Positions 1 to 64,000 of a stretch of DNA of 64,000 nucleotides are shown here, piece after piece; positions within the stretch are counted from its first letter, which is position 1, and each line of letters opens with the position of its first letter. The stretch is taken from contig NZ_BAABIS010000001.1 of NCBI RefSeq assembly GCF_039542905.1, forward strand, positions 2,232,001 through 2,296,000, given 5' to 3'. Both the position numbers and the translations under genes were made by a program. The notes under the pieces were generated by a model. It was not told the origin of the DNA. It ran no database searches and saw only the letters and a list, made by a program, of their open reading frames with translations. Origin of the DNA: Kitasatospora terrestris. GTDB taxonomy: Bacteria; Actinomycetota; Actinomycetes; Streptomycetales; Streptomycetaceae.

Positions 1-373
1 GGCGCAGGTTCTCCTCGACCTGCCCGCGCAGCTGCTCGGGCTTGGCCCCGTACCACTCGCCGGACGGGTCGCGGCCGGGCCCGACCTTGGTGGTGATCAC
101 CAGGTCCTCCGGGTACGGCGCCAGCGCCGAATTGATCAGCTCGTTGGCCGAGCGCAGCCGCGAGAAGTAGAACGCCGCCGTGTCGACGTGGTTGACGCCG
201 AGCTCGACGGCCCTGCGCAGCACCGCGATCGCCCGCCCCCGGTCGCTCGGCACTCCCTGGTGGAAGGCGCCGCTGCCGGTGATCCGCATCGCGCCGAAGC
301 CGACCCGGTTCACCTCCAGGTCGCCGAGCCGCCAACTCCCCGCCGCCGCGGCGGTGATCGTCCCCGTTGTCAT
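1..373 (-). CDS. Aldo/keto reductase, N-terminal part (runs off the window)
   Basis: About 124 residues are visible from an ATG at 373. The protein would be an NADPH-dependent carbonyl reductase with a TIM-barrel fold. The strand-1 hairpin is followed by the signature GVNHVDTAAFY, which holds the catalytic Asp and Tyr of the AKR family. The catalytic Lys lies in VITTKVG, and the downstream GEWYG segment is common in actinobacterial AKRs. The substrate cannot be named. The C-terminal two thirds, including the rest of the cofactor site, lie before position 1. It is tail-to-tail with nothing visible; the next gene is on the same strand 39 bases upstream. Confidence 0.9.
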   Translation of the reverse strand, partial: MTTGTITAAAAGSWRLGDLEVNRVGFGAMRITGSGAFHQGVPSDRGRAIAVLRRAVELGVNHVDTAAFYFSRLRSANELINSALAPYPEDLVITTKVGPGRDPSGEWYGAKPEQLRGQVEENLR

Positions 374-412
374 GATCGCAGTCTGTCACACCGCCCACCG
401 GCCGGGCTGCGG

Positions 413-1054
413 TCAGCCCAGGTCGAGCGACTCGCCGGCCGCGAGCCGGACGAACTCGGCGCCGGTGCCCGGGCCTTCGGGGCCGAGCTGGCGGCCGTGC
501 ACCGTCTGCCCGATCTCGCTGAGCACCGCCTCGTGCACCGAGACCGCCCGCACCGGCTTGAACTCACGGACGTAGTCGATGAGTTCGCTGACCTTGGTCC
601 AGGGCGCGCCGATCGGCAGCAGCAGCGTCTCCACGGGGTGGGGCGGCAGGGTGAGCGCGTCACCGGGGTGGAAGAGGGTGCCGTCGAGCAGGAAGCCGAT
701 GTTCTTCACCCGGGGGATGTCCGGGTGGATCACGGCATGCCACTCGCCGTGGACGGTGACCGGCAGGCCGTCGACGTCGAAGGCGTCGCCCTCGCCGACC
801 ACGGCGACCCGGGCGCCGATGCCGTCCAGCTGGGCGGCGACCGCGCGGTTGGCCCAGATCCGCAGGCCGGGGTTGGCCTCGACGGCGGCGCGCAGCTGCG
901 CCTCGGTGAAGTGGTCGAAGTGCTCGTGGGTGATCAGCACGGCGTCCGCGCCCAGGACGGCCTCGGGCTCGGTGAACGCCCCGGGGTCGATCACCACCAC
1001 GGTGTCGTCGCGCTCGATCCGTACGCAGGCATGTCCGAACTTGGTGAGTCGCAT
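413..1054 (-). CDS. Metallo-beta-lactamase-fold hydrolase
   Basis: A 213-residue single-domain MBL-fold protein, probably a cytosolic metal-dependent hydrolase of the UlaG/UPF0173-like kind. The metal motif HEHFDH is at residues 43-48, with further likely ligands at Asp132 (HPGDA) and His174 (SVHEAV). I chose the ATG at 1054 (MRLTKFGHACVRI). A further upstream in-frame start at 1081 would put the N-terminus inside the operator palindrome and adds nothing conserved. The gene is divergent from the MarR regulator at 1117, and the 62-base gap holds the shared operator, so it is probably the regulator's main target. The physiological substrate is unknown. Confidence 0.88.
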   Translation of the reverse strand: MRLTKFGHACVRIERDDTVVVIDPGAFTEPEAVLGADAVLITHEHFDHFTEAQLRAAVEANPGLRIWANRAVAAQLDGIGARVAVVGEGDAFDVDGLPVTVHGEWHAVIHPDIPRVKNIGFLLDGTLFHPGDALTLPPHPVETLLLPIGAPWTKVSELIDYVREFKPVRAVSVHEAVLSEIGQTVHGRQLGPEGPGTGAEFVRLAAGESLDLG

Positions 1055-1064
1055 GTCGAAAACA

Positions 1065-1094
1065 CTACAGCAAGACTGCACAGTTTTGCTGTAG
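1065..1094. promoter_or_regulatory. MarR-type operator palindrome
   Basis: A 14-base arm (CTACAGCAAGACTG, 1065-1078) is mirrored by CAGTTTTGCTGTAG (1081-1094) across a 2-base centre, with 13 of 14 positions complementary. It is AT-richer than its surroundings and sits in the 62-base gap between the divergent MBL and MarR genes. This is the usual place for an autoregulatory MarR operator covering both promoters. A TACACT hexamer at 1105-1110 could be the -10 for the MarR gene; no good -35 is visible at normal spacing. Confidence 0.75.
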
Positions 1095-1116
1095 ACGGGC
1101 GGGCTACACTTCCCCC

Positions 1117-1533
1117 ATGGAGAGCACCGACCCCCTGGAGACCGCCGCCGAACTGCGGCTGGCGATCGGCACCCTGGTCCGTGCCCTGCGGGTGGACGAC
1201 GTGCTGCCGCAGAACCAGGCCGCCGTCCTCGGCTGGCTGGTCCGCGAGGGGCCCCGCACCACGGCCGAACTCGCCGACCTGCAGCGGGTGCGCCACCAGT
1301 CGATGGCCCGCACGGTCGCCCTGCTCACCGACTCCGGCCTGGTCGCCCAGCAGCCGCACCCCACCGACGGCCGCAAGCTGCTGGTCACCGCGACGCAGGC
1401 CGGGACCGCCGCGCTGCGCGCGCAGCGGTCCCGCCGCGAGGGGGCCATCGCCGCCGCCATCGCCGACCGGCTCACCCCGGCCGAGCACCGCCGCCTGAGC
1501 GAGGCGATCCCACTGCTGCGCCGACTCGTCTGA
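1117..1533 (+). CDS. MarR-family transcriptional regulator
   Basis: A 138-residue winged-helix protein with the MarR layout: N-terminal dimer helix, then the HTH (TTAELADLQRV...QSMARTVALL, about residues 49-75), the wing HPTDGRKLLVTAT (about 83-95) and a C-terminal dimerisation helix ending IPLLRRLV. It probably binds the palindrome just upstream and represses itself and the divergent MBL hydrolase. The ligand is unknown. There is no strong ribosome binding site before the ATG. It is tail-to-tail with the decayed FAD-monooxygenase fragment. Confidence 0.9.
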   Translation: MESTDPLETAAELRLAIGTLVRALRVDDVLPQNQAAVLGWLVREGPRTTAELADLQRVRHQSMARTVALLTDSGLVAQQPHPTDGRKLLVTATQAGTAALRAQRSRREGAIAAAIADRLTPAEHRRLSEAIPLLRRLV

Positions 1534-1559
1534 CCGGAGGCGGGCCCGGCGCGGGCGGG

Positions 1560-1894
1560 CTACCGGGTCCGGACGAACCAGCACCCGACCGCGGCCCGGA
1601 GCTCCTCCCGCTCCGCCGCGTGCGGCCCGGCCGGGCCGCACGCCCGCGCCACGCACCCGTCCGGGCGCACCAGCAGTCCGCCCGGCCCGTCCGCGCCGCC
1701 GGCCGCCGTGACCACGTCCACCTCGGACCGCCCCTCCGCCAGGAGGCTCCCCTCCCCGGCTGCCCTCCGGTGAGGTCGAGCAGCAACGGCCGCCCGCTCC
1801 GAGCGGGTTCCGCCAGCCGCAGCCGAGTGCCGTCCACCTCGACGGACAGCTCCGGCGCGGAGCGGCCCGCCGGCGGGTGCGGCTCGGCAAGTCT
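1560..1894 (-). pseudogene. Remnant of FAD-dependent monooxygenase C-terminal (thioredoxin-like) domain, frameshifted
   Basis: Reading from 1891 downward, one frame gives PHPPAGRSAPELSVEVDG then RPLLLDLTGG. After about 1760 the homology continues in another frame as AEGRSEVDVVTA and GGLLVRPDGCVA, ending at a stop at 1560. This is the typical C-terminal module of rifampicin-monooxygenase/PgaE-like aromatic hydroxylases (LLDLT..., VDVVTA..., LLVRPDG). The N-terminal FAD and substrate domains are absent: the transglutaminase-like gene ends only one codon upstream of the fragment, in the same frame. So it is a truncated remnant carrying at least one frameshift. A sequencing error could explain the frameshift but not the missing N-terminus. 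Confidence 0.7.
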
Positions 1895-2719
1895 TCAGGC
1901 GGCGGCGCCGGCCGCCCACCGCCCGAGGACCGGCTCCGCCACCAGCCGGGCGGGCCCGCAGAGCGTCTGGCCGTGCCGCGCGAACAGCTCGTCGCGCGAG
2001 TCGAATCGGCCGAGGTCCGCCAGCACGTACGCCGACAGGTCGCAGCCCGCCCCGTCCGCCGGGCACACCGCCGGACCGTCCCAGTCGATCGGGGTCCTGG
2101 CCAGCGCCTCGAACAGCGTCTCCGACCCGCGGTTGGCGAACCCGCCACCCGCGAAGCCGCCCTCCGCCGAGCCGTCACCCGCGAAGCCGCCCTCCGCCGA
2201 GCCGCCCTCCGCGCCGCGACCCGCGGCCGCGCCGAAGAGCTCGCCGACGGAGACCCAGCCGCCGTCGATCCGGAACTCCGGCCAGGCGAGCACCACCCGG
2301 TCCGGGACGATCCGCCGCAGCCGCGGGAAGCGCGGGTACCAGAACGTCCCGTCCACCACCAGTCCGCGGACCCGGGTGGGCACGCCGCCGGCCCGGGCCA
2401 CGGCCTCCAGGGCCGCCAGCCGCTGGCTGCACGAGCCGCATCCGCGCCGCAGCACCTCGGAGACCGGGCGGAGGTCCTCCACGGAGTACACCGGCCGCAC
2501 CCGGGCCACGATCAGCCGGTGCGCCCGCCGCAGCCGCTCCACCGGCGGGCCCTCGTCCCCCACCGCCCGGACCAGCGCCCGCACCCCGGGGTGCTCGCGG
2601 TCCAGGATCGGCGTCGGCGCGGTCCCGCCCCCCACCTCGACCGCTCCCGCCTCGGCCGCCCCCGCCGGGCCGAGGTCCGTCCTCGCGCGCCACCACGGCG
2701 TCAGCACCGCACACGTCAT
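1895..2719 (-). CDS. Transglutaminase-like domain protein
   Basis: 274 residues from an ATG at 2719, preceded by GAGGGGGG. The core resembles microbial transglutaminase/cysteine-protease-like proteins: the nucleophile region RRGCGSCSQR (Cys94/Cys97) is followed by a GGVPTRVRGLVVDG strand pair and AWPEFRIDGGWVSV. In active relatives the second block reads roughly His-x-Trp-x-Glu followed by Asp. Here the His position looks like Leu/Ala, so classical catalysis is doubtful. A glycine-rich 10-residue tandem repeat (EGGFAGDGSA-like) interrupts the C-terminal third, encoded by a 30-base direct repeat at 2147-2206. No signal peptide. Function not established. Confidence 0.75.
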   Translation of the reverse strand: MTCAVLTPWWRARTDLGPAGAAEAGAVEVGGGTAPTPILDREHPGVRALVRAVGDEGPPVERLRRAHRLIVARVRPVYSVEDLRPVSEVLRRGCGSCSQRLAALEAVARAGGVPTRVRGLVVDGTFWYPRFPRLRRIVPDRVVLAWPEFRIDGGWVSVGELFGAAAGRGAEGGSAEGGFAGDGSAEGGFAGGGFANRGSETLFEALARTPIDWDGPAVCPADGAGCDLSAYVLADLGRFDSRDELFARHGQTLCGPARLVAEPVLGRWAAGAAA

Positions 2720-2731
2720 GCCCCGCACCCC

Positions 2732-2760
2732 CCTCGACCCGGGACCGCCCCGGGTCGAGG
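2732..2760 (-). terminator. Perfect 12-bp hairpin between MMPL and transglutaminase-like genes
   Basis: CCTCGACCCGGG (2732-2743) pairs perfectly with CCCGGGTCGAGG (2749-2760) around a 5-base loop. It lies downstream of the MMPL gene and 12 bases upstream of the next start on the same strand. It can act as the MMPL terminator. It also lies at the 5' end of the transcript predicted from the promoter at 2764-2792. No T-tract follows. Confidence 0.5.
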
Positions 2761-2763
2761 CCC

Positions 2764-2792
2764 ATCGTCGCAGCATTTTTGAACACGTTCAA
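2764..2792 (-). promoter_or_regulatory. Candidate promoter with 14-bp operator palindrome
   Basis: On the minus strand TTGAAC (2792-2787) and GACGAT (2769-2764) are 17 bases apart, a good HrdB-like promoter for the transglutaminase-like gene. The -35 lies inside a perfect palindrome TTGAAC-AC-GTTCAA (2779-2792), so a dimeric repressor would compete with RNA polymerase. No regulator gene is adjacent. Confidence 0.5.
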
Positions 2793-2817
2793 CTATGCCG
2801 CGCCGGCTGCGGGCCGA

Positions 2818-5025
2818 TCAGTGCGCCCCGACCCCCGCCAGCTCGCGCTCCTCCTCCGCCACCCGCGGCGCCGGCAGGGTCGCCGGGGTCAGCGGCGGCA
2901 GCGTGACGTGCTCGCTCAGGCCGATGATCCGGTGCAGGCGGCGCAGCGGCGCCGGCGCCCACCAGTTGAGCTTGCCGAACAGCGACATGGTGGCCGGCAC
3001 CAGCAGGCAGCGGACCAGGGTGGCGTCGACCGCGACGGCCACCGCCAGCGCGATGCCCATCTGCTTGACCATGAGCATCTGCCCGGCCGCGAACCCGGCG
3101 AAGACGATCACCATCAGCAGTCCGGCCGAGGTGATGATCCGGCCGCTGCGCTGCAGGCCGAGCTGCACCGCCCGGTGGCAGTCGTACCCCTGGTCGTGGA
3201 GTTCCTTGATCCGCGAGAGCAGGAAGACCTCGTAGTCCATCGACAGCCCGAAGGCGAAGGCGAACACCAGTACCGGGATGTACGTCTCCAGCCCGCCGGT
3301 CGGCGTGAAGCCGAGCAGGCCGCTGAAGTAGCCGTGCTGGAAGACCAGGGTCAGCGCGCCGAGCGACGCGCCCAGCGAGAGCACGTTCATCAGCAGCGCC
3401 TTGATCGGCATCACCACCGAGCCGGTCATCATGAACAGCAGCACCAGCGTCCCGGCCGCGACCAGGCCGAGCGCCCACGGCCCGCGGGTGGTGATCTCGT
3501 GCTGGAAGTCGACCAGCGAGGCGGCGTCCCCGGTGACGTAGGTCTTCAGGCCGCCGCGGTCGGCGCGGAGCTCCTTGACCACGGTCTTCGCCTGGTCGCC
3601 CTGCGGGTCGCCCTGCACCAGGACCTCGACGGTGGAGACTCCGGTGTCGGCGCCGACCGGCGTCACGGCCCGCACCCCGCTGACGCCGGGCAGCTTGCTG
3701 ACCACGGTGTCCGCGTAGTTCTGCGCGGCGGCCGCGTCGCCCTCGACCACCACGGTGACCGGGGCCGGCACCTGGCCGGGGAAGCGCTGCTCGACGGTCT
3801 CGGCGACCTGGCGCGAGGAGAAGCTCTTCGGCAGCACGTCGGCGCCGGAGTTCTTGAAGTTCGAGCCGAGGAACGGCGCGCCGGCGGCCAGCAGCAGCGC
3901 GATGCAGGCCAGCATCACGGGGACGGCGCGCTTCTGCACCCGCCGGACGGTCCGCGAGAAGAAGCCCTCGTCGGGCACCGGCGAGGTCGGCGCCTTGATC
4001 CGCTTGCCGACGAAGCCCAGCAGCGCGGGGACCAGGGTGAGCGCCGCCGCGACGGCGATCACCACCACGCTCACGCCCGCCGCGGCGACCGCCCGGAACA
4101 CCGGGCTGGTGAAGACGAACAGACCGCTCAGTGCGACGGCCACGGTCAGGCCGGAGAAGGCGACCGTCCGGCCGGCGGTGGCGGCGGTCCGCTCGACGGC
4201 CTGGGCGATGGTGGCGCCGTGGCCGCGCTCCTCGCGGAAGCGGTTGACGATCAGCAGCGCGTAGTCGATCGACAAGCCGAGGCCCAGCACGGTGGCGATC
4301 GGCAGGACGCTGGTGTCCATGTCCATGATCCGGCTGAAGCCGAACATGGCGAGCAGGGCGCCGCCCACCGAGGCGATCGCGCCGATGCCGGGCAGTCCGG
4401 CCGCGGCGAGGCCGCCGAAGACCAGCACCATGACGATCAGCGTCAACGGCAGGGTGACGATCTCGCCGAAACGGGTGTCGGCCTCGGTCTGCTTCTTGAC
4501 CTCGTCCTGCAGCACCAGGTCGCCGCCGACCGTGACGTGCGCGCCACCGGCGTCGATGTGCTCCAGGCGGTCGGTGACCGCGGCGAGCTGGGCGGTGGTG
4601 GAGGCGTCCGCCATCTTCACCGAGACCAGCGAGGCGTTGCCGTCGCCCGCGGTCAGCTGCCCGCCGGCGGAGTAGGTGTCGACGACCGAGGAGACGCCCG
4701 GCAGGGCGGCGATGTCGGCGGTGGCGGCCTGCACGGCCCGCTGGACGGCCGGGTCGCTCGCGGGTGCCCCGTCCACGACGGCGGTGAGGCTGCCCAGGGC
4801 CGGGTCGGCGGTCTCCACGACCGAGGTGCCGCGGGCCGATTCGGAGCCGCCGGAGCCGGTGGCGGCCACCGAGCCCTCGAAGACCCGGCCCCCGATCAGG
4901 ACGCCGGCGGCCAGGACGAGCGCCCAAAAGGCGAGGACCCAACGACGGTGGCGGAAGCACGCTCGACCGAGGGCGGCGAGCCGGCCGCTGACCTGGTGCT
5001 CAGCGGTAGTGCGGGCGTTGCGCAT
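2818..5025 (-). CDS. MMPL/RND-family exporter
   Basis: 735 residues from ATG 5025 (AAAGG nine bases upstream; an alternative TTG start at 5046 follows GAGAGGAG too closely). The membrane layout is typical of actinobacterial MMPL proteins: TM1 near the N-terminus, a ~150-residue periplasmic loop, five TM helices with the GLGLSIDYALL motif, a second loop, and five more TM helices with FGLSMDYEVFLLSRI. Both motifs keep the buried Asp of the proton relay. It is likely a proton-driven exporter of a lipid or hydrophobic compound in the cytoplasmic membrane. Two palindromes flank it (5076-5094 upstream, 2779-2792 downstream) but no TetR gene is adjacent. Substrate unknown. Confidence 0.9.
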   Translation of the reverse strand: MRNARTTAEHQVSGRLAALGRACFRHRRWVLAFWALVLAAGVLIGGRVFEGSVAATGSGGSESARGTSVVETADPALGSLTAVVDGAPASDPAVQRAVQAATADIAALPGVSSVVDTYSAGGQLTAGDGNASLVSVKMADASTTAQLAAVTDRLEHIDAGGAHVTVGGDLVLQDEVKKQTEADTRFGEIVTLPLTLIVMVLVFGGLAAAGLPGIGAIASVGGALLAMFGFSRIMDMDTSVLPIATVLGLGLSIDYALLIVNRFREERGHGATIAQAVERTAATAGRTVAFSGLTVAVALSGLFVFTSPVFRAVAAAGVSVVVIAVAAALTLVPALLGFVGKRIKAPTSPVPDEGFFSRTVRRVQKRAVPVMLACIALLLAAGAPFLGSNFKNSGADVLPKSFSSRQVAETVEQRFPGQVPAPVTVVVEGDAAAAQNYADTVVSKLPGVSGVRAVTPVGADTGVSTVEVLVQGDPQGDQAKTVVKELRADRGGLKTYVTGDAASLVDFQHEITTRGPWALGLVAAGTLVLLFMMTGSVVMPIKALLMNVLSLGASLGALTLVFQHGYFSGLLGFTPTGGLETYIPVLVFAFAFGLSMDYEVFLLSRIKELHDQGYDCHRAVQLGLQRSGRIITSAGLLMVIVFAGFAAGQMLMVKQMGIALAVAVAVDATLVRCLLVPATMSLFGKLNWWAPAPLRRLHRIIGLSEHVTLPPLTPATLPAPRVAEEERELAGVGAH

Positions 5026-5075
5026 GTACTGGAGCCTTTCGGACAACTCCTCTCAATGTAGGTGTGAATGCACGT

Positions 5076-5094
5076 TCGTCCTATAGAAGGACGA
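5076..5094. promoter_or_regulatory. 19-bp operator-like palindrome upstream of MMPL gene
   Basis: TCGTCCT-ATAGA-AGGACGA is a perfect 7-bp inverted repeat with a 5-base centre, about 50 bases upstream of the exporter start. The centre supplies a TATAGG-like -10 on the minus strand. Size and position fit a TetR-type operator, as is usual for MMPL exporters, but the regulator would have to be encoded elsewhere. Confidence 0.55.
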
Positions 5095-5144
5095 TGAGCC
5101 CCATCTCACAATTTCCTTCACATAAAGAACATGTAAGAAAAGCA

Positions 5145-5176
5145 AAACCCCCACCCGGCGAACCGGGTGGGGGTTT
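5145..5176 (-). terminator. Rho-independent terminator of rpsA
   Basis: A perfect 14-bp stem (AAACCCCCACCCGG / CCGGGTGGGGGTTT) with a 4-base loop lies 37 bases beyond the rpsA stop codon. On the minus strand it is followed by the T-rich run TTTTGCTTTTCTT, making it the most canonical intrinsic terminator in the window. Confidence 0.9.
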
Positions 5177-5212
5177 CTCAGCTATTCAGCCGCGAGGCTG
5201 TTCAGCGGGCGA

Positions 5213-6703
5213 TCAGCTCTGGCCGCCGGCCAGCTTCTCGCGCAGGGCGGCGAGCGCCTCGTCCGAAGCGAGAGCGCCGGAGCCCTCGTCGCTCGAGGAG
5301 GAGTACGAACCGCCACCGGAGACCGGGGCCTCCTCGCCGGCCTCGGCGGCAGCGGCGGCGTCGGCCTCACGGCTCTTGATGACCTGGGCCTGGTGCTGCT
5401 CGAAGCGGGCCTGCGCCTCGGCGTACTGGCGCTCCCACTCCTCACGCTGCTTCTCGTAGCCGGGCAGCCAGTCGTTCGCCTCGGGGTCGAAGCCCTCCGG
5501 GTAGATGTAGTTGCCCTGGTCGTCGTACGAGGCGGCCATGCCGTACAGGGTCGGGTCGAACTCGACCGACGCCGGGTCGGCACCGAGGGACTCGTTGGCC
5601 TGCTTCAGCGAGAGGCTGATGCGACGACGCTCGAGGTCGATGTCGATGACCTTGACGAAGATCTCGTCGCCGACCTGGACGACCTGCTCCGGGATCTCGA
5701 CGTGGCGCTCGGCCAGCTCGGAGATGTGGACCAGGCCCTCGATGCCCTCGTCCACGCGGACGAACGCACCGAACGGAACCAGCTTGGTGACCTTGCCGGG
5801 GACGACCTGGCCGATCTGGTGGGTCCGGGCGAACTGCTGCCACGGGTCCTCCTGGGTCGCCTTCAGCGACAGGGAGACGCGCTCGCGGTCCATGTCCACG
5901 TCGAGAACCTCGACGGTGACCTCCTGGCCGACCTCGACGACCTCGGACGGGTGGTCGATGTGCTTCCAGGACAGCTCGGAGACGTGCACCAGACCGTCGA
6001 CGCCACCCAGGTCCACGAAGGCACCGAAGTTGACGATCGAGGAGACGACGCCGGAGCGCACCTGGCCCTTCTGGAGGGTGGTGAGGAAGGTCTGGCGGAC
6101 CTCGCTCTGGGTCTGCTCGAGCCAGGCACGGCGGGACAGGACCACGTTGTTGCGGTTCTTGTCCAGCTCGATGATCTTGGCCTCGAGCTCCTTGCCGACG
6201 TACGGCTGGAGGTCGCGGACACGGCGCATCTCGACCAGCGAGGCCGGGAGGAAGCCGCGGAGGCCGATGTCGAGGATGAGACCACCCTTGACGACCTCGA
6301 TGACGGTACCGGTGACGATGCCGTCCTCTTCCTTGATCTTCTCGATCGTGCCCCAGGCACGCTCGTACTGAGCGCGCTTCTTGGACAGGATCAGGCGACC
6401 CTCCTTGTCCTCCTTCTGGAGGACCAGGGCCTCGATGTTGTCACCAACGGAGACAACCTCGTGGGGGTCGACGTCGTGCTTGATCGAGAGCTCGCGAGAC
6501 GGGATGACACCCTCGGTCTTGTAACCGATGTCGAGGAGCACCTCGTCACGGTCGACCTTCACGATGACGCCCTCAACGATGTCGCCATCGTTGAAGTACT
6601 TGATGGTCTCGTCAATGGCGGCGAGGAAGGCCTCGGCGTCGCCGATGTCGTTGACCGCAACCTGCGGGGTGGTGCTGACAGAGGTGTCGGTGGGGCTCGT
6701 CAT
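5213..6703 (-). CDS. rpsA: 30S ribosomal protein S1
   Basis: 496 residues from the ATG at 6703. It has the four S1 RNA-binding domains of actinobacterial S1, at roughly residues 38-107, 125-190, 208-278 and 295-364. Each has the pattern G-x-V-x-x-(I/V)-x-x-(F/Y)-G-(A/I)-(F/L)-(V/L), for example VNFGAFVDLGGVDGLVH and VPFGAFVRVDEGIEGLVH. A ~130-residue tail follows: a Glu/Gln-rich coiled segment and a Ser/Gly-rich end. The shorter form with four to five S1 units differs from the six of E. coli. It binds mRNA during initiation. Transcription probably starts at the promoter at 6915-6943, giving a ~205-base structured leader. Confidence 0.98.
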   Translation of the reverse strand: MTSPTDTSVSTTPQVAVNDIGDAEAFLAAIDETIKYFNDGDIVEGVIVKVDRDEVLLDIGYKTEGVIPSRELSIKHDVDPHEVVSVGDNIEALVLQKEDKEGRLILSKKRAQYERAWGTIEKIKEEDGIVTGTVIEVVKGGLILDIGLRGFLPASLVEMRRVRDLQPYVGKELEAKIIELDKNRNNVVLSRRAWLEQTQSEVRQTFLTTLQKGQVRSGVVSSIVNFGAFVDLGGVDGLVHVSELSWKHIDHPSEVVEVGQEVTVEVLDVDMDRERVSLSLKATQEDPWQQFARTHQIGQVVPGKVTKLVPFGAFVRVDEGIEGLVHISELAERHVEIPEQVVQVGDEIFVKVIDIDLERRRISLSLKQANESLGADPASVEFDPTLYGMAASYDDQGNYIYPEGFDPEANDWLPGYEKQREEWERQYAEAQARFEQHQAQVIKSREADAAAAAEAGEEAPVSGGGSYSSSSDEGSGALASDEALAALREKLAGGQS

Positions 6704-6800
6704 TAGGAAAAGGGCTCCGGTACGGACATGAAGTCGTAGGTAATGCCACGCGGAGGGCCCGTATCGCTCCCACCGAAAGCCGGACAGCCCAGAACACGGC

Positions 6801-6832
6801 ACACCGAAAGTCCCGGAATCCGGGTTCGGTGT
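6801..6832 (-). promoter_or_regulatory. Leader hairpin in the rpsA 5' UTR
   Basis: ACACCGAA (6801-6808) pairs with TTCGGTGT (6825-6832), and inside it a 5-bp CCGGG/CCCGG stem closes a 3-base loop with a 3-base bulge. It lies about midway in the untranslated leader of rpsA. S1 synthesis is autogenously controlled through leader structure in E. coli; whether this element serves that role here is inference. Confidence 0.45.
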
Positions 6833-6914
6833 CCGTCTAACGACCGTGGGGTCTTCGACAGATGCGAGCGCGACCTGCTCCGTCCGAGGCGCGCAGGCCC
6901 GCAGCGCAACTTGT

Positions 6915-6943
6915 AGCATACGGGGACACCCGGGCACGGTCAA
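6915..6943 (-). promoter_or_regulatory. Strong vegetative promoter for rpsA
   Basis: On the minus strand TTGACC (6943-6938) and TATGCT (6920-6915) are separated by exactly 17 bases, close to the HrdB consensus. Predicted transcription starts near 6908, leaving a leader of about 205 bases before the rpsA ATG. A 68-codon open frame in the leader starts with TTG at the predicted start site and overlaps the rpsA start (TAATG), but has no ribosome binding site. Confidence 0.8.
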
Positions 6944-7043
6944 CGCCGAAGCGGCGAGACGGTAGAGGCCGGGACAGATCAGGCCATATCCTCCGAATGC
7001 GCCAGTGGCGCTTCCGCACTCCATAGCCTACGCGACAGGTTCT

Positions 7044-7931
7044 ATGATCTTGGCCACCACCCCCGGCTCCACGCCCCAGGACTTCACCGACCTCGACGAG
7101 CTCGCCCGGCTCAGCCCGTACGAGGACGAGGACGACGGCGACGACGCCGTCCGCCGGGAGGCCGCCGCGGACGAGTCCAGCCGGGCCAGCCGGCACTGGT
7201 GGGACCGCAACGCCGACGAGTACCAGGACGAGCACGGCGAGTTCCTCGGCGACGACCGCTTCACCTGGTGCCCCGAGGGCCTGGACGAGGCCGACGTCCG
7301 CCTGCTCGGCGAGGTGGCCGGCAAGGACGTGCTGGAGCTCGGCGCCGGCGCCGCCCAGTGCTCCCGCTGGCTCGCCGCCCAGGGGGCCCGTCCGGTCGCG
7401 CTCGACATCTCCTACCGGCAGCTCCAGCACTCCCGCCGGATCGACCTCGGCCGCGGCGCCGAGCCGGTCGCGGTGGTGCAGGCCGACGCCGCCGTCCTCC
7501 CCTTCGCCGACGGCGCCTTCGACCTGGCCTGCTCGGCGTACGGCGCGGTGCCGTTCAGCGCCGACACCGCCGCCCTGATGCGCGAGGTCCACCGGGTGCT
7601 GCGGCCCGGCGGGCGCTGGGTCTTCTCGGTCACCCACCCGATCCGCTGGGCCTTCCCGGACGACGCCGGGGTCGAGGGCCTGACGGTGAGCGCCTCCTAC
7701 TTCGACCGCACGCCCTACGTCGAGCAGGACGACCAGGGGCGCGCCACCTACGTCGAGCACCACCGGACGGTCGGCGACCGGGTCCGCGAACTGGTCGGCG
7801 CCGGGTTCCGGCTGCTCGACCTGGTCGAGCCCGAGTGGCCCGCCGGCCACGAGCAGGAGTGGGGCGGCTGGAGCCCGCTGCGCGGCCGGCTGATCCCCGG
7901 CACCGCGATCTTCGTCGCCGAGCGGGGCTGA
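7044..7931 (+). CDS. Class I SAM-dependent methyltransferase
   Basis: 295 residues from ATG 7044 (a GTG at 7005 is an alternative; neither has a strong ribosome binding site). The Rossmann fold shows motif I VLELGAGAAQCSRWLA, motif II VALDISYRQL, an acidic VQADAAVLPF segment (motif III) and the post-core LRPGGRWVFSVTHPIRWAF typical of Methyltransf_11 proteins. The acidic N-terminal 50 residues (DEDDGDD) are unusual. It is divergent from rpsA and seven bases ahead of hrpB, so the two are probably co-transcribed. The methyl acceptor is unknown. Confidence 0.9.
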   Translation: MILATTPGSTPQDFTDLDELARLSPYEDEDDGDDAVRREAAADESSRASRHWWDRNADEYQDEHGEFLGDDRFTWCPEGLDEADVRLLGEVAGKDVLELGAGAAQCSRWLAAQGARPVALDISYRQLQHSRRIDLGRGAEPVAVVQADAAVLPFADGAFDLACSAYGAVPFSADTAALMREVHRVLRPGGRWVFSVTHPIRWAFPDDAGVEGLTVSASYFDRTPYVEQDDQGRATYVEHHRTVGDRVRELVGAGFRLLDLVEPEWPAGHEQEWGGWSPLRGRLIPGTAIFVAERG

Positions 7932-7937
7932 CCGCCG

Positions 7938-10499
7938 GTGCGCACGGTGGGGCTCGACCTGCCCGTCCGCACGGCCGTCCCCGCGCTGCACGCCGCACTC
8001 GCCGACCGCGGGTGCGCCGTGCTGTCCGCGCCGCCCGGGACCGGCAAGACCACCCTGGTGCCGCTGGCCCTGGCCGGGCTGGTGGACGGCCTGGCCGGGC
8101 CCGCGCGCCGGGTGCTGGTCGCCGAGCCCCGGCGCCTCGCGGTCCGGGCCGCCGCCCGCCGGATGGCCTGGCTGCTCGGCGAACCGGTCGGCGAGAGGGT
8201 CGGCTTCACCGTGCGCGGCGAACGGCGCGCCTGCGCCGCCACCGTCATCGAGGTGGTCACCACCGGCGTCCTGCTGCAGCGCCTCCAGCGCGACCAGGAG
8301 CTGCCCGGCGTCGACGTGGTCGTCCTCGACGAGTGCCACGAACGACACCTGGACGCCGACACCGCGCTCGCCTTCCTGCTGGACGTCCGCGCGGCCCTGC
8401 GGCCCGAGCTCGAACTGGTCTGCGCCTCCGCCACCTCCGACACCGGCGCCTGGTCCGAGCTGCTCGGCGGCGCGCCGGTGGTGGCCGCCGAGGGCGTCTC
8501 CCACCCGGTCGAGGTGGTGTGGGCACCCCCGCCGCGCGCCGTCCGCCCGCCGCAGGGCACCCGCACCGACCCCGCACTGCTCGACCACGTCGCCGCCACC
8601 GTCCGCCGGGCCCTCGCCGAGCGGGACGGCGACGTGCTCTGCTTCCTGCCCGGCGTCGGCGAGATCGCCCGCGTCGCCGACCGGCTGCGGGTCGACGCCG
8701 AGGTCCTGCAACTCCACGGACAGGCCCCGCAGGCCGTCCAGGACGCGGCCCTGAGCGCGGGCGAACGGCGCCGGGTGATCCTGGCGACCTCGGTGGCCGA
8801 GTCCTCGCTGACCGTCCCCGGGGTCAGGGTGGTGGTGGACGCCGGACTCGCCCGGGAGCCGCGCACCGACCACGCCCGCGGACTCGCCGGGCTGGTCACC
8901 GTCCGCGCCTCGCTCGCCGCCGCGCGGCAGCGCGCCGGACGTGCCGGACGCGAGGCGCCCGGCACGGTGTACCGCTGCTGGGCGGAGGTCGAGGACGCCC
9001 GCGCCGCCCGCTTCCCGACCCCCGAGATCGCCCTCGCCGACCTCACCTCCTTCGCCCTCCAGGCCGCCTGCTGGGGCGACCCCAACGCCCGCACCCTCGC
9101 CCTGCCGGACGCCCCGCCCGCCGGCGCGATGGCCGCCGCCCGCGGCGTGCTCACCGCGCTCGGCGCCGTCGACCGCGACGGCCGCGCCACCGAGCGCGGC
9201 CACCGCATCGCCCGCACCGGCCTCCACCCGCGGCTCGCCCGCGCCCTGCTCGACGCCGCCGGCACGGTCGGCCCCCGGGCCGCCGCCGACCTCGTCGCGC
9301 TCCTGTCCGAGGAGCCCCCGCGGGCCATGGGCGACGACCTCCACGCGATCCTGACCGCCCTCCGCGCCCGCCCCGACGACCCGTACGCCCGCCGCTGGCG
9401 CGCCGAGTCCGGCAGGCTGCGCGCCCAGTTGCAGGGCCGCGGGGGCCCCGCCGCGGGAGGGGCCGACGGCGCCCGCCCCCGGCCGGACGTCCCGCCCCCG
9501 GCGGGCTCCGCACCGACGGCCGGCCACGCCGCGCTCGTGGTCGCGCTGGCCCACCCCGAGCGGATCGCGCGGGCGCGCGGGCCGCAGGGCCCGTACCTGA
9601 TGGCCTCCGGGACGGCCGCCGAGCTCGCGCCCGACTCCCGGCTCGGGGGCACGGAGTGGCTGGCGATCGCCGTCGCCGACCGGCCGGCCGGTTCGCCGTC
9701 GGCGCGGGTGCAGCGGGCCGTCGCCCTCGACGAGGCCACCGCGCGGCGCGCCGCCGCGCCGCTGCTGACCTCCCGCGAGGAGGTCGAGTGGTCGACGCGC
9801 GGCGGCGACGTGGTCGCCCGCCGGGTCGACGCGCTCGGCGCGATCGAACTCGCGGCCGACCGGCTCGACGCCCCCGCGCCGGCGCTGCTCCGGTCCGCCC
9901 TCCTCGACGGGCTCGCCCGCGAGGGCGTCACCGCCCTGCTCGGCTGGCCGCCGGCCGCCGCCTCGCTGCGCGAACGCCTGGCCTTCCTGCACCGCGTGCT
10001 CGGCGCCCCCTGGCCGGACGTCGCCGACGACGCGCTGCTGCTGGCCGCCGACGACTGGCTGGAGCCGGAGCTCTCCCGGGCCCGGCGCCGCGCCGACCTC
10101 CAGCGCATCGACACCGCGGGCGCGTTGCAGCGGCTGCTGCCGTGGGCGAGCGGCCAGGCGGGCCGGCTGGACGAGCTCGCCCCGGAGCGGATCACCGTCC
10201 CCAGCGGCTCCCGGATCCGGGTCGACTACACCGGCGACCGGCCCGTCCTGGCGGTCAAGCTCCAGGAGCTGTTCGGCTGGCAGGCCGCCCCGGCCCTGGC
10301 CGGCGGCCGGGTGCCGCTCACTGTGCACCTGCTCTCCCCCGCCGGCCGGCCGGCGGCCGTCACCGGCGACCTGGCCGGCTTCTGGCGCGAGGGGTACAAG
10401 GCGGTCCGCGCCGAACTCCGCGGCCGCTACCCCCGCCACCCGTGGCCCGAGGACCCGACCACCGCCGAACCCACCCGCCGCACCAACGCCCGCCGGTGA
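7938..10499 (+). CDS. hrpB: ATP-dependent helicase HrpB (DEAH/DEAD-box)
   Basis: 853 residues from a GTG at 7938. N-terminal RecA domain: Walker A APPGTGKTT (~30-38), motif Ia VAEPRRLAVRAAA, motif II DECHER, motif III CASAT. Second RecA domain: LCFLPGVGEI, ILATSVAESSLTV (motif V) and QRAGRAGR (motif VI). A helicase-associated domain and the C-terminal HrpB-specific region (LPWASGQ..LDELAPERI, VKLQELFGWQ..P, LAGFWREGYKAVRAELRGRYPRHPWPEDP) complete it. Length and C-terminal motifs identify HrpB rather than HrpA. It is an RNA-helicase-like protein of poorly defined role in bacteria. Confidence 0.96.
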   Translation: MRTVGLDLPVRTAVPALHAALADRGCAVLSAPPGTGKTTLVPLALAGLVDGLAGPARRVLVAEPRRLAVRAAARRMAWLLGEPVGERVGFTVRGERRACAATVIEVVTTGVLLQRLQRDQELPGVDVVVLDECHERHLDADTALAFLLDVRAALRPELELVCASATSDTGAWSELLGGAPVVAAEGVSHPVEVVWAPPPRAVRPPQGTRTDPALLDHVAATVRRALAERDGDVLCFLPGVGEIARVADRLRVDAEVLQLHGQAPQAVQDAALSAGERRRVILATSVAESSLTVPGVRVVVDAGLAREPRTDHARGLAGLVTVRASLAAARQRAGRAGREAPGTVYRCWAEVEDARAARFPTPEIALADLTSFALQAACWGDPNARTLALPDAPPAGAMAAARGVLTALGAVDRDGRATERGHRIARTGLHPRLARALLDAAGTVGPRAAADLVALLSEEPPRAMGDDLHAILTALRARPDDPYARRWRAESGRLRAQLQGRGGPAAGGADGARPRPDVPPPAGSAPTAGHAALVVALAHPERIARARGPQGPYLMASGTAAELAPDSRLGGTEWLAIAVADRPAGSPSARVQRAVALDEATARRAAAPLLTSREEVEWSTRGGDVVARRVDALGAIELAADRLDAPAPALLRSALLDGLAREGVTALLGWPPAAASLRERLAFLHRVLGAPWPDVADDALLLAADDWLEPELSRARRRADLQRIDTAGALQRLLPWASGQAGRLDELAPERITVPSGSRIRVDYTGDRPVLAVKLQELFGWQAAPALAGGRVPLTVHLLSPAGRPAAVTGDLAGFWREGYKAVRAELRGRYPRHPWPEDPTTAEPTRRTNARR

Positions 10500-11099
10500 C
10501 TACCGCCCGGCCGCGCGCTCCTCGGCGGTCTGCGCCCCGGCCGGCCGCCACGGCTCGAACCAGGGGTCGGGCCAGCTCTCCGCCGCGGCCATCAGCGGGT
10601 AGAGCGTCGCGCCGTCGATCGTCTCGCGGATGATGTCCGCGTGGCCGCCGTGCCGGGCGGTCTCCTCGATCAGGTGCAGCAGCACCCAGCGGACCGACCA
10701 CTGCGTGACGTCGGCGGAGATCCAGACCTGCCCCGGCGGCACCGGCACCGGCCGGCCGAGGTCGGTGATCCCGGCGAGGGCCGCGTCCGTCTCCGCGGTG
10801 GCCGCCCGGTAGTCGGCCAGCGCCCCGGCGAGCGTCTCGTCGGGGCCGAGGACGAACTCGTCGTCCTCCGCGTCCGGCTGCGTGCGCTCGCGCTGCAGGA
10901 CGAGGTCCGTCCAGCCGCGCTCGCACCGGGCGGCGTGCTTGATCAGGCCGCCGATGGTCAACTCGCTCGCGGCCGCCGCCGTCCGGGCCTGGTCCTCCGT
11001 CAACCCGTGCGCGGCGACCCGCAGCAGCCGCCGCTGCTGGTCGAGGAAGGCGATGAGCCCCGAACGCTCGTCGGCGACGGGAGGAGCGAGACCCGGCAT
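10500..11099 (-). CDS. DinB-family (DUF664-like) protein
   Basis: 199 residues, ATG at 11099 with an AAGGAG ribosome binding site. The four-helix DinB fold shows an N-terminal LIAFLDQQRRLLR helix, LTIGGLIKHAARCERGW (first metal-ligand His), and SVRWVLLHLIEETARHGGHADIIRE near the C-terminus, whose H..H pattern completes the usual three-His metal site. Relatives include mycothiol- and bacillithiol-dependent transferases. The exact activity is unknown. It converges on hrpB with no gap: the two stop codons abut. Confidence 0.88.
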   Translation of the reverse strand: MPGLAPPVADERSGLIAFLDQQRRLLRVAAHGLTEDQARTAAAASELTIGGLIKHAARCERGWTDLVLQRERTQPDAEDDEFVLGPDETLAGALADYRAATAETDAALAGITDLGRPVPVPPGQVWISADVTQWSVRWVLLHLIEETARHGGHADIIRETIDGATLYPLMAAAESWPDPWFEPWRPAGAQTAEERAAGR

Positions 11100-11516
11100 G
11101 AAGCAACTCCTTGCAGAGACTTTCAGAAAGTTTCAGCAAATTATTTCGCGCGCGCCCGGCGGACGGCAAGGGACGACGGTCGGCGGTTTTCAGTGGGCCG
11201 GCGTCGGCGAGGAGGGGTGCCCGGTGGTGTCCGACGCGGCTGCGGCGACAGGCCGAGGATCGGGGAGCAGACGGCGACGCCCGGACCGCCGTACGTACAG
11301 GTCGAGGGCGCCGGGCGGTTGTCGCAGTTGCAGTTGTTGCCGGCGTGATCCGGGTGCGCGGCGTCCGGCCGGCCCGGCTGCCGCCGGGCTGCTCGGCGCG
11401 GCGGCGGGGGCGGCGGGCGGGGTGGAGCAGCCGCGGCTCGTGCCCGTCATCGCCCACGCGGCTGCGCCGCTCAGGTCCCCGTGGGGGCGGAGGTCTGGGC
11501 GGCATCCCAGCGATCA
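11100..11516. other. Intergenic region between DinB gene and polA terminator
   Basis: About 415 bases without a convincing gene. Near the DinB start is the perfect palindrome ACTTTC-A-GAAAGT (11119-11131), overlapped by AGAAAGTTTCAG. It is AT-richer than the surroundings and could be an operator or promoter element for the DinB gene. The rest is GC-rich and shows open frames in several phases, but none has a ribosome binding site or recognisable domain. I see no RNA gene here. Confidence 0.4.
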
Positions 11517-11553
11517 CGGCCGGACGCCCCGCTCGTGAGGGGGCGTCCGGCCG
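11517..11553 (-). terminator. Terminator hairpin of polA
   Basis: A perfect 14-bp stem, CGGCCGGACGCCCC (11517-11530) with GGGGCGTCCGGCCG (11540-11553), lies 23 bases past the polA stop. No T-tract follows, as is common for streptomycete terminators. Confidence 0.75.
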
Positions 11554-11575
11554 CGGTCGGGCTCGCGGGCGCGGG

Positions 11576-14302
11576 TCAGTGCGCGGCGGCCTCCCAGTTC
11601 GGGCCGACGCCGACGGAGACGTCCAGCGGGGCGCGGAGCGGGTAGGCGCCGGCCATCTGCTCGCGGACCAGGGCCTCGACCTGCTCCCGCTCGCCGGGGG
11701 CGAGTTCGAGCACGATTTCGTCGTGGACCTGGAGCAGCATCCGGGAGGAGAGCTTGGCGTCGGTGAGCGCCCGGTCGACCTTGAGCATGGCGATCTTGAC
11801 GATGTCGGCGGCGGAGCCCTGGATCGGGGCGTTGAGGGCCATCCGCTCGGCCATCTCGCGGCGCTGCCGGTTGTCGCTGGTGAGGTCGGGCAGGTAGCGG
11901 CGGCGGCCGAGCAGGGTCTCGGTGTACCCGACGGCGCGGGCGTCCTCCACGACGTCGCGCAGGTAGTCGCGGACGCCGCCGAAGCGCTCGAAGTAGGTGT
12001 CCATCAGGCCCTGGGCCTCAGCGGGCTTGATGCCGAGCTGCTGGGAGAGGCCGTAGGCGGAGAGACCGTAGGCGAGGCCGTAGGACATCGCCTTGATCTT
12101 GCGGCGCATCTCGGCGTCGACCGCCTCCGGGGCGACCTCGAAGACCTGGGAGGCGACGGTGGTGTGCAGGTCCTCGCCGCTCTCGAAGGCCTCGATCAGC
12201 GCGGCGTCCTCGGAGAGGTGGGCCATGATGCGCAGCTCGATCTGCGAGTAGTCGGCGGTGAGCAGCGACTCGTACCCGTGGCCGACCACGAAGGCGCGGC
12301 GGATGGCCCGGCCCTCCTCGGTGCGGACCGGGATGTTCTGCAGGTTCGGGTCCTGGGAGGAGAGTCGGCCGGTGGCGGCGACCATCTGGTTGAAGGTGGT
12401 GTGGATCCGGCCCTGCGGGGAGACGGTCTTGAGCAGGCCCTCGACGGTGGTGCGCAGCTTGGCCTGGTCGCGGTGGCGGAGCAGGATGACCGGGAGCTCG
12501 TTCTCGGTCTGGGTGGCGAGCCAGGTCAGGGCGTCGGCGTCGGTGGTGTAGCCGGTCTTGATCTTCTTGGTCTTGGGCAGGCCGAGGTCGCCGAAGAGGA
12601 CCTCCTGGAGCTGCTTGGGCGAGCCGAGGTTGAAGGGGCGGCCGGCGGCCGCGTGGGCCTCCTCGACGCAGCGCTGGATCTCGACGGCGAACTGCGCCTC
12701 CAGGCCGGTGAGCCAGGCCCGGTCGGCGGCGATGCCGTAGCGCTCCATCCGGGCCAGCAGTTCGGCGATCGGCAGCTCCATGTCGTGGAACAGCTCCACG
12801 GCGCCGACCTCGGCGAGCCGGGTCTCGAAGAGCGCGGCCAGGTCGAGGGTCGCGCGGGCCTGGGTCATCAGGGCCTGGGCGCCGGCGGTGGCGTCCTCCT
12901 CCTCGGCGTCGAAGGTGAGCTGGCCGGTCTCGACGGCGGCGGCGGGGGCGAGCGAGCGGGCCAGGTACTCCTCGGCGAGGACGTCGAGGGTGAAGGTGCG
13001 GCGGCCGGGCTTCTCCAGGTACGCCGCGAGGGCGGTGTCGGCGGTGATGCCGGCGATCTGCCAGCCCTGCTCGGCGAAGGCGCGCATCACGTGCTTGGCG
13101 ATGTGCAGGGCCTTGGGGCGGGTGGGGTCGGCGAGCCAGGCGGTGAACGCGCGGTCGTCTGCCTCCTCCAGGCCCGCCGGGTCGAACCAGGCGGCGGTCT
13201 CGGCGGTGGCGAGCGCGACCTCCTGCACCCGGCCGGTGCCGAGCGCCCAGTCGTAGACGGCGGCGACGGCGGTCAGGCCCTTGCCGTGCTCGTCCAGCCA
13301 GGCCGCGAGGGCGCCGGGGACGGTGAGCAGCTCGCCGTCGACCTCGATGCCGGGCGCGGCCTCGGCGGTCTCGGTGCTCCGCCCGGCGCCGGGGTCGATG
13401 CCGTGGACGCGCTCGCGGAAGTTGGGGTTTCGGAACTCCAGCGCCTCCAGGATCTGCGAGACCGCCTCGCCGTCGAACGCGGTGCGCTCCAGGTCCGGGA
13501 CGCCGAGCGGCAGTTCGACGTCGCGGACCAGCTCGGTGAGCACCCGGTTGCGCTTGACCGAGTCGAGGTGCTCGCGCAGCTTCTCGCCGATCTTGCCCTT
13601 GACCTCGTCGGCGCGGGTGATCAGCTCGTCGAAGGAGCCGAACTGGTTGACCCACTTGGCGGCGGTCTTCTCGCCGACGCCGGGGATGCCGGGCAGGTTG
13701 TCGGACGGGTCGCCGCGCAGCGCCGCGAGGTCCGGGTACTGGCTCGGCAGGACGCCGTACTTCTCCTGGACCTTCTCCGGGGTGTACCGGGTCAGCTCGG
13801 AGACGCCCTTGGTCGGGTAGAGGACGGTGACGTGCTCGTCGACCAGCTGGAGCGAGTCACGGTCGCCGGTGACCACCAGGACCTCGAAGCCCTCGGCCGC
13901 GGCGGCGGTGGCCAGGGTGGCGATGATGTCGTCGGCCTCGAAGCCCTCGGCGGTGATCCGCGGGACGCGCATGGCGTCGAGCAGCTCGCCGATCAGCGGG
14001 ACCTGGCTCTTGAACTCGTCGGGCGTCTTGGCGCGGTTGGCCTTGTAGTCGGGGAACTCGACGGAGCGGAAGGTCTGCCGGGAGAGGTCGAAGGCGACCG
14101 CGAGGTGGGTGGGCGCCTCGTCCCGCACGGTGTTGGCGAGCATCGAGGCGAAGCCGTAGACCGCGTTGGTGGGTTGACCGGTGGTGGTGTTGAAGTTCTC
14201 CACGGGCAGGGCGAAGAACGCCCGGTAGGCCATCGAATGCCCGTCCAGCAGCATCAGCCGGGGCCGGACGGCCGCCTTCTTGCCTGCACTCTGCGTAGCC
14301 AC
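11576..14302 (-). CDS. polA: DNA polymerase I
   Basis: 908 residues from GTG 14302 (AGGACGGG upstream; an earlier GTG at 14329 would be almost at the transcription start implied by TAGGAT at 14342-14347). The N-terminal 5'-3' exonuclease/FEN domain has GFEADDIIATLA, VVTGDRDSLQLV and the helix-hairpin-helix GIPGVGEKTA. The polymerase domain has motif A LTADYSQIELRIMAHLS, motif B RRKIKAMSYGLAYG and motif C LLQVHDEIVLE. In the middle domain the DEDD proofreading acids are not evident (the first strand reads VYDWALGTGR), so 3'-5' exonuclease activity is probably lost, as in other actinobacterial PolA. It acts in repair and Okazaki fragment processing. Confidence 0.98.
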   Translation of the reverse strand: MATQSAGKKAAVRPRLMLLDGHSMAYRAFFALPVENFNTTTGQPTNAVYGFASMLANTVRDEAPTHLAVAFDLSRQTFRSVEFPDYKANRAKTPDEFKSQVPLIGELLDAMRVPRITAEGFEADDIIATLATAAAAEGFEVLVVTGDRDSLQLVDEHVTVLYPTKGVSELTRYTPEKVQEKYGVLPSQYPDLAALRGDPSDNLPGIPGVGEKTAAKWVNQFGSFDELITRADEVKGKIGEKLREHLDSVKRNRVLTELVRDVELPLGVPDLERTAFDGEAVSQILEALEFRNPNFRERVHGIDPGAGRSTETAEAAPGIEVDGELLTVPGALAAWLDEHGKGLTAVAAVYDWALGTGRVQEVALATAETAAWFDPAGLEEADDRAFTAWLADPTRPKALHIAKHVMRAFAEQGWQIAGITADTALAAYLEKPGRRTFTLDVLAEEYLARSLAPAAAVETGQLTFDAEEEDATAGAQALMTQARATLDLAALFETRLAEVGAVELFHDMELPIAELLARMERYGIAADRAWLTGLEAQFAVEIQRCVEEAHAAAGRPFNLGSPKQLQEVLFGDLGLPKTKKIKTGYTTDADALTWLATQTENELPVILLRHRDQAKLRTTVEGLLKTVSPQGRIHTTFNQMVAATGRLSSQDPNLQNIPVRTEEGRAIRRAFVVGHGYESLLTADYSQIELRIMAHLSEDAALIEAFESGEDLHTTVASQVFEVAPEAVDAEMRRKIKAMSYGLAYGLSAYGLSQQLGIKPAEAQGLMDTYFERFGGVRDYLRDVVEDARAVGYTETLLGRRRYLPDLTSDNRQRREMAERMALNAPIQGSAADIVKIAMLKVDRALTDAKLSSRMLLQVHDEIVLELAPGEREQVEALVREQMAGAYPLRAPLDVSVGVGPNWEAAAH

Positions 14303-14462
14303 GTCAACGTCCCGTCCTGCCGGTTCCACTGCCAGGGACAGATCCTATGGCCCGGCACCGACAGCGGACGCAAGGACGCAAACCGCCCGTTCCTACCGGT
14401 GGGTACACGGTCGTACGATCACAGTCGACACGAGCTGTGCACCCTCGATCGGCAGGAGCACC

Positions 14463-14915
14463 ATGACCGACCCGGCCCCCGTCCTCAACGTGCCCCAGGA
14501 CGTCCTCGACCACTTCGCCAAGCTGGGGGTGAGCGCGGAGACCTTCTCCGGCGGGCACCTGGGCGACAAGCTCGGCATCCGGATCGTCGAGGCCTCGCCG
14601 GACCGGGTGGTGGGCACCATGCCGGTCGACGGCAACCAGCAGCCGTACGGTCTGCTGCACGGCGGCGCCTCGGCGGCGCTGGCGGAGACCCTGGGCTCGA
14701 TCGGCGCGATGCTGCACGCCGGCCCGGGCCGCTACGCGGTGGGCGTCGACCTGAACGCGACCCACCACCGCTCGGCGATGTCCGGGCTGGTCACGGGCGT
14801 GGCGACGGCGGTGTTCAAGGGCCGGACGGCGGCCACCTACGAGGTCGCGATCACCGACGACACCGGCAAGCGGATCACCAGCTGCCGGCTCACCTGCATG
14901 CTGCGCGACCTGTAG
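14463..14915 (+). CDS. PaaI-type hot-dog thioesterase
   Basis: 150 residues, ATG at 14463 after CAGGAG. The hot-dog fold signature YGLLHGGASAALAETLGS contains the HGG-x8-E arrangement of the PaaI/4HBT family, where the acid activates water for thioester cleavage. VGVDLNATHHRS is the usual central strand. It would hydrolyse an acyl- or aryl-CoA in the cytosol. It is divergent from polA across 160 bases; TACGAT at 14414-14419 is a possible -10. This gene pair is conserved next to polA in actinobacteria, but no functional link is known to me. Confidence 0.93.
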   Translation: MTDPAPVLNVPQDVLDHFAKLGVSAETFSGGHLGDKLGIRIVEASPDRVVGTMPVDGNQQPYGLLHGGASAALAETLGSIGAMLHAGPGRYAVGVDLNATHHRSAMSGLVTGVATAVFKGRTAATYEVAITDDTGKRITSCRLTCMLRDL

Positions 14916-15008
14916 GAACGAAGCCCGCCACCCCCTCGCCGGTTTGGCCGGACGCCGTCACGGGCACCTCCTGGCTGCGATTCGACGGCGACGCGAGGGG
15001 GCGGTGGC

Positions 15009-15635
15009 ATGGCCGGTGGGCGGGAACCGCCCGGTGCGGGCCACGGCTTCCTCGGCCCGGTGGAGGCGGGTGACGGCTCGACCTCCCCGCTGCCCCCGCC
15101 GCGTCCGCCCGCCCCGCTCCTGACCCGACGCCAGAAGTGCCGGCTGGCCGCGCTGCTGCTCGCGCTGGCCACCGCGGCGACGGTCCGGCACGCGGCGCAC
15201 CGGCCGGACCACGCGGCCAACTCCCCGCCGCCGCCCCACCCCTCGCAGGTGGCCCGGTTCTCCTACCAGGGCCCGTCCGCGCAGGACCCGCAGGCCTTCG
15301 CCTTCCGCCTCTCGGCGCACAACGACGGGCCGGTGCCGCTGGAGCTGCTGGGGATCAGCCAGGGCTACCGCGGGCTGCGGCTGGAGGTGACGGGTTCGCT
15401 GCCCCGCACCCTGGCGCCGGACGGGGACGCCCTCCTGCTGGTCACGCTGCGGGTGACCGACTGCTCGGCGGCGCCGGCGGAGGCCTCACTGCCTTACCTG
15501 GATGTAACGCTGCGTAACACGCGCGCCATGCAGACCGTCAGCCAGATCCTCGGCGCGGCCTACGCGCGCGACCTGTCCGCGAGCATCCGTCTGGCCTGCC
15601 CGGATTCCCGATATTCGGACGCACGCGACCAGTGA
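15009..15635 (+). CDS. Membrane-anchored extracytoplasmic protein of unknown function
   Basis: 208 residues. A Pro-rich cytosolic N-terminus (about 40 residues) is followed by one membrane segment, CRLAALLLALATAAT (~44-58), a Pro/His linker, and a beta-rich external domain (FSYQGPS...FAFRLSAHNDGPVPLELLGISQGYRGL). The latter resembles a small immunoglobulin-like fold with two late cysteines. No catalytic motif is visible. Many streptomycetes carry such single-pass proteins. The start is the first in-frame ATG; GGTGGC precedes it weakly. Confidence 0.7.
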   Translation: MAGGREPPGAGHGFLGPVEAGDGSTSPLPPPRPPAPLLTRRQKCRLAALLLALATAATVRHAAHRPDHAANSPPPPHPSQVARFSYQGPSAQDPQAFAFRLSAHNDGPVPLELLGISQGYRGLRLEVTGSLPRTLAPDGDALLLVTLRVTDCSAAPAEASLPYLDVTLRNTRAMQTVSQILGAAYARDLSASIRLACPDSRYSDARDQ

Positions 15636-15954
15636 TCCCCACCCGAACACTGCAGTTCGATTATCGGACATTCGTTGCGTGACCAGGGCTTTGGCCTGCA
15701 AGCGCATTCGGAGAGTGAGACGGAGCCCGGAATCACGGGCCCCAGGAGGGTCGGATGACCACCATGTGAGATTTCTTCAGGGGGTACTCATAACAAGAGA
15801 ATCACAGCATGTCCGGACCCACTGCCCGACGCGGCAAAGCCGGTTTAGAGTCACGGCCAGTCACCGCGCCAACCGAGTGGGCCCCTGGCCCAGCGCGCGA
15901 CCCGGCACCGCCATCACAGGGCGCGGTGCTTTCCTGATCCAGAAGGGGACCCTC
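15636..15954 (+). promoter_or_regulatory. Long leader region upstream of the liv binding-protein gene
   Basis: 319 bases without a full gene. It contains AGGAGGGTCGG-ATG opening a five-codon frame (MTTM, stop) at about 15756, an AT-rich stretch around 15770-15810, and a 42-codon open frame at 15809-15937 ending 17 bases before the lipoprotein start. The GCCCG..CGGGC inverted repeat near 15725-15742 precedes the AGGAGGG. The arrangement could be a translated leader controlling liv expression, but no regulatory branched-chain codon run is present. No consensus promoter could be fixed. Confidence 0.35.
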
Positions 15955-17184
15955 GTGCGTAAGAGTTCACTGATTGTCGTGGGCATTGCAGTCACCGGAG
16001 CGCTCACCCTCTCCGCCTGCGGCTCGCGCGGTGAGAAGTCCGGCTCCGAGAACGCCGGCGGCACCACGAAGGTCGTCATCGGCGTCGACGCCCCGCTCAC
16101 CGGCAAGCTGTCCGCCCTCGGCCTCGGCATCAAGAACTCGGCCGACCTGGCCGTCCAGAAGGCCAACAAGGACAAGGTCGTTCCCGGCGTCACCTTCGAG
16201 CTCGAGGCCCTGGACGACCAGGCCAACCCGACCTCGGGCCAGCAGAACGCCACCAAGTTCGTCGGCGAGAAGAACGTCGTCGGCGTGGTCGGCCCGCTGA
16301 ACTCCTCCGTCTCGCTGACCATGCAGAAGGTCTTCAACGACGGCAAGCTCGCCCAGGTCTCGCCAGCCAACACCAACCCGCAGCTGAGCCTCGGCCCGGA
16401 CTGGGGCACCGGCAAGTTCACCCGCCCGTACGCCTCGTACTTCCGCACCGCCACCACCGACGTGGTCCAGGGCAAGTTCGCCGCCCAGTACCTCTTCAAC
16501 GACGCCAAGAAGACCAAGGTCTTCGTCATCGACGACAAGAAGACCTACGGCGCGGGCCTCGCGAACATCTTCCAGGAGGAGTTCAAGAAGCTCGGCGGCA
16601 CCGTGGTCGGCACCGAGCACATCAACCCGGACGACAAGGACTTCTCGGCGGTCGCCACCAAGGTCAAGTCCTCCGGCGCCGACTCGGTCTACTACGGCGG
16701 CGAGTACCCCGAGGGCGGCCCGCTCTCCGACCAGATCAAGAAGGCCGGCGCCGCCGTCCCGCTGTTCGGCGGCGACGGCCTGTACGACGACGAGTTCATC
16801 AAGCTGTCGAACAACAACAGCAACGGCGACCTCGCCACCTCGGTCGGCGCCCCGGTCGAGGAGCTGCCCGACGCGAAGACCTTCATCGCGGACTACAAGG
16901 CGGCCGGCTACAAGGAGCCCTACGCGGCCTACGGCGGCTACTCCTACGACGCCGCCTGGTCGGTCATCGAGGCCGTCAAGGCCGTCGTCGCCGCCAACAA
17001 CGGCAAGGTGCCGGACGACATCCGCGCCAAGGTCGTCGAGGCCATGGGCAAGGTCTCCTTCAACGGCGTCACCGGCAAGGTCTCCTTCGACCAGTACGGC
17101 GACACCAGCAACAAGCAGCTGACGGTCTACACCGTCAAGGACAACAAGTGGGCCTCCGTGAAGAGCGGCACCTACACCGGCTGA
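15955..17184 (+). CDS. livK: Branched-chain amino acid ABC transporter, substrate-binding lipoprotein
   Basis: 409 residues from GTG 15955, preceded by AAGGGGA. The lipoprotein signal peptide VRKSSLIVVGIAVTGALTL ends in lipobox LSAC, so the mature protein is lipidated by Lgt (encoded at 48959-49846) and tethered outside the membrane. The periplasmic-binding fold of the Peripla_BP_6/LivJ type shows IGVDAPLTGKLSALG, VVGVVGPLNSSVSLTMQKV, VFVIDDKKTYGAGLANIF and GGYSYDAAWSVIEAVKA. It captures Leu/Ile/Val or related amides for the permease encoded next. A strong hairpin follows the stop codon. Confidence 0.95.
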   Translation: MRKSSLIVVGIAVTGALTLSACGSRGEKSGSENAGGTTKVVIGVDAPLTGKLSALGLGIKNSADLAVQKANKDKVVPGVTFELEALDDQANPTSGQQNATKFVGEKNVVGVVGPLNSSVSLTMQKVFNDGKLAQVSPANTNPQLSLGPDWGTGKFTRPYASYFRTATTDVVQGKFAAQYLFNDAKKTKVFVIDDKKTYGAGLANIFQEEFKKLGGTVVGTEHINPDDKDFSAVATKVKSSGADSVYYGGEYPEGGPLSDQIKKAGAAVPLFGGDGLYDDEFIKLSNNNSNGDLATSVGAPVEELPDAKTFIADYKAAGYKEPYAAYGGYSYDAAWSVIEAVKAVVAANNGKVPDDIRAKVVEAMGKVSFNGVTGKVSFDQYGDTSNKQLTVYTVKDNKWASVKSGTYTG

Positions 17185-17214
17185 TCCGTCTGACGGACAC
17201 CAAGCGCTAGTCCG

Positions 17215-17246
17215 GGCGGGGGGCGCCAAGAGCGCCCCCCGCCTTT
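17215..17246 (+). terminator. Intra-operon hairpin between livK and livH
   Basis: GGCGGGGGGCGC (17215-17226) pairs perfectly with GCGCCCCCCGCC (17232-17243) around CAAGA and is followed by TTT. It lies 30 bases past the livK stop and 28 before livH. Such a hairpin typically causes partial termination or stabilises the upstream mRNA, giving more binding protein than permease. Confidence 0.8.
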
Positions 17247-17273
17247 CCCATACCCCCCAACACGGAGGCTGCG

Positions 17274-18203
17274 GTGCACGAACTGCCGCAAAACCTGGCC
17301 AACGGCCTGATGCTCGGGCTGATGTACGGCCTGATCGCCGTCGGCTACACGATGGTCTACGGCATCGTCCAGCTCATCAACTTCGCCCATGGCGAGATCT
17401 TCATGATCGGCGGCTTCGGCGCGCTGACCGCCTACATGGCACTGCCCTCGGGCACCTCGCTCTGGGTGGCCCTCCCCATCATGATCATCGGTGGCGTGAT
17501 CGCCTCCGTCCTGGTGGCCACCGGCGCCGAGCGCTTCGCGTACCGCCCGCTGCGCAGCGCCCCCCGACTGGCCCCGCTGATCACCGCGATCGGCCTCTCG
17601 CTGGCCCTCCAGCAGTTGGTCTGGGCCTTCTACCCGAACGCCAAGAAGGCGCTCACCTTCCCGCAGTTCGCCGGCGGCCCGATCGAGTTCGGCGCCTTCC
17701 ACCTGCAGCGCAACGACCTCTTCCTGCTGATCGCCGCGCCGCTCTGCATGATCATCCTGGCCAGCTTCGTCCGCCTCACCCGCACCGGCCGCGCCATGCA
17801 GGCCACCGCGCAGGACCCGGACACCGCCAAGCTGATGGGCATCAACACCGACCGCATCATCGTGATCGCCTTCGCCCTCGGCGCCGCCTTCGCGGCCGTC
17901 GCGGCCGTCGCGCACGGCCTCCGCTACGGCCAGGTCGACTTCATGATGGGCTTCATGGCCGGCATGAAGGCCTTCACCGCGGCCGTCCTCGGCGGCATCG
18001 GCAACATCTACGGCGCGATGCTCGGCGGGCTGGTCCTCGGCGTCGCCGAGGCCGTCGCCACCGCGTACATCCAGAACGTCCCCGGCATGCACCAGCTCGG
18101 CGGCGCCGCCTGGGCCAACGTGTGGGCGTTCGTCCTTCTCATCGTCGTTCTGCTCGTCAGGCCCCAGGGCCTGCTGGGCGAGCGCGTCGCAGACCGGGCG
18201 TGA
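17274..18203 (+). CDS. livH: Branched-chain amino acid ABC transporter permease LivH
   Basis: 309 residues from GTG 17274 (ACGGAGG upstream). About eight membrane helices. The LivH signatures are LMYGLIAVGYTMVYGIVQLINFAHGE near the N-terminus, the cytoplasmic coupling loop GRAMQATAQDPDTAKLMGIN (EAA-like) and KAFTAAVLGGIGNIYGAMLGG. It forms the membrane channel with LivM and is driven by LivG/LivF. It ends six bases before livM. Confidence 0.96.
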   Translation: MHELPQNLANGLMLGLMYGLIAVGYTMVYGIVQLINFAHGEIFMIGGFGALTAYMALPSGTSLWVALPIMIIGGVIASVLVATGAERFAYRPLRSAPRLAPLITAIGLSLALQQLVWAFYPNAKKALTFPQFAGGPIEFGAFHLQRNDLFLLIAAPLCMIILASFVRLTRTGRAMQATAQDPDTAKLMGINTDRIIVIAFALGAAFAAVAAVAHGLRYGQVDFMMGFMAGMKAFTAAVLGGIGNIYGAMLGGLVLGVAEAVATAYIQNVPGMHQLGGAAWANVWAFVLLIVVLLVRPQGLLGERVADRA

Positions 18204-18208
18204 GGCAG

Positions 18209-20152
18209 ATGACCACCACCACCCACGAGACCACGCCCGTCCTCCCCCTCCCGGAGGGCGTCGCCAAGGCCGTCACCATCGCCGGCGGCGTCATCGCCGC
18301 CGCCTCCGCGATGATGTCCTGGACCTGGACGGACGAGTTCCCCGGCGACCTCACCTACTACGGCTCCCCGGCCGGCCTGCAGTGGCTCGCCCTGGTCGGC
18401 GGCGCCCTCACCGCCCTGCTGGCGCTCGCCGCCCACGGCGCCCCCGGCTTCCGCTGGATGAGCCCCTCCGGTTCCAAGAACGGCATCCTGTTCGCCGCCA
18501 CCGGCACCCTCGCCGTCTGCTGGTACTCGGTGATCGCCATCTCCGTCCAGCTCGGCGGCCTCGCCAACCTGGAGCCCGGCGGCTTCGTCGCCGCGGCCGG
18601 CTCGCTGATCGCCGTCCTCGGCGCCCTCGGCCTGCCGCTCGACCGCCGCACCAACGTCAAGCACCCGCCGCTGGCCTGGTGGTGGTTCGCGATCGCGGCC
18701 GCCTCCGTGGTCTTCCGGATCGGCCTGGACCAGGGCTTCGCGCTGACCGTCATCCCCGACGGCATCGAGGAGATCTTCACCACCAACACCTGGTTCTTCG
18801 TCGCCCTGCCCGCGGTGATCCTGCTCGTCGCGGGCCTGAAGCTCGCCGACCAGTGGCTGCGCATCGGCCGGATCGAGCGCCCGCTCGCCGCGCCGGCCCC
18901 GCTGGCCTCCTGGCTCGAGATCCTGCTGATCATCGCGGTCTTCGCGGTCGGCCTGGTCGCCGCCACCTTCGGCATCTCCGCCGAGGACGGCGAACTCTTC
19001 ATCGGCTACCTGCTGCTGGTCGCCTTCACCACCGCCGCGCTCAACGCCTCCGGGCTGCTGCTGCGCCTGCGCGACCTGACCAGCAAGCACCGCACCGTCA
19101 CCACCGGCGCGGCCTTCGCCGCCGCGGCCGCCTTCCCGTTCACCCAGAGCAGCGACGTCTACACGCTGATCGGCGTCAACATCCTGATCTTCGCGACCGT
19201 CGCCCTCGGCCTGAACATCGTGGTCGGCCTGGCCGGCCTGCTCGACCTCGGCTACGTCGCCTTCCTCGGCGTCGGCGCCTACGCGGCCGCGCTGGTCTCC
19301 GGCTCGCAGTTCTCGGTCTTCCGCGGCCTGCACCTCCCCTTCCCCGTCGCCGTCCTGATCGGTGCCGCCGCGGCCCTGGTCTTCGGCGTGGTCATCGGCG
19401 CGCCGACCCTCCGACTGCGCGGCGACTACCTCGCCATCGTCACCCTCGGCTTCGGTGAGATCTTCCGGATCTCGATGAACAACCTCGACGGCACCTCCGG
19501 CCCGAGCCTCACCAACGGCCCCAACGGCGTCGCCGCCATCCCGGACGTCTCGCTGTTCGGCTTCGACTTCGGCCAGCCGCACGACATCCTGGGCTTCCAG
19601 CTCGGCAAGTTCGGCAACTACCTGCTGCTGATGCTGATCGTCACCGCGATCGTCGTCACCGTCTTCACCCGGGTCGCCGACTCCCGGATCGGCCGCGCCT
19701 GGGTCGCCATCCGCGAGGACGAGACCGCCGCCGAGGCCATGGGCATCAACGGCTTCAAGGTCAAGCTGATCGCCTTCGCGCTCGGCGCCACCCTGGCCGG
19801 CCTGGCCGGCGCCGTCCAGGCCCACGTGGCCAGCGCCGTCTCGCCCGACCAGTACCTGTTCGCCGGCGCCGTCCCGCCGAACTCCGCCTTCCTGCTCGCC
19901 GCGGTCATCCTCGGCGGCATGGGCACCGTCAGCGGCCCGCTCGTCGGCACCGCGCTGCTCTTCCTGATCCCGGCCAAGCTCCAGTTCCTGCAGGACTACC
20001 AGCTGCTCGCCTTCGGCATCGCGCTGATCCTGCTGATGCGCTTCCGCCCGGAGGGCATCATCGCCAACCGGCGGCAGAAGCTGGAGTTCCACGAGGCGGA
20101 CATCCCCGCCCAGTCCGCGCCGGCCGACGCACTCACCAAGGCAGGGGCGTGA
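18209..20152 (+). CDS. livM: Branched-chain amino acid ABC transporter permease LivM, long form
   Basis: 647 residues from ATG 18209 (GAGGCAG upstream). The usual LivM domain only begins near residue 316 (VNILIFATVALGLNIVVGLAGLLDLG) and carries LRLRGDYLAIVTLGFGEI and the coupling loop GRAWVAIREDETAAEAMGIN. The first ~310 residues add about eight hydrophobic segments absent from the ~320-420-residue enterobacterial protein; this extended form is common in streptomycetes. Their role is unknown. The stop overlaps the livG start (GTGA). Confidence 0.95.
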   Translation: MTTTTHETTPVLPLPEGVAKAVTIAGGVIAAASAMMSWTWTDEFPGDLTYYGSPAGLQWLALVGGALTALLALAAHGAPGFRWMSPSGSKNGILFAATGTLAVCWYSVIAISVQLGGLANLEPGGFVAAAGSLIAVLGALGLPLDRRTNVKHPPLAWWWFAIAAASVVFRIGLDQGFALTVIPDGIEEIFTTNTWFFVALPAVILLVAGLKLADQWLRIGRIERPLAAPAPLASWLEILLIIAVFAVGLVAATFGISAEDGELFIGYLLLVAFTTAALNASGLLLRLRDLTSKHRTVTTGAAFAAAAAFPFTQSSDVYTLIGVNILIFATVALGLNIVVGLAGLLDLGYVAFLGVGAYAAALVSGSQFSVFRGLHLPFPVAVLIGAAAALVFGVVIGAPTLRLRGDYLAIVTLGFGEIFRISMNNLDGTSGPSLTNGPNGVAAIPDVSLFGFDFGQPHDILGFQLGKFGNYLLLMLIVTAIVVTVFTRVADSRIGRAWVAIREDETAAEAMGINGFKVKLIAFALGATLAGLAGAVQAHVASAVSPDQYLFAGAVPPNSAFLLAAVILGGMGTVSGPLVGTALLFLIPAKLQFLQDYQLLAFGIALILLMRFRPEGIIANRRQKLEFHEADIPAQSAPADALTKAGA

Positions 20153-20988
20153 ACACCCAGATGACCACCGACACCGCCCCCACCACCACGACCGGCGCGC
20201 CGGTCCTGGAGGCCTCCGGCGTCGTGATGCGCTTCGGCGGCCTCACCGCGGTCAACAACGTCGACCTGACCGTCCGCGAGGGCGAGATCGTCGGCCTGAT
20301 CGGCCCCAACGGCGCCGGCAAGACCACCTTCTTCAACTGCCTCACCGGCCTGTACGTCCCCACCGAGGGCACGGTGAAGTACAAGGGCACGGTCCTGCCG
20401 CCCAAGCCGAACCTGGTCACCGAGGCCGGCATCGCCCGCACCTTCCAGAACATCCGGCTGTTCGCCAACATGACCGTCCTGGAGAACGTCCTGGTCGGCC
20501 GGCACACCCGCACCAAGGAAGGCCTCTTCTCGGCCATCCTGCGCGGCCCCGGCTACAAGCGCGCCGAGGCCGAGAGCCGCGAGAAGGCCATGGAACTCCT
20601 CGAGTTCTGCGGCCTCGCCCACAAGGCCGAGCACCTCTCACGCAACCTCCCCTACGGCGAGCAGCGCAAGCTGGAGATCGCCCGCGCGCTCGCCAGCGAG
20701 CCCGGCCTGCTCCTCCTCGACGAGCCCACCGCCGGCATGAACCCCCAGGAGACCAACGCCGCCGAGGAGCTGGTCTTCGCGATCCGCGACAAGGGCATCG
20801 CGATCCTGGTCATCGAGCACGACATGAAGTTCATCTTCAACCTGTGCGACCGCACCGCCGTCCTGGTCCAGGGCCAGAAGATCGTCGAGGGCGACAAGGA
20901 GACCGTCCAGAACGACGAGCGGGTCATCACCGCCTACCTCGGCGCCCCGCTCGAAGGAACCACCGCAGGCACGGAGGACGACCAGTGA
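20149..20988 (+). CDS. livG: Branched-chain amino acid ABC transporter ATPase LivG
   Basis: 279 residues. ABC ATPase with Walker A GPNGAGKTT, Q-loop RTFQNIRLF, a signature variant LPYGEQRKLEIARAL (LSGGQ-like), Walker B LLLLDEPTAGMNP and the H-loop IEHDM. The insertion between Walker A and signature is longer than in LivF, typical of LivG. The start GTG overlaps livM's TGA and the stop overlaps livF's GTG, indicating translational coupling. Confidence 0.97.
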   Translation: MNTQMTTDTAPTTTTGAPVLEASGVVMRFGGLTAVNNVDLTVREGEIVGLIGPNGAGKTTFFNCLTGLYVPTEGTVKYKGTVLPPKPNLVTEAGIARTFQNIRLFANMTVLENVLVGRHTRTKEGLFSAILRGPGYKRAEAESREKAMELLEFCGLAHKAEHLSRNLPYGEQRKLEIARALASEPGLLLLDEPTAGMNPQETNAAEELVFAIRDKGIAILVIEHDMKFIFNLCDRTAVLVQGQKIVEGDKETVQNDERVITAYLGAPLEGTTAGTEDDQ

Positions 20989-21701
20989 CCGCTCTGCTCG
21001 AGGTCGACGACCTCCGCGTCTCCTACGGCAAGATCGAGGCCGTCAAGGGCATCAGCTTCAAGGTCAACCAGGGCGAGGTCACCACCCTGATCGGCACCAA
21101 CGGCGCCGGCAAGACCACCACCCTGCGCACCCTCTCCGGCCTGCTGAAGCCCACCGCCGGCAGCGTCACCTTCGACGGCGAACCGCTCAACACGGTCCCC
21201 GCCCACAAGATCGTGTCGCTCGGCCTCGCCCACTCCCCCGAGGGCCGGCACATCTTCCCGCGGATGACCATCGAGGAGAACCTCCTCCTCGGCGCCTTCC
21301 TCCGCAAGGACACCGCCGGCATCGCCGAGGACGTCGAGCGCGCCTACACGCTCTTCCCCATCCTCGGCGAACGCCGCAAGCAGGCCGCCGGCACCCTGTC
21401 CGGCGGCGAGCAGCAGATGCTCGCCATGGGCCGCGCCCTGATGTCCAAGCCCAAGCTGCTCATGCTGGACGAGCCCTCCATGGGCCTGTCTCCGCTGATG
21501 ATGCAGAAGATCATGGCGACCATCGTCGAGCTCAAGGCCTCCGGCATGACCATCCTGCTCGTCGAGCAGAACGCGCAGGCCGCGCTCTCGCTCTCCGACC
21601 AGGGCTACGTCATGCAGACCGGCCACATCGTGCTCAACGGCACCGGTGCGGACCTGCTGCGCGACGAATCCGTCCGCAAGTCCTACCTCGGCGAGGACTG
21701 A
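20985..21701 (+). CDS. livF: Branched-chain amino acid ABC transporter ATPase LivF
   Basis: 238 residues from GTG 20985. Walker A GTNGAGKTT, the LivF-typical SPEGRHIFPRMTIEENL, signature LSGGEQQMLAMGRAL, Walker B LLMLDEPSMGLSP and H-loop LVEQNA. It is the second ATPase of the heterodimer and the last gene of the operon; a bidirectional hairpin follows 19 bases later. Confidence 0.97.
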   Translation: MTALLEVDDLRVSYGKIEAVKGISFKVNQGEVTTLIGTNGAGKTTTLRTLSGLLKPTAGSVTFDGEPLNTVPAHKIVSLGLAHSPEGRHIFPRMTIEENLLLGAFLRKDTAGIAEDVERAYTLFPILGERRKQAAGTLSGGEQQMLAMGRALMSKPKLLMLDEPSMGLSPLMMQKIMATIVELKASGMTILLVEQNAQAALSLSDQGYVMQTGHIVLNGTGADLLRDESVRKSYLGED

Positions 21702-21720
21702 CACCCCCGCAGTGACACGC

Positions 21721-21758
21721 GAGAGCCCCGCCGATCCCCCCGGACCGGCGGGGCTCTC
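21721..21758. terminator. Bidirectional terminator after livF
   Basis: GAGAGCCCCGCCG (21721-21733) and CGGCGGGGCTCTC (21746-21758) form a perfect 13-bp stem. It lies between the convergent ends of livF and the next minus-strand gene and can serve both. Confidence 0.85.
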
Positions 21759-21785
21759 CCGCTCCGTCCCCCGCTGCCCCCCGCG

Positions 21786-22754
21786 TCAGTCGATGACGCA
21801 GTCCGCCGCCTTCACGTCCTCCGGACACGGGAACCGCCCCACCGACTTCGCGAACTCCACCCCCGCCACCGCCGTCGACAGCGGCACCTGCTGCTGCCAC
21901 AGCGCACTGCGGGCGATCGCCTCCCAGCCCGACAGCCCCAGCGGCGGCCGGTCCCGGGTCACCGTGATCGGCGGACCCGACTGCCCCGCGTACTGGTCCA
22001 GCGTCGCGTTCGCCGCCACGATCTGCACGAAGTCGCCGTTCGACCGCTCGACCTTCACGCCCTGGTCGTACAGGCCCACCACGTCCGTCCCGGTGATGTA
22101 ACTCGTCATCACCGCGCCGTCCGGCAGGGTCGTCTCCCGGCACATCGGCTTCTCCGACCCGGCCCGCCGCGGCCCCTCGTCCGAGCTGCCGGTCCACGTC
22201 GCACAGGAGAACCCGCCGCCCGGGATCCGCACGCTCCGGCCGAGCGTCACCATCACCGTCGCCGGACCCGCGCCGTCGTCGTACTGCAGCTCGATGTAGT
22301 GCGACATCCCCACGTTGTTGAACTTCACCGCGAACGGATCCAGGTTCAACAGCCGCCCGCCCGGCGGCAACTGGTCCGCGAAGATCTTCAGCATCGCCTG
22401 CCACGTCATGTCCACCAGCGGACCGCTCGGCGTCGGCGACACCTCCGGCTGGGCGGACGACTGCGCCTGCTGGGACGGTGACTGCCGTGCCGGCGACGGG
22501 CCCACCCCCGTGGGGCCCACCGCCGCACCCGCCGCCCGCACCGGCTCCGAACCCACGAAGCCCGGCACCAGCAGCGACCCCGCGGCCACCGCACCGGCCA
22601 CCGCCAGCGCGGCACCCGCCGCCTGCAACCCCCTCCGCAACCGCCGGCGACGGCGCCCCAGCCGCATCCCCTCCGCCACCAGGTCCCCCACCGGCGGCAC
22701 CACGTCCTCGACGCTCTGCCCCAGGAGCCTGCCCAGATCCTCTTCAAGCCCCAT
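21786..22754 (-). CDS. Single-pass membrane protein of unknown function
   Basis: 322 residues from ATG 22754 (GAGGGAT upstream). A short cytosolic part with an Arg-rich stretch (LGRRRRRLRRGL, ~31-42) precedes one membrane segment AAGAALAVAGAVAAG. A Ser/Pro/Gln-rich linker and a ~200-residue external domain with four cysteines (SCATW, MCRET, FPCPE, ADCVI) follow. The layout (ELV-type cytosolic helix, TM, external sensor) is frequent in streptomycetes next to sigma factors, but none is adjacent here. No enzymatic motif. It is co-oriented with pdtaR, which lies upstream beyond a terminator. Confidence 0.75.
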   Translation of the reverse strand: MGLEEDLGRLLGQSVEDVVPPVGDLVAEGMRLGRRRRRLRRGLQAAGAALAVAGAVAAGSLLVPGFVGSEPVRAAGAAVGPTGVGPSPARQSPSQQAQSSAQPEVSPTPSGPLVDMTWQAMLKIFADQLPPGGRLLNLDPFAVKFNNVGMSHYIELQYDDGAGPATVMVTLGRSVRIPGGGFSCATWTGSSDEGPRRAGSEKPMCRETTLPDGAVMTSYITGTDVVGLYDQGVKVERSNGDFVQIVAANATLDQYAGQSGPPITVTRDRPPLGLSGWEAIARSALWQQQVPLSTAVAGVEFAKSVGRFPCPEDVKAADCVID

Positions 22755-22850
22755 GCCGGGATCCCTCGTCCTCGCCGTCGTTGCCCTCACCCGTACCAGA
22801 CGCTCCGACCCCGCCCCGAGGTCTCACACCAATCCGTCCGGACACGCGAA

Positions 22851-22882
22851 CGCCCCGCCGTGCGCGCTCGCACGACGGGGCG
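22851..22882 (-). terminator. Terminator of pdtaR
   Basis: CGCCCCGCCGTGCG (22851-22864) pairs with CGCACGACGGGGCG (22869-22882) with one mismatch (C-A as DNA) and a 4-base loop. It lies 30 bases past the pdtaR stop. Confidence 0.75.
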
Positions 22883-22912
22883 CTCCCCCCGCTCGACCCC
22901 GGTCAGCCCCGG

Positions 22913-23563
22913 TCAGCCCTCGGACTCGGCCTTCTTCCGGTCCTGGGCCGCACCCTCCTCGATCACGGCCTCCGCCACCGCCGCCATCGTCATCCGACGG
23001 TCCATCGACGTCTTCTGGATCCACCGGAAGGCCGCCGGCTCGGTCAGCCCGAACTTCGTCTGCAGCACGCTCTTCGCCCGGTCCACCAGCTTGCGGGTCT
23101 CCAGCCGCTGCGAGAGATCCGCGATCTCCTGCTCCAGCGTCCGCATCTCGGTGTACCGCGACACCGCCATCTCGATCGCCGGCACCAGGTCGCTCTTCGA
23201 GAACGGCTTCACGATGTACGCCATCGCACCCGCGTCCCGGGCCCGGTCCACCAGCTCGCGCTGCGAGAACGCCGTCAGCATCAGCACCGGCGCCAGGTGC
23301 TGCTCGTGGATCCGCTCCGCCGCCGACAGACCGTCCAGCACCGGCATCTTCACATCGAGGATCGCCAGGTCCGGCCGCAGCTCCTCGACCAGCTTCACCG
23401 CCGTCTCCCCGTCCCCGGCCTCACCGACGACGGTGTACCCCTCCTCCTCCAGCATCTCCTTCAGGTCGAGACGGATCAGCGCCTCGTCCTCGGCGATCAC
23501 AATTCGGGTGATCTGGGGCGACTCGGTCTCAAGCGGCTCGGGCTGCTCGTCGGCGGTACTCAC
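22913..23563 (-). CDS. pdtaR: ANTAR-domain response regulator, PdtaR type
   Basis: 216 residues from GTG 23563 (GAGGAG upstream). The receiver domain (IVIAEDEALIRLDLKEML...) keeps the acidic pair, the phospho-acceptor Asp in LAILDVKMPVLDG and the Lys in IVKPF. A coiled linker (MRTLEQEIADLSQRLETRKL) leads to the C-terminal ANTAR RNA-binding domain (VDRAKSVLQTKFGLTEPAAFRWIQKTSMDRRMTM), whose Ala/Arg pattern binds twin hexaloop hairpins to cause antitermination. It is the homologue of mycobacterial PdtaR; its kinase PdtaS is not in the window. Confidence 0.95.
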   Translation of the reverse strand: MSTADEQPEPLETESPQITRIVIAEDEALIRLDLKEMLEEEGYTVVGEAGDGETAVKLVEELRPDLAILDVKMPVLDGLSAAERIHEQHLAPVLMLTAFSQRELVDRARDAGAMAYIVKPFSKSDLVPAIEMAVSRYTEMRTLEQEIADLSQRLETRKLVDRAKSVLQTKFGLTEPAAFRWIQKTSMDRRMTMAAVAEAVIEEGAAQDRKKAESEG

Positions 23564-23621
23564 GGGGCTCCTCGTTCCGGCGGGGGTACTGCATGCATGA
23601 GCCTACCTAGACACGGTATGT

Positions 23622-23650
23622 TTGAGACACAGCACACCAAGGGTGACCTT
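23622..23650 (+). promoter_or_regulatory. Candidate promoter of the tRNA gene
   Basis: TTGAGA (23622-23627) and GACCTT (23645-23650) are 17 bases apart, placing transcription start near 23657 and the tRNA at about +7. The -35 lies in TGTTTGAGAC (23619-23628), which is the exact reverse complement of the tRNA anticodon-arm sequence at 23693-23702. Confidence 0.5.
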
Positions 23651-23663
23651 GGATTCGCTGGGA

Positions 23664-23736
23664 GCTCCGGTAGCCCAAGGGCAGAGGCGATGGTCTCAAA
23701 CACCATTCAGTGTGGGTTCGAATCCCACTCGGGGCA
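23664..23736 (+). tRNA. tRNA-Leu (anticodon CAA), short variable loop
   Basis: A 73-base cloverleaf can be drawn. Acceptor GCTCCGG (23664-23670) pairs with TCGGGGC (23729-23735) using two G-U pairs, with discriminator A at 23736. The D-stem is GCC/GGC. The anticodon stem ATGGT/ACCAT closes the loop CTCAAAC with anticodon CAA at 23697-23699. The T-arm is GTGGG-TTCGAAT-CCCAC. The variable loop is only five bases (TCAGT), whereas bacterial tRNA-Leu normally has a long extra arm (class II). CCA is not encoded. The codon read would be UUG. It could instead be a non-canonical or decaying tRNA. Confidence 0.85.
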
Positions 23737-23844
23737 CTTACCTTCAAATCCCAGGACGCCAGAGAGTTGGCGATCTTCACCACTTCAGGTGGCATCCACG
23801 CCCGGCCTCCGCGAGAATGCCGCGGCCCACGGACCATCACGACC

Positions 23845-24618
23845 ATGTACGACATGGCGACCCGCGAGCGGGCTCTGGCGCTCCACACCACCGGTCTGTC
23901 GCTGAGCCAGGTCAGCCGCTCCACCGGGATCTCCCGCTCGGCGATCCGCGCCTGGACCACCCGGATCGATCCGAGCCCCCGAATGACGGCGGAGTGCCCC
24001 GCCCCCTCCGGGCGCCTCGGCCCCACCGTCCCGTCCGGCGCCTACACCTACCTCCTCGGCCTCTACCTCGGCGACGGCTGCATCAGCCCCGAGCGCCGCG
24101 GGGTGTACGCCCTTCGCATCGCCTGCGGCAACGTGTGGCCGGGGCTGATCGACACGTGCGAGCGCACCGTCCGGTCGGTCATGCCCCACAACGCGACCCA
24201 CCGGGTCCGCGCGCCCGGCTGCACCCACGTGGTGAGCCGCAGCAAGCACTGGCCGTGCCTCCTCCCCCAGCACGGGCCGGGGAAGAAGCACGAGCGCCCG
24301 ATCGTCCTGGAGCCCTGGCAGCGGGAGCTGGTGGTCCGTCATCCGTGGGAGTTGCTGCGCGGGCTGATCCACTCGGACGGGTGCCGGATCACCAACCGGG
24401 CGACGCGGACGGTGGGTGGGGAGGTCCGGCGGCACGAGTACCCGCGGTACTTCTTCACCAACACCTCCCCGGACATCGTGCGGCTGTTCACCGACACCCT
24501 CGACGCCGTCGGCGTGGAGTGGCGGACGGCCCGGCGGGCGTCCGGGGCGGTGGACGTGTCGATCGCCCGCCGGGCCTCGGTGGCGCTACTGGACGCGCGC
24601 GTCGGCCCGAAGGGCTGA
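23845..24618 (+). CDS. HTH-LAGLIDADG protein (homing-endonuclease-like, unknown role)
   Basis: 257 residues from ATG 23845; an ATG at 23854 is equally possible and no clear ribosome binding site is seen. The N-terminal helix-turn-helix ERALALHTTGLSLSQVSRSTG...AIRAW (about 8-37) is of the simple Hin/transposase type. Two LAGLIDADG helices follow: LLGLYLGDGCIS (Asp77) and LLRGLIHSDGCRI (Asp178). Both keep the acidic residue used for metal binding in nucleases. The gene starts ~110 bases after the tRNA, on the same strand, and its end overlaps the convergent MMPL gene by 33 bases. It could be a free-standing homing-type nuclease or a WhiA-like domesticated DNA-binding protein. Confidence 0.8.
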   Translation: MYDMATRERALALHTTGLSLSQVSRSTGISRSAIRAWTTRIDPSPRMTAECPAPSGRLGPTVPSGAYTYLLGLYLGDGCISPERRGVYALRIACGNVWPGLIDTCERTVRSVMPHNATHRVRAPGCTHVVSRSKHWPCLLPQHGPGKKHERPIVLEPWQRELVVRHPWELLRGLIHSDGCRITNRATRTVGGEVRRHEYPRYFFTNTSPDIVRLFTDTLDAVGVEWRTARRASGAVDVSIARRASVALLDARVGPKG

Positions 24619-26787
24619 GCGGTCCGGCGCGGGCTCGGGCGCAGGGCTGCGCCGGGTCGGGCGCAGGGGCCACCAGAGGGTGCGACCGAGGAGGGCGGCG
24701 AGGGCGGGGACGAGGACGAGGGAGAGGACGAGCGCGGAGAGCAGGATGCCGAGGGTGAGGGCGAAGGCGACCTGTTCGGTGCCGGGGGTGGTGGCGAGGG
24801 TGGCGAAGGAGCCGGCGAGGACGAGGCCGGCGGTGGCGACGGCGGGGGCGCTGTGGCGGACGGCGCGGGCGACGGCCTCGCGGGGCGGTCCGGGGTGTCG
24901 CATCTCTTCGCGGATCCGGTCGGTGACGAGGATGTTGTAGTCGGTGCCGAGGGCGACGACGAACAGGAAGAGGACCAGCGGCAGGGTGAAGCTGACGCCG
25001 GGTCCGTCCAGGAGGTGCTGGAAGAGGAGGGTGGCGGCGCCGAGGGTGGCGGCGAAGCCGAGGCCGACGGAGAGCATCAGGACCACCGGGGCGAGCAGGC
25101 TGCGCAGCAGGAGGAGCAGGATCAGTCCGATCAGGGCGGCGGCGACCGGGAAGACGATCCGGAGGTCGTGGTCGACGGCGGTGGAGATGTCGGCGAAGGT
25201 GGCCGCGGTGCCGCCGACGTGGGCGGTGGTGCCGGGGGGTGTGTGGGCGGCGACGGCGGCGCGGACGGGGCCGGCGGCGAGGTCGCGGGCGTCCTGGCTC
25301 TGCGGGTCGGCGGTGAGGTAGAGGTCGATGCGGGCGGCGTGGCGGGTGTCGTTGAGGACGGCGGGGGCGATGCGGCCGATGCCGTCGACGGCGCCGAGGG
25401 CCCGGGTGAGGCCGTCGAGCCGGGCGGTGGTGAGCGGGGTGCCGTCGTCGGCGGTGAGGTAGACGGTGGTGGGATCGGAGACGCCGGCGGGGAGGGCTCG
25501 GGAGATCTCGGTGGCGGTGGCGGCGGCGGGGGTGTCGGTCTGGTCTCCGAGGCCGTAGTCCATGCGGATGCCGAGGGTTCCGGCGGAGAGTGCGGCGAGG
25601 ACGGCGACGGCGGCGAGCAGCAGGGGCAGCGGCCGTCGGGCGAGGAGGGTGCCGTAGCGGGTGGCGGTCCGTTCGCGGGGCTGTCGGCGGAGGCTGCGGG
25701 AGGGCCAGTAGAGCTTGCGGCCGCAGGCGGCGAGCAGGGCGGGCATGAGGGTGAGGCTGCCGAGGAGCATGACGAGGACGGCGACGGCGATGGCGGGTCC
25801 GAGGGAGCGGAACTGGCCGAAGGTGGCGGTGCCGAGGGTGGCGAAGGCGGCGACGATGGTGAGCGCGGCGGAGGTGATGGCGGTGCCGACCCGGGCGGAC
25901 ACCTGGGCGGCGGCTTCGCGGGCGGGCTGGTCGGGCCGGTTGCGGAGGTGCTCGCGGAAGCGGAAGAGCAGGAACAGCAGGTAGTCGATGCCGATGCCGA
26001 GGAGGACGACGGAGATCAGTCCGGGGGTGCCCGAGTCGAGGGTGAGGCCGGTGAGGGCGGCGGCGCCGGCGACGGCGCCGGTGGCGGCCCCGCTGATCAT
26101 GGTGACGGCGAGGAGCGGGACGAGGGCGGCCAGGACGCTGCGGAACACCAGCACGTTGAGCAGGACGATGAGGCCGACGACGAGGGCTCCGCCGACGGTG
26201 GCGGCGGTGCGGTTGGCGTCCTCGGTGTCCGCGACGGCGGCGAGTCCGCCGGTGAATCCGGTGCGCATGCCGGCGTCGGTGTACTGGGTGCGGGCGGTGT
26301 CGCGGAAGGTCCGGTACACGTCCTGGACGCCCGGTTCGGCGGCGTTGCCGGTGAACTCGACGGCGAACAGTTCGAAGCTGCGGTCGGGGGCGAGCATCGC
26401 GGGGGCGACGCGGGGGGTCTGGGAGTGGTCGGGGACGAGGAAGGCGGGCTCGTCCTCCTTGCGGGGCATGGTCACCCGGTGCCGGCCGAGTTCCGCTGCC
26501 GCGCGCTCGATCCGCTGCTGGTCGGCGGCGGTGAGGGGGGTGCCGTCGGCGCGGGCCACGAGCATCGTGGCGGTGGTGGCGTCGGGCTTCACGCCGAACT
26601 GTTCCTCGGCGATGCGCAGGGCGGCGGCGGAGTCGTAGCCGCTGGGCAGGAAGTCGGCGGACTGGGCCTGGGTGACGCGGCCGAGCAGCATCGGGCCGAG
26701 GATGCCGAGTCCGATGCCGACGACGGCCCAGAGGGCGATGACCTTCCACGCGTGTCTGGTGGCGAATCCGGTCAGTGCGCGGATCAC
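24586..26787 (-). CDS. MMPL/RND-family exporter (second copy)
   Basis: 733 residues from GTG 26787, preceded by a perfect AGGAGGA. Twelve membrane helices in two RND halves; the proton-relay motifs are LLGIGIDYLLFLLFRFRE and VALGTDYNILVTDRIREE. Each half has a large external loop (for example PDATTATMLVARADG and PAGVSDPTTVYLTADDG). This belongs to the SCO-type MMPL clade whose members are often controlled by a neighbouring regulator. It is divergent from the NarL-type kinase/regulator pair starting at 27053 and probably controlled by it. Its 3' end overlaps the HTH-LAGLIDADG gene. Substrate unknown. Confidence 0.9.
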   Translation of the reverse strand: MIRALTGFATRHAWKVIALWAVVGIGLGILGPMLLGRVTQAQSADFLPSGYDSAAALRIAEEQFGVKPDATTATMLVARADGTPLTAADQQRIERAAAELGRHRVTMPRKEDEPAFLVPDHSQTPRVAPAMLAPDRSFELFAVEFTGNAAEPGVQDVYRTFRDTARTQYTDAGMRTGFTGGLAAVADTEDANRTAATVGGALVVGLIVLLNVLVFRSVLAALVPLLAVTMISGAATGAVAGAAALTGLTLDSGTPGLISVVLLGIGIDYLLFLLFRFREHLRNRPDQPAREAAAQVSARVGTAITSAALTIVAAFATLGTATFGQFRSLGPAIAVAVLVMLLGSLTLMPALLAACGRKLYWPSRSLRRQPRERTATRYGTLLARRPLPLLLAAVAVLAALSAGTLGIRMDYGLGDQTDTPAAATATEISRALPAGVSDPTTVYLTADDGTPLTTARLDGLTRALGAVDGIGRIAPAVLNDTRHAARIDLYLTADPQSQDARDLAAGPVRAAVAAHTPPGTTAHVGGTAATFADISTAVDHDLRIVFPVAAALIGLILLLLLRSLLAPVVLMLSVGLGFAATLGAATLLFQHLLDGPGVSFTLPLVLFLFVVALGTDYNILVTDRIREEMRHPGPPREAVARAVRHSAPAVATAGLVLAGSFATLATTPGTEQVAFALTLGILLSALVLSLVLVPALAALLGRTLWWPLRPTRRSPAPEPAPDRSALRADARVQ

Positions 26788-27052
26788 GTCGTCCTCCTGC
26801 TGATGGCTGGTGGCGGGGTCGGCCGGCGGTTCGCGGCCGGTCTCCAGACCATCACCCGGGGTGGGGCCGGGGCGTCCTGGCCGCGGACGATCCGTGCGGG
26901 GGGCCGGGCTCCCCGGTGCGGTCCGGGGACCGGGAGCGTGGTCCTGGTCCCACCTCCCGGGGCCGGCCGGGGGGAGCATGCCCGCGGGTGCGGGCGGGTG
27001 CCAGAATCGGACATCGTGGCTGATCGGCCGCGGGTACGAGGAGGAGCGGAAC

Positions 27053-28333
27053 ATGGGCGGGCGTCAGCGCCCCGGTGCCGGGGCGGCGGCCCCCGGCGGC
27101 ACGGCGGGTCCGGCGGCGGCTTCCGGCACGGCGGCCGACGGCTCGCCGTGGACGCAGGCCGACGCGTCGGTGGCGGTCGGCGCCGGGCTGCTCGATCTGC
27201 TCACTTACCTGCTCTTCAGCGGTGTCGAACGGCACGAGGCGCCGGGTCTGACCGGCTTCGTGGCGGTGGTGCTGTCGGCGCTGCCGCTGCTGGTCCGCCG
27301 CCGGTACCCGGTGGCGGTGCTGGGGGCCGTGGTGGCGCTGGAGGCGGTGGCCGACCTGGCCGCCCCGCCGACCAGCCATTTCGGCGCGGTCCTGGCGGTG
27401 GCGCTGTTCACGGTGGCGTGGAGCTGCGCCGTCCCGGTGACGGTGGCGGCGGGGGTGGCGACGACGGTGGTGACGGGGCTGGCGCAGAGCCATCTGCGGC
27501 TGCCGGAGTGGCAGGCGGCGGTGGCGACGCCGTTGACGGTGCTGATGGTGGCGGGCGCGGGGTTCGCGGCGTCGCGCTGGCAGCGCCAGGTGGCGGCCAA
27601 CCGCAGGCTGCTGGCGGACCGTGCGGTGGCGGACGAACGGCGGCGGATCGCCCGGGAGTTGCACGACATCGTGGCGCACCACATCACGAGCATGCAGTTG
27701 ATGGCGGGCGGTGCCCGGGCCAACGTCGGGAATCCGGAGCTGGTCCGGGACGCCCTGGTGACCCTGGAGTCGTCGGGGCGGATGGCGCTGCGCGAGATGC
27801 GGCAGCTGCTGGACGTCCTGCGGGCGGGTGACGAGCCGGATTCCGCGCCGCCGACGCCGCAGCCGGGGGTGGACGACCTGGACCGGCTGGTGGCCGAGGC
27901 GTGCGCGGCCGGTCTGCCGACGGAGCTGGTGGTCGAGGGCCGGGCGCGGCCGCTGCCGCCCACGGTCGGGCTGACGGTGTTCCGGATCGTCCAGGAGTCG
28001 CTGACCAATGCGCGCCGGTACGCGGGGCCGGCCCGGGGGCTGGTCCGGCTGGTCCACGAGCCGGACCGGGTCACGGTCGAGGTGCGGGACGACGGCGGGC
28101 GGGGTCGTGACGGCTCTCCGGGCCGCGAGAGGCTCGCGGCCGGGTCCGGGGGCGGCCACGGCGGCGGGTCCGGGTACGGGCTGGTCGGGATGCGGGAGCG
28201 GGTGGCGCTGCACGGCGGCACGCTGCGGACCGGTCCGCGGCCGGGCGGCGGTTGGGCGGTGCTCGCCGAGCTGCCGCTGTCGGCGGACGAGGTGGCGGAG
28301 GCGGCCGTGGAGCGCGGGGAGCGGGTGCGATGA
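27053..28333 (+). CDS. NarL-type sensor histidine kinase
   Basis: 426 residues from ATG 27053 (GAGGAG upstream). An Ala/Gly-rich N-terminus is followed by about five membrane helices (LLDLLTYLLFSG... to VLMVAGAGFAAS). Then comes the HisKA_3 dimerisation domain with the phospho-acceptor His in ERRRIARELHDIVAHH, and a HATPase_c domain (VFRIVQESLTNARRY N-box; VEVRDDGGRG and GYGLVGMRERV G-boxes). A Gly/Arg-rich insert separates the last two. The short extracellular loops suggest an intramembrane-sensing kinase. It overlaps the response regulator gene by four bases (ATGA). Confidence 0.93.
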   Translation: MGGRQRPGAGAAAPGGTAGPAAASGTAADGSPWTQADASVAVGAGLLDLLTYLLFSGVERHEAPGLTGFVAVVLSALPLLVRRRYPVAVLGAVVALEAVADLAAPPTSHFGAVLAVALFTVAWSCAVPVTVAAGVATTVVTGLAQSHLRLPEWQAAVATPLTVLMVAGAGFAASRWQRQVAANRRLLADRAVADERRRIARELHDIVAHHITSMQLMAGGARANVGNPELVRDALVTLESSGRMALREMRQLLDVLRAGDEPDSAPPTPQPGVDDLDRLVAEACAAGLPTELVVEGRARPLPPTVGLTVFRIVQESLTNARRYAGPARGLVRLVHEPDRVTVEVRDDGGRGRDGSPGRERLAAGSGGGHGGGSGYGLVGMRERVALHGGTLRTGPRPGGGWAVLAELPLSADEVAEAAVERGERVR

Positions 28334-29025
28334 CGGCGGAGACGGCGCCGATCAAGGTCCTGATCGTGGACGACCAGCCGCTGGTGCGGCGTGGTCTGTC
28401 GCTGATCCTGTCGCCCGACCCGTCGTTGGAGGTGGTGGGCGAGGCCGGGGACGGCGAGCAGGCCGTGCTGCTGGCCGAGCGGTTGCGTCCGGACGTCGTG
28501 GTGATGGACATCCGGATGCCGGTGCTGGACGGGGTCGCCGCGACGGAGCGGCTGGCCGGTGCGCTGCCCGGCTGCCGGGTGCTGGCGCTGTCCACCTTCG
28601 ACATGGACGAGTACGTGGTGTCGGCGCTGCGGGCGGGTGCGTACGGGTTCCTGCCGAAGGACGTCTCGCCGGAGGAGCTGGGTGCGGCGATCCGCACCGT
28701 GCACGGGGGTGAGGCGGCGGTCGCGCCGCGGCTACTGACCCGGCTGATCGCGGCGTACGTGCGGGTGCCGGCCGCCCCGCCGCCGTCCTCGGTGGAGGCC
28801 GGTGAGCTGACGCCCCGGGAGGTCGAGGTGTGGCGGCTGATCGCCACCGGGGCGGACAACGCCGGGATCGCGCAGGCGCTGGGGATCAGCGCCTCGACGG
28901 TGAAGAACTACATCACCAGCATCTTCGACAAGCTGGGTGTCCGGGACCGGGCCCAGGCGGTGATCGCGGCGTACGAGACCGGCCTGGTCACGGCCCGTTC
29001 GGGAACGGGGAACCAGGCCGGCTGA
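28330..29025 (+). CDS. NarL/LuxR-family response regulator
   Basis: 231 residues. The receiver domain starts IKVLIVDDQPLVRRGLS, has the phospho-acceptor Asp in VVVMDIRMPVLDG, and Lys in FLPKDVSPEEL. A linker leads to a LuxR-type HTH (LTPREVEVWRLIATGADNAGIAQALGISASTVKNYITSIFDKLGVRDR). It is the partner of the kinase it overlaps; the divergent MMPL exporter is the most likely target. Confidence 0.95.
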   Translation: MTAETAPIKVLIVDDQPLVRRGLSLILSPDPSLEVVGEAGDGEQAVLLAERLRPDVVVMDIRMPVLDGVAATERLAGALPGCRVLALSTFDMDEYVVSALRAGAYGFLPKDVSPEELGAAIRTVHGGEAAVAPRLLTRLIAAYVRVPAAPPPSSVEAGELTPREVEVWRLIATGADNAGIAQALGISASTVKNYITSIFDKLGVRDRAQAVIAAYETGLVTARSGTGNQAG

Positions 29026-29048
29026 ACGGTCGGCGGCGGGTGCGGCGG

Positions 29049-30017
29049 TCAGCCGAGCGGGCCGGAGGCCTTGAGACCGGTGGCGTGGAAGACGGCGGCG
29101 CCGGGTGCGGAGGGGGCGTCGGTGACGGTGAGGGTGTAGTCGCCGTCGCCGGCACCGCTGAAGACGAACCAGGCGGCCTGGTCCTGGTAGAGCGGGTGGT
29201 CGGGGTAGATCGCCTCGATCGGGGCGCGGCTGGGGCCGACCTCCTGGCCGTTCGGGAGCTTGAGGCGCAGCACCTCGCCGGCGACGGCCATGCCGGCCGG
29301 TCCGACGTTGCCCTTCATGTCGTAGACGACGAACAGGGCGCGCTGGCCGCGCTGCAGGCCGCCGGGGGCGCCGTCGCCGAAGTCGGCGCGGAGCTGGGCG
29401 GTCTTGAGGGTGAGGGTGAGGCGCCCGGAGGTGAGGCCGGTGCCGGGGAGGGTGAGGTCGACGGGCTTGAGGTCGGCCGCCTCGCGTCCGCCGGTGCCGA
29501 GCGGGAGGACGGCCTGGGCCTCGGCGGCGTCGCCGAGGACGAGGGAGGTGCCGTCGAACGCGAAGGGGTGTCCGGGCTCGCTGTGGCCGGCGAAGGTGAG
29601 CGGGAGCCGGTTGGAGGCGCTGGGGGTGGGCGGGACGGCGGTGCCGTAGTCGCCGCGGACGGGGGTGCCGGCGATGTCGAGGGCGAAGTCGGGCCAGTCG
29701 CGGACGGCGCTGGTCTTGAAGGTGTTGGTGACGGTGGTGTCGACCACGACCTTGAAGTCGCCGTTCTCGCCGGGCTGGTAGCTGGCGGTCGCGACGTCGA
29801 ACTTCAGGCCGCCCTTGTAGACGGTCCTGCCGAGCTGCACGGTCTTCGCCCTGCCGGCGGCCGTGCCGGCCGTACCCGCGGCGGAGGCGGTGGCGGAGGC
29901 GACGGGGGCGGGCTCGGACCGGTCCTGCCCGAGGTCGTCGCAGGCGGTGGCGAGGGCCGCGACGAGCACGGTGGCCGCGAGCGCGGCGACGGGTCTGGCT
30001 GCGGGGCTGGTACGCAT
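29049..30017 (-). CDS. Secreted lipoprotein of unknown function
   Basis: 322 residues, ATG 30017 with GAGGGAG upstream. The signal peptide VAALAATVLVAALATAC ends in a lipobox at Cys26. The mature protein has an Ala/Thr-rich linker and two beta-rich halves with a DUF4352-like appearance (VQLGRTVYKGGLKFDVATASYQ; VVYDMKGNVGPAGMAVAGEVLRLKL). No catalytic residues are recognisable. It is separated from pyk upstream by a very strong terminator, so it probably has its own promoter. Confidence 0.8.
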   Translation of the reverse strand: MRTSPAARPVAALAATVLVAALATACDDLGQDRSEPAPVASATASAAGTAGTAAGRAKTVQLGRTVYKGGLKFDVATASYQPGENGDFKVVVDTTVTNTFKTSAVRDWPDFALDIAGTPVRGDYGTAVPPTPSASNRLPLTFAGHSEPGHPFAFDGTSLVLGDAAEAQAVLPLGTGGREAADLKPVDLTLPGTGLTSGRLTLTLKTAQLRADFGDGAPGGLQRGQRALFVVYDMKGNVGPAGMAVAGEVLRLKLPNGQEVGPSRAPIEAIYPDHPLYQDQAAWFVFSGAGDGDYTLTVTDAPSAPGAAVFHATGLKASGPLG

Positions 30018-30087
30018 GACGGGTGTCTCCCTCCCTGGGCGCCGCCTGGACGGGGTGCGGGGCGCCGTTGCGGTGGAAACTACCCGC

Positions 30088-30139
30088 GCGCGGCGGGTCC
30101 GTCCCGGCCCGTGACAGGACCGGGACGGACCCGCCGCGC
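30088..30139 (-). terminator. Very strong terminator hairpin after pyk
   Basis: A perfect 20-bp stem, GCGCGGCGGGTCCGTCCCGG (30088-30107) with its complement at 30120-30139 and a 12-base loop, lies 26 bases past the pyk stop. It is the longest perfect hairpin found in the window. Confidence 0.88.
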
Positions 30140-30165
30140 AGTGGTGAACTCGCTACACCAACAAG

Positions 30166-31593
30166 TCAGTTGTCCAGCTCGCCGACGTGGTGGACGCGCA
30201 CCAGGTTGGTGGAGCCGGCCAGGCCGGGCGGGGAGCCCGCGGTGATCACCACGATGTCGCCGCGCTCGCAGCGGCCGAGCCCGATCAGCGCCGCGTCGAC
30301 CTGCGCGACCAGTTCGTCCGTGGTGGGGACGAACGGGCCGAGGAAGGTCTCCACGCCCCAGGTGAGGGCGAGTTGGCTGCGGACGGCGGGCTCGTAGGTG
30401 AAGGCGAGCACCGGGATCGGGGAGCGGTAGCGGGTGAGCCGACGGGCGGTGTCGCCGCTCTGGGTGAAGGCGACCAGGTACTTGGCGCCGAGGAAGTCGC
30501 CGATCTCGGCGGCGGCGCGGGCGACGGCGCCGCCCTGGGTGCGCGGCTTGCCGGCCTCGGTGAGCTCGGGCAGTCCGGCCGCGAGGACGTCCTCCTCGGC
30601 GGCCTCGATGATCCGGCCCATGGTCCTGACGGTCTCGACCGGGAACTTGCCGACCGAGGTCTCGCCGGAGAGCATCACGGCGTCGGTGCCGTCGATGATG
30701 GCGTTGGCGACGTCGGAGGCCTCGGCGCGGGTGGGCCGGGACGTGTTGATCATCGAGTCGAGCATCTGGGTGGCGACGATGACCGGCTTGGCGTTGCGCT
30801 TGGCGAGCTTGACGGCCCGCTTCTGCACGATCGGCACCTGCTCCAGGGGCAGTTCGACGCCGAGGTCGCCGCGGGCGACCATGATGCCGTCGAAGGCGTC
30901 GACGATCTCGTCGAGGTTCTCGACCGCCTGGGGCTTCTCGATCTTGGCGATGACGGGGATCCGGCGGCCCTCCTCGGCCATGATCCGCAGGACCTCGTCG
31001 ACGTCCTTGCCGCTGCGCACGAAGGACAGCGCGATCAGGTCGGCGCCGGTCCGCAGGGCCCAGCGCAGGTCGGCGACGTCCTTGTCGCTGAGCGCGGGCA
31101 CCGAGACGGCGACGCCGGGGAGGTTGAGGCCCTTGTGGTCGGAGACCAGGCCCCCTTCGACGACGACGCAGTGGACCCGGGGTCCGTCGACGCGGGTGAC
31201 CTCCAGGCAGACCCGGCCGTCGTCGACCAGGATCCGTTCGCCGCTGGAGACGTCGGCGGCGAGGCCGGGGTAGGTCGTGCCGCAGGTCTCGCGGTCTCCG
31301 GGGACGTCCTCGACGGTGATGGTGAACTCGTCACCGCGTTCAAGGAGTACCGGCCCGTCCGCGAAAGTGGACAGCCGGATCTTCGGGCCTTGGAGGTCGA
31401 CGAGGACGCCGACGCTCCGGCCGGTCTCGTCGGAGGCCTTGCGGACCCGGTGGTAACGCTCTTCGTGCTCCAGGTGGGAGCCGTGGCTGAGATTGAGTCG
31501 GGCGATGTCCATGCCGGCGTCGACCAGTGCCTTGATCTGGTCGTACGAGTCCGCGGCGGGCCCGAGGGTACAGACGATTTTTGCTCGGCGCAT
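30166..31593 (-). CDS. pyk: Pyruvate kinase
   Basis: 475 residues from ATG 31593. It converts phosphoenolpyruvate and ADP to pyruvate and ATP. The A domain begins RRAKIVCTLGPA, with MDIARLNLSHG and the K+/substrate site IAKIEKPQAVENLDEI. The active-site stretch GIMVARGDLGVELP and the helix TRAEASDVANAI..DAVMLSGET are intact, with the mobile B domain (LSTFADGPVLLE..., DDGRVCLEV) between. The C-terminal allosteric domain ends VHHVGELDN. Length is typical for a bacterial type-II enzyme. Many streptomycetes have two pyk genes; which one this is cannot be told from sequence alone. Confidence 0.98.
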   Translation of the reverse strand: MRRAKIVCTLGPAADSYDQIKALVDAGMDIARLNLSHGSHLEHEERYHRVRKASDETGRSVGVLVDLQGPKIRLSTFADGPVLLERGDEFTITVEDVPGDRETCGTTYPGLAADVSSGERILVDDGRVCLEVTRVDGPRVHCVVVEGGLVSDHKGLNLPGVAVSVPALSDKDVADLRWALRTGADLIALSFVRSGKDVDEVLRIMAEEGRRIPVIAKIEKPQAVENLDEIVDAFDGIMVARGDLGVELPLEQVPIVQKRAVKLAKRNAKPVIVATQMLDSMINTSRPTRAEASDVANAIIDGTDAVMLSGETSVGKFPVETVRTMGRIIEAAEEDVLAAGLPELTEAGKPRTQGGAVARAAAEIGDFLGAKYLVAFTQSGDTARRLTRYRSPIPVLAFTYEPAVRSQLALTWGVETFLGPFVPTTDELVAQVDAALIGLGRCERGDIVVITAGSPPGLAGSTNLVRVHHVGELDN

Positions 31594-31894
31594 GCCTTCA
31601 GAGCGTAGGCATTACCGGTGCGTAACAGCGCCGTTCCGCGAAGCCCACCCATGGACGTTCGCGAAAGATTGCATTAACAAACTGACACAACGTCCGCCGA
31701 CGGCCTGTGAGTTGTCGTTACGTCCGACCATCGTACGCGGCCCCGGCGGACGTCTGTACGGCAACCCGTCGCCAAGATCTCACCCGCAGGAAACGTCCGG
31801 GGGCTGGCCCCGGGGCGCCTTTCCGGGCAGACTTCTACGCGCGTTTCTCTACGCGCGTCACCTGCGCCTTCACCTGCCCACGTTGGAGTAGTCC
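31594..31894. promoter_or_regulatory. Divergent promoter region between pyk and 5'-nucleotidase gene
   Basis: A 300-base gap with an AT-richer core (GATTGCATTAACAAACTGACAC, about 31667-31688) that probably holds promoters for both genes, though no clean -35/-10 pair could be fixed. Just before the nucleotidase start is a 10-base direct repeat, CTACGCGCGT at 31835-31844 and again at 31849-31858, centres 14 bases apart. Direct repeats of about 11 bases are typical of PhoP boxes, but the sequence does not match the GTTCACC consensus. Confidence 0.4.
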
Positions 31895-33721
31895 ATGCCC
31901 CTGAACCGCCGTGACTTCGTCACCCGCTCCGCCGCCACCGCGGCCGGTGCCGCCCTGGCCGGCGGCGCGTCGGTCGCCGCCGCGGCCCCCGCTTCGGCGG
32001 CCGGTGCCGAGTCCGCGCCCGGCAAGGCGAAGGCCAAGCAGACCTTCACCGTCATGGGCACCACCGACCTGCACGGCCGCGTCCTCAACTGGGACTACTT
32101 CACCGACGCCGAGTACGACGACAAGGCGCACAACGACGTCGGCCTGGCCAAGATCTCCACCCTGGTCCAGCAGATCCGCAAGGAGAAGGGCTGCGAGCGC
32201 ACCCTGCTGATCGACGCCGGCGACATCATCCAGGGCACCCAGCTCACCTACTACTTCGCCCGGGTCGAGCCGATCACCGCGGAGAAGAACCCGCCGAAGC
32301 ACCCGATGGCCGCGGCGATGAACGCCATCGGCTACGACGCCGCCGCCCTCGGCAACCACGAGTTCAACTACGGCATCCCGGTCGTGCGCGCCTTCGAGGA
32401 GCAGCTGGACTTCCCGCTGCTCGGCGCCAACGCGCTGTACGCCAAGAACGAGAAGCCGGCCTTCCCGCCGTACGTGATCAAGGAGCTGCACCTCGGCCAC
32501 GGCCGGCCGCTGCGGGTCGGCATCCTGGGCCTGACCAACCCGGGCATCGCGATCTGGGACAAGGCCAACGTCCAGGGCCAGATGGTCTTCCCGGGCATCG
32601 TGGAGATGGCGAAGAAGTACGTGCCGCGGATGAAGGCCGCCGGCGCGGACGTGGTCGTCGTGTCGGCGCACTCCGGCATCGACGAGCCCTCCTCCTACGG
32701 CGACCAGCTGCCCTGGCCCGAGGACGCCTCGGGGGAGATGGCGGCCACCGTGCCGGACATCGACGCGGTCCTGGTCGGCCACACCCACAAGGAGGTCGCG
32801 CAGCGCCTGGTCGCCAACACCGCCACCGGCAAGAACGTGGTGCTCTCCGAGCCGCTGTGCTGGGCCCAGCGCCTGTCCTGCTTCGACTTCGAGGTGGAGT
32901 TCGCCAAGGGCCACTGGACGGTCACCTCGGTCACCTCCCGGGTGCTGAACTCCAACACCGTCCCGGAGGACCCGAAGATCGTCAAGCTGATCGCCGACCA
33001 GCACAAGAAGGTCGTCGCGTACGTCAACCAGGTGATCGGCACCTGCAAGGCCGAACTCTCGATCGCCGAGGCCCGGTTCAAGGACGTCCCGATCATCGAC
33101 CTGATCGGCCGGGTGCAGGCCGACACGGTGAAGGCGGCGCTGGCCGGCGGCCAGTACGCCGACCTGCCGGTGCTGGCCCAGGCCGCGCCGTTCAACCGCA
33201 CCGCGGTCATCCCGGCCGGCGAGGTCAAGCTGCGCGACGCGGCCGGCCTGTACATCTACGAGAACACCCTGGAGGCCCGGATCCTGACGGGTGCCCAGAT
33301 CAAGGACTACCTGGAGTACTCGGCGAAGTACTTCGCCCAGCTGGCCCCGGGCGACCCGGTCAACCTGGACACGCTCACCAACCAGGCCGGCAACACCCCC
33401 GACTACAACTACGACGCGGTGTACGGCGTCTCGTACGACATCGACCTGACCCAGCCGGTCGGCTCGCGGATCGTCAACCTGTCGTACGGCGGCAAGCCGG
33501 TCGACCCGGCCGCGCAGTTCGTGCTCGCGGTCAACAACTACCGGGCCAACGGCGGCGGCAACTTCCCGCACGTGGCGAGCGCGACCAAGGTGTGGGCGAA
33601 CTCGGACGAGATCCGCAACACCATGATCGCCTGGGTGAAGGCCGAGGGGGTCATCGACCCGGCCGACTTCGGCGGCGTCACCTGGCGCCTGGTCCGCGCG
33701 GGCGTCCCGCTGTTCTCCTGA
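31895..33721 (+). CDS. Exported 5'-nucleotidase / UDP-sugar hydrolase-like metallophosphatase
   Basis: 608 residues, ATG 31895 after TTGGAG. A Tat signal (NRRDFVTRS then an Ala-rich stretch ending ASAA) directs export. The calcineurin-like metal site is shown by GTTDLHGRVLNWDYF, LIDAGDIIQGT, ALGNHEFNYG, VVSAHSGID and LVGHTHKEV. The C-terminal 5'-nucleotidase domain has the substrate-binding LYIYENTLEARILTG and a VNNYRANGGGNFP loop. It releases phosphate and nucleosides or sugars from external nucleotides. It resembles the YfkN/CpdB-UshA group; the preferred substrate is not determinable. Confidence 0.93.
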   Translation: MPLNRRDFVTRSAATAAGAALAGGASVAAAAPASAAGAESAPGKAKAKQTFTVMGTTDLHGRVLNWDYFTDAEYDDKAHNDVGLAKISTLVQQIRKEKGCERTLLIDAGDIIQGTQLTYYFARVEPITAEKNPPKHPMAAAMNAIGYDAAALGNHEFNYGIPVVRAFEEQLDFPLLGANALYAKNEKPAFPPYVIKELHLGHGRPLRVGILGLTNPGIAIWDKANVQGQMVFPGIVEMAKKYVPRMKAAGADVVVVSAHSGIDEPSSYGDQLPWPEDASGEMAATVPDIDAVLVGHTHKEVAQRLVANTATGKNVVLSEPLCWAQRLSCFDFEVEFAKGHWTVTSVTSRVLNSNTVPEDPKIVKLIADQHKKVVAYVNQVIGTCKAELSIAEARFKDVPIIDLIGRVQADTVKAALAGGQYADLPVLAQAAPFNRTAVIPAGEVKLRDAAGLYIYENTLEARILTGAQIKDYLEYSAKYFAQLAPGDPVNLDTLTNQAGNTPDYNYDAVYGVSYDIDLTQPVGSRIVNLSYGGKPVDPAAQFVLAVNNYRANGGGNFPHVASATKVWANSDEIRNTMIAWVKAEGVIDPADFGGVTWRLVRAGVPLFS

Positions 33722-33729
33722 TCCCGGCC

Positions 33730-33775
33730 CCGCGGCGGCCGGTCCCCTCCGGAGGGTGGGGGCCGGCCGCCGCGG
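33730..33775 (+). terminator. Terminator after the 5'-nucleotidase gene
   Basis: CCGCGGCGGCCGG (33730-33742) pairs perfectly with CCGGCCGCCGCGG (33763-33775); the intervening CCCC/GGGG can extend the stem. It begins nine bases past the stop codon. Confidence 0.8.
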
Positions 33776-33857
33776 CGCGCCCGGAACCGGCGGGCACGGG
33801 CCCCGGCCCGCGGCGTACGCTGACCGCCAGTCCAGTACCGAGCGTTGGGGGAAGACC

Positions 33858-34367
33858 GTGATCGAGACCGAGCGACTGGTCGTCCGGCTCTGGGAGCCGT
33901 CGGAGCGGGAGCGGGCGTTCGACATCTACTCGCGCTGGGAGGTGGCCCGCTGGCTCGGCGCCGAGCCGCGGGCGCTGCAGGAGCCGGCGGAGGCGGACGC
34001 CCTGATCGGGCGGTTCCGGGACCGCTCGGCGGACCCCCGGTACGGCCTGTGGGCGGTGGAGGTCCGGGAGACCGCCGTGGTCGCGGGCACCGTGCTGCTG
34101 ATGCCGCTGCCGGGCGGGGACGGCGAGGTGGAGGTCGGCTGGCACCTGCACCCGGACTCGTGGGGGCACGGCTACGCGACCGAGGCGGCGCGGGCCGTGG
34201 TGGCCAAGGGCTTCGCGGACGGCCTCCCGGCGATCCACGCGGTGGTCCGGCCGGGCAACGAGCCGTCCGCCGCGGTCTGCCGCCGGCTCGGCATGGCACC
34301 GGTGGGCCGCACCGACCGCTTCTACGGCGTGGAGTTCGAGGAGTTCCTGCTCAAGCGGCCTCAGTAG
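33858..34367 (+). CDS. GNAT-family N-acetyltransferase
   Basis: 169 residues from GTG 33858 (GGGGGAAG upstream). RimJ/RimL-like Acetyltransf_3 fold: IETERLVVRLWEPSERERAF at the start, central GEVEVGWHLHPDSWGHGYATEAARAVV, where the GHGYA loop binds acetyl-CoA pyrophosphate, then AVVRPGNEPSAAVCRRLGM. Substrate unknown. The 3' end overlaps the convergent MFS gene by 17 bases. Confidence 0.92.
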   Translation: MIETERLVVRLWEPSERERAFDIYSRWEVARWLGAEPRALQEPAEADALIGRFRDRSADPRYGLWAVEVRETAVVAGTVLLMPLPGGDGEVEVGWHLHPDSWGHGYATEAARAVVAKGFADGLPAIHAVVRPGNEPSAAVCRRLGMAPVGRTDRFYGVEFEEFLLKRPQ

Positions 34368-35568
34368 GCACGCCGAGGCGTTCCAGCAGCAGCAGTCCGG
34401 GCACCGCGGCCAGGCCCAGCGCCCCGAGGAAGACCCACGGCCACGCCGGTCCCAGGCCGAGCAGCAGGGTGAACAGGCCCGGCGCGAGGGCCTGCCCGAG
34501 CGTCCAGGCGAGCTGGTTGACGGCGAGGTAGCGGCCGCGCAGCCCGGGTTCGGCGAGCCGGACGGTGAGCTCCTCGGTGTACGGGGTGGCCACCGTCTCG
34601 GCGAGGTTGTAGACCAGCATCGCGGCGAACACCCCGGCGAGCACGGCCCAGCCGGGCGCGGCGGCGACCGCGGCGAAGCCGGCGAAGGCCAGCACGTTGA
34701 GCAGCGACCCGGCGGCCACCACCCGGGTCGGCCGGTACCGCCTGAGCAGCCGGGCGACGGTGGTCTGGGTGAGCACCACCTGGGCGCTGTTGAACACCAG
34801 CAGCGAGCCGGCCAGCCACGCCGGGCGGTGCAGGCCCTCGGTGAGGTAGACGGCGAGCAGCAGGCCGAGCACCAGCGAGGCGAAGACGAATGCCAGGTTG
34901 ACCGCGACCAGTAGCAGGTAGCGGCGGTCGCGCAGCACGGTCCGGTAGCCGCCCGCGGCGGCGGCCCGTGCGGCGGGCGGGGTGGCGACCGGGCGCCAGG
35001 CGAGCAGCAGGCCGGCCGCCACGGCGTAGCTGAGCGCGTTCAGCAGCACGGTGAGCCGCAGGCCGTCCGTCCCGCCGACGGCGAGCAGCAGGGCGCCGAG
35101 CGCTCCGCCGACCGCGAGGCCCGCGTTGCGCAGCGAGCCGATCAGGGCGAACCAGCGGGGGCGCTGCCCGGGCTCGGCGGCGAGCACGACCAGTCCGGTG
35201 GAGGCGGTCCAGTACGCGGCGGTGCCGATCTGGGCGAGCAGCACCACGGTGACGATCTGCCAGAGCTGCCGGGCGCCGAGGAAGCCCGTGTAGGCGAGCG
35301 CGGAGCCGGCGTTGGCCCAGGCGGCGACCGGGCGGGCGCCGTACCGGTCGACCAGCGGGCCGGTGAGGACGGCGGTGGGCAGGGCGAGCAGCCGGGCGAG
35401 GCTGATCGCGGCGCCGACCGCGGTCAGCGTCAGGTCGGTGGTGCGGGCGAACCAGACGACGGTGAAGGCCAGGAGCAGGCCGCTGCCCAGACTGTCGATC
35501 AGGTGGGCGCCGAGCAGGTGGTGCCGGCCGTGGACGCGCGGTCGCCGGCCGAGGATCGCGGTGGTCAT
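34351..35568 (-). CDS. MFS transporter
   Basis: 405 residues from ATG 35568 (GAGGAT upstream). About 12 membrane helices. The loop 2-3 motif GPLVDRYGARPV is the MFS motif A (G-x-x-x-D-R-x-G-R-x variant). The N-terminus HLLGAHLIDSLGSGLLLAFTVVWF is typical of actinobacterial drug-exporter-like MFS proteins. It is divergent from an ArsR-type regulator with 73 bases between, so the pair is probably a regulated efflux unit. Substrate unknown. Confidence 0.92.
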   Translation of the reverse strand: MTTAILGRRPRVHGRHHLLGAHLIDSLGSGLLLAFTVVWFARTTDLTLTAVGAAISLARLLALPTAVLTGPLVDRYGARPVAAWANAGSALAYTGFLGARQLWQIVTVVLLAQIGTAAYWTASTGLVVLAAEPGQRPRWFALIGSLRNAGLAVGGALGALLLAVGGTDGLRLTVLLNALSYAVAAGLLLAWRPVATPPAARAAAAGGYRTVLRDRRYLLLVAVNLAFVFASLVLGLLLAVYLTEGLHRPAWLAGSLLVFNSAQVVLTQTTVARLLRRYRPTRVVAAGSLLNVLAFAGFAAVAAAPGWAVLAGVFAAMLVYNLAETVATPYTEELTVRLAEPGLRGRYLAVNQLAWTLGQALAPGLFTLLLGLGPAWPWVFLGALGLAAVPGLLLLERLGVPTEAA

Positions 35569-35606
35569 GGGGCGATCCTCGGCCGCTCGGCTAGGGTGGC
35601 CCAGAG

Positions 35607-35624
35607 ATTTCGTCCTGGTCGAAT
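35607..35624. promoter_or_regulatory. Possible operator between MFS and ArsR-type genes
   Basis: TTCG-N7-CGAA (35609-35623), flanked by AT pairs, is a short imperfect palindrome in the 73-base divergent gap. It is the best candidate for the site bound by the ArsR-type protein, but the match is weak. Confidence 0.35.
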
Positions 35625-35641
35625 CCTCGGGGAGGAGAGCG

Positions 35642-36604
35642 GTGCTCAGCTGGGAGTTCTCGGCGGCCGACCTGGCGCTGACCCGGTTCGCCCACTCGCC
35701 GCTGTGGGAGGTGGTGACCAGCCTCCAGGTGCTCAAGGAGCCGGGGGCGCACGCCGTCCACCTGCCCTGGGTGCGGACCGCCCGCGCGGCCCTGGCGGAC
35801 GTCGAGTTCGGGCTGCTGTCGGCGCTGGTGCCGGTCCCGAGCGTCGCGGTGCCGGACTTCCTCACGCCGGTGCCCGCCGGATACGCCCCCACCCTGGACG
35901 AGGAGTTGGCGCAGCTCCTGGCCACCCCGCCGGAGCAGGTGCGGGCCGACCTGGCGGGCCTCGACGCGCCCGCCGCGCTGCTCGCCGATCCGGCGGCCGG
36001 CCTGGAGCGGCTCGCGGCCGAGATCCGCGCCTACTTCGCGGCGGCGCTGGAGCCCTCCTGGCCGCGGATCCGGCGGCTGGTGGAGGGCGAAGTGCTGCGC
36101 CGGGCCCGGCAGATGTCCACCGGCGGCCCGGCGGCGCTCTTCGCGGACCTGCACCCGCGGGTGGCCTGGGCCGACGGCACGCTGCGGATCGCCCACCGCT
36201 GGTACCGCGCCGAACGGCGGCTGGACGGCGGGCGGGGGCTGGTCCTGGTGCCGGCGGTGTTCGCCTGGCCCGGCGTCTGGTCGCAGGCCGAGCCGCCGTA
36301 CCGGCCCGGCCTGGTCTACCCGCCCGCGGGGGTGGCGACCCTGTGGGAGAGCGCCCCTGCCGCCCCGGCGGCGCTCGCCGGCGTGCTCGGGGAGACCCGC
36401 GCCCGTCTGCTGGCCGCGCTCGGCTCCCCCGCCTCGACCACCGAACTCGCCGCCCGCCTGGGCCTGTCCGCGCCGAACGCCTCCCACCACCTGACCGCGC
36501 TGACCGCCGCCGGCCTGTTGGCCCGCCACCGCACCGGCCGCACCGTCCTCTACCTGCGCACCGCCGTCGCCGAGCACTGGCTCACCGCCGGAAGCCTCAA
36601 CTGA
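35642..36604 (+). CDS. ArsR-type winged-helix regulator with DUF5937-like N-terminal domain
   Basis: 320 residues from GTG 35642, preceded by GGGGAGGAG. The first ~235 residues (SAADLALTRFAHSPLWEVVTSLQVL... ARQMSTGGPAALFADLHPRV...) match the actinobacterial DUF5937 type, probably a ligand-sensing part. The C-terminus carries an ArsR winged helix (TTELAARLGLSAPNASHHLTALTAAGLLARHRTGRTVLYL, about 265-305). No metal-binding cysteine motif is present. It probably controls the divergent MFS gene. It overlaps the convergent epimerase gene by eight bases. Confidence 0.9.
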   Translation: MLSWEFSAADLALTRFAHSPLWEVVTSLQVLKEPGAHAVHLPWVRTARAALADVEFGLLSALVPVPSVAVPDFLTPVPAGYAPTLDEELAQLLATPPEQVRADLAGLDAPAALLADPAAGLERLAAEIRAYFAAALEPSWPRIRRLVEGEVLRRARQMSTGGPAALFADLHPRVAWADGTLRIAHRWYRAERRLDGGRGLVLVPAVFAWPGVWSQAEPPYRPGLVYPPAGVATLWESAPAAPAALAGVLGETRARLLAALGSPASTTELAARLGLSAPNASHHLTALTAAGLLARHRTGRTVLYLRTAVAEHWLTAGSLN

Positions 36605-37520
36605 CCCCCCTCAGGGTGTCGGCGAGCACCTCGTCCCACGGGGTCGGCCCGAACCCGAAGTGCGCCTCGGTGGCCGCGGACTCGGCGACGAACGGCCGCT
36701 CGAACTGGTAGACCGTCTCCCGGACGGCCCGCGCCGCCGGGTTGAACAGGCCGGCCAGCGCCAGCACCGGGCCCGGCATCCGGCCGACCTTCACCTCGGG
36801 GCGCCCGGCGGCCGCGGCCAGGTCGGCGAGGACCTGGCGCTGGCTGCGCGGCGGCCCGCTCGGGGTGTGCCACGCCCGCCCCCAGGCCCGCTCGTCGGCC
36901 GCGGCGGCGACCAGCAGCCGGGCCGCGTCCCCGGTGTACGCCCAGGTGTGCGGCGCGTCCGGGTCGCCCAGCACCTGGACCGGCTTCCCGGCCAGCACCC
37001 GCTTGAATGCCCGGCTGTCGAGCACGCCGACCGCACCGGCGCCCAGGTAGTCGGACGAGCGCACCTCGGTCGCGCGGATCCGCCCCGCCCGGTGGAGCTC
37101 CTCCGCGTCCTGCCACATCCGGGCCCGGATCCGGCCCTTCTCCGAGTTCGGCCGCAGCGGGGTGGTCTCCGTCATCGGCCCGTCGACGGCGCCGTAGCCG
37201 TACAGGTTGCCCACCGTCGCCAGCACCGCGCCGCTGCTCTCGGCGGCGGCCAGCAGCGCGGCGGCGATCGGCGGCCAGTCGCTCGCCCAGCGGTGGTAGG
37301 CGGGGTTGGCGCAGTTGTAGAGCACGTCGGCGCCGCGTGCCGCCTCGGTGAGGGCGGTCGGGTCCGCCGCGTCCAGCCGGATCCGGCGGACGCCCTCGGG
37401 CAGCGGCAGCGCGGTGCGGCCGCCGCGGGTGGCGACGGTGACCTGCTCGCCGCGCTCGGCGAGCAGCCGGGCGGCCGCGCTGCCGACCGGTCCGGCGCCG
37501 ATGACCAGGTGGGTGCTCAT
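36597..37520 (-). CDS. NAD(P)-dependent epimerase/dehydratase-like protein
   Basis: 307 residues from ATG 37520 (GAGGGGAG upstream). Atypical SDR with the glycine-rich start HLVIGAGPVGSAAARLLAERG (GxGxxGxxxA), a nucleotide strand VTVATRGG, and LYNCANPAYHRW. The active-site YxxxK is not obvious (GNLYGYG is at the expected place), so it is of the NmrA/atypical type. Two near-identical 15-bp operators and a TetR gene lie immediately upstream, so it is the likely TetR target. Reaction unknown. Confidence 0.9.
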   Translation of the reverse strand: MSTHLVIGAGPVGSAAARLLAERGEQVTVATRGGRTALPLPEGVRRIRLDAADPTALTEAARGADVLYNCANPAYHRWASDWPPIAAALLAAAESSGAVLATVGNLYGYGAVDGPMTETTPLRPNSEKGRIRARMWQDAEELHRAGRIRATEVRSSDYLGAGAVGVLDSRAFKRVLAGKPVQVLGDPDAPHTWAYTGDAARLLVAAAADERAWGRAWHTPSGPPRSQRQVLADLAAAAGRPEVKVGRMPGPVLALAGLFNPAARAVRETVYQFERPFVAESAATEAHFGFGPTPWDEVLADTLRGVS

Positions 37521-37539
37521 GACGGACTCCCCTCGAATG

Positions 37540-37573
37540 GAGAACACTGTTCTCGATCGAGAACACTGTACTC
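37540..37573. promoter_or_regulatory. Tandem TetR operators
   Basis: GAGAACA-C-TGTTCTC (37540-37554) is a perfect palindrome, and GAGAACA-C-TGTACTC (37559-37573) is a second copy with one change, spaced 19 bases start to start. They lie in the 95-base gap between the epimerase and TetR genes, where a TetR dimer pair would shut off both promoters. Confidence 0.82.
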
Positions 37574-37615
37574 GAATGTTGCGGGTGTTCTCCGGCGGCT
37601 GCCAGGATGTGCGGT

Positions 37616-38317
37616 ATGTCCACCTCGCCGAAGGCCCCCACCGCCCGCGAACGGGCCAGGATCGAACTCACCAGGGACATCAAGGAATCCGCCCGCCGGC
37701 AACTCGCCGAGCACGGCCCCGCCGGACTCTCCCTGCGCGCCGTCGCCCGCGACCTCGGCCTGGTCTCCGCCTCCGCGCTCTACCGCTACTTCCCCGGCCG
37801 GGACGCCCTGCTCACCGCGCTGATCGCCGACTCCTACGACGCCCTCGGCGACGCCGCCGAGCAGGCCGCCACCGGGCCCGCGCCCCTGCTGGAGCGCTGG
37901 GTCGCGATCGGGCACGCCGTCCGCGAGTGGGCACTCGCCCACCCGCACGAGTACGCGCTGATCCACGGCTCGCCCGTCCCCGGCTACGCCGCCCCGGAGG
38001 ACACCGTCGCCCCGGGCGTCCGACTGCCCTACCTGATCGGCGGGCTCTTCTCCGAAGCCGCCGCGACCGGCCGCTACCGCCCCGCGGCCCACCCGCCCGC
38101 CGACGGAGCCGTCCACGACGCGCTCCGCCCCCTGCTCGACCGCCTGCCCCCCGACACCCCCGCCGACGCCGTCGTCGCCGGCCTCTCCGCCTGGACCTAC
38201 CTGACCGGCACCCTCTCCCTCGAACTCTTCGGCCACCGCACCCGCATCATCGCCGACCCCCGCACCTACTTCGACCACGAACTCCGCCGCCTCGGCACCG
38301 TCCTCGGCCTCACCTGA
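37616..38317 (+). CDS. TetR-family transcriptional regulator
   Basis: 233 residues from ATG 37616 (AGGA upstream). N-terminal HTH: LTRDIKESARRQLAEHGPAGLSLRAVARDLGLVSASALYRYFPGRDALLTAL (about 19-70), a textbook TetR DNA-binding domain. The C-terminal part resembles the TetR_C_13 (WHG) type (WALAHPHEYALIHGSPVPGYAAP). It probably represses itself and the divergent epimerase through the operators at 37540-37573. Ligand unknown. Confidence 0.93.
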   Translation: MSTSPKAPTARERARIELTRDIKESARRQLAEHGPAGLSLRAVARDLGLVSASALYRYFPGRDALLTALIADSYDALGDAAEQAATGPAPLLERWVAIGHAVREWALAHPHEYALIHGSPVPGYAAPEDTVAPGVRLPYLIGGLFSEAAATGRYRPAAHPPADGAVHDALRPLLDRLPPDTPADAVVAGLSAWTYLTGTLSLELFGHRTRIIADPRTYFDHELRRLGTVLGLT

Positions 38318-38327
38318 ACACACAACA

Positions 38328-38353
38328 GCCCCGGACCCACCCGAGCCCGGGGC
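38328..38353 (+). terminator. Terminator-like hairpin after the TetR gene
   Basis: GCCCCGG (38328-38334) pairs with CCGGGGC (38347-38353) around a 12-base loop, eleven bases past the TetR stop codon. Confidence 0.55.
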
Positions 38354-38384
38354 ACACCACCCACGGCCGCCCGACCAACGCCCC

Positions 38385-38860
38385 CGCCGCAGGCGAATCC
38401 GGTTACCGCAGGCACGGAGGACCGCCGCAGGCGAACCGACGGCCCCGCCGGAACCGCGCCGGAGGCGAATTCGCGGCCTCGGTGGAGGCCCCGCCGGAGG
38501 CGAACCAACGGCTCCGCCGAAAACCCCGCCGGGGGCGCCACCCCTGCCGGAAGCACCACCCCACCGCCGGAGGCGGATCCGGGCGCCGCAGGCACCCCGG
38601 CGGCCGCCGGGGCCCCGACGAAGGCGAATTCATGGCCTCGCCGGAGGCGAACCAACGGCTCCGCCGGAGGCGCCACCCCACCGCCAGAGGCGAATCCGAG
38701 CGCCGCAGGCCACCGAGGACCGACGGAGACCCACGCCGGAGGCGGATCCGGGCGCCGCAGGCACCCCGGCGGCCGCCGGGGCCCCGCCGAAGGCGAATCC
38801 GCGGCCCCGCCGGAGGCGCCACCCCACCGCCGGGGCCCCCGCCGGAGGCGGGTTGCGGGG
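38385..38860. repeat. GC-rich degenerate tandem/dispersed repeat field
   Basis: About 475 bases built from variants of CGCCGGAGGCGAAYC, seen more than ten times. Longer duplications are nested: a 65-base unit at 38565-38629 recurs at 38734-38798 with one mismatch, and a 28-base unit at 38492-38519 recurs exactly at 38639-38666. Units also contain the reverse element (GGCTCCGCCG), so hairpins are possible. It lies between two convergent gene ends (TetR and aldehyde dehydrogenase). Open frames crossing it are artefacts of the repeat. Spacing is irregular, so it is not a CRISPR array. Confidence 0.85.
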
Positions 38861-38873
38861 TCCGGCACCGCCC

Positions 38874-40331
38874 TCAGAACGGGAAGCGGGAGCGCCCGTG
38901 CTGGATGGATATCCACTTCAGCGTGGTGAAGGCGTCCACCGTCGCCTCGCCGTTGAGCCGTCCGACGCCGGAGTTCTTCTCGCCTCCGAACGGGACGACC
39001 GGCTCGTCGTGGATGGTCCCGTCGTTGATGTGGATCATCCCGGTCTCGATCCGCTGCGCGAATCGCACCCCCCGCTCGACGTCCCCGGTGTGCACCGCGC
39101 CCGACAGCCCGAACGGCGTGTCGTTGGCGATCCGGACCGCCTCCTCCTCGCCGTCGAACGGCACCAGCAGCACCACCGGCCCGAAGATCTCCCGCCGCAG
39201 GATCTCGGCGTCCGCCGGCAGGTCGGTGAGCACGACCGGGTCGACGAGCGCCCCCACGGTCGCGCCGCGCAGCAGTACGGTCGCCCCGTCCGCCACCGCC
39301 CGGTCGACCTGTGCGGTGATCGCGTCCGCCTGGGCGGTGTTGATCAGCGGTCCGAGCTGCGTGGCCGGGTCCTGGGGGTCGCCGACCTTGAGCGCGGCGA
39401 CCTTGGCGACGAACTTCTCGGTGAATTCGGCGATCAGCGAGCGGTCGACGAGCACCCGGTTGGCGGCCATGCAGACCTGTCCCTGGTGGGCGAAGCGGCT
39501 GAACACGGCGGCGTCGACGGCGTAGTCGACGTCCGCGTCGTCGAGGACGACGAGCGCGCTGTTGCCGCCGAGTTCGAGCACGGTCCGCTTGAAGTGGCTC
39601 GCGGCGACGGTCGCGACGTGCCGCCCGACCGAGTCGGAGCCGGTGAAGGAGATCACCTTGGGCACGGGGTGCTCGATGAAGGCGTCGCCGATCTCCGCGA
39701 TGTCCGTCAGGACGACGTTCAGCAGGCCGGCCGGCAGTCCGGCGTCCTCGAAGATCCTGGCGATCAGGGTGCCGCCGGTGACGGGGGCGTCCTGGTGGGG
39801 CTTGAGCACCACGCCGTTGCCGAGGGCGAGCGCGGGTGCGACGGCCTTCATCGACAGGAACAGCGGGAAGTTGAACGGGCTGATCACGCCGACGACGCCG
39901 ACCGGCAGCCGGTAGAGCCGGTTCTCCTTGCCGTCCGTGGGCGAGGGCAGGATCCGGCCCTCGGCCCGCAGCGACAGCTGCATGCATTCGCGCAGCATGT
40001 CCTTGGTGAGGGCGAGTTCGAAGCCGGCCTTCAGGTGGGTGCCGCCGAGCTCGGCGATGATGGTGCGGGTGATCTCCTCCTCGCGCTCCTCGATCAGGCG
40101 CAGGGCCCGTTCGAAGACCAGCCGCCGCGCGTACGGGTTGAGCCGGGCCCAGCCGCGCTGGGTGCGTTCGGCGGCGCGGTAGGCGAGGTCGATCTCCTCG
40201 GCGGTGGCGACGGTGATGGAGGCGAGCTTCTCCCCGCTGTACGGGTTGAGGTCGACGATGTCCCAGGAGCCGGTGCCGGAGCGCCATTGGCCGTCGATGT
40301 ACTGCTGTGCGAGGTCCGCGAAGGAGGACAT
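38874..40331 (-). CDS. Aldehyde dehydrogenase, benzaldehyde/vanillin dehydrogenase-like
   Basis: 485 residues, ATG 40331 with GAAAGGGAT upstream. NAD(P)-dependent oxidation of an aldehyde to an acid. Visible motifs: GVISPFNFPLFLSMK, ALGNGVVLKPHQDAPVTGG, FTGSDSVGRHVA, general base Glu in LELGGNSALVV, nucleophile Cys in GQVCMAANR, EIFGPVVLLVPFDGEEEAVRIAN and FGGEKNSGVGRLNG. The PHQDAP variant (Gln for the usual Ser/Glu) is typical of benzaldehyde-type members. An XRE-DUF5753 regulator gene lies 59 bases upstream on the same strand. Confidence 0.94.
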   Translation of the reverse strand: MSSFADLAQQYIDGQWRSGTGSWDIVDLNPYSGEKLASITVATAEEIDLAYRAAERTQRGWARLNPYARRLVFERALRLIEEREEEITRTIIAELGGTHLKAGFELALTKDMLRECMQLSLRAEGRILPSPTDGKENRLYRLPVGVVGVISPFNFPLFLSMKAVAPALALGNGVVLKPHQDAPVTGGTLIARIFEDAGLPAGLLNVVLTDIAEIGDAFIEHPVPKVISFTGSDSVGRHVATVAASHFKRTVLELGGNSALVVLDDADVDYAVDAAVFSRFAHQGQVCMAANRVLVDRSLIAEFTEKFVAKVAALKVGDPQDPATQLGPLINTAQADAITAQVDRAVADGATVLLRGATVGALVDPVVLTDLPADAEILRREIFGPVVLLVPFDGEEEAVRIANDTPFGLSGAVHTGDVERGVRFAQRIETGMIHINDGTIHDEPVVPFGGEKNSGVGRLNGEATVDAFTTLKWISIQHGRSRFPF

Positions 40332-40390
40332 CTGATCCCTTTCAGCGCTGCAAGCGACCGAACTTGACGGATCATCATCCTAATGACGGA

Positions 40391-41260
40391 TCAGCTCTCC
40401 CGGAGCACCCTCCGGACAAGATCCCGGGCCGGCCCGCCGACCACGGCGGCCTCGGCCAGCCGGTCGAGCGCCTCGGCGTACTCGGCGACCTCGACGGGTT
40501 TGTCCAGGTAGAGGGCGGTGGTGAACTGCTCCAGGTAGACCACGTCGGGCAGGTCGTCCTCGGGGAAGCCGAGCACCGTGAAGGCGCCGCTGTCGGCGGC
40601 CAGCGCGCCCATGCCGAGCGGCAGCACGCGCAGGGTCAGCCAGGGCCGTTCGGCCAGCGCCAGCAGGTGCTCCAGCTGCGCGCTCATCACCTCGGGGCCG
40701 CCGCAGGCGCGACGCAGCGCGGTCTCGTCCACGATCAGGTCGACCCGGGCGGTGACGTCGTCGGCGAGGAAGCGCCGCTGCCGGCCGAGCCGGACGGCGA
40801 CCCGCCGGTCCAGCTCCTCCTCGCTCGCGGACGGGCTGCCGGCCCGCATCACGGCGCGCGCGTACGCCTCGGTCTGCAACAGCCCGGGGACGAACTGGAC
40901 CTCGTACCCGCGGATCCGGTCGGCGGCCTCCTCCAGGCCGAGGTACTGCTGGAACCAGGACGGCACCGCGTCCGTCAGCCCCTGCCACCAGGCGGGGGCG
41001 TTGGCCTCGCCGACCAGGGCGAGCAGCGCCTCGCGCTCGGTGCCGTCGGCGAGCCCGTAGAGGGTCAGCAGGTCGGCGACGTCGCGGACCTTGAAGGCGA
41101 CCCGGCCGAGCTCCATCCGGCTGATCTTCGACTCGGAGGCGCGGATCGAGTACCCGGCGTCCTCCCGGCTGACGCCGTGGGCCTCGCGCAGCCTCCGCAG
41201 GTGCGAACCGAGCAGCATCCGGCGCGCGGTGGCACCACCACCGGTCTGTACGCCCGTCAT
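40391..41260 (-). CDS. XRE-family regulator with DUF5753
   Basis: 289 residues, ATG 41260 (GAGGCGGGG upstream). An N-terminal lambda-repressor-type HTH (LLGSHLRRLREAHGVSREDAGYSIRASESKISRMELGRV, about 16-54) is followed by the ~180-residue DUF5753 domain (WFQQYLGLEEAADRIRGYEVQFVPGLLQTEAYARAV...). This class is abundant in streptomycetes, usually paired with a small DUF397 protein. No DUF397 gene is seen here; the next gene downstream is the aldehyde dehydrogenase, which may be in the same transcript. Confidence 0.93.
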   Translation of the reverse strand: MTGVQTGGGATARRMLLGSHLRRLREAHGVSREDAGYSIRASESKISRMELGRVAFKVRDVADLLTLYGLADGTEREALLALVGEANAPAWWQGLTDAVPSWFQQYLGLEEAADRIRGYEVQFVPGLLQTEAYARAVMRAGSPSASEEELDRRVAVRLGRQRRFLADDVTARVDLIVDETALRRACGGPEVMSAQLEHLLALAERPWLTLRVLPLGMGALAADSGAFTVLGFPEDDLPDVVYLEQFTTALYLDKPVEVAEYAEALDRLAEAAVVGGPARDLVRRVLRES

Positions 41261-41576
41261 CCCCGCCTCCCCTCAGGTCCGTCCCCGCGGCGTGAAGTCT
41301 GCCATCTCCCACCGACATTGGGGAGGGCCGTCTCCCATGGTGGCCGTGCGCATGCCATGGAGAGGCGGTCACCGCGCACGGGAAACACGAAACGGCGCCT
41401 GCCCCCAACTGGTCGGGGAGCGGACAGGCGCCGCGGGGACCGTCCCCGGCGGCTCTGGCGGGTCGGCTTCGTGCGGCCGGGCGGGCAGTGCGGGCCCGGC
41501 GGTTCAGGGTGAGGGTTTTTCTGCCGCGGCACCACGAGTGTTCGCGGTACCGCGGGTCCTGCGGGTGACCCGCGGG
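41261..41576. other. Intergenic region with two hairpins downstream of gltD
   Basis: About 315 bases with no gene. It holds a nested hairpin GGCGCCTG (41394-41401) / CAGGCGCC (41425-41432) with an internal CCCC/GGGG stem, and CCGCGGGTC (41550-41558) / GACCCGCGG (41567-41575) immediately after the gltD stop. The second is the likely gltD terminator. The left part should hold the promoter of the XRE-DUF5753 gene; no clear hexamers are visible. Confidence 0.5.
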
Positions 41577-43037
41577 TCAGACCACCAGGGGGCGGTCCGT
41601 CGGGCGGATCGGGGCGGGCAGCGGGGTCTTGCCACCCAGGAACTTGTCGACCGCCGCGGCGGCCGAGCGGCCCTCCGCGATGGCCCAGACGATCAGCGAC
41701 TGTCCGCGGCCCGCGTCGCCGCAGACGTACACGCCGTCCACGTTGGTGGCGAACTTTCCGTCGCGGGCCACATTACCCCGAGCGTCCAGGTCGACGCCAA
41801 GCTGCTCCACCAGGCCGTTCTTGACGTCCGTGCCGGTGAAGCCCATGGCCAGGGTGACCAGCTGGGCCGGGATGGCGCGCTCGGTGCCGGGGACGGGCTC
41901 GAAGCGGCCGTCCTTGAACTCCACCTCGACCAGGTGCAGCTCCTGGACGTTGCCCTCCTCGTCGCCGCTGAAGTGGGTGGTGTTGACGGAGTAGATCCGC
42001 TCGCCGCCCTCCTCGTGGGCCGAGGTGACCTTGTAGGTCATCGGCATGGTCGGCCAGGGCTGGTGGCCGGGGCGCTCGTCGCTCGGCCGCGGCATGATCT
42101 CCAGCTGGGTGACCGAGGCCGCGCCCTGGCGGTGGGCGGTGCCGACGCAGTCCGCGCCGGTGTCGCCGCCGCCGATGACCACCACGTGCTTGCCCTTGGC
42201 GCTGATCGGGGAGTCGACGTAGTCGCCCTCCTGCACCTTGTTGGCCAGCGGCAGGTACTCCATGGCCTGGTGGATGCCCTTGAGCTCGCGGCCCGGGGCG
42301 GGCAGGTCGCGCGCGGTGGTCGCACCCGCCGCGATGACGACCGCGTCGAAGCGCGAGCGCAGGTCCTGGCCGGTGATGTCCTCGCCCACGTGGACGCCGG
42401 TGCGGAACCGGGTGCCCTCCGCGCGCATCTGCTCGATGCGGCGGTTGATGTGGCGCTTCTCCATCTTGAACTCGGGGATGCCGTAGCGCAGCAGGCCGCC
42501 GATGCGGTCGGCGCGCTCGTACACCACCACGGTGTGGCCGGCCCGGGTGAGCTGCTGGGCGGCGGCCAGACCGGCCGGGCCGGAGCCGACCACGGCGACG
42601 GTCTTGCCGGACAGCCGCTCCGGGACCTGCGGGGTGACCCCGCCGCCGTCCCAGGCCTTGTCGATGATGGTGACCTCGACGTTCTTGATGGTCACCGCGT
42701 CCTGGTTGATCCCCAGCACGCAGGCCGACTCGCAGGGAGCGGGGCACAGGCGACCGGTGAACTCCGGGAAGTTGTTGGTCGCGTGGAGGCGCTCGATCGC
42801 ACCGGACCAGTCGTCCCGGAAGGCCAGGTCGTTCCACTCGGGGATGAGGTTCCCGAGCGGGCAGCCGTTGTGGCAGAACGGGATGCCGCAGTCCATGCAG
42901 CGGCCGGCCTGCTTGGTGATGATCGGAAGGAGGCTGCGCTCGACGTAGACCTCGTTCCAGTCACGGAGCCGGACGTCCACCGGACGGCGCTCCGCCAGCT
43001 GCTTGGGCGTGGTCAGGAAGCCCTTGGGGTCAGCCAT
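41577..43037 (-). CDS. gltD: Glutamate synthase (NADPH) small subunit
   Basis: 486 residues. It transfers electrons from NADPH to the large subunit for making glutamate from glutamine and 2-oxoglutarate. The N-terminal ferredoxin-like Cys clusters are [14 protein letters not shown] and CPAPCESAC; the FAD-binding fold is [17 protein letters not shown] and the NADPH-binding fold [15 protein letters not shown]. The C-terminal [22 protein letters not shown] closes the FAD site. The start overlaps the gltB stop by eight bases, so the two are translated together. Confidence 0.98.
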
Positions 43038-46000
43038 GTGCCGCCTCCATCATCTTGCGAGTGGTCTCGGCCTCGGAGAGGCCATCGCGCTCAGCGGCGT
43101 CCTTGGCGGCGAGCACAGCCTTGTAGTCGGTCGGCATGATCTTGGAGAAGCGGGAGACGCCGCTGCCCCAGTCAGCCAGGAGTTCGGCGGCGACGGTGGA
43201 GCCGGTCTCCTCGTAGTGCTGCTGCACGGTGTCGCGCAGCCACTCGCGGTCCGCGGCGCTCGGGGCCTCGATGCCCACCATGCCGCTGTTGACGTTCGCC
43301 GGGCGCAGGTCCAGGACGTACGCGATGCCGCCGGACATGCCCGCCGCGAGGTTGCGGCCGGTCTCGCCGAGGACCACGACCCGGCCGCCGGTCATGTACT
43401 CCAGGCCGTGGTCGCCCACGCCCTCGACGACCAGGGTAGCGCCCGAGTTGCGGACGGCGAAGCGCTCGCCGGCCTTGCCGCGCAGGTGGATCCGGCCCGA
43501 GGTGGCGCCGTAGCCGATGGTGTTGCCGGCGATCACGTGGTTCTGCGCGTCGGCCCCGATCGCGGCCGCGTCGCGCGCCGGGCGGACGATCACCACACCG
43601 CCGGAGAGGCCCTTGCCGACGTAGTCGTTGGCGTCGCCCTCCAGCCGCAGGGTCACGCCGCGCGGCACGAAGGCGCCGAACGACTGGCCGGCCGAGCCGG
43701 TGAAGGTGACGTCGATCGTCCCCTCCGGCAGGCCCTCGCCGCGGTACCGCTTGGTCACCTCGTGGCCGAGCATGGTGCCGACCGTGCGGTTGACGTTGCG
43801 GATCGGCAGCTGGATCCGGACGGCCTCGCCGCGCTCCAGGGCGTCCTCGGCCAGCTCGATGAGCTGGTTGTCGAGGGCCTTGTCGAGCGAGTGGTCCTGG
43901 CCGGTGGTGTTGTGCAGGGCCGCGCCCTCGGGCAGCGCCGGCACGTGGAAGAGCGGGGCCAGGTCGAGACCGGCGGCCTTCCAGTGGTCGATCGCGGCCT
44001 CGGCGTCGATGTGCTCGGCGTGGCCGACGGCCTCCTCGATCGAGCGGAAGCCCAGCTCGGCGAGGATCTCGCGGACCTCCTCCGCGATGAACTCGAAGAA
44101 GTTCACCACGAACTCCGGCTTGCCGGAGAAGCGGTCGCGCAGCACCGGGTTCTGGGTGGCGACGCCGACCGGGCAGGTGTCCAGGTGGCAGACGCGCATC
44201 ATGATGCAGCCGGAGACCACCAGCGGGGCGGTCGCGAAGCCGAACTCCTCGGCGCCCAGCAGGGCGGCGATGACGACGTCGCGGCCGGTCTTCAGCTGGC
44301 CGTCCGTCTGGACCACGATGCGGTCGCGCAGGCCGTTCAGCAGCAGGGTCTGCTGGGTCTCGGCCAGGCCGAGCTCCCAGGGGCCGCCCGCGTGCTTCAG
44401 CGAGGTCAGCGGGGAGGCACCGGTGCCGCCGTCGTGACCCGAGATCAGCACCACGTCGGCATGCGCCTTGGAGACGCCCGCGGCGACGGTGCCGACACCG
44501 ACCTCCGACACCAGCTTCACGTGGATGCGGGCCGCGGGGTTGGCGTTCTTGAGGTCGTGGATCAGCTGAGCCAGGTCCTCGATGGAGTAGATGTCGTGGT
44601 GCGGCGGCGGGGAGATCAGACCGACGCCCGGGGTGGAGTGCCGGGTCCTGGCGACCCACGGGTAGACCTTGTGGCCGGGCAGCTGGCCGCCCTCGCCGGG
44701 CTTGGCGCCCTGGGCCATCTTGATCTGGATGTCGTCCGCGTTGACCAGGTACTCGGAGGTGACGCCGAAGCGGCCGGAGGCGACCTGCTTGATCGCCGAG
44801 CGGCGCGCCGGGTCGTACAGGCGCTCCGGGTCCTCGCCGCCCTCACCGGTGTTGGACTTGCCGCCCAGCTGGTTCATCGCGATGGCGAGCGTCTCGTGCG
44901 CCTCCATCGAGATAGAGCCGTACGACATGGCGCCGGTGGAGAAGCGCTTGACGATCTCGCTGACCGGCTCGACCTCGTCGATCGGGACCGGGGTGCGGCC
45001 GAGGCCGTCCAGCTTGAACAGGCCGCGCAGCGTCATCAGGCGCTCGGACTGGCTGTTCACCCGGTCGGTGTACTGCTTGAAGATGTCGTACCGCTTGTTG
45101 CGGGTCGAGTGCTGCAGGCGGAAGACCGTCTCCGGGTCGAACAGGTGCGGCTCGCCCTCGCGGCGCCACTGGTACTCGCCGCCGATCTCCAGCGCGCGGT
45201 GCGCGGCCGGGATGCCGGAGGCCGGGTACGCCTTGGCGTGGCGGGCGGCCACCTCCTTGGCGATCTGGTCCAGGCCGATGCCGCCGAGCTTGGTGGTGGT
45301 GCCGGCGAAGTAGCTGTCGACCAGCTCCTGGGCCAGGCCGATGGCCTCGAAGACCTGGGCGCCGCGGTACGAGGCCACGGTGGAGATGCCCATCTTCGAC
45401 ATGACCTTCAGGACGCCCTTGCCGAGCGCCTTGATCAGGTTCTTGATGGCCTTCTCGGGCTCGATGCCCTGGACGAAGACGCCCTGGGCGACCAGGTCCT
45501 CGACCGACTCCATCGCCAGGTACGGGTTGACCGCGCCGGCGCCGTAGCCGACCAGCAGCGCGACGTGGTGCACCTCGCGGACGTCGCCGGCCTCGACCAC
45601 CAGCGACACCTGGGTGCGCTGCTTGGTGCGGATCAGGTGGTGGTGGACCGCGGAGGTGAGCAGCAGCGAGGGGATCGGCGCGTGCTCGGCGTCCGAGTGG
45701 CGGTCGGAGAGCACGACGATCCGGGCGCCGTCGGCGATCGCGGCGTCCGCCTCGGCGGCGATCTCGGCGAGGCGCGCGGCCAGGCCGGCGCCGCCGCTGG
45801 CGACCTTGTACAGGCCGGACAGGGTGACGGCCTTGAGGCCGGGCTGGTCGCCGTCCGCGTTGATGTGGATCAGCTTGGCCAGCTCGTCGTTGTCGATCAC
45901 CGGGAAGGTGATGCCGACCGAGCGGCAGTGCGACGGGGAGGCGTCGAGCAGGTTGCCCTCGGGGCCGAGGTTGGACAGCAGCGAGGTGACGAGCTCCTCG

Positions 46001-47625
46001 CGGATGGCGTCCAGCGGCGGGTTGGTGACCTGCGCGAAGAGCTGCACGAAGTAGTCGAACAGCAGGCGCGGCTTCTCGCTCAGCGCGGCGATCGGCGAGT
46101 CGGTGCCCATCGAGCCGAGCGCCTCGCCGCCGGTCTTCGCCATCGGGGCGAGGATGACGCGCAGCTCCTCCTCGGTGTAGCCGAAGGTCTGCTGGCGGCG
46201 GGTGACCGAGGCGTGGGTGTGCGCGATGTGCTCGCGCTCGGGGAGCTTGGCGAGCTGGATCTGGCCGGCCGCCACCCACTCCTCGTACGGGTGCTCGGCG
46301 GCCAGCTGGGCCTTGAGCTCCTCGTCCTCGACGATGCGGTGCTCGGCGGTGTCGATCAGGAAGACCTTGCCGGGCTGCAGGCGGCCCTTCTTGACCACGT
46401 TCTCCTGGGCGATGTCCAGGACGCCGACCTCGGAGGAGAGGACGACCAGGCCGTCCTCGGTGATCCAGTACCGGGCCGGGCGCAGGCCGTTGCGGTCCAG
46501 GACCGCGCCGATCTGGGTGCCGTCGGTGAAGGTGACGCAGGCCGGGCCGTCCCAGGGCTCCATCAGGTTGGAGTGGTACTGGTAGAACGCGCGGCGGGCC
46601 GGGTCCATGGTGGCGTGGTTCTCCCACGCCTCCGGGATCATCATCAGCACCGCGTGCGGCAGCGAGCGGCCGCCGAGGTGGAGCAGCTCCAGGACCTCGT
46701 CGAAGGAGGCCGAGTCGGAGTGGTCCGGGGTGCAGATCGGGAAGATCCGGTCCAGGTCGCCCGGGATCAGGTCGGTGGCGAGCTGGGACTCGCGGGCGGT
46801 CATCCAGTTCCGGTTGCCCTTGACCGTGTTGATCTCGCCGTTGTGCGCGACGAAGCGGTACGGGTGGGCGAGCGGCCAGCTCGGGAAGGTGTTGGTGGAG
46901 AACCGCGAGTGCACCAGGCCGAGGGCGGAGGCGTAGAGCCGGTCCGACAGGTCGGGGAAGAAGGGCTCCAGCTGGCCGGTGGTCAGCATGCCCTTGTAGA
47001 CGATGGTGCGCGCGGACAGCGACGGGAAGTAGACGCCCGCCTCGCGCTCGGCGCGCTTGCGGACCACGAAGGAGACCCGGTCCAGCTCGATGCCGGACTT
47101 GTCGCCGCCGGCGACGAAGACCTGGCGGAAGCGCGGCATCACGCTGCGGGCGGTGGCGCCCAGCAGGTCGGGGGTGACCGGGACGTCGCGCCAGCCGAGG
47201 ACCGTCAAGCCCTCCTCGGCCGCGATGGCCTCGATGGCGGCGACGGCGGCGGCGTCGGCCGCGTCCTCGTCGGGGAGGAAGGCGATGCCGACCGCGTACG
47301 AGCCGACCTCGGGGAGCTCGAAGGAGACCTTGGAGCGCAGGAACGCGTCCGGGATCTGGGTCAGGATGCCCGCGCCGTCACCGGAGTCCGGCTCGGCGCC
47401 GGTGGCGCCCCGGTGCTCCAGGTTGCGCAGGACGGTCAGCGCCTGCTCGACGATCTTGTGGTCGGCGATGCCGGTCAGCGTGGCCACGAAGCCCACGCCG
47501 CAGGCGTCGTGCTCGTTGCGCGGGTCGTACAGACCCTGGGCCGTGGGGCGTGCATCCGGAACGAGCGCGTACGGGCCGGAGGCCTGGGCGTTCTCGTTGG
47601 CGGAGTGCGTGGATGCAGACAGCAT
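43030..47625 (-). CDS. gltB: Glutamate synthase (NADPH) large subunit
   Basis: 1531 residues from ATG 47625 (GGGAGA upstream). The class II amidotransferase domain begins at the mature nucleophile Cys in [10 protein letters not shown] after a ~40-residue propeptide. The central domain, the FMN-binding synthase domain ([24 protein letters not shown]) and the 3Fe-4S ligands in [16 protein letters not shown] follow. The C-terminal beta-helix with G-x-x-G-x-x-x-G repeats ([34 protein letters not shown]) is intact. Glutamine is hydrolysed and ammonia tunnels to 2-oxoglutarate. A GlnR-like motif lies 64 bases upstream. Confidence 0.98.
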
Positions 47626-48041
47626 CGGCTCTCCCGTCGTCGTCTTTGGCAAGTGCAGGTGCAGAGGGACGACGTTGGCCCTGATGCGATTTCGTGCAGG
47701 TTACATGATGCCCAAGATCCCGCGAACTGGAATCCGTGGTCCATATGGCGGACAGATCCGCAGGTCACGGGGGCGATGAGAGGACGCGCCACCTTGCGCA
47801 TCCCCACCAGTGTGCCCGGCGCCGGGCGGGGTGAAACAGGGGCGAAATGCTGCCGCCACACGAGGCGATCATGGGCTGCCTGCGATTCCATCCCGGAGCC
47901 GCACCGGCGGATGCGAATCTGCGGGTCCGACGGCCGGATGCTGAGACTAGAACAGGTCGCCAGCCTATCCCATGTGCGGAACATCACGCATACATCAGCA
48001 TAACCATGCAATGTTATGTGGCTTCCGACAGTCGGCGCGGG
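47626..48041 (-). other. gltB upstream region with AT-rich palindrome
   Basis: About 415 bases separate gltB from the VIT-type gene on the same strand. Apart from the GlnR-like motif, it contains CATAAC-N2-TGCA-N2-GTTATG (47999-48018), a 20-base palindrome with two mismatched pairs in strikingly AT-rich sequence, 24 bases beyond the VIT-type gene stop. It may be a terminator stem for that gene or an operator of a distal gltB promoter. No reliable gene or RNA is visible. Confidence 0.4.
47689..47704 (-). promoter_or_regulatory. GlnR-like box upstream of gltB
   Basis: On the minus strand GTAAC-CTGCAC-GAAAT matches the actinobacterial GlnR pattern gTnAc-n6-GaAAc at nearly all positions, 64-79 bases before the gltB ATG. 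GlnR controls nitrogen assimilation genes in actinomycetes. This is a single site; a second, weaker GAAAC-N6-GAAAT lies on the other strand near 47832. Confidence 0.5.
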
Positions 48042-48782
48042 TCAGCCGACGGCACCGCCGATCAGCACGCCCAGCAGGTAGGTGACCCCCGCCGCCGCCC
48101 CGCCCAGCACCAGCTGCCGCAGGCCGCTGAACCACCAGCTGCGCGCCGTCACCCGGGCCACCACCGCGCCGCACAGGAACAGGCCGAGCAGCGACACGAT
48201 CAGCGCCGGCCACAGCGCCGTGGCCCCCAGCAGGTACGGCAGCAGCGGCAGCAGCGCGCCCGCGGCGAAGCAGACGAACGAGGAGACCGCCGCCACCAGC
48301 GGCGAGGGCAGGTCGTCCGGGTCGACCCCGAGCTCCTCCCGGGCGTGCACCGCCAGGGTCCGCTCCGGGCTGGAGGAGAGCTGCTTCGCCACCTGGTGGG
48401 CCAGCTCCGGCTCCACGCCCTTGTCGATGTAGAGCTGCGCCAGCTCGGCCAGCTCGCCGTGCGGGTTGCGGTGCAGCTCGATCCGCTCCGCCTCGATCTC
48501 CGCCTCCACCAGCTCGCGCTGGGAGGCCACCGAGGTGTACTCGCCCGCCGCCATCGAGCAGGCGCCGGCCGCCAGTCCGGCCAGCCCGGTGAGGATCACC
48601 GTGGAGCTGGAGACCGCGCCGCCGACCACGCCGGTCATCAGCGCGAAGTTGGAGACCAGGCCGTCCATCGCGCCGAACACGGCCGGCCGCAGCCAGCCCC
48701 CGTTGACGTCCCGGTGGTGCCCCGCGGCGGGTATCCGCGGCTGGGTGTTGTCGGTCTCCGGCTCCGCGACGATCGCGCTCAT
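48042..48782 (-). CDS. VIT1/CCC1-family transporter
   Basis: 246 residues from ATG 48782. Vacuolar-iron-transporter-like membrane protein: N-terminal DVNGGWLRPAVFGAMDGLVSNFALMTGVVGG is the family signature (the Asp and Met in TM1 bind metal). GLAAGACSMAAGEYTSVASQRELVEAEIEAER follows, and the cytoplasmic Glu/His-rich helices (ELHRNPHGELAELAQLY) form the metal-binding domain. Five TM helices. It probably exports Fe2+ or Mn2+ from the cytosol. Confidence 0.93.
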   Translation of the reverse strand: MSAIVAEPETDNTQPRIPAAGHHRDVNGGWLRPAVFGAMDGLVSNFALMTGVVGGAVSSSTVILTGLAGLAAGACSMAAGEYTSVASQRELVEAEIEAERIELHRNPHGELAELAQLYIDKGVEPELAHQVAKQLSSSPERTLAVHAREELGVDPDDLPSPLVAAVSSFVCFAAGALLPLLPYLLGATALWPALIVSLLGLFLCGAVVARVTARSWWFSGLRQLVLGGAAAGVTYLLGVLIGGAVG

Positions 48783-48903
48783 GTCGTGTACGCACCTTCC
48801 TGTACGGACGTCCCCCCTGACCGCTCCGGCAGGGCTCCACTCCTTGAACGTAGCCCGTTGACCTGCGACTTTCCAGCAAAGTAAGGCTGCCCGAACACGC
48901 GGA

Positions 48904-48937
48904 AGGCCGCCCTCACCACGCTGGGTGAGGGCGGCCT
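48904..48937 (-). terminator. Terminator of lgt
   Basis: AGGCCGCCCTCACC (48904-48917) and GGTGAGGGCGGCCT (48924-48937) form a perfect 14-bp stem with a six-base loop, 21 bases beyond the lgt stop codon. Confidence 0.8.
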
Positions 48938-48958
48938 CAGAAGTGCTGTCGGCCCAGG

Positions 48959-49846
48959 TCAGGAGGCCTGTCGCTGGTCGCTCCCGGCCTTCTCCGCCTC
49001 CCGCCGGGCCTCCTCGGCGGCCCGCGGGTCGATCGAATCCGGGTCCTCGCGGCCCGGCTTGGTCCGCGCCGAGACCACCAGGTACGCCACCGCGCCGAGG
49101 AAGACCGCGATCGCCACCCAGTCGTTCAGGCGCAGCCCGAAGAAGTGGTGCGCCTCGTCGATCCGCAGCCACTCGGTCCAGAACCGGCCCACCGTGTACG
49201 CGGCCACGTACAGCGCGAACGCCCGGCCGTGGCCGAGGGTGAAGCGGCGGTCCGCCCAGATCACCAGCAGCGCCACGCCGACGCACCACAGCGACTCGTA
49301 CAGGAAGGTCGGGTGGTAGGTGCCGGTCACCACGGTGCCGTCCGGCAGGGTCTTGTTGATCTCCAGGCCCCACGGCAGGGTGGTCGGCCGGCCGTACAGC
49401 TCCTGGTTGAACCAGTTGCCCCAGCGGCCGCAGGCCTGGGCCAGCGCGATGCCCGGCGCGATCGCGTCGGCGTAGGCGGGCAGCGGCACCCCCCGGCGGC
49501 GGCAGCCGATCCAGGCGCCGACCGCGCCGAACGCGATGGCGCCCCAGATCCCGAGGCCGCCCTCCCAGATCTTCAGCGCGTCGAGCGGGTGCTTGCCCGG
49601 GCCGAAGTACAGCTGGTTGTCGGTGATCACGTGGTAGAGCCGGCCGCCGACCAGGCCGAACGGCACCGCCCAGACGGCGATGTCGCCGACCGTGTGCTTG
49701 CCGCCGCCGCGCGCGACCCAGCGCTTGCTGCCGAGCCACACGGCCACGACGACACCGATGATGATGCAGAAGGCGTAGGCGCGCAGCGGAATCGGCCCCA
49801 GGTAGAGGACGCCCCGCGACGGGCTCGGGATGTATGCGAGATCCAT
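48959..49846 (-). CDS. lgt: Prolipoprotein diacylglyceryl transferase
   Basis: 295 residues from ATG 49846 (MDLAYIPSPSRGVLYLGPIPLRAYA). Seven membrane helices. It carries the Lgt signature GRWGNWFNQELYGRPT, the preceding DAIAPGIALAQACGR, and HPTFLYESLW; the Arg/Asn/Glu of the signature are essential in E. coli Lgt. It transfers diacylglycerol from phosphatidylglycerol to the lipobox Cys of lipoproteins such as those encoded at 15955 and 29049. The charged C-terminal tail (~40 residues, EEARREAEKAGSDQ) is common in actinobacteria. Confidence 0.97.
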   Translation of the reverse strand: MDLAYIPSPSRGVLYLGPIPLRAYAFCIIIGVVVAVWLGSKRWVARGGGKHTVGDIAVWAVPFGLVGGRLYHVITDNQLYFGPGKHPLDALKIWEGGLGIWGAIAFGAVGAWIGCRRRGVPLPAYADAIAPGIALAQACGRWGNWFNQELYGRPTTLPWGLEINKTLPDGTVVTGTYHPTFLYESLWCVGVALLVIWADRRFTLGHGRAFALYVAAYTVGRFWTEWLRIDEAHHFFGLRLNDWVAIAVFLGAVAYLVVSARTKPGREDPDSIDPRAAEEARREAEKAGSDQRQAS

Positions 49847-49924
49847 GGCAGGGTCGACGCTACCGTGTCCCGCCCGGCGCACCGGCACCGGAGCGGGTCA
49901 CAGCTTGACGTCGGTCTCCCCGGA

Positions 49925-50782
49925 TCAGGGGGACGGCGGGGTGTTGGACTCGGCGGCCGTCGAGGTCGGCGCCGGGCTCTGCCCGTTCGGGCCCGTGGTG
50001 CCGAGCGGCTTGCCCGCGTTGGCCTCGTCCACCCACTTCACCAGGTTCTCCGGGGAGATCTGCTCGTCGCCCTTCTTCGGGTAGATCGGGGTGCCGTTGA
50101 GCAGCACCGTCGGCGTCGACTTGTAGCTGGACTTGTCGAAGTCCTGCTGCACCGCCGAGACCCAGCCGGCGTACTTGTTGTCGTTGACGCAGGCCTCGAA
50201 GGCGGGCGTGTCCAGCCCCGGCACCTGCTTCGACAGGGCGATCAGGGTCTGCTTGTCGCCGAAGGAGTCGTCGGTCTCGTCGGGCTGGTTGCGGTACAGC
50301 ACGTCGTGGTAGTCGCGGAAGTGCCCGGCGTCCTGCGCGCAGGCCAGGGCGTTGGCGCCGTACTTGGAGCCGTTGCCGCCGAGCGAGCGGTCGATGAACG
50401 AGACCACGTGGACGTTGGAGTACAGCTTGCCCTGGTCCTGGAGCTGGTCGATGGTCGGCGAGAAGGTCCGCTCGAAGGTGCCGCAGGCGGGGCAGCGCGG
50501 GTCCTCGTAGACGGTCAGCACGGACGGCGCGTTCGCCGGGCCGGCCGGGAGGACCAGGCTCTTGTCGCCGATCGCGCCCTGCGGGGCGGCGACCGGGGTC
50601 TCCGGCTTGGAGCGCTCGTTCTGCACCACCACGCCGGTGACCACGGCGGCCGCGATCACCGCGACCACCACGCCGCCGACGACCAGCTTGCGGTTGCGCC
50701 GGGAGCGGGCCTCCTCGGCCGCCCGCTCCTGCATCATCCGCTCGCGGGCGGTGCGCTTGCCTTCTCGGTTCTTCTCACTCAT
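49925..50782 (-). CDS. Membrane-anchored DsbA-like thiol-disulfide oxidoreductase
   Basis: 285 residues from ATG 50782. A charged cytosolic start (EKNREGKRTARERM) is followed by one TM helix (KLVVGGVVVAVIAAAVVTGVVV, ~32-53). An external thioredoxin-like domain follows, with VYEDPRCPACGTFE containing the CPAC active site, and the cis-Pro loop KSTPTVLLNG. The helical insertion between them (LACAQDAGHFRDYHDVLY) has the DsbA_3/Thioredoxin_4 form. It should introduce disulfides outside the membrane. It is 39 bases downstream of the MauE/DoxX-like gene, the likely partner that recycles it. Confidence 0.94.
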   Translation of the reverse strand: MSEKNREGKRTARERMMQERAAEEARSRRNRKLVVGGVVVAVIAAAVVTGVVVQNERSKPETPVAAPQGAIGDKSLVLPAGPANAPSVLTVYEDPRCPACGTFERTFSPTIDQLQDQGKLYSNVHVVSFIDRSLGGNGSKYGANALACAQDAGHFRDYHDVLYRNQPDETDDSFGDKQTLIALSKQVPGLDTPAFEACVNDNKYAGWVSAVQQDFDKSSYKSTPTVLLNGTPIYPKKGDEQISPENLVKWVDEANAGKPLGTTGPNGQSPAPTSTAAESNTPPSP

Positions 50783-50821
50783 GGGTACGTGTGTCCGGGG
50801 TGTTCGAGGGCGGAGAGATGG

Positions 50822-51337
50822 TCAGGACGCGAGCCAGGCGTCGGCCGAGAACTTCGTCCGGGGCCGGTAGATCAGCCAGGCGGCGAGCAGCAGGAACCCG
50901 GTGTCGCGCAGGACCTCCTGCAGGTACTCGGTCTTGGACTCGTCGACCGCACCGCCGCCGCCGAAGCAGCCGCAGTCGATCGAGATGCCGCGCGCCCACG
51001 CGGACGCGATGCCGGCGATGAACGCCAGCAGCAGCACGGCCGAGACGATCGCCACGATCCGCGTCCCCAGGCCCAGCAACAGCAGCAGCGCGAGCGCGAG
51101 CTCCAGGAAGGGCAGCCCCCAGCCCACCGGCTTCACCAGGGACTCGGGGAGGATCTCGTACGCCCGCACCGCCTGGGCCGCCTCGGCGGGGTCCGAGATC
51201 TTCGCCAGCCCGGCCCAGCCCCACACCACGGCCAGCGCGAGCCGCACCCCCAGGCCGATCCACTCCCCCGCCGAGCCGTCCACCGTCCGGCGCAACGCGC
51301 CCTGCGCGTGCGGCCGGACGGTCTGCTGACTGGCCAT
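50822..51337 (-). CDS. MauE/DoxX-family redox-associated membrane protein
   Basis: 171 residues from ATG 51337 (GAGGGGGAG upstream). Four membrane helices: GVRLALAVVWGWAGLAKISDP, WGLPFLELALALLLLLG, AIVSAVLLLAFIAGIASAWARG and a last C-terminal one. The loop after TM3 has IDCGCFGGGG, the two-Cys motif of MauE-type proteins thought to exchange disulfides with quinone or a DsbA partner. It is directly upstream of the DsbA-like gene; the two probably form one oxidative folding unit. Confidence 0.9.
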   Translation of the reverse strand: MASQQTVRPHAQGALRRTVDGSAGEWIGLGVRLALAVVWGWAGLAKISDPAEAAQAVRAYEILPESLVKPVGWGLPFLELALALLLLLGLGTRIVAIVSAVLLLAFIAGIASAWARGISIDCGCFGGGGAVDESKTEYLQEVLRDTGFLLLAAWLIYRPRTKFSADAWLAS

Positions 51338-51463
51338 CGGGCTCCCCCTCGGAAATTCATCGGGCCGTACTCCTGCCTGATGAACCGTAGGGGAAGACTT
51401 ACGGTTCCTCCGCATTGGCGAATTAAGCCGTTTGAGGGAGCAAAACCGAGCGGATGTCCGAAT

Positions 51464-51727
51464 TCAGCGACCCCGCGCGGCGGCCGCGCAGCGGGACGGC
51501 GGCACCATCCCGCCCAGCGGCGGGCGGCCGTCCGGCCCCGAACGGCTGGCCCGCACCTCGCCGGCCAGCCGGGTCATCTGGTGGCAGACGTACTCGTCGT
51601 GCTGCGCACGCTCCGCGCCCCGCCTGGCCAGCGCGTCCTCCACCGCGGTCTCCACGCCGAACGCCGCCCCCAGCGCCAGCGCGGCGGCGGCCGCCCGGGC
51701 CAGCACGGAACGGTGCAGGTACGGCAC
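51464..51727 (-). CDS. Small protein of unknown function with N-terminal hydrophobic segment
   Basis: 87 residues from GTG 51727, preceded by GAAAGGG at a good distance; an ATG at 51781 is in frame, but its added codons lack the G/C third-position bias. The body shows strong bias, supporting real coding. The hydrophobic ARAAAAALALGAAFG (about 10-24) could be a TM or signal segment. The rest is charged with two cysteines. No domain recognised. Confidence 0.5.
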   Translation of the reverse strand: MPYLHRSVLARAAAAALALGAAFGVETAVEDALARRGAERAQHDEYVCHQMTRLAGEVRASRSGPDGRPPLGGMVPPSRCAAAARGR

Positions 51728-51832
51728 GGCCAGCCCTTTCGCCGACGAACGTTTCACCGACTCAACTGCACCCCCGCGCACGGTGATGCGAACTCCCGCG
51801 GGTTTTCACCCGATCGGTTCCGGGCCCGGCGG

Positions 51833-52954
51833 TCAGAACCGCAGCACGGCGGCGATCCGCCCGTGGTCGGCGAGCCGGTCGTCGGGCAGGAAGACCACCT
51901 CGGCGCCGCCGTCCAGGGCGGTCTCCACCACCTCGTCGACGATGTCGGTGCGCACGCCCTGCTCCCAGGCGGTGGGCGAGGCGGCCTCCCCGTTCACCGG
52001 GGCCAGGTGGCCGTCCGCCACCTTCACGGTCTGCTGGTAGTGCTCCTCGACGGCGAGCATGTCGACCCGGCCCGCCCGCACCGCCTCCCAGATCTCGTCC
52101 AGCCCGGCCGCGAAGGTCTTGCGTCCGCGCGCCTCGTCGAGCGCCTGCTCGATCCGGCGCCGCCGCTCCTCGCGGACCTCCTTGACCGCCGGGGCCACCG
52201 CCTCCAGCAGCGCGGCCGCGGGGCCGTCCTGCAGGCCGCCCTTGAGCACCGTCGCGGCCGGGTTCCGGGAGGCGGCGCCGAGCTCGGCCAGCAGGCTCAC
52301 CGCCTGGGCCAGGCCCACCACGTACAGCGGCCGGGGGTCGGCCTCCAGCACGGCGGCCAGCGAGGCGTCCACGGTCCGCAGGAACTGCCGGGTCTCCTCG
52401 TCCATGAAGGTGCTCGGCTTGCCGCCGGTGCGCTCCTCGCGCTGGACGTCCCACTGCACCGGCTCCGGTGCCGCCGGGAAGCCGTCGTCGCGGTGCTGCT
52501 CCAGCTCCTGCTCGACGCCGCTCCACAGGGTGGCCCGGTCCGCGGCGACCGCGAGCACCCAGTACGGGCGGGCCTGGGCCCGGGCGGCGACCAGGTTGCG
52601 GGTCAGGAAGGTGTCGCTGAGCACCACCCGCTCGGGGACCTCCCGCGGCAGGCTCCACAGCTGGTACTCCGACGGGGTGGCGAAGACCACCAGGCCGTCC
52701 CTGGCGTGCCGCAGGTCCGCCTCGCCGGCCGCCCGCTCCAGGTTGGCCAGCAGGTCGATCCGGTCCTGCCGGGAGATCTGCGGGTCGGCGTCGACCCGGC
52801 TGCCGGCCTCGGCCAGGACGTTGCGCAGCCGGACCGGGTCCTGCGCGTTGTCGGGCTCGCGCCGGTGGGTCGGGAGGGTGAGCGAGACCGCCGGGTAGGA
52901 CCTCGGCTCGCGCAGTCGGCGCAGCACGTCGTCGGTGAGGTCGTCGGCCTGCAT
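51833..52954 (-). CDS. baeRF3-like protein (bacterial archaeo-eukaryotic release factor family)
   Basis: 373 residues from ATG 52954, since AAGGAG fits it better than the GTG at 52960. N-terminal half: YPAVSLTLPTHRREPDNAQDPVRLRNVLAEA and DGLVVFATPSEYQLWSLP. Middle: FLTRNLVAARAQARPYWVLAVAADRATLW. C-terminal eRF1-domain-3-like part: MLAVEEHYQQTV and DIVDEVVETALDGGAEVVFLP. These match the bacterial eRF1/peptidyl-tRNA-hydrolase-like families proposed to act on stalled ribosomes. The GGQ tripeptide is not evident, so hydrolytic activity is uncertain. It is separated from trpA by a terminator. Confidence 0.8.
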   Translation of the reverse strand: MQADDLTDDVLRRLREPRSYPAVSLTLPTHRREPDNAQDPVRLRNVLAEAGSRVDADPQISRQDRIDLLANLERAAGEADLRHARDGLVVFATPSEYQLWSLPREVPERVVLSDTFLTRNLVAARAQARPYWVLAVAADRATLWSGVEQELEQHRDDGFPAAPEPVQWDVQREERTGGKPSTFMDEETRQFLRTVDASLAAVLEADPRPLYVVGLAQAVSLLAELGAASRNPAATVLKGGLQDGPAAALLEAVAPAVKEVREERRRRIEQALDEARGRKTFAAGLDEIWEAVRAGRVDMLAVEEHYQQTVKVADGHLAPVNGEAASPTAWEQGVRTDIVDEVVETALDGGAEVVFLPDDRLADHGRIAAVLRF

Positions 52955-53031
52955 GGGCACTCCTTCGTGCTCGGGGTGGTGGAGTTCTCACCGTCGCACG
53001 GGCACCGGGGCGCCGCAGTTCGAGCAGCACG

Positions 53032-53069
53032 AGGGCCCGGGACACCGTCGTGTCGGTGCCCCGGGCCCT
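53032..53069 (-). terminator. Terminator of the trpCMBA operon
   Basis: AGGGCCCGGG-A-CACCG (53032-53047) pairs with CGGTG-C-CCCGGGCCCT (53054-53069): 15 pairs with one A-C mismatch and a six-base loop, 41 bases past the trpA stop. Confidence 0.8.
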
Positions 53070-53110
53070 GGTGGACTGCTTCCTGCCCGGTGGGGCTGCT
53101 TCCTCGCGGA

Positions 53111-53922
53111 CTACTTCTTCCGGACGCCCGCCGCCAGGTCCGCGGCGAGCTCGCGGACCGCCGCCAGGCCGGCCTCCTCGTCGCCGTCGGCGTCGAGGAT
53201 GCGCTGGACGAAGGCGGAGCCGACGATCACGCCGTCGGCGAAGCCGGCGACCTCCGCGGCCTGGGCGGCGTTGGAGACGCCGAGGCCGACGCAGACCGGC
53301 AGGTCGGTGGTGGCCCGGGTGCGGGCGACCAGGTCCTCGGCGAGGTTGCCGACCTGGGCCCGGGTGCCGGTGACGCCCATGACGGCGGCCGCGTACACGA
53401 AGCCGGAGCCGGCCGCGGTGACCTCCGCCAGGCGGGGGTCCTTGCTGCTGGGGGCGACCACGAAGACGGTGTCGAGGCCGTGCTCGCCCGCCGCCTTGCG
53501 CCACTCCTCGGACTCCTCGACCGGCAGGTCCGGCAGGATCACGCCGGAGCCGCCCGCGGCGGCCAGGTCGGCGGCGAACCGGGCGACCCCGTAGCGGTCG
53601 ACCGGGTTCCAGTAGGTCATGACCAGCACCGGCGCGGCGGGGTGCGCGGCGGCCACCTCGGCGACCGTGCGCAGCACGTCCTTGATCCGGACACCGCCCT
53701 TGAGCGCGATGTCGTCGGCGGTCTGGATGGTGGCGCCGTCGAGGACCGGGTCGGAGTGCGGCAGGCCGATCTCGACCACGTCGCAGCCGCCCTCGATCAG
53801 GGCGCCGACCGCGCGGATGCCGCCGTCCACGGTGGGGAAGCCGGCCGGCAGGTAGCCGATCAGCGCGGCGCGGTCCTCGGCCTTGGCCGCGGCGAGGGTC
53901 TCGGTGAGCTTCGAGGCCATGG

Positions 53923-53926
<4 letters not shown>
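53111..53926 (-). CDS. trpA: Tryptophan synthase alpha subunit
   Basis: 271 residues from GTG 53926, which overlaps the trpB TGA (GTGA); ATG 53920 two codons in is an alternative with GGGGG at good spacing. It cleaves indole-3-glycerol phosphate to indole and G3P. TIM-barrel signatures: [15 protein letters not shown], the catalytic Glu in [13 protein letters not shown] (Glu49-like), catalytic Asp in [11 protein letters not shown], and [43 protein letters not shown] binds phosphate. It is the last gene of the operon. Confidence 0.97.
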
Positions 53927-55155
<1,229 letters not shown>

Positions 55156-55207
55156 GGAGGAGTCCTCGCTGAAGTGATGGCTGGGCAGGAAAGGGCGAAC
55201 AGCGGCG

Positions 55208-55357
55208 TCAGCCGCGCGTCCTGCGCCATCGGCGGCCCGGCACCTGACCGGGCTCACAGCCGATCACGTACCGCACCCGCCGTCCCAGCACCCGGCGTGC
55301 GGGCGCGCGGCAGCCGCGCGGGCGGCAGCCGGGGGCGAGACGGGAAGCGAGCGACAT
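55208..55357 (-). CDS. trpM: TrpM, small tryptophan biosynthesis modulator
   Basis: 49 residues from ATG 55357 (GAAGG seven bases upstream), nine bases after the trpC stop. The sequence is strongly basic and Cys-containing: [18 protein letters not shown], then [14 protein letters not shown] and [12 protein letters not shown] near the end. This core ([12 protein letters not shown]...GRRVRYVIG...GRRW) is what I recall of the streptomycete TrpM/TrpX peptide found at this operon position. It is reported there to affect tryptophan synthesis. It is not an enzyme. The gap to trpB is 52 bases. Confidence 0.88.
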
Positions 55358-55366
55358 GGCCTTCTT

Positions 55367-56179
55367 TCAGCTCCGCCCGGGGTTGCGCAGCGCGGGGTGG
55401 GCGCCGGCCGCGACCAGGTCGGCGACGGCCGCCTTCGGGTCCTTGCCGGTCACCAGCGACTCGCCCACCAGCACCGCGTCGGCGCCCTGGTTGGCGTAGG
55501 TGATCAGGTCGTGCGGGCCGCGGATGCCGGACTCGGCGACCTTGACGATGTGCGCCGGGATGGCGTCCACCACGTTGCCGAAGGTGTTGCGGTCGACCTC
55601 GAGGGTCTTCAGGTTGCGGGCGTTGACCCCGATGATCCGCGCGCCGGCGTCGACCGCGCGGGCGATCTCCTCCTCGTCGTGGACCTCCACCAGCGGGGTG
55701 AGCCCGATCGACTCGGCCCGCTCGATCAGCGAGACCAGCGCGGGCTGGTCCAGCGCCGCGACGATCAGCAGCGCGAGGTCGGCGCCGTGCGCGCGGGCCT
55801 CCCACAGCTGGTACGCGGTGACGATGAAGTCCTTGCGCAGGAGCGGGGTGTCCACCGCGGCGCGGACCGCGTCGAGGTCGGCGAGCGAGCCGCCGAAGCG
55901 GCGCTGCTCGGTGAGCACGCTGATCGCCGCGGCGCCGCCGGCCGCGTAGTCCGCGGCCAGGGCGGCCGGGTCGGCGATCGCCGCGAGGGCGCCCTTGGAC
56001 GGGCTGGAACGCTTGACCTCACAGATCACCCGGACGCCGTCGCCACGCAGGGCGGCCACGCCGTCCTTGGCCTCGGGCGCCTTCGCGGCGAGCTCCTTCA
56101 GCTCGTCCAGCGGGACCCGGGCCTGTCGCTCGGCGAGGTCCTCACGGACCCCGACGATGATCTCGTCGAGCACACTCAC
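55367..56179 (-). CDS. trpC: Indole-3-glycerol phosphate synthase
   Basis: 270 residues from GTG 56179. It converts CdRP to indole-3-glycerol phosphate. The TIM barrel shows [13 protein letters not shown] (catalytic Lys and phosphate contact), [14 protein letters not shown] (Glu), [27 protein letters not shown] (catalytic Lys), [26 protein letters not shown] and [24 protein letters not shown]. It is monofunctional, not fused to TrpF. It is the first gene of trpC-M-B-A. Confidence 0.97.
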
Positions 56180-56210
56180 AGGAGGCCCCCATCATGTTGC
56201 TGGCCGGCGG

Positions 56211-56290
56211 CCGGGGCGAGACGGGCTCTCCCCGGTTCCGGCAGACGGTCAAGACCAGGAGGGTGACTCGCACGATCCGGTGAGGATCAT
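56211..56290 (-). promoter_or_regulatory. Possible trpC leader: short Trp-containing frame plus hairpin
   Basis: A 13-codon frame from ATG 56290 (MILTGSCESPSWS, stop at 56249-56251) contains one Trp codon two before the stop. It is followed by CCGGGG..AGA/TCT..CCCCGG (56211-56235), a bulged hairpin ending 31 bases before trpC. The layout resembles a transcription attenuator, but a single Trp codon, no T-run and no clear ribosome binding site make this weak. Confidence 0.3.
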
Positions 56291-56394
56291 GCGTCCGACA
56301 CCCCCGTTGGCCCTTCGATGGTATCGGTCACAGGGGGCGCGAAGCGCATCCGTCCGGCGCGCGTCTCGCGGAGCGGACCACCCCGGGCGCCGGT

Positions 56395-56841
56395 TCACAC
56401 CGCCGGCGGCGCCAGCCCCGCCCCCACCGGCAGGTTGCGGACCACCGTGAACAGGCCCAGCACCACCGTCAGCAGCACCGTCTGCCGCAGCCCGATCCGC
56501 GCGCCCGGCGCCGTCCCGCCGGTCAGTGCCGTCCACGCCCAGCGCACCCACAGCACCCCGAGCACGATCGCCAGGACCAGCACCAGCAGATTGTCGTGGC
56601 CCGCCGCGGTGAGGTCCCCCCTGGTCAGCGCGTGCACGGCGCGCAGTCCGCCACAGCCCGGGCACCACCAGCCGGTCGCCTGCAGCACCGGGCAGACCGG
56701 GTAGTGGCCGGGGGTGTTCGGGTCCACCAGCGCCACGTACGCGGTGGGCACCGCGACCGCGGTCAGCGCGGCGACGGGGCGGACCAGCCGGCGCAGCGCG
56801 GAACTCTTCTGGCCCGGGGCCGGGGTGGCGGGAGCGTTCAC
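56395..56841 (-). CDS. DUF2752-family membrane protein
   Basis: 148 residues from GTG 56841. Three to four membrane segments. The family signature lies in HYPVCPVLQATGWWCPGCGGLRAVHALTRGDLTAA: the C-P-x-C/P-G-C-G-x-x-R-A cluster suggests metal or redox binding. GHDNLLVLVLAIVLG follows. DUF2752 genes sit between trpE and trpC in many actinobacteria; function is unknown. It is co-oriented with the HGxxPAAW gene 89 bases upstream. Confidence 0.88.
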   Translation of the reverse strand: MNAPATPAPGQKSSALRRLVRPVAALTAVAVPTAYVALVDPNTPGHYPVCPVLQATGWWCPGCGGLRAVHALTRGDLTAAGHDNLLVLVLAIVLGVLWVRWAWTALTGGTAPGARIGLRQTVLLTVVLGLFTVVRNLPVGAGLAPPAV

Positions 56842-56930
56842 GCCGACGATTGTGCCCCCGCCCGCGCGCATTTCACCCGGAACGCCGAACGGCGGGCGTG
56901 GCGGCCCGCCGTTCCGACTGCGTCGCGTGG

Positions 56931-57176
56931 TCAGCCCGCGGCGACCGGGGTGCGCTCCTCGGCGACCGGGGCGAAGTTCTTGCTGGGCTGCTTGCCCATG
57001 CCGGCGATCGACATCGCCTTGCCCACGACACCGGCGATCACGATGACCGCGATACCGGCCCAGAAGAGCAGGATGTTCGGAATGATCATCGCGACGCCGC
57101 TGACGCAGAAGCCGACGAAGGCGATGGTGACGCCGGTCCAGGCGGCGGGAGTGTGGCCGTGCGCAGCCTTCGACAT
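56931..57176 (-). CDS. HGxxPAAW-family small membrane protein
   Basis: 81 residues from ATG 57176. The N-terminal HGHTPAAWTGV holds the family-defining HGxxPAAW, followed by two TM segments (IAFVGFCVSGVAMII and LLFWAGIAVIVIAGVVG). A short hydrophilic tail closes it. This family is restricted to actinobacteria and is found next to trp genes. Function unknown. Confidence 0.9.
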   Translation of the reverse strand: MSKAAHGHTPAAWTGVTIAFVGFCVSGVAMIIPNILLFWAGIAVIVIAGVVGKAMSIAGMGKQPSKNFAPVAEERTPVAAG

Positions 57177-57332
57177 CTGATGGTGCTCCTTGTTCTCCGG
57201 GGCCCTGCCGGGCGGCGGTGAGGCGCTCGACGGGTTGACGCATCCATTGTGCCGGTCCGCCTGCGGGAGGCCCAAGCGGGGCCCCGGTCCGGGCGGTGAG
57301 ATCTGCGTCTCGGTTTCGCCGCCCGCGGGGTC

Positions 57333-57908
57333 TCAGGTGGTGGTCGGGTCCTCGCCGCGGTCCAGCGCCTTCCACAGGTCGGCCGGGGAGTCGGTGCTCG
57401 GCCGGGCCGTCCGGGAGGGCGCCTCGTAGCGGCTGCCCATGGCCGGCCAGTGCGCGCCGAACCGCACCGTGGCCGCGCCCGCCAGCGCCAGCAGCAGCCC
57501 GCCGGCCAGCGCCACCCACGGCCACACCGTCCGGGTCACCTCGGCCGCCTGCGCACCGGCCAGCGCCAGCTTGGCCGCCGCCACGGCGTCCAGGCCGGCG
57601 GTGTCCCGCGCGCCGATCAGCGCGCCCGCGGCCGCGCCCAGCCCGGCCAGCACGGTCAGCACGCCGACCGCGGCCCGCGCCCGGCCGCGCACCGCGAACA
57701 CCGCGACCGCCGCGGCGAGCGCCACCAGGGCCAGCCCGCCGGGCAGGCCGGTCAGCCGGCTGCCCGGGGCGGCGACCTCCAGCCGCCCGCCGTCGACCCC
57801 GGTGACCACCCCTTCCGCCCACGTCCGCCCCACCGCCGTCAGCACCAGCACGGCACCGGCGACGGTCAGCAGCAGCATCAACGAGAGCGAACGGCGGTTC
57901 TGAGTCAC
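57333..57908 (-). CDS. Trp-operon-associated membrane protein (TIGR02234 type)
   Basis: 191 residues from GTG 57908. Four TM helices: LSLMLLLTVAGAVLVLTAVG, LALVALAAAVAVFAV, GVLTVLAGLGAAAGALIG and VWPWVALAGGLLLALAGAATV. The pattern TWAEG...TGL.GGLALVALAA matches the actinobacterial Trp-region conserved protein. Before the insertion of the IS element the gene would have started about 47 bases after the trpE stop, consistent with an ancestral trpE operon. Function unknown. Confidence 0.85.
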   Translation of the reverse strand: MTQNRRSLSLMLLLTVAGAVLVLTAVGRTWAEGVVTGVDGGRLEVAAPGSRLTGLPGGLALVALAAAVAVFAVRGRARAAVGVLTVLAGLGAAAGALIGARDTAGLDAVAAAKLALAGAQAAEVTRTVWPWVALAGGLLLALAGAATVRFGAHWPAMGSRYEAPSRTARPSTDSPADLWKALDRGEDPTTT

Positions 57909-57959
57909 CGGACAACTATCGCACCGCGAACGCCGGGCCCCGACAGGGGCAGCCCCTAG

Positions 57960-58954
57960 ATGAATGATGCGAAGGGTTAGTGGTCATAGGCGGTCAGCGA
58001 GCGCATGATGGGCTGGCCGGTGCGGTCGTTGTGCCAGATCGCGCAGGTCAGGGCGAGGATGCGTTGTAGGACGCGGGCCATGACACCGCCCGGGGTGCGG
58101 CCTTGGTGGCGTTCGAGGTCGAGTTGGGCCTTGAAGGTCTGGTTGACGGACTCGATGACCTGTCGGAGCGGTTTGAACAGGGCGGATCCGGCTCGCGGGG
58201 GTTCGCCCCTGCGGGCCGGCCGCAGCAGGTGGACGCCCCACTCAGCCAGTTCGTGTTCGAAGGCGCGGCCGTAGTAGTGCCGGTCGGCGATGAGGGTCTG
58301 GCCCGGGCGGGCAGCGACGAGGCCGGGTTCGGTGTGGAGCATGCCGAGCAGGGTCTGCCGCTCGTCGGCCTTCGCTCCGGTGAGAGTGAAGGCGACGGGC
58401 AGGCCCTGCAGGGTGCACACCAGGTGCAGGCGCAGGCCCCAGAAGTACCGGGAGTGGCTGGCGCAGTAGCCGTACTCGGCCCATCCGGCCAGGTCCGAGC
58501 GCTTTGCGGTCTCGCGGGAGCGCCCGCACTCCACCGGCGTGGAGTCGACGACCCACACGGTGTCGGTCCACAGGGAGGTGTCCGTCGCGAGGAGGCGGTT
58601 GACCTGGGCGATCAGGTCGGCGGCCTTGCGCAGCCGCCGGTTGTAGCCGGACTGCCCGGGCAGGTAGGGGAACAGGTGCCGCAGATGGGACGAGGCGTGG
58701 CGGATCCAGCGGCGTTCGGAGGTGAAGCCGAGGAGTGCCTGCATCACCGCGAGGGTGACCAGTTCCGCGTCCGTGAGCCGGGGTGCGATGCCGACAGCGG
58801 GGCGCCACGGCGCCAGGTACGGCGATTCCTTCAGCAGGTCGTCGGTCTTCACGTAGAGTGCGGTCGCGAGGGAGTCCAGGTTAGGCGTCACAACCGACCT
58901 TTGGACTCCCTCGCTTCATGTCATGCGTGCCAGCGAGCCCTTGGCATCAATCAT
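57960..58954 (-). mobile_element. IS982-type insertion sequence, flanked by CTAG
   Basis: A 995-base element with near-perfect terminal inverted repeats: ATGAATGATGCGAAGGG (57960-57976) against the complement of 58938-58954, two mismatches in 17. CTAG stands directly outside both ends (57956-57959, 58955-58958) and fits a four-base target duplication; because CTAG is self-complementary it could also belong to the repeats. It carries one intact transposase gene and no passenger. The right-hand CTAG contains the stop codon of trpE, so the element sits exactly at the end of trpE. Confidence 0.88.
57977..58891 (-). CDS. IS982-family transposase
   Basis: 304 residues from GTG 58891, apparently full length. 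N-terminal NLDSLATALYVKTDDLLK and LTDAELVTLAVMQALLGFTSERRWIRHA are the family's start. The DDE catalytic core shows VWVVDSTPVECGRS (first Asp), TLIADRHYYGRAFE (second Asp) and VIESVNQTFKAQLDLERHQGRT (Glu). The end, CAIWHNDRTGQPIMRSLTAYDH, is also typical. Its TAA stop adjoins the left inverted repeat. No frameshift or lesion is visible, so the element may be active. Confidence 0.95.
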   Translation of the reverse strand: MTPNLDSLATALYVKTDDLLKESPYLAPWRPAVGIAPRLTDAELVTLAVMQALLGFTSERRWIRHASSHLRHLFPYLPGQSGYNRRLRKAADLIAQVNRLLATDTSLWTDTVWVVDSTPVECGRSRETAKRSDLAGWAEYGYCASHSRYFWGLRLHLVCTLQGLPVAFTLTGAKADERQTLLGMLHTEPGLVAARPGQTLIADRHYYGRAFEHELAEWGVHLLRPARRGEPPRAGSALFKPLRQVIESVNQTFKAQLDLERHQGRTPGGVMARVLQRILALTCAIWHNDRTGQPIMRSLTAYDH

Positions 58955-60460
58955 CTAGGCGATGGTCGCCGCGGTGGCGACCGCGCGGAGGACCGCCGCG
59001 GCCTTGTTGCGGCACTCGGTGTCCTCCGCGTGCGGGTCGGAGTCGGCGACCACGCCCGCGCCCGCCTGGACGTAGGCGGTGCTGTCGCGGATCACGGCCG
59101 TGCGGATCGCGATCGCGGTGTCCGAGTCGCCCGCGAAGTCCAGGTAGCCGACGCAGCCGCCGTACAGCCCGCGGCGGGTCGGCTCCAGCTCCTCGATGAT
59201 CTGCATGGCCCGCGGCTTGGGCGCCCCCGAGAGCGTCCCGGCGGGGAAGCACGCGGTGAGCACGTCCAGCGCGCTGCGGCCCGGCGCGACCTTCCCGGTG
59301 ACCGTGGAGACGATGTGCATCACGTGGCTGTACCGCTCGACCTGCATGAACTCCACCACCTCGACCGAGCCGGGCTCGCAGACCCGCCCGAGGTCGTTGC
59401 GGCCCAGGTCGACCAGCATCAGGTGCTCCGCCCGCTCCTTGGGGTCGGCGAGCAGCTCGGCCGCGAGCTCGGCGTCCTCGTGCGGGGTGGCGCCGCGGTG
59501 CCGGGTGCCGGCGATCGGGTGCAGCATCGCCTCGCCCTCGGCGACCTTCACCAGCGCCTCCGGGCTGGACCCGACCACGTCGAAGCCGCCCTCCGCGCCG
59601 CCGTCCGGCCCGGGGAAGCGGAACAGGTACATGTACGGGCTGGGGTTGGTGGTGCGCAGCACCCGGTACACGTCCAGGGCCGAGGCCGGGCAGGGCGCCT
59701 CGAAACGCTGCGAGGGCACCACCTGGAACGCCTCGCCGGCCCGGATCCGCTCCTTCACCACCTCGACCGCCTTGCGGTACGGCTCCCCGCCGAACGGCGA
59801 GTGGGCGTCCGCGCCGGTCGGGGTGAAGGTGGCGAGCCCGGGGTCGACCGGCCTGCGCAGGTCGGCCTCCATCGTGTCCAGCCGGGCCACCGCGTCGGCG
59901 TACGCGTCCTCGACGCCGGTCGCCAGGTCGTTGTGGTTGACCGCGTTGGCGATCAGGGTGACCGTCCCGTCGACGTGGTCCAGCACCGCCAGGTCGGTCG
60001 CCAGCAGCAGCGTCAGCTCCGGCAGCTTCAGGTCGTCGGGCGTCAGCTGCGGCAGCTTCTCCAGCCGCCGCACCACGTCGTAGCCCAGGTAGCCGACCAG
60101 GCCGCCGGTCAGCGGCGGCAGCCCGTCGTCGGTGTGCCGCGGCGTGTGCAGCGCCTCCAGCGTCGCGCGCAGCACCTCCAGCGGGTCGCCGGCCCGCGGG
60201 ATGCCGACCGGCGGCTCGCCCAGCCAGCGGGCCCCGCCCTGCTCGTCGACGGTCAGCACGGCGCCGCTGCGCACCCCGACGAAGGAGTAGCGGGACCAGC
60301 TGCGGCCCTGCTCGGCGGACTCCAGCAGGAAGGTGCCGGGCCGCTCGGCGGCGAGCGAGCGGTAGACGCCGATCGGGGTGAGGCCGTCCGCGAGGAGGCG
60401 GCGGGTCACCGGGATGACCCGGGTGTCTGCGGCGAGCGTACGGAAGGCGGCGAGGTCCAT
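58955..60460 (-). CDS. trpE: Anthranilate synthase component I
   Basis: 501 residues from ATG 60460. Chorismate to anthranilate, first step of Trp synthesis. The LLES motif of Trp feedback inhibition is present ([21 protein letters not shown]). Catalytic signatures: [75 protein letters not shown] and [16 protein letters not shown]. The stop TAG lies in the CTAG at the IS border. trpE follows hisI by 56 bases with no room for a Trp leader peptide. No trpG is in the window. Confidence 0.98.
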
Positions 60461-60516
60461 GGCGGGCGGCACCGTTCGGTCGATCGGACAGTGGGGATCG
60501 GACAGGTGGGGCAAGG

Positions 60517-60891
60517 TTAGCGAGCGGCCGTCAGGACGTCGGCGTCGAAGCACGTCCGGTCGCCGGTGTGGCAGGCGGCGCCGACCTGGTCGACCTGGAC
60601 CAGCAGGGTGTCGCCGTCGCAGTCCAGCGCCACGCTCTTCACGTGCTGGACGTGGCCCGAGGTGTCGCCCTTCACCCAGTACTCGCTCCGGCTGCGGCTC
60701 CAGTACGTGCAGCGGCCGGTGGTCAGGGTGCGGTGCAGCGCCTCGTCGTCCATCCAGCCGAGCATCAACACCTCGCCGGTGTCGTACTGCTGGGCGACGG
60801 CGGGCAGCAGGCCGTCCTCGGTGCGCTTGAGGCGGGCCGCGATCGCCGGGTCGAGGGACGTGGAACCGGGGGCGGCGGGAGAACTGGACAT
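60517..60891 (-). CDS. hisI: Phosphoribosyl-AMP cyclohydrolase
   Basis: 124 residues. Histidine pathway step 3, opening the purine ring of PR-AMP. Signatures: [44 protein letters not shown], and the metal ligands in [27 protein letters not shown]. Monofunctional; the HisE pyrophosphohydrolase domain is absent, as usual in actinobacteria. It lies upstream of trpE on the same strand and probably shares its transcript. Confidence 0.97.
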
Positions 60892-60951
60892 GCCGTCATT
60901 CTCGCAGGCCCCACGCCCCCGACGACGCGCCTTCCCAACCGGCGGACACCG

Positions 60952-61434
60952 CTACGGACGCGGACGCGGGCTCTCGCAGCCGTCCGGCCACACCACCTGG
61001 ACGTACAGCCCGGCCCGCTGCGCCGCCTCGACCACCCGCGCCGGTCCGCTGCCGGGTTCGCCGTCCCACACCGCGATCAGCTCCTCGACCATGCCGACCA
61101 GCGCCCGGCAGGTGTCGTCCCCCAGCCCGCCGACCTCCTCGGCCGCCAGCCGGTGCACCGCGTTCGCCTCGTTGAGCAGCCGCCGCCGGGTGCGCGAACA
61201 CCCCTCGCCGCCGAACGCCCCGACCCGCCCGGCACTCGCCGAGACGATCGCCTCGATCTTGCCGCCGTGGTCCACCACCGCCTGCGCGAACCACGTCTCC
61301 GGCCCCTCGGCCAGGCAGCCGACGCCGACCAGGTCGTACGCGCCGTACGACGTGACGAGCCGCCAGAGCTCACCCCGGACGAGCATCTCGGAGATCTCGG
61401 AGAGCCCCTCGTGCCCGACGATTCCGACCCGCAT
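60952..61434 (-). CDS. Conserved protein with Rossmann-like start, function unknown
   Basis: 160 residues from ATG 61434. The N-terminus RVGIVGHEGLSEIS and YDLVGVGCLAEGPETWFAQAVVDHGGKIEAIV look like a SLOG/DprA-like nucleotide-sensing fold (G-H-x-x-L then G-x-x-x-G). The C-terminal helix-rich half includes LNEANAVHRLAAEEVGG and VEELIAVWDGEPGSGPARVVEAAQRAG. No enzymatic proof. It lies upstream of hisI, 60 bases apart, and is divergent from the thiamine-binding-type gene. Confidence 0.7.
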   Translation of the reverse strand: MRVGIVGHEGLSEISEMLVRGELWRLVTSYGAYDLVGVGCLAEGPETWFAQAVVDHGGKIEAIVSASAGRVGAFGGEGCSRTRRRLLNEANAVHRLAAEEVGGLGDDTCRALVGMVEELIAVWDGEPGSGPARVVEAAQRAGLYVQVVWPDGCESPRPRP

Positions 61435-61532
61435 GAAATTCGACCCTTCGAACCGGGCCGTGCCGCCCGACAGCGTACTACCGCGTTTGTAGGGTGACCG
61501 GAGTCGGACGTCGGGAGTGAAGGAGCACCAGG

Positions 61533-61841
61533 ATGATCGTCGCGTTCTCGGTGACGCCGCTGGGGATCGGGGAGGACGTCGGTGAGGCGGTGGCCGCCGC
61601 CGTGAAGGTGGTGCGGGCGAGTGGGCTGCCGAACCGGACGGACGCCATGTTCACCAGCGTCGAGGGCGAGTGGGACGAGGTGATGCCGGTGGTGCGGGCC
61701 GCGATCGAGGCCGTGAAGGCGTACAGCAACCGGGTCTCCACCGTGATCAAGATCGACGACCGGGTGGGGGTGACCGGCGGCCTGACCGCCAAGGTCGCGT
61801 CGGTGGAGCGGCACCTCGCCGCCCTCGACGACGGGCAGTAG
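61533..61841 (+). CDS. MTH1187-type thiamine-binding-fold protein (UPF0045)
   Basis: 102 residues from ATG 61533 with AAGGAG upstream. Short ferredoxin-like fold: [60 protein letters not shown] matches the MTH1187/YkoF-like family, some members of which bind thiamine. Cytosolic. No neighbour suggests a thiamine pathway. Confidence 0.9.
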
Positions 61842-61910
61842 CGCCGAACCCCTGACGCCGCCCCGGCTCTGCGGTCACAATGGGCAGCCGCTGGAACTGA
61901 GGGGGTCGGG

Positions 61911-62417
61911 GTGGGCGAGCGACGGATCCGGGCCGTGGTGGCCGCCGTGCTGGTGCTGGTGGTCGGCGTGGCCGTCCTGCTGTGGCCGGACGGGAAGGGG
62001 AAGCAGGCCCTGCCCCCGCCGCCGAGCGCCTCCCCCAGCCCCTCGCCGAGCCCGTCCCGGGTGCTGCCGTACCCGTACTTCACGCCGGGCACCTGCTTCG
62101 ACCACCCGCAGCTCAGCGAGGCGATCACGCGCGCCGAGGCGCGTCCGTGCGAGCAGGCCCACGACGGTGAGGCGATCGCCAACGTGGTCCTGCCCGACGG
62201 GCTCACCAACGACGCCCTGATCGGCCGCACCCTGCGCGAGCTGTGCAAGGCCCTGCTGGCCGAGTGGGAGCAGCGCCAGGGCGGCGGCGGCCCCTACTAC
62301 GGCTTCCCGATCGGCCCGTACCTGGACTTCTACAAGCAGGGCATGCACGAGGCCACCTGCACGATGACCGTCAGCAACCAGCAGCACGGCCGGAAGCTGA
62401 CCGGGCACCTGAAGTAG
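61911..62417 (+). CDS. Membrane-anchored small protein of unknown function
   Basis: 168 residues from GTG 61911 (GAGGGGGT upstream). TM segment AVVAAVLVLVVGVAVLLW (~9-26), a Pro/Ser linker, and an external domain with four cysteines (GTCFDHPQ, RPCEQAHDGEAIANV, ELCKALL, ATCTMTV). The C..C-x-x-x-H-x-x-E pattern is like the septum-formation/DUF4190-associated external domain of streptomycete proteins. Function unknown. Convergent with the SnoaL-like gene. Confidence 0.75.
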   Translation: MGERRIRAVVAAVLVLVVGVAVLLWPDGKGKQALPPPPSASPSPSPSPSRVLPYPYFTPGTCFDHPQLSEAITRAEARPCEQAHDGEAIANVVLPDGLTNDALIGRTLRELCKALLAEWEQRQGGGGPYYGFPIGPYLDFYKQGMHEATCTMTVSNQQHGRKLTGHLK

Positions 62418-62420
62418 CCG

Positions 62421-63113
62421 CTACATCTTGATCAGGCCGAGCTGCCGCAGCATGCCGGCGTTGTCCCACTGCCACCAGGACTCCGCCAGCCGGCCGTCGG
62501 CGAAGCGCATCATGGTCGTGCCGGTCACCTCGACCACCTTGTCGGTGGCCGGCAGGCCCATGAACTCTCCGGTGTGCTTGCCGCGCAGCGACCACCGGCA
62601 GCAGACCTTGTCGCCCTCGGCCATCATGTCCTCGACGTCCATGGTGAGGTCGAAGGCGCCGCGCCACATCCGCATGGTCTGCTCGAGGTCCTCGCGGCTG
62701 CGGTTCTGCTGCGGGGCGGCCGGGTCGCTGTCGCGGTAGTCGGCGGCGACGAAGTCGTCGATCATCACGTCGTCGGGGCCACTGGCGACGGCGAAGAACC
62801 GCATCGCCAGCTCCTTGTTGAGCTGCTCGTCGCGGACCACGTCGAGGTTGGTGAAGGTGGGCGGTTCGTCGCAGAGCGCGACCATCTCGCGGAAGATCCG
62901 GTCGGTCTCCGGCAGGTCCGAGTTGCGCATCGCCTCTTCGTAGGAGGGGAACTCGACGATCTCGACCACGTGCCGCATGTCGTCGCGGTCCGTGCCGACG
63001 ATCGAGTGGGTGGCGGTCCGCCGGCCCCGGGTCCGCTCCACCCAGGTGTCCATCAGGTTGTTGAGGGCGTCGACCTGGTCGGTCTTGCACTCGACGATCT
63101 GCACGAACGTCAT
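62421..63113 (-). CDS. SnoaL-like cyclase domain fused to an N-terminal ABM-like domain
   Basis: 230 residues from ATG 63113. The first ~95 residues (FVQIVECKTDQVDALNNLMDTW; VEIVEFPSYEEAMRNSDLPETDRIF) resemble a dimeric alpha/beta-barrel (ABM/monooxygenase-like) domain. The rest (AMRFFAVASGPDDVMIDDFVAADYRDSDP; MWRGAFDLTMDVEDMMAEGDKVCCRWSLRGKHTGEFMGLPATDKVVEVTG) is an ester-cyclase/SnoaL-like NTF2 fold. Both parts are small-molecule enzyme folds from polyketide chemistry, but no PKS is nearby. Substrate unknown. Confidence 0.85.
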   Translation of the reverse strand: MTFVQIVECKTDQVDALNNLMDTWVERTRGRRTATHSIVGTDRDDMRHVVEIVEFPSYEEAMRNSDLPETDRIFREMVALCDEPPTFTNLDVVRDEQLNKELAMRFFAVASGPDDVMIDDFVAADYRDSDPAAPQQNRSREDLEQTMRMWRGAFDLTMDVEDMMAEGDKVCCRWSLRGKHTGEFMGLPATDKVVEVTGTTMMRFADGRLAESWWQWDNAGMLRQLGLIKM

Positions 63114-63239
63114 GGCAGTCTCCCGGCCCCCCTCGGACTCGACCGCCCGCCGGCCCGTGCCCGGCCGTGCCTCCACGATCCTCCGCCGACGGCGGACCTT
63201 CAAGACCGCGCGTCCGGGGGCGGTTCTATGGTTGGCGCC

Positions 63240-63875
63240 ATGACATTTGCGCGGGGTGAGCGGGAGCGACTGGCCGGGCTGCTGGAGGCGGCGGGGCCGG
63301 ACGCCGGGACGCTGTGTGCGGGGTGGACGACCAGGGACATGGCGGCCCACCTGGTGCTGCGGGAGCGGCGGATGGACGCCGCCGCCGGGATCCAGGTGAA
63401 GGCGCTGGCCGGGTGGACGCAGCGGGTGCAGGACGGCTACGCCGCCCGCCCGTACGAGGAACTGGTGCGGACCTTCCGGTCGGGGCCGCCGACGGTGTCG
63501 CTGTTCGCCCTTCCGGGCGCGGACGAGGCGGCCAACCTGATCGAGTACTTCGTCCACGCCGAGGACGTCCGCCGGGCGGGCGACGACCCGTCACCCGCGG
63601 AGCCGGACCCGCGGCTCGCGGACGCGCTCTGGAAGAGGCTGCCGATGGTGGTCCGGTTCGGCGCCGGCGCCAAGCCGCCGGTCCGGCTGACGCTGGCCCG
63701 CCCGGACGGCCGCACCGCCACGGTGGGCCCGAAGGACGGCCCGACGGTCACCGTCACCGGCGAGCCGGGCGAGCTGGTGCTGTTCGCGTACGGGCGCGGA
63801 GCCCGCGCGGCGGTGGTCGCGGACGGCGCGCCGGAGGCGGTGGCGGCGCTCGCCCGGGTGCTCCCGCTCCCCTGA
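63240..63875 (+). CDS. TIGR03085-family (maleylpyruvate-isomerase-like, DinB superfamily) protein
   Basis: 211 residues from ATG 63240. RGERERLAGLLEAAGPDAGTLCAGWTTRDMAAHLVLRERR carries the family's first metal-ligand His; NLIEYFVHAEDVRRA holds the second His cluster. The C-terminal half (RLTLARPDGRTATVG.., VTGEPGELVLFAYGR) is SCP2-like. Probably a metal-dependent, mycothiol-related protein. The specific reaction is unknown. Confidence 0.9.
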   Translation: MTFARGERERLAGLLEAAGPDAGTLCAGWTTRDMAAHLVLRERRMDAAAGIQVKALAGWTQRVQDGYAARPYEELVRTFRSGPPTVSLFALPGADEAANLIEYFVHAEDVRRAGDDPSPAEPDPRLADALWKRLPMVVRFGAGAKPPVRLTLARPDGRTATVGPKDGPTVTVTGEPGELVLFAYGRGARAAVVADGAPEAVAALARVLPLP

Positions 63876-64000
63876 TCCGCCCGGTCCCGCCGAGTTGTCG
63901 GTGGGGTGCGCCGGCCTGACGACGGCTCGGGAACGTGCCGCACGCCACAACACCGGCGGGCGGTTCGCCGTCTGGCAGCCGGGCGGGACCGAGGGCTCGA
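63876..64000 (+). other. Window end, possible start of an unidentified gene
   Basis: From about 63901 one plus frame stays open to the window edge with good third-position bias (RERAARHNTGGRFAVWQPGG). It has no ribosome binding site or recognisable family. No other feature is visible. Confidence 0.2.

Follow-up and report, generated by a model that had tools for sequence, protein, structure and literature searches.

Results

The window analyzed here is a 64,000-nucleotide stretch (G000:C1:2232001-2296000) of the 8.57-Mb genome of Kitasatospora terrestris. It contains a tRNA-Leu(CAA) gene followed by an ORF for a protein with a helix-turn-helix (HTH) and two LAGLIDADG helices (Table 1). The end of the tRNA and the start of the ORF are 107 nt apart, close to the roughly 110 bases originally predicted; a longer form of the ORF, starting from a GTG at 23710, would overlap the tRNA. 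Both genes are separate and uninterrupted, so the ORF lies within neither a group I intron nor an intein, in line with the original prediction, and it sits between genes that are conserved in relatives. We take these neighbors to be pdtaR, encoding a response regulator, and pyk, names assigned from general features of the two families. In the window, the position that pyk holds in many relatives is occupied by a long ORF (24586-27054, minus strand), which by resemblance presumably encodes an MMPL-type transporter.

Table 1 Features of the tRNA-Leu(CAA) locus, in window coordinates
Feature	Position	Strand	Evidence or remark
Left flank: pdtaR-type response regulator (presumed), long-standing neighbor of the tRNA	22913..23563	-	ORF; homologues by tblastn
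GAGCCTACCTAG, last stretch common to class I and class II loci	23599..23610	+	Locus alignments; promoter regions diverge after it
tRNA-Leu(CAA) of class I with a 5-nt variable loop; presumed to be the target, the replacement tRNA or both	23664..23737	+	ARAGORN; Rfam RF00005, 52 bits
Leader, tRNA to ORF	23738..23844	+	Leader remnants (by eye) in some gene-free loci
HTH-LAGLIDADG protein, 257 aa, putative free-standing homing endonuclease	23845..24618	+	ORF, ATG at 23845
N-terminal HTH region, residues 1-40	23845..23964	+	Sub-threshold Pfam HTH matches; three predicted helices
First LAGLIDADG helix and D77 (codon 24073-24075)	24034..24078	+	Predicted helix 64-75
Second LAGLIDADG helix and D178 (codon 24376-24378)	24343..24381	+	Predicted helix 167-178

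The tRNA was assigned to class I because its variable loop has five bases. No further CAA tRNA was found among the 71 of 76 tRNA matches read in the window genome; the remaining five scored the same as one of these. In the same genome, four leucine tRNA genes (two GAG, one CAG and one UAA) are of class II. The UAG leucine tRNA of the genome (L084, G000:C1:3185875-3185949; 56.6 bits with model R1) is likewise class I and resembles the CAA one. Elsewhere in the genome (L086, G000:C1:2046917-2047308), four low-scoring tRNA-like genes with very similar D arms (Ser, Glu, Trp and Ala by ARAGORN) are possibly a mobile or decaying tRNA cluster. When 107 leaders were folded against 40 shuffles each, the mean z was -2.6, with values below -2 in 65 of them; the leader of the window itself had a z of -0.2 and no strong hairpin. 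The strong leader hairpins of relatives are candidates for a terminator or for start-site control.

The domain content originally predicted, a free-standing protein with an N-terminal HTH and two LAGLIDADG helices that keep Asp at residues 77 and 178, was borne out by the ORF, AlphaFold2 and Foldseek. Pfam LAGLIDADG_3 matched at 20.6 bits against a cut-off of 22.5, which is a curated value rather than a property of the fold, and weak, sub-threshold HTH matches all fell within residues 1-45. With 27 relatives as input, AlphaFold2 predicted a homing endonuclease fold at a mean pLDDT of 87.7, comprising HTH helices at residues 4-15, 20-27 and 31-39, a low-confidence linker (41-48) and two alpha-beta-beta-alpha-beta-beta-alpha repeats. 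The top Foldseek match in the PDB was I-Tsp061I (E = 1.9e-8, TM 0.53/0.64), followed by I-AniI (E = 1.3e-7) and I-DmoI (E = 2.6e-7). These three enzymes resemble the window protein in its predicted fold and its two Asp residues but are intron-encoded, whereas the window protein has no intron, an added N-terminal HTH and a tRNA-Leu gene as its neighbor. WhiA (DUF199), a conserved chromosomal regulator, also joins LAGLIDADG and HTH in a single actinobacterial protein. In fold, however, it is a remote relative (rank 50 among the 50 matches listed), and its LAGLIDADG part precedes the HTH, so the window protein, with its HTH at the N-terminus, has the opposite domain order, as had been predicted.

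Across 112 alignment rows (one of them, L114, duplicating L002), D77 was Asp in every row and D178 in 111, the remaining row being a gap in a damaged copy. The median dN/dS was 0.34 and every pair was below 1 (1293 of 5778 pairs, those with 0.05 < dS < 0.8; L108, L111, L113 and L114 left out). Conservation, selection and predicted fold fit an active, selected endonuclease, and the Asp pair together with the fold suggests a two-repeat monomeric LAGLIDADG homing endonuclease. The alignment also contains two versions of the N-terminus, MYDxxTR... in L001-L008 and CPHCYGD or similar in L009-L030, joined to nearly identical C-terminal halves, which suggests domain exchange.

The protein was matched in 38 of 61 genomes, comprising its own and those of relatives; among the matches listed, the closest named record was Kitasatospora mediocidica (L114, equivalent to genome G034). 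We assembled 110 loci, 30 from the genome search and 80 from named records (the best 80 of 525 stretches), one of them repeated. All 110 had a tRNA-Leu(CAA) upstream on the same strand, 93 of class I and 17 of class II. In a wider set of 188 bacterial loci (185 distinct by gene core), made up of the best matches among those listed plus some picked as broken, doubled or distant and leaving out L254 (the window again) and L275, the nearest tRNA was a tRNA-Leu in 187: CAA in 180, UAG in 4, CAG in 2 and UAA in 1. In 175 loci the tRNA lay 5' of the gene in the same orientation, in 8 it was 5' but oppositely oriented, and in 5 it lay 3' of the gene in the same orientation, giving a shared strand in 180 of 188, with a median gap of 108 nt. 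In eight other families of the same class, tRNA-Leu(CAA) lay beside the gene in 18 of 21 loci; the other three, all from one family (f6), were divergent from a class II tRNA-Leu(UAG), and no pdtaR was detected there. Other classes of the phylum had a tRNA-Leu beside 13 of 14 loci (CAA 9, CAG 2, UAG 1, UAA 1), and the fourteenth, where the nearest tRNA was tRNA-Trp, was the sole bacterial exception. Because the gene follows four isoacceptor genes, in varied settings and on either side, it appears tied to tRNA-Leu itself rather than to one neighborhood.

These counts bear out the suggestion that gene and tRNA form a conserved pair. With the pair conserved and the aspartates kept, the case that the original prediction named as speaking against a link, relatives with the gene at unrelated loci, no tRNA and decayed Asp residues, was not observed. 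As far as the compared sequences go, the proposed nuclease-tRNA link is right and much broader than first stated. The description of the tRNA as non-canonical did not hold. Six genomes from other genera (G038, G052, G055, G056, G058 and G059), none with a protein match, have the class I form of tRNA-Leu(CAA) as confirmed by ARAGORN, so it is not peculiar to the window locus; the short variable loop is common among actinomycetes.

Subsequently, we searched for the protein outside bacterial chromosomes. A viral collection yielded nine convincing relatives, three of which are near-copies. In three phage contigs (L298, L299 and L300), the gene stood directly behind a tRNA-Leu(UAA); L298 and L299 share the same upstream flank and a protein about 95% alike, but the tRNA-Leu(UAA) genes that lie between flank and protein gene are quite different in the two contigs. 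In L301 (region 2934-3761), the ORF (3001-3738) splits a class II tRNA-Leu, whose 5' part begins at 2934 and 3' part at 3737 and whose anticodon arm is missing. The same ORF holds a complete class I tRNA-Leu(CAA) (3127-3200) nested between the HTH and LAGLIDADG parts. A second contig (L343, region 2712-3549) has a class I tRNA-Leu(UAA) (72.3 bits, model R1) nested at the same place in the ORF, behind a 5' fragment of a class II tRNA-Leu and with no 3' part. None of 112 bacterial ORFs contained a nested tRNA. In three similar contigs (L344-L346), the match begins 8 nt behind a tRNA-Met, and in L347 a leucine-like tRNA was seen upstream by eye and not reported by ARAGORN. No tRNA was found at six weak viral matches (L349-L354), which were left out of the analysis. 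Collections of phage and plasmid records gave no tblastn match at E = 1e-4, and so no vehicle for the bacterial form.

We then compared occupied and empty sites, a comparison that the original prediction had proposed. By tblastn, 127 of 131 loci had a pdtaR homologue, and 115 of 131 had pyk within the fetched flanks. In gene-free tRNA-Leu(CAA) loci, other families included, pdtaR adjoined the tRNA in 12 of 13 tested. Two genomes (G056 and G026) have the order pdtaR-tRNA-pyk, and elsewhere the gene lies in between, so both forms occur between the same flanks. In G056, which belongs to another family, the pyk-matching sequence begins about 40 nt past the tRNA; in carriers, the pyk match begins shortly past the stop of the gene. 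Two further class II CAA tRNAs, L338 (G118) and L339 (G112), are additional copies with no pdtaR nearby.

A survey of 200 Streptomycetaceae genomes gave protein matches in 155 at E ≤ 1e-3, of which 146 were counted as strong after leaving out nine with E above 1e-7. At least 21 of these 146 were broken, as read from the matches listed (G069, G158 and G164 by E-value alone), and one more was cut by a contig end. Among the 45 genomes without a match, 35 had a class I CAA tRNA, 8 a class II and 2 neither, the ten lacking both protein and class I tRNA being found by comparing the protein and tRNA lists. Some gene-free genomes retain leader remnants seen by eye or fragments of the gene (G025 and G026; fragments in G081, G114 and G211), as expected after gene loss. 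Ten same-genus genomes (G019, G027, G029, G031, G035, G073, G134, G137, G185 and G188) had no leader remnant by eye and share a single tRNA allele, identical in nine and one base off in G185. The five that could be placed on the pdtaR tree fell within one clade of seven, alongside two class II loci. Because these clean genomes are all of one genus and the placed ones of one clade, their shared allele may reflect ancestry. Five genomes carry two full-length copies each, in tandem. Homing endonuclease genes usually pass through such a cycle, with intact, broken, absent and doubled copies at a given site.

Next, we examined the two tRNA classes in 37 same-genus genomes. Class I and class II CAA tRNAs were mutually exclusive, with 25 genomes of class I (at least 90.8 bits with model R1) and 12 of class II without class I (best R1 score at most 64.5 bits). 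The gene was present in all 12 class II genomes (2 broken) and in 18 of the 25 class I genomes (some broken); the family survey, with its eight class II genomes without a match, also includes gene-free genomes with a class II tRNA. On the pdtaR tree (126 rows, 19 of class II), the class label changed 18 times against a shuffled mean of 18.0, a value reached or undercut in 321 of 500 shuffles. On the protein tree (110 rows), it changed 10 times against 16.1, with none of 500 shuffles as low, a clustering that near-copies make easier. Both trees leave out L114 (equal to L002), and the protein tree also L108.

Sister genomes indicate how the classes change. L019 is a class II locus with the gene, and G025 is a class I genome without it that has other sequence in its place. 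They share 98.47% identity across 1243 bp to the left and 1435 bp to the right, whereas the tRNA-gene block between cannot be aligned. Identity on the left stops 46 nt before the tRNA and on the right resumes just past the gene. The same 46-nt break was seen in L021/L118, L009/G019, L024/G029 and L013/L107, and the break lay 41 nt 5' of the tRNA in L181/L189 and 46-53 nt in L001/L011. Beyond GAGCCTACCTAG, the promoter regions also differ between class I and class II loci. The alignments of two pairs that differ in class, L116/L146 and L028/L030, run through the locus without a sharp break. This replacement of whole blocks suggests that the tRNA is co-converted with the gene.

Block replacement at a tRNA gene could also come from an integrase: a prophage or integrative element would use tRNA-Leu as its attachment site and bring its own tRNA-Leu, with the LAGLIDADG gene as leftover cargo. 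There is precedent in Mycobacterium smegmatis, whose tRNA-Leu-CAA is the attB of Cluster J and X phages and where phage Gaia has its own tRNA-Leu-CAA (PMC10865867), and phage relatives of the protein exist. We regard this as quite unlikely here, since replacement in the sharp-break pairs starts 41-53 nt upstream of the tRNA and includes its promoter, instead of starting inside the tRNA. In the window locus, moreover, pdtaR and the long ORF leave no room for an integrase ORF.

Another candidate, codon reassignment by an odd tRNA, was dropped as unlikely because the CAA tRNA detected can be of either class in genomes that are nearly identical and because the class I form is common in actinomycetes; a single tRNA-Leu(CAA) per genome is also tabulated for six Streptomyces (PMC4932002).

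The CAA tRNA proved highly variable, with 29 alleles in the 37 same-genus genomes. The CAG leucine tRNA of the window genome, the only other tRNA compared in this way, was unchanged in 37 of 37. Carriers have diverged CAA alleles, and the alleles of clean empty sites all come from one genus. Among 24 distinct class I alleles, cloverleaf pairing was kept in 99% of cells and both sides changed in 14 of 20 pairs; judged from these alignments, tRNA-Leu(CAA) is under structural constraint.

Such turnover might instead be driven by defense, with anticodon nucleases of host or phage that cut tRNA-Leu selecting altered alleles, and the endonuclease merely helping to move tRNA genes. Endonucleases do accompany mobile tRNA genes elsewhere: SegB amplifies a tRNA region in phage T6 (PMC13096335), mycobacterial tRNA clusters with HNH endonucleases have moved horizontally (PMC6582537), and tRNA-Leu genes are nested and swapped in our phage contigs. 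We nevertheless consider defense a very improbable driver, given that the CAG tRNA, the one other leucine tRNA compared, did not change and that evading an anticodon nuclease does not obviously require a change of structural class.

We further compared the histories of tRNA, protein and pdtaR by Mantel tests on 89 class I loci (L107, L108, L114 and loci with a gap over 200 left out). Protein and pdtaR distances were strongly correlated (r = 0.77), and those of tRNA correlated weakly with protein (0.10) and pdtaR (0.13); given pdtaR, the partial tRNA-protein correlation was 0.004. Restricted to 15 loci from the first search set (13 of the same genus), the partial correlation was 0.37 (p = 0.007). 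These values suggest that the protein is largely inherited vertically and that tRNA alleles also change independently of it. Such partial exchange of the tRNA without the protein is compatible with a cut in the tRNA but does not prove one. A recombination hotspot centered on the tRNA alone was rejected, as windows over 68 loci gave no clean peak and the protein interior was about equally incongruent. Specificity of the HTH that tracks tRNA sequence was also rejected as a general signal: the N-terminal partial correlation given pdtaR was -0.02 in the 89 class I loci, 0.08 (p = 0.05) in 74 named-record loci and 0.33 (p = 0.006) in the 15 first-set loci (13 of the same genus, 2 of other genera).

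Vertical inheritance of the protein, together with purifying selection, the shared strand and the regular gap, would also be consistent with a conserved functional pair, in which a domesticated, non-mobile LAGLIDADG factor expresses, matures or regulates the neighboring tRNA-Leu in the manner of WhiA or an RNA maturase. We think this unlikely. Of the 200 family genomes surveyed, 45 lack a match, 43 of these having a CAA tRNA of either class, and at least 21 more carry a broken copy. The gene accepts both tRNA classes and four isoacceptors and lies on either side or strand. Its catalytic aspartates are kept, unlike WhiA, which is not known to have nuclease activity.

Discussion

The loci described here are probably best explained by a free-standing, two-repeat LAGLIDADG homing endonuclease that targets the tRNA-Leu gene through intronless homing, with co-conversion of a replacement tRNA. 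In intronless homing, an endonuclease whose gene stands free cleaves a related locus at a nearby target, and repair brings in the gene with the donor version of that target (PMC2988022). For the present family, the endonuclease gene would live beside tRNA-Leu, and its LAGLIDADG core, aided by the HTH, would recognize DNA and cut the matching tRNA-Leu locus of a strain with a sensitive allele. Donor-templated repair would then carry the gene, the donor tRNA and its promoter into the break. The incoming tRNA must work and yet escape cutting, since tRNA-Leu(CAA) is usually a single gene. Diverged alleles would thus be selected, including replacements between class I and class II; class switching, promoter exchange and the diversity of alleles would all follow from the need for a functional, uncut substitute.

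That the tRNA-Leu gene is the target, as the original prediction proposed, is suggested by the way the gene follows tRNA-Leu across loci and lies inside one in a phage contig. The range of four isoacceptors, the occupied, broken and empty sites and the block replacements also favor it. Speaking against it, tRNA alleles also change without the protein, low congruence extends into the protein interior, two class-differing pairs lack a sharp break, some gene-free genomes have a class II tRNA, and one bacterial locus and three phage contigs lie nearest to tRNA-Trp and tRNA-Met, respectively. DNA cleavage, its position within the tRNA, the resistance of diverged tRNAs and the route of DNA transfer are what we infer from comparing loci.

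Three known systems offer partial parallels. Phage T4 SegB is free-standing, lies among tRNA genes and is preferentially inherited with that region (PMC2988022), but it is a GIY-YIG rather than a LAGLIDADG enzyme, belongs to a phage rather than a bacterial chromosome, and its listed site lies between tRNA genes rather than in a chromosomal tRNA-Leu (PMC2988022). In tRNA-dependent lysogeny of mycobacteriophages, a mobile element disrupts an essential tRNA, tRNA-Leu-CAA included, and supplies a replacement (PMC10865867); it works by a tyrosine integrase and attP, neither of which fits in the window locus. Synthetic home-and-rescue drives follow a similar logic: the nuclease inserts a copy of itself into an essential gene and brings along a recoded version of that gene (PMC7968924). 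These are engineered Cas9 systems in insects, whereas the system proposed here would be natural.

Measured against these, the family would be one of tRNA-Leu-associated, HTH-bearing, free-standing LAGLIDADG homing endonucleases. Among the open-literature matches listed, titles and opening abstract lines revealed no paper on a LAGLIDADG-tRNA-Leu pairing, a search mostly outside subscription papers. A bolder reading, plausible though we stop short of calling it probable, is that of a natural home-and-rescue element. On this reading, a family of endonucleases specialized on tRNA-Leu would cut a host gene that is present once and is probably essential, and would provide in exchange a tRNA-Leu that it cannot cleave; this tRNA would at times belong to the other class and, in phages, sit within the ORF of the endonuclease itself. 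Over time, such a family would have rewritten the CAA tRNA-Leu across Actinomycetota, and the actinomycete tRNA-Leu with a short variable loop may have begun as one of these rescue tRNAs.

If true, this would account for the hypervariability of one core tRNA gene and for its switch of class between nearly identical strains, alongside an unchanged CAG gene, the one other leucine tRNA compared. It would also mean that a selfish nuclease of bacterial chromosomes targets a core gene of translation and carries its own repair. The system is testable at the level of cut site, resistance and transfer, and the locus would be a natural experiment on how far a tRNA-Leu can change and still work.
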